Below are positions 1 through 5,411 of a stretch of DNA of 5,411 nt, piece after piece. The notes under the pieces were generated by a model. That model saw only the letters and a program-made list of their open reading frames with translations, was not told where the DNA came from and searched no databases. The stretch is from Bacillota bacterium (GTDB taxonomy: Bacteria > Bacillota > Clostridia > Peptostreptococcales > Anaerovoracaceae): NCBI GenBank assembly GCA_017431395.1, contig JAFRLD010000177.1:1-5411 (forward strand), read 5' to 3'. Made by a program: the position numbers and the translations under genes. Numbering within the stretch: position 1 is the stretch's first letter; every line of letters begins with the position of its first letter.

Positions 1-77
1 AGTACAAGGATCGCAGCCACTAATATGCCTGCGATCACAGCAAAGATGATTATCCTGCGATTTCTATTTGCTTCCAC
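1..77 (-). CDS. Partial gene with GTG start and N-terminal membrane segment, product unknown
   Basis: Only the first 25 codons are inside the window; the gene runs off the left edge. They read as a short polar and basic stretch (residues 1-8, including Arg5, Arg7 and Arg8), then an unbroken hydrophobic run of Ile, Phe, Ala, Val and Leu from residue 9 onward. This is the pattern of a signal anchor or uncleaved signal peptide, so the product is probably membrane-anchored or exported. The GTG start was chosen because AGGAGG lies nine bases upstream, no ATG is available in this frame, and a strong promoter sits about 55 bases upstream. It appears to be its own transcription unit, downstream of the SMR pair on the same strand. 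The family cannot be identified from this much sequence. Confidence 0.7.
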   Translation of the reverse strand, partial: MEANRNRRIIIFAVIAGILVAAILV

Positions 78-86
78 TGTACCAGA

Positions 87-92
87 CCTCCT
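87..92 (-). promoter_or_regulatory. Ribosome binding site of the partial GTG gene
   Basis: On the minus strand the sequence reads AGGAGG, nine bases before the GTG at 77..75. It is what supports a GTG start for a gene otherwise too short in the window to be recognised. Confidence 0.7.
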
Positions 93-130
93 GCTAAGAT
101 CCTTCCCGGATTCGTTTCAAGTTTTCCTTT

Positions 131-159
131 ATTTTACCCTGTCCATGCCTCTATGTCAA
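131..159 (-). promoter_or_regulatory. Sigma70/SigA-type promoter for the leftmost gene
   Basis: The minus strand carries a consensus -35 box TTGACA (159..154), a 17-base spacer and a -10 box TAAAAT (136..131). Only one base in twelve departs from consensus and the spacing is optimal. It lies in the 105-base gap after the second SMR gene and points into the GTG-start gene at 77. It indicates that this gene is expressed independently of the mtbB operon. Confidence 0.75.
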
Positions 160-182
160 AGGCTGGACCCCCTGGCGGGGCA

Positions 183-557
183 TTACTTGATCTCGTTCGA
201 TCCAAACACGTTCATGATAGCGATCCCGAAGATGATCAGCGCCAGACCCACGATATCCGCCAGATTTAGGCCCTGCCTGAAAACCAGCACAGAAACGGCT
301 GCCAGAAACAGGATCCCTGCCCCGGACCAGACGGCGTACATGTATCCCAGATTATAGGTGACCAGCGCTTTAGCAAAACAGACGAAGCAGATCAGAAGAA
401 GCGCAGCGCAGAGTACGGTCGCCCACAGGACAGTACATCCTTCACTGTATTTCAGAAAGAAATCCGCGATGATCTCCGTGAGAATGGCGATGACAAAATA
501 CACTTTGCCTCTGGTCTTTTGCTCCAGCCCGTTCCATTTGTTCCGGATGCTCTCCAT
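183..557 (-). CDS. Small multidrug resistance (SMR) family transporter, second of a pair
   Basis: This 124-residue inner-membrane protein has four hydrophobic segments (about 19-34, 44-63, 70-92 and 99-118). The family hallmark is the single membrane-embedded Glu in helix 1, here Glu28 in TEIIADFFLKYSEG, which binds protons and cationic substrate in turn. Tyr74 and Trp77 in YAVWSGAG match the EmrE Tyr60/Trp63 region, and the Glu-to-Trp distance (49) equals that in EmrE. It has about 14 extra polar residues at the N-terminus compared with EmrE and with its neighbour. It starts 12 bases after the other SMR gene, and its AGGAGG binding site overlaps that gene's TAA stop, which points to coupled translation. 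Paired SMR genes often form obligate heterodimers (EbrAB and YkkCD types). The substrate is unknown; quaternary or methylated amines are plausible from context. Confidence 0.9.
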   Translation of the reverse strand: MESIRNKWNGLEQKTRGKVYFVIAILTEIIADFFLKYSEGCTVLWATVLCAALLLICFVCFAKALVTYNLGYMYAVWSGAGILFLAAVSVLVFRQGLNLADIVGLALIIFGIAIMNVFGSNEIK

Positions 558-569
558 ACTGCCTCCTCC

Positions 570-899
570 TTATCCGATCGTCCCGAAGGCGTTCACGATC
601 ACGCAGCCTGCCAGTATGAATGAGATCCCGACGAGTCCAGCCTTTGAGACCGGCTGCTTGAGAAACAGCGCCGAGATCAGGGAGGAGGATACGATCCCGA
701 TCCCGCTCCAGATGGCATAGGCTATGCCGAGGTTGATGACGATGATCGCCTTGGAAAAGAAAAAATAGCACAGGAAGTACAGGAGCAGCGTCATGAACGA
801 ACGGAAAGGCTTCGTAAACCCTTCCGTCGTTCCAATGATCGCCGTCCCGCAGATCTCAAATGCTATTGAAAGTGCCAAAAACAGATAGACTTGTGTCAT
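570..899 (-). CDS. Small multidrug resistance (SMR) family transporter, first of a pair
   Basis: This 109-residue, four-helix membrane protein has the normal SMR length and aligns end to end with EmrE. Helix 1 carries the essential Glu15 (AFEICGTAIIG, then TEGFTKPF, close to the EmrE SEGFTRLW segment). Tyr61 and Trp64 in AYAIWSGIGIV match EmrE Tyr60 and Trp63. Such proteins exchange protons for small hydrophobic or polyaromatic cations, or guanidinium in the Gdx branch; the helix 1 sequence here looks closer to the Qac/EmrE branch. It begins eight bases after the dipeptidase stop. Its only Shine-Dalgarno-like sequence (GAGGAAG) lies inside the last dipeptidase codons and is too far from the ATG, so it may rely on reinitiation from the upstream gene. 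It most likely forms a heterodimer with the SMR protein encoded just downstream. Confidence 0.92.
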   Translation of the reverse strand: MTQVYLFLALSIAFEICGTAIIGTTEGFTKPFRSFMTLLLYFLCYFFFSKAIIVINLGIAYAIWSGIGIVSSSLISALFLKQPVSKAGLVGISFILAGCVIVNAFGTIG

Positions 900-907
900 G
901 TGAGTTT

Positions 908-2713
908 TTATTCTTCCTCAGGCACACACATACTGTCCGCGAAATCCGCCGGTCCATATACGGTCCCATCGACCTTATAGATCGGGTAGGACATATCATT
1001 CACATACTCCCCGCCGATGAAAACGCTGCCTGCGCCCACGGTCAGAGTGCACTCGGTCCCATCCTTTGACAGAAGAATGGTCCCTCCCTTATCGGTCACC
1101 TGATAGCCTGCCGATTCAGCCGCTTTCACGAAAGCCACCGGCTTCGCGAAATTCACGCCGATCCCATGCTCATAATCGTCCTTCATGTAAGGGGCGTTGT
1201 CCGTCGTATTCAGTGCGCTCGCATAGAGCAGCGCCTTATACAGGATCGTGGAATTTGTGAGCTGACGTTTCTCTTCTGTCTTAGCCAGCCTGGTCACATA
1301 ATCCCTTCCTTCATCTTTGCCTTTTTTATATGCGTTCCGGACGTCTTTCATCTGTTTCTGGACACGGGCGATCTCCTGCTGCTCACAGTCCTGGCAGAAC
1401 TCGATGGCGCCTCTGCTCAGTCCCGGCCGGTCCTGCTCCGCCAGAATGCAGTTTCTCTTGAACATCCAGTAAGCGCTGTCCTCCTGGACCGCGGAGCCGT
1501 CCACCTTGTATTCGTCAAGTGTGTCCGTGATCCCGGAGAAGGACGGTACGAAGATCGAGTGCTCCGCATTGCCCATGCAGAGCCACAGGAGCTGGCAGGC
1601 GTCCTTCGGCATGTCGGACCAGGTCTGAACGACGTGGACATCAGAAGAGCAGTTGGTCCCGATCGGACGGATGGCCGGATCCGTGCGCTCCGTCACATCA
1701 TACTCTGTCCCCGCATAGCGGTCACGGTAGATGCCGAACACATCCTGGAGGGTGACCTTCTTGTCCGGCTTATAGAACAGCGGATAGTACGTATCGTTAT
1801 CGAAGGAATCATCGCTGCTGTCTTCGAACAGATCATGGAACCATTCTCCGATCCCCCCGCCTTCCTTCTCATCATGCTTCAGGGTCGAAGGCGAAAGCAG
1901 GGCGTGGCCTCTCCATGTACGGATGTTGGCGAACTCATTCCGATAGCCGGTGATGGACTTCACCAGATTGTATTTGCCATCTTCCTTCACGACATTTCCG
2001 GCGGCTTCGATCGTCTCGAAGAGATTCGGGGCGAACACATAGTCTCCCTTGTTCTGATCGTCCACGACACCGATCATGTTCTGATTCCCGTGGACCGCCA
2101 CACAGTCCGCCGGCATCTTCATGGCGCAATAGGTCTTGCCTCCGTAGATCTCCACGAACCAGGCTTCCTCCGGATCCGAGATCAGCAGTGTGTTGTATTC
2201 CGCGGAGCCATATTCAGCGATCAGCTTCTCGATCACTTCCACCGCTTCCCGAGCAGTCTTCGACTGGCAGGCGATCATAGCCGGGAGCACGGCTTCCCTG
2301 AGGCCGCCATCCTCCACCAAAGGATCCTGCGCAGCGTACTCCTCGCTGACCTCCGTGGTCACGGTGCCGACCACCGCAACGCCATATTCATTGGTGCAGC
2401 AGGCCGGATACATCCCGTCCCCCGCATCGGAGGAGTCCGGAACATAAGTATACTTATACGTGAGGTCCGGGAGCTTGAATTCGCTCCCCGTTCCGGTGTC
2501 GGTGAATACCCGTCCTGCCTTCTCCACTCTCGGCTGGACCTTGAACATCTTGTTGTAAGGTGAAGCGAGCTGGTCCTCACTTCTGGCGATGATGGTCGTA
2601 CCATCCGCGCTGGCATCCTTGCCGATGTACACGTTGGTGCAGGCGAATGCCCCCGCCGTGGTGAACAGCATCGCCAGCATGACCGCAATGACAATGATTC
2701 CTATTCTGTCCAT
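908..2713 (-). CDS. Secreted C69-family dipeptidase (PepD type, Ntn hydrolase) with C-terminal stalk-like domain
   Basis: This is a 601-residue predicted exported peptidase. Residues 1-24 form a signal peptide (Asp-Arg, then a long hydrophobic core ending AGAFA). Cleavage after Ala24 would expose Cys25 (ACTNVYIGKDAS), the N-terminal nucleophile expected of family C69, so signal peptidase itself may produce the active enzyme. The family motif follows at GTTIIARSEDQ (38-48), and the C69 core extends to about residue 500. Residues of about 515-601 (around VFIGGEYV and PIYKVDGTVYGPADFADSM) resemble the copper amine oxidase N-terminal-like stalk domain common on secreted clostridial proteins; that assignment is tentative. 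AAAAAGGAGA lies seven bases before the ATG. The gene starts 45 bases after the homoserine dehydrogenase-like stop, in the same direction, and is probably in the mtbB operon. Its link to methylamine metabolism is not obvious; supplying amino acids from extracellular peptides is one possibility. Confidence 0.88.
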   Translation of the reverse strand: MDRIGIIVIAVMLAMLFTTAGAFACTNVYIGKDASADGTTIIARSEDQLASPYNKMFKVQPRVEKAGRVFTDTGTGSEFKLPDLTYKYTYVPDSSDAGDGMYPACCTNEYGVAVVGTVTTEVSEEYAAQDPLVEDGGLREAVLPAMIACQSKTAREAVEVIEKLIAEYGSAEYNTLLISDPEEAWFVEIYGGKTYCAMKMPADCVAVHGNQNMIGVVDDQNKGDYVFAPNLFETIEAAGNVVKEDGKYNLVKSITGYRNEFANIRTWRGHALLSPSTLKHDEKEGGGIGEWFHDLFEDSSDDSFDNDTYYPLFYKPDKKVTLQDVFGIYRDRYAGTEYDVTERTDPAIRPIGTNCSSDVHVVQTWSDMPKDACQLLWLCMGNAEHSIFVPSFSGITDTLDEYKVDGSAVQEDSAYWMFKRNCILAEQDRPGLSRGAIEFCQDCEQQEIARVQKQMKDVRNAYKKGKDEGRDYVTRLAKTEEKRQLTNSTILYKALLYASALNTTDNAPYMKDDYEHGIGVNFAKPVAFVKAAESAGYQVTDKGGTILLSKDGTECTLTVGAGSVFIGGEYVNDMSYPIYKVDGTVYGPADFADSMCVPEEE

Positions 2714-2758
2714 TTTGATCTCTCCTTTTTATAATAGATGACGTTTATTATTATGAGG

Positions 2759-3778
2759 TCACTGCACGGATCTGCTATGATCCGTCAGGATCCGGAGCAG
2801 GTCGCTCAATACTCCATAAGCGGTATGGTCGATCTCCGGCTCGAAAGGATGCTCGATCACGGTGACCCCGCCCATGAGGTCTGTGTAGATCGTGACATAG
2901 GATGCTGTCCCCTCCATGGTCAGGGCCAGAGACCCTTCCTCCACTAGAGCCGGCTCAACGACACCGACCGGCTTCCCGTCTTCGATCCAGCCGCGGCAGA
3001 GCAGCTTGATCCGTTTGCCCTGACGCTTCGCGGCTTCGATATCCTCCGGCGTGACCTCCCCGATCCCGGTCCTTCGTATATCCATCGGTGTGATCTGCAC
3101 ATCCATCAGCACGTTCATAAGAGCCGTCAGCTTAGCGGATGCGTCCCAGCCATCGATATCCATGCCCGGATCCGCTTCGACGAATCCCTGCCGCCGTCCT
3201 TCCTGAATGGCGTCTTCGAAGCTCACGCCTTTTTCCATTTCGGAGAGGATGAAGTTGGTGGTGGCATTCAATATCCCTTCCAGGGCTGTGACCCTGCATC
3301 CCATGAGGTTCTCTTTCGCCAGATTATAGACGGGAACGCCGTCCATGACCGTGGCTTCATGGCAGAAACTCACGCCTTTTTCTTTGGCAAGGTCCCTCAG
3401 CTCCCGGTAATGCCAGGCAACAGGTCCTTTGTTCGCCGTGATTACATGCTTCTCAAGGGATAGAGCCTTCCGGATATGGTCCGTTGCGGGCTGTCCCGTC
3501 ATGATATCGATCGGTGTCAGCTCCGCCATAACATCGTATTCACCTGAACCGATGATCGCGAGAGCATCGAGCGACCGGTCAAACATATCGTCGGTAAGCG
3601 CCTTCGTGTCAATGCCTTCCGGCTGCAGACAGCCGCCCAGGCGCCTGGTGCAGATCGCGGTGATGACCGCTTCCGTGTCGAAGGTTTCCCGCAGGTAATC
3701 CTTTTTTCGCAGGAGCATCTCCGCGAAGGCCTTGCCAACATTACCATACCCGATCAGTGCGATCCTGATCCTGTTCAT
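2759..3778 (-). CDS. Homoserine dehydrogenase-like NAD(P)-dependent oxidoreductase, short form without ACT domain
   Basis: This 339-residue cytoplasmic enzyme opens with a Rossmann dinucleotide fold (IALIGYGNVGKAF; glycines 10, 12 and 15). It contains TANKGPVA (114-121) with the catalytic Lys117, NATTNFIL (171-178), and the signature EADPGMDIDGWDASAKL (201-217) holding Glu201, Asp207, Asp212 and Lys216. These match the substrate-binding and catalytic residues of homoserine dehydrogenases, which interconvert aspartate 4-semialdehyde and homoserine. It lacks the C-terminal ACT domain that gives threonine feedback control in many bacterial Hom proteins. The longer open frame back to 3916 was rejected: AAAGGAGG lies seven bases before the ATG at 3778, and the Rossmann motif begins right there. 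The ATG overlaps the mtbB stop as ATGA, implying translational coupling. It may be biosynthetic Hom or a paralogue acting on a related hydroxy or semialdehyde compound linked to MtbB; the sequence does not decide. Confidence 0.88.
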   Translation of the reverse strand: MNRIRIALIGYGNVGKAFAEMLLRKKDYLRETFDTEAVITAICTRRLGGCLQPEGIDTKALTDDMFDRSLDALAIIGSGEYDVMAELTPIDIMTGQPATDHIRKALSLEKHVITANKGPVAWHYRELRDLAKEKGVSFCHEATVMDGVPVYNLAKENLMGCRVTALEGILNATTNFILSEMEKGVSFEDAIQEGRRQGFVEADPGMDIDGWDASAKLTALMNVLMDVQITPMDIRRTGIGEVTPEDIEAAKRQGKRIKLLCRGWIEDGKPVGVVEPALVEEGSLALTMEGTASYVTIYTDLMGGVTVIEHPFEPEIDHTAYGVLSDLLRILTDHSRSVQ

Positions 3779-5199
3779 CGGCGTGCCTCCTTTGATAAGA
3801 TCCCCGCGTTCTCTTTGAAGCGTTGTACAGAATTGATCCGGATGCCAAGGACCTCCTCGATCCTGCATTTGGCCATGATACCGTTGATCTCCTTCCCTGA
3901 GGGTTCCACATGGCAAAGGCCAAGTCCTAAATCTGTACGTATGTCTGTCATCGTCACGACATCGCAGAGATCTTCCACTGTGACTCCGAGTTTAGATGCT
4001 ACGTAGGATTTCGCTTCATCGATCTTCATCTTCTCTGCCAGCTGCATTCTGAGTACCAGGTCCCCTGCCGTACGTACTCCTCCCATGCCGGCGCAGATCG
4101 CGTGCGTAGCTTCTTCTCCCAGAGGATCTCCTACGCCTGCCTACAAGCCGTCTACTTTGCCGAGCTCCACGAGCGCCTTGTCCGCTCGCGATACGATGTC
4201 CGCAGGCATGATCTCCACCATCGGTACGCCGCACACTCCCATACCGACATCCGCGTGGACCGGAATGCCCGCGACCTTCGTGCAGGCCTGGGTAAATGTG
4301 ATGGTCCTGGCGATGTTCCAGGGGAACGACCGGCTGCAGTTCGTATTGACCACGAGGCCAAAAATGCTGGCGCCGGCCTCCTCGACCAATTTCACCTGGT
4401 CGTGCGGATAGAGCCCCGCCAGGCGCTTGCCCTTGTATTTTAACCTGCCATGCATGCCCAGCACGAACTCCCCGGCCATGCCGATCTCTACGGGCAGGTC
4501 CGGATGACGCGATGTGATCTGCTCACAGGCTTCCAGAGATGCCAGGAAGTCCGCATCGCCCGATGCCCCGCAGGTATCGAGGTTGATCCCGTCGGCTCCC
4601 GCCTTGTACATCTTCTCCGCAACGAAAGTGATGTCTTTGACGGAATGCTTCACCGCCTGTTCCTGTGCCTCCCAGGCTTCCTGGATCTTTCCCTCCGGGA
4701 GCAGTGTAGCCCAGTTGCCGACCGGTCCATCCGGCTGCGTATAAAAGCCCATGTCCGGCATGGCACCGTAGAGCAGCGGCATCGTAGTCACCTGCAGCGC
4801 TTGCTGCAGAGCACCCGCTTCACGCTCAGCGATGCCCTTGGCTGTTTTGAAGTTGTAATCGGTGTTCCCGATATCTACAGAATCACACCCCAGACACCGC
4901 TCATAGAGCAGCGTCTCCATTTCCTTCGGAAGCGGCACCTGCGATTTGACGTTGATCTTGTACCCGCCGGAATCATTGGTCAGGACGATCTCCCTGCCCG
5001 GGCTCACCCCGACGACACCCCCCGGTGCGGTAACGATGTCATATAGTTTCTCCATGTCTTCTTCGGACATGGGTTCTACCTTGCCGCATCGGACCGCATC
5101 CTCCGTGCCGGCCCAGATATCCGCACGGATCTCCTCCTCCGTCATGCGGACCAGAGAGCCATCCCCCATCCGCGTCCGGAACGTTTTTTCTTCTTTCAT
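3775..5199 (-). CDS. mtbB: Dimethylamine methyltransferase MtbB, pyrrolysine-containing (amber read-through)
   Basis: The full-length product is 474 residues, close to the roughly 467 of methanogen MtbB, and includes an in-frame TAG at codon 353 read as pyrrolysine. MtbB transfers a methyl group from dimethylamine to a cognate corrinoid protein in the cytoplasm, leaving monomethylamine; Pyl is thought to bind and activate the amine. Family landmarks recalled from archaeal MtbB are present: LYGAMPDMGFYTQPDGP (143-159), GADGINLDTCGASGDAD (201-217), GMAGEFVLGMHG (240-251), VDGL-Pyl-AGVGDPLG (349-361) and GMGGVRTAGDLVLRMQ (371-386). The homology continues across the TAG without a frame change to a TGA stop. 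The start at 5199 has TGAGG seven bases upstream and gives an N-terminus (FRTRMGDGSLVRMT) like that of known MtbB. It is the first gene of the likely operon and overlaps the next by four bases. No corrinoid protein gene adjoins it. A truncated protein ending at residue 352 would lack the active-site residue and about 25% of the chain. Confidence 0.93.
3786..3793 (-). promoter_or_regulatory. Ribosome binding site fixing the homoserine dehydrogenase-like start
   Basis: AAAGGAGG lies on the minus strand inside the last mtbB codons, seven bases before the ATG at 3778. It selects this ATG over an upstream in-frame ATG at 3916, which would add 46 residues unlike any Rossmann enzyme. Confidence 0.8.
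4104..4136 (-). repeat. Inverted repeat just after the amber codon, candidate PYLIS-like stem-loop
   Basis: On the mRNA strand GCGTAG (4136..4131) pairs perfectly with CTACGC (4109..4104) around a 21-base loop; short inner pairings such as GAG with CTC are possible. The stem begins four bases after the TAG, similar to the spacing described for the PYLIS element after the UAG of Methanosarcina mtmB. PYLIS is not strictly needed for amber read-through in archaea, and its existence in mtbB genes is doubtful, so function here is inference. The arms also encode conserved protein sequence, so chance pairing is possible. Confidence 0.35.
4141..4143 (-). other. In-frame amber codon decoded as pyrrolysine (residue 353 of MtbB)
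   Basis: The minus strand reads TAG here, between codons for Gly351-Leu352 and Ala354-Gly355-Val356-Gly357. In archaeal MtbB the Pyl codon sits in the same setting, between VDGI and VGVGDP. The frame is open on both sides, and the protein after the TAG is recognisable MtbB, so this is a recoding site and not a terminator. Decoding would require tRNA-Pyl and PylS, which are not encoded in the window. Confidence 0.9.
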
Positions 5200-5247
5200 G
5201 TCTATACCTCATAAGGTCTGCATATTGTTGTTTCCCACTATGAAATC

Positions 5248-5277
5248 ATTATACATCCGCTGCCTGATCAGGCACAA
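5248..5277 (-). promoter_or_regulatory. Probable mtbB operon promoter
   Basis: The minus strand has a perfect -10 box TATAAT (5253..5248) and, 18 bases upstream, a moderate -35 candidate TTGTGC (5277..5272). Transcription would start about 40 bases before the mtbB ATG. The -35 is imperfect and overlaps a perfect palindrome, as expected if the promoter is controlled by a DNA-binding protein. Confidence 0.55.
5261..5274. promoter_or_regulatory. Perfect 14-bp palindrome, candidate operator of the mtbB promoter
   Basis: TGCCTGATCAGGCA is fully self-complementary. It lies in the spacer between the proposed mtbB -35 and -10 boxes, overlaps the -35 by three bases, and is about 20 bases upstream of the divergent plus-strand -35 box. 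A dimeric regulator bound here would block the mtbB promoter. The protein that binds is not identifiable from the window. Confidence 0.5.
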
Positions 5278-5295
5278 CAATGTATTTGTATTAGG

Positions 5296-5324
5296 TTTAC
5301 AAAACGTGGACTTAATGGTATAAT
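5296..5324 (+). promoter_or_regulatory. Sigma70/SigA-type promoter for the right-edge plus-strand gene
   Basis: TTTACA (5296-5301), a 17-base spacer and TATAAT (5319-5324) with an extended -10 TG at 5316-5317 form a near-consensus promoter. It lies about 50 bases before the ATG at 5375 and points away from mtbB, so the two units are divergent. Confidence 0.78.
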
Positions 5325-5374
5325 TAGGAAAATACTATATGTTGTACAAAACCCTGGAGATTAAGGAGGTAATC

Positions 5375-5411
5375 ATGAAAAAGGCAACAGGCATATTGCT
5401 CGGTCTGCTGA
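5375..5411 (+). CDS. Partial gene, N-terminus with signal peptide-like start, product unknown
   Basis: Twelve codons (MKKATGILLGLL) lie before the window ends. Two lysines followed by a hydrophobic run is typical of the start of a Sec signal peptide or lipoprotein signal, so the product is probably exported, for example a substrate-binding protein or lipoprotein. The start is well supported by TAAGGAGGT (5362-5370) shortly before the ATG and by the strong promoter at 5296-5324. It is divergent from the mtbB operon and shares its regulatory region. The family cannot be told from this fragment. Confidence 0.75.
   Translation, partial: MKKATGILLGLL

What the first reader, a model, noticed from the sequence alone, without database searches (positions are those of the whole stretch)
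3775..5199. Pyrrolysine-containing MtbB hidden as two ORFs by an in-frame TAG
The 352-codon ORF ends at TAG (4143..4141). The same frame continues with AGVGDPLG and runs 121 more codons to TGA, with MtbB-like sequence throughout. Gene callers using the standard code would report a truncated methyltransferase plus a 103-residue hypothetical. This implies a bacterium that decodes UAG as Pyl and can use dimethylamine, which is an uncommon trait outside methanogens.
Basis: partly seen in the sequence, partly recalled or inferred. Interest (0 to 1): 0.85.

Follow-up and report, generated by a model that had tools for sequence, protein, structure and literature searches.

The report
Stray pyrrolysine dimethylamine methyltransferase gene
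A bacterium, likely from a gut or rumen, carries a gene of the dimethylamine methyltransferase family with one UAG stop codon inside it, at a position where nearly all compared relatives have the same codon, so it is likely read through with the rare 22nd amino acid pyrrolysine; such bacterial genes are already known, but this copy sits away from its usual partner genes, and the decoding genes, not found in the incomplete genome, would have to lie in the missing part.

Summary
The joined protein is MtbB by family models (PF09505 585.6 bits; TIGR02368 451.6, cut-off 369.1). TAG stands at 55 of 56 aligned sites in named relatives, and the part behind it is under the same amino-acid constraint as the part before it. 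So it is a read-through codon, not an error or plain decay.

In the family, 25 of 26 mtbB genomes also have PylS; the exception is this genome. It shows no PylS or PylD over cut-off and no tRNA-Pyl, but is 79% complete. In its genus the two mtbB genomes without PylS are the two least complete of five. A pyl cluster in the missing part is likely, not proven.

The place is unusual: no mtbC, mttB or pyl gene on the contig, and an ATGA overlap with a homoserine dehydrogenase gene. A same-genus genome has a comparable stray copy with its pyl cluster on another contig.

Bacterial Pyl-MtbB is in print. Verdict: real; a new member of a known kind.

The parts
3775..5199 (-). mtbB, dimethylamine:corrinoid methyltransferase family, 474 codons with an in-frame TAG
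   Evidence: PF09505 585.6 bits, TIGR02368 451.6 bits against cut-off 369.1
4141..4143 (-). in-frame TAG, codon 353, predicted pyrrolysine codon
   Evidence: TAG at 55 of 56 aligned sites in named relatives; in strand 351-354 of the model
2759..3778 (-). homoserine dehydrogenase gene (hom); its ATG (3778..3776) overlaps the mtbB TGA (3777..3775) as ATGA; AAAGGAGG, a likely ribosome binding site of hom, lies inside the mtbB 3' end
   Evidence: sequence; PF00742 149.5 bits
908..2713 (-). C69 family dipeptidase gene
   Evidence: NF033678 286.8 bits, cut-off 250
5261..5274 (.). perfect 14-base palindrome TGCCTGATCAGGCA upstream of mtbB, possible operator
   Evidence: a TATAAT at 5253..5248 beside it was seen by eye only, one search reports no promoter-like site on that strand

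Best explanation
The window carries one open-framed gene of the dimethylamine methyltransferase family (mtbB) whose conserved in-frame UAG is likely translated as pyrrolysine 353, giving a 474-residue enzyme predicted to move a methyl group from dimethylamine to a corrinoid protein. Inferred steps: tRNA-Pyl charged by PylSc/PylSn reads the UAG; the Pyl side chain in the barrel activates dimethylamine for transfer to Co(I) (mechanism recalled from Methanosarcina work). The pyl genes and the corrinoid partner would lie in the fifth of the genome missing from the assembly. The gene has probably moved out of an mtbC-mttB-mtbB-ramA-pyl cluster as in its nearest relatives and is now likely co-translated with a homoserine dehydrogenase gene.
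For: Family models pass through the TAG. TAG at 55 of 56 sites. Equal amino-acid constraint on both sides; private changes at otherwise invariant columns 3 of 125 before and 2 of 39 behind, p 0.59. AlphaFold2 model with mean pLDDT 91.3; residue 353 is in strand 351-354, by my count the last of eight barrel strands. mtbB and PylS co-occur in 25 of 26 mtbB genomes among 197 (Fisher 3e-28, not corrected for kinship). In the nearest mtbB loci with flanks (L033, L034, L035) mtbC, mttB, ramA and pyl genes surround it, with tRNA-Pyl. In the genus, PylS is missing only in the two least complete of five mtbB genomes. Precedent: G214 of the genus has one mtbB on a contig without such genes and its pyl cluster on another. 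Contig fits the bin: tetranucleotide correlation 0.907 with other own contigs, hom nearest to genus members at 82%.
Against: No PylS (best 28.5 bits, cut-off 178.15), PylD (best 24.3, cut-off 150.05) or tRNA-Pyl (strict filters, 101 of 964 candidates scored) in the assembly, and no Pyl-type corrinoid protein over cut-off (only 1 of 49 genus genomes passes that cut-off). Five other family genomes with mtbB at 76-80% completeness all show PylS. Third-position GC drops from 0.747 to 0.562 behind the TAG, the largest drop of 39 genes compared, and the window ties for the highest share of private changes behind it. The window's end branch (0.18) is longer than those of its three sisters.
Confidence: 0.8

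Rival explanations
1. The organism truly lacks pyl genes; mtbB is a stray arrival or leftover, and UAG ends the protein at residue 352, without the last barrel strand and probably inactive.
For: No PylS, PylD or tRNA-Pyl found in the assembly. No mtbC, mttB or pyl gene on the contig. No mtbB found in 44 of 49 genus genomes. GC3 drop behind the TAG.
Against: Frame and amino-acid constraint kept for 121 codons behind the TAG, so any loss would be recent. 25 of 25 other mtbB genomes in the family sample have PylS. The genome is only 79% complete.
Confidence: 0.12
2. The contig is mis-binned and belongs to another bacterium of the family that has pyl genes.
For: Contamination estimate 2.87%. The nearest mtbB relatives are in another genus, g20, up to 82% identical.
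Against: hom on the contig is up to 82% identical in the genus and 71% in g20; it occurs once in the bin at E 1e-60 or better. Tetranucleotide correlation 0.907 with own contigs, 0.742 and 0.795 with the two g20 genomes.
Confidence: 0.05
3. UAG is read as an ordinary amino acid by a nonsense suppressor, not as Pyl.
For: One relative has TTG (Leu) at the column (L084), and P0003 shows Q there, so the protein may tolerate another residue.
Against: 55 of 56 sites keep TAG; mtbB tracks PylS. No suppressor other than tRNA-Pyl was searched for.
Confidence: 0.02

Closest known systems
MtbB, Pyl-containing dimethylamine:corrinoid methyltransferase (PF09505, TIGR02368)
   Same: Full-length match to both models with an in-frame TAG
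   Different: Pyl machinery and corrinoid partner not found in this assembly; beside homoserine dehydrogenase
mtbB in mtbC-mttB-mtbB-ramA-pyl clusters of close bacterial relatives (L033 goat abomasum, L034, L035)
   Same: Protein 78-82% identical, TAG at the same column
   Different: There the gene is inside the cluster with pyl genes; here alone with hom
Bacterial dimethylamine methyltransferases already in print: marine Deltaproteobacteria (PMC8318568), DCMF Peptococcaceae (PMC6778437)
   Same: Dimethylamine methyltransferase with in-frame Pyl stated for the Deltaproteobacteria; for DCMF mtbB and Pyl-containing methylamine methyltransferases are stated (passages)
   Different: Other bacterial groups

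Membership tests
MtbB (PF09505 / TIGR02368) | Match to the curated equivalog model over its cut-off | tested here: met
   TIGR02368 451.6 bits, cut-off 369.1; PF09505 585.6 bits, cut-off 25
MtbB (PF09505 / TIGR02368) | In-frame UAG at the conserved column | tested here: met
   Aligned with the TAG of relatives: 55 of 56 sites TAG. Not aligned to a Methanosarcina sequence letter by letter; M. acetivorans rings with the same model
MtbB (PF09505 / TIGR02368) | Barrel fold of corrinoid methyltransferases | tested here: inconclusive
MtbB (PF09505 / TIGR02368) | Pyl at residue 353 and dimethylamine:corrinoid methyl transfer | not testable with these tools
   Needs mass spectrometry and an enzyme assay
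Pyl-decoding organism | PylS, PylD and tRNA-Pyl in the genome | tested here: inconclusive
   Not found over cut-off in a 79%-complete assembly; an incomplete genome cannot show absence
Pyl-decoding organism | PylB, PylC and PylSn in the genome | not tested

The most novel reading that the evidence does not exclude
A Pyl enzyme uncoupled from its decoding genes: this lineage keeps mtbB under constraint, translationally tied to homoserine dehydrogenase, as a methyl feed for methionine synthesis rather than for energy, and reads its UAG with a Pyl system reduced or placed unlike any described.
Probability: 0.06. Interest if true: 0.75.

Novelty: new member of a known kind. Interest (0 to 1): 0.35.

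Why it matters
It adds a bacterial Pyl-MtbB that standard gene calling cuts in two, in a bacterial family where 27 of 197 genomes carry PylS. Dimethylamine use by such bacteria would compete with methylotrophic methanogens (general knowledge, inference here). The stray copy without visible pyl genes shows that mtbB alone does not prove Pyl decoding in a draft genome.

Tried and rejected
Sequencing error at the TAG: rejected by conservation. Old decay: the frame is open and constrained behind the TAG; very recent decay cannot be excluded. RNA structure behind the UAG: 100 bases folded not clearly better than shuffles in the window and three relatives (z 0.81, 0.62, -0.93, -0.04). Rfam: no match in the window. 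Solved structures by sequence: none at E 0.001. MtmB and MttB were not among the rows shown by Foldseek or VIA-align, which excludes nothing. Stop usage as a test of UAG decoding: TAG share 23/105 in own stretches, 16/93 (G102) and 8/67 (G177) in PylS genomes, 32/93 in G206 without PylS; crude gene calls, inconclusive. A standing place for mtbB beside hom: in seven other hom loci compared, none has window-like mtbB DNA before hom. The truncated MttB relative at an own contig end (C36) is only 29-31% identical over 129-130 residues to the Pyl-type MttB of relatives, so it does not mark the missing cluster.

PylB and PylC in g38 genomes (see Noticed in passing): looked for by tblastn in only 218,563 of about 1.7 million bases of G112 and 130,365 of about 1.7 million of G037, plus L269; none found, not decisive.

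Full report
What is there. The window is a whole contig (C209, 5411 bases) of a draft genome of 1,614,188 bases in 255 contigs, 79.26% complete, 2.87% contamination. On the minus strand it holds mtbB (5199..3775), a homoserine dehydrogenase gene, hom (3778..2759), a C69 dipeptidase gene (2713..908) and two small multidrug-resistance-type transporter genes (899..570 and 557..183). mtbB is one frame of 352 codons, TAG, 121 codons, TGA. The family matches pass through the TAG as one stretch.

Is the TAG meaningful? The genome-contig scan gave 56 named loci. One does not reach the column and one has two copies, so 56 sites: 55 TAG and one TTG. In the family search 39 matches over the cut-off are listed; 38 have one inner TAG and one is a short N-terminal piece. 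Against L033 identity at codon positions 1, 2, 3 is 0.85, 0.93, 0.39 before the TAG and 0.87, 0.89, 0.46 behind it: the coding pattern continues. Private changes at otherwise invariant columns are 3 of 125 before and 2 of 39 behind, p 0.59. Results that lean the other way: the 2 of 39 ties for the highest share behind the TAG among 39 genes; third-position GC falls from 0.747 to 0.562, the largest fall of the 39, though most relatives fall a little too; and the window's end branch, 0.18, is longer than those of its sisters. I read these as lineage effects because the amino-acid constraint is equal on both sides.

Does the organism decode UAG? Among 197 genomes of the family, 26 have mtbB and 27 have PylS over cut-off; 25 have both. 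The one mtbB genome without PylS is the window's own. PylD goes with mtbB in 23 of 26; the exceptions are the own genome, G112 and G182. In the genus (49 genomes) mtbB is in five: G000 79%, G209 95%, G214 96%, G215 89%, G233 78% complete. PylS is in G209, G214 and G215 only. A tRNA-Pyl model gives 91-99 bits in the same three and weak 29-31-bit matches in nine others, which I take for other tRNAs; nothing in the own genome, where 101 of 964 first candidates were scored. The two mtbB genomes without PylS are the least complete ones, and in relatives with long flanks the pyl genes sit together, so one gap could explain the whole absence. Against this, five other family genomes with mtbB at 76-80% completeness all show PylS. 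The own genome also has no Pyl-type corrinoid protein over cut-off (best match inside an 880-aa frame, likely MetH), but only 1 of 49 genus genomes passes that cut-off. One truncated MttB relative stands at an own contig end, 29-31% identical over 129-130 residues to the MttB of relatives. PylB, PylC and PylSn were not searched in the own genome.

Place of the gene. In L033, L034 and L035, the nearest loci with flanks on both sides, mtbB stands between mttB and a ramA-like gene, with mtbC and pyl genes near. Of 61 loci compared, the window included and two of them the same contig, 53 have at least 3 kb on one side; 46 of these have a methylamine or pyl gene within 4 kb, and the window is among the seven without. 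The queries were proteins of three relatives, so distant neighbours may be missed. Among the seven is an mtbB of G214 (L064 and L176), whose pyl cluster is on another contig (L177): a precedent for a stray copy in a pyl genome. In the window the mtbB stop overlaps the hom start as ATGA; the last codons of mtbB, beyond where its relatives end, contain AAAGGAGG, a likely ribosome binding site of hom. hom-like DNA of at least 750 bases was matched in 19 of 49 genus genomes, the own one not counted among the 19. In the seven hom loci examined, the DNA similarity starts at the hom start codon or within about 14 bases of it. So mtbB was probably placed in front of hom in this lineage. Co-translation is inferred.

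Does the contig belong here? Tetranucleotide correlation of the window is 0.907 with other own contigs (nine own contigs tested singly: 0.876-0.944), 0.848 with G206 of the genus, 0.795 and 0.742 with the g20 genomes G177 and G102 that hold the nearest mtbB (the script ended with an error after these figures). hom is 82% identical to G207 and 71% to G102 and G177. I take the contig as correctly placed. In the mtbB tree the window groups with L033, L034 and L035 (support 100/99), while other genus copies stand in at least two further, distant places, so mtbB has been moved or lost repeatedly.

Taxonomy. Equal contig lengths point to names: G102:C44 and JAFPXY010000064.1 (goat abomasum), G177:C5 and CACYYH010000005.1, G136:C15 and FONK01000005.1 (pGA-8), G214:C66 and JAILDT010000095.1, G233:C99 and CADBRY010000099.1. 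The family is likely Anaerovoracaceae, since copies of G165 and of an uncultured Emergencia have equal identity to the window, and the tree tool labels Emergencia so. The window's own source is not known; gut or rumen is inferred from these relatives.

What is known. A 2014 paper calls mtbB almost exclusive to Methanosarcinales (passage, PMC3941956). Later passages report a dimethylamine methyltransferase with in-frame Pyl in marine Deltaproteobacteria (PMC8318568), mtbB and 23 Pyl-containing methylamine methyltransferases in DCMF (PMC6778437), and Pyl mttB in Emergencia and a novel Anaerovoracaceae genus of the human gut (PMC10653893). I saw passages of these papers, not whole texts. I saw no paper on an mtbB beside hom or in this strain, but searched only with the terms. 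Hence a new member of a known kind.

Noticed in passing
L268 3407-9036 (G112:C24), L269 2991-8608 (G182:C89), L270 108-3476 (G037:C121): Genus g38 seems to hold a decode-only Pyl cassette: PylS over cut-off, pylSc - tRNA-Pyl (79.1 bits) - pylSn beside ramA, with mtbC and mtbB(TAG) in G112 and G182, but no PylD over cut-off in any of the three genomes (97, 94, 77% complete) and no pylB, pylC or pylD on these contigs. If PylB and PylC are absent too, these bacteria would use pyrrolysine without making it.
   Followed up: partly
L084 11057-11059 (JADQBM010000005.1, isolate Soudan_22): The only one of 56 named sites with TTG (Leu) instead of TAG at the Pyl column; the same isolate has another mtbB with TAG (L056).
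   Followed up: no
P0003 (468 aa, 101 member sequences): A full-length MtbB with Q at the Pyl column: either a TAG to CAG change or a gene call made with TAG read as Gln; not resolved.
   Followed up: no
window 183-899: Two adjacent small multidrug-resistance family genes (PF00893 67.8 and 65.6 bits), 109 and 124 aa, perhaps a two-subunit pump.
   Followed up: no
window 5296-5411: Start of a divergent gene (MKKATGILLGLL..., cut by the contig end) behind a promoter-like site TTTACA-17-TATAAT, 11 of 12; one site found where shuffles give 1.6 on average.
   Followed up: no
G000:C60, C140, C180, C210, C230: Five own contigs came back mostly or wholly as N, so a part of the assembly cannot be read here; not pursued.
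   Followed up: no
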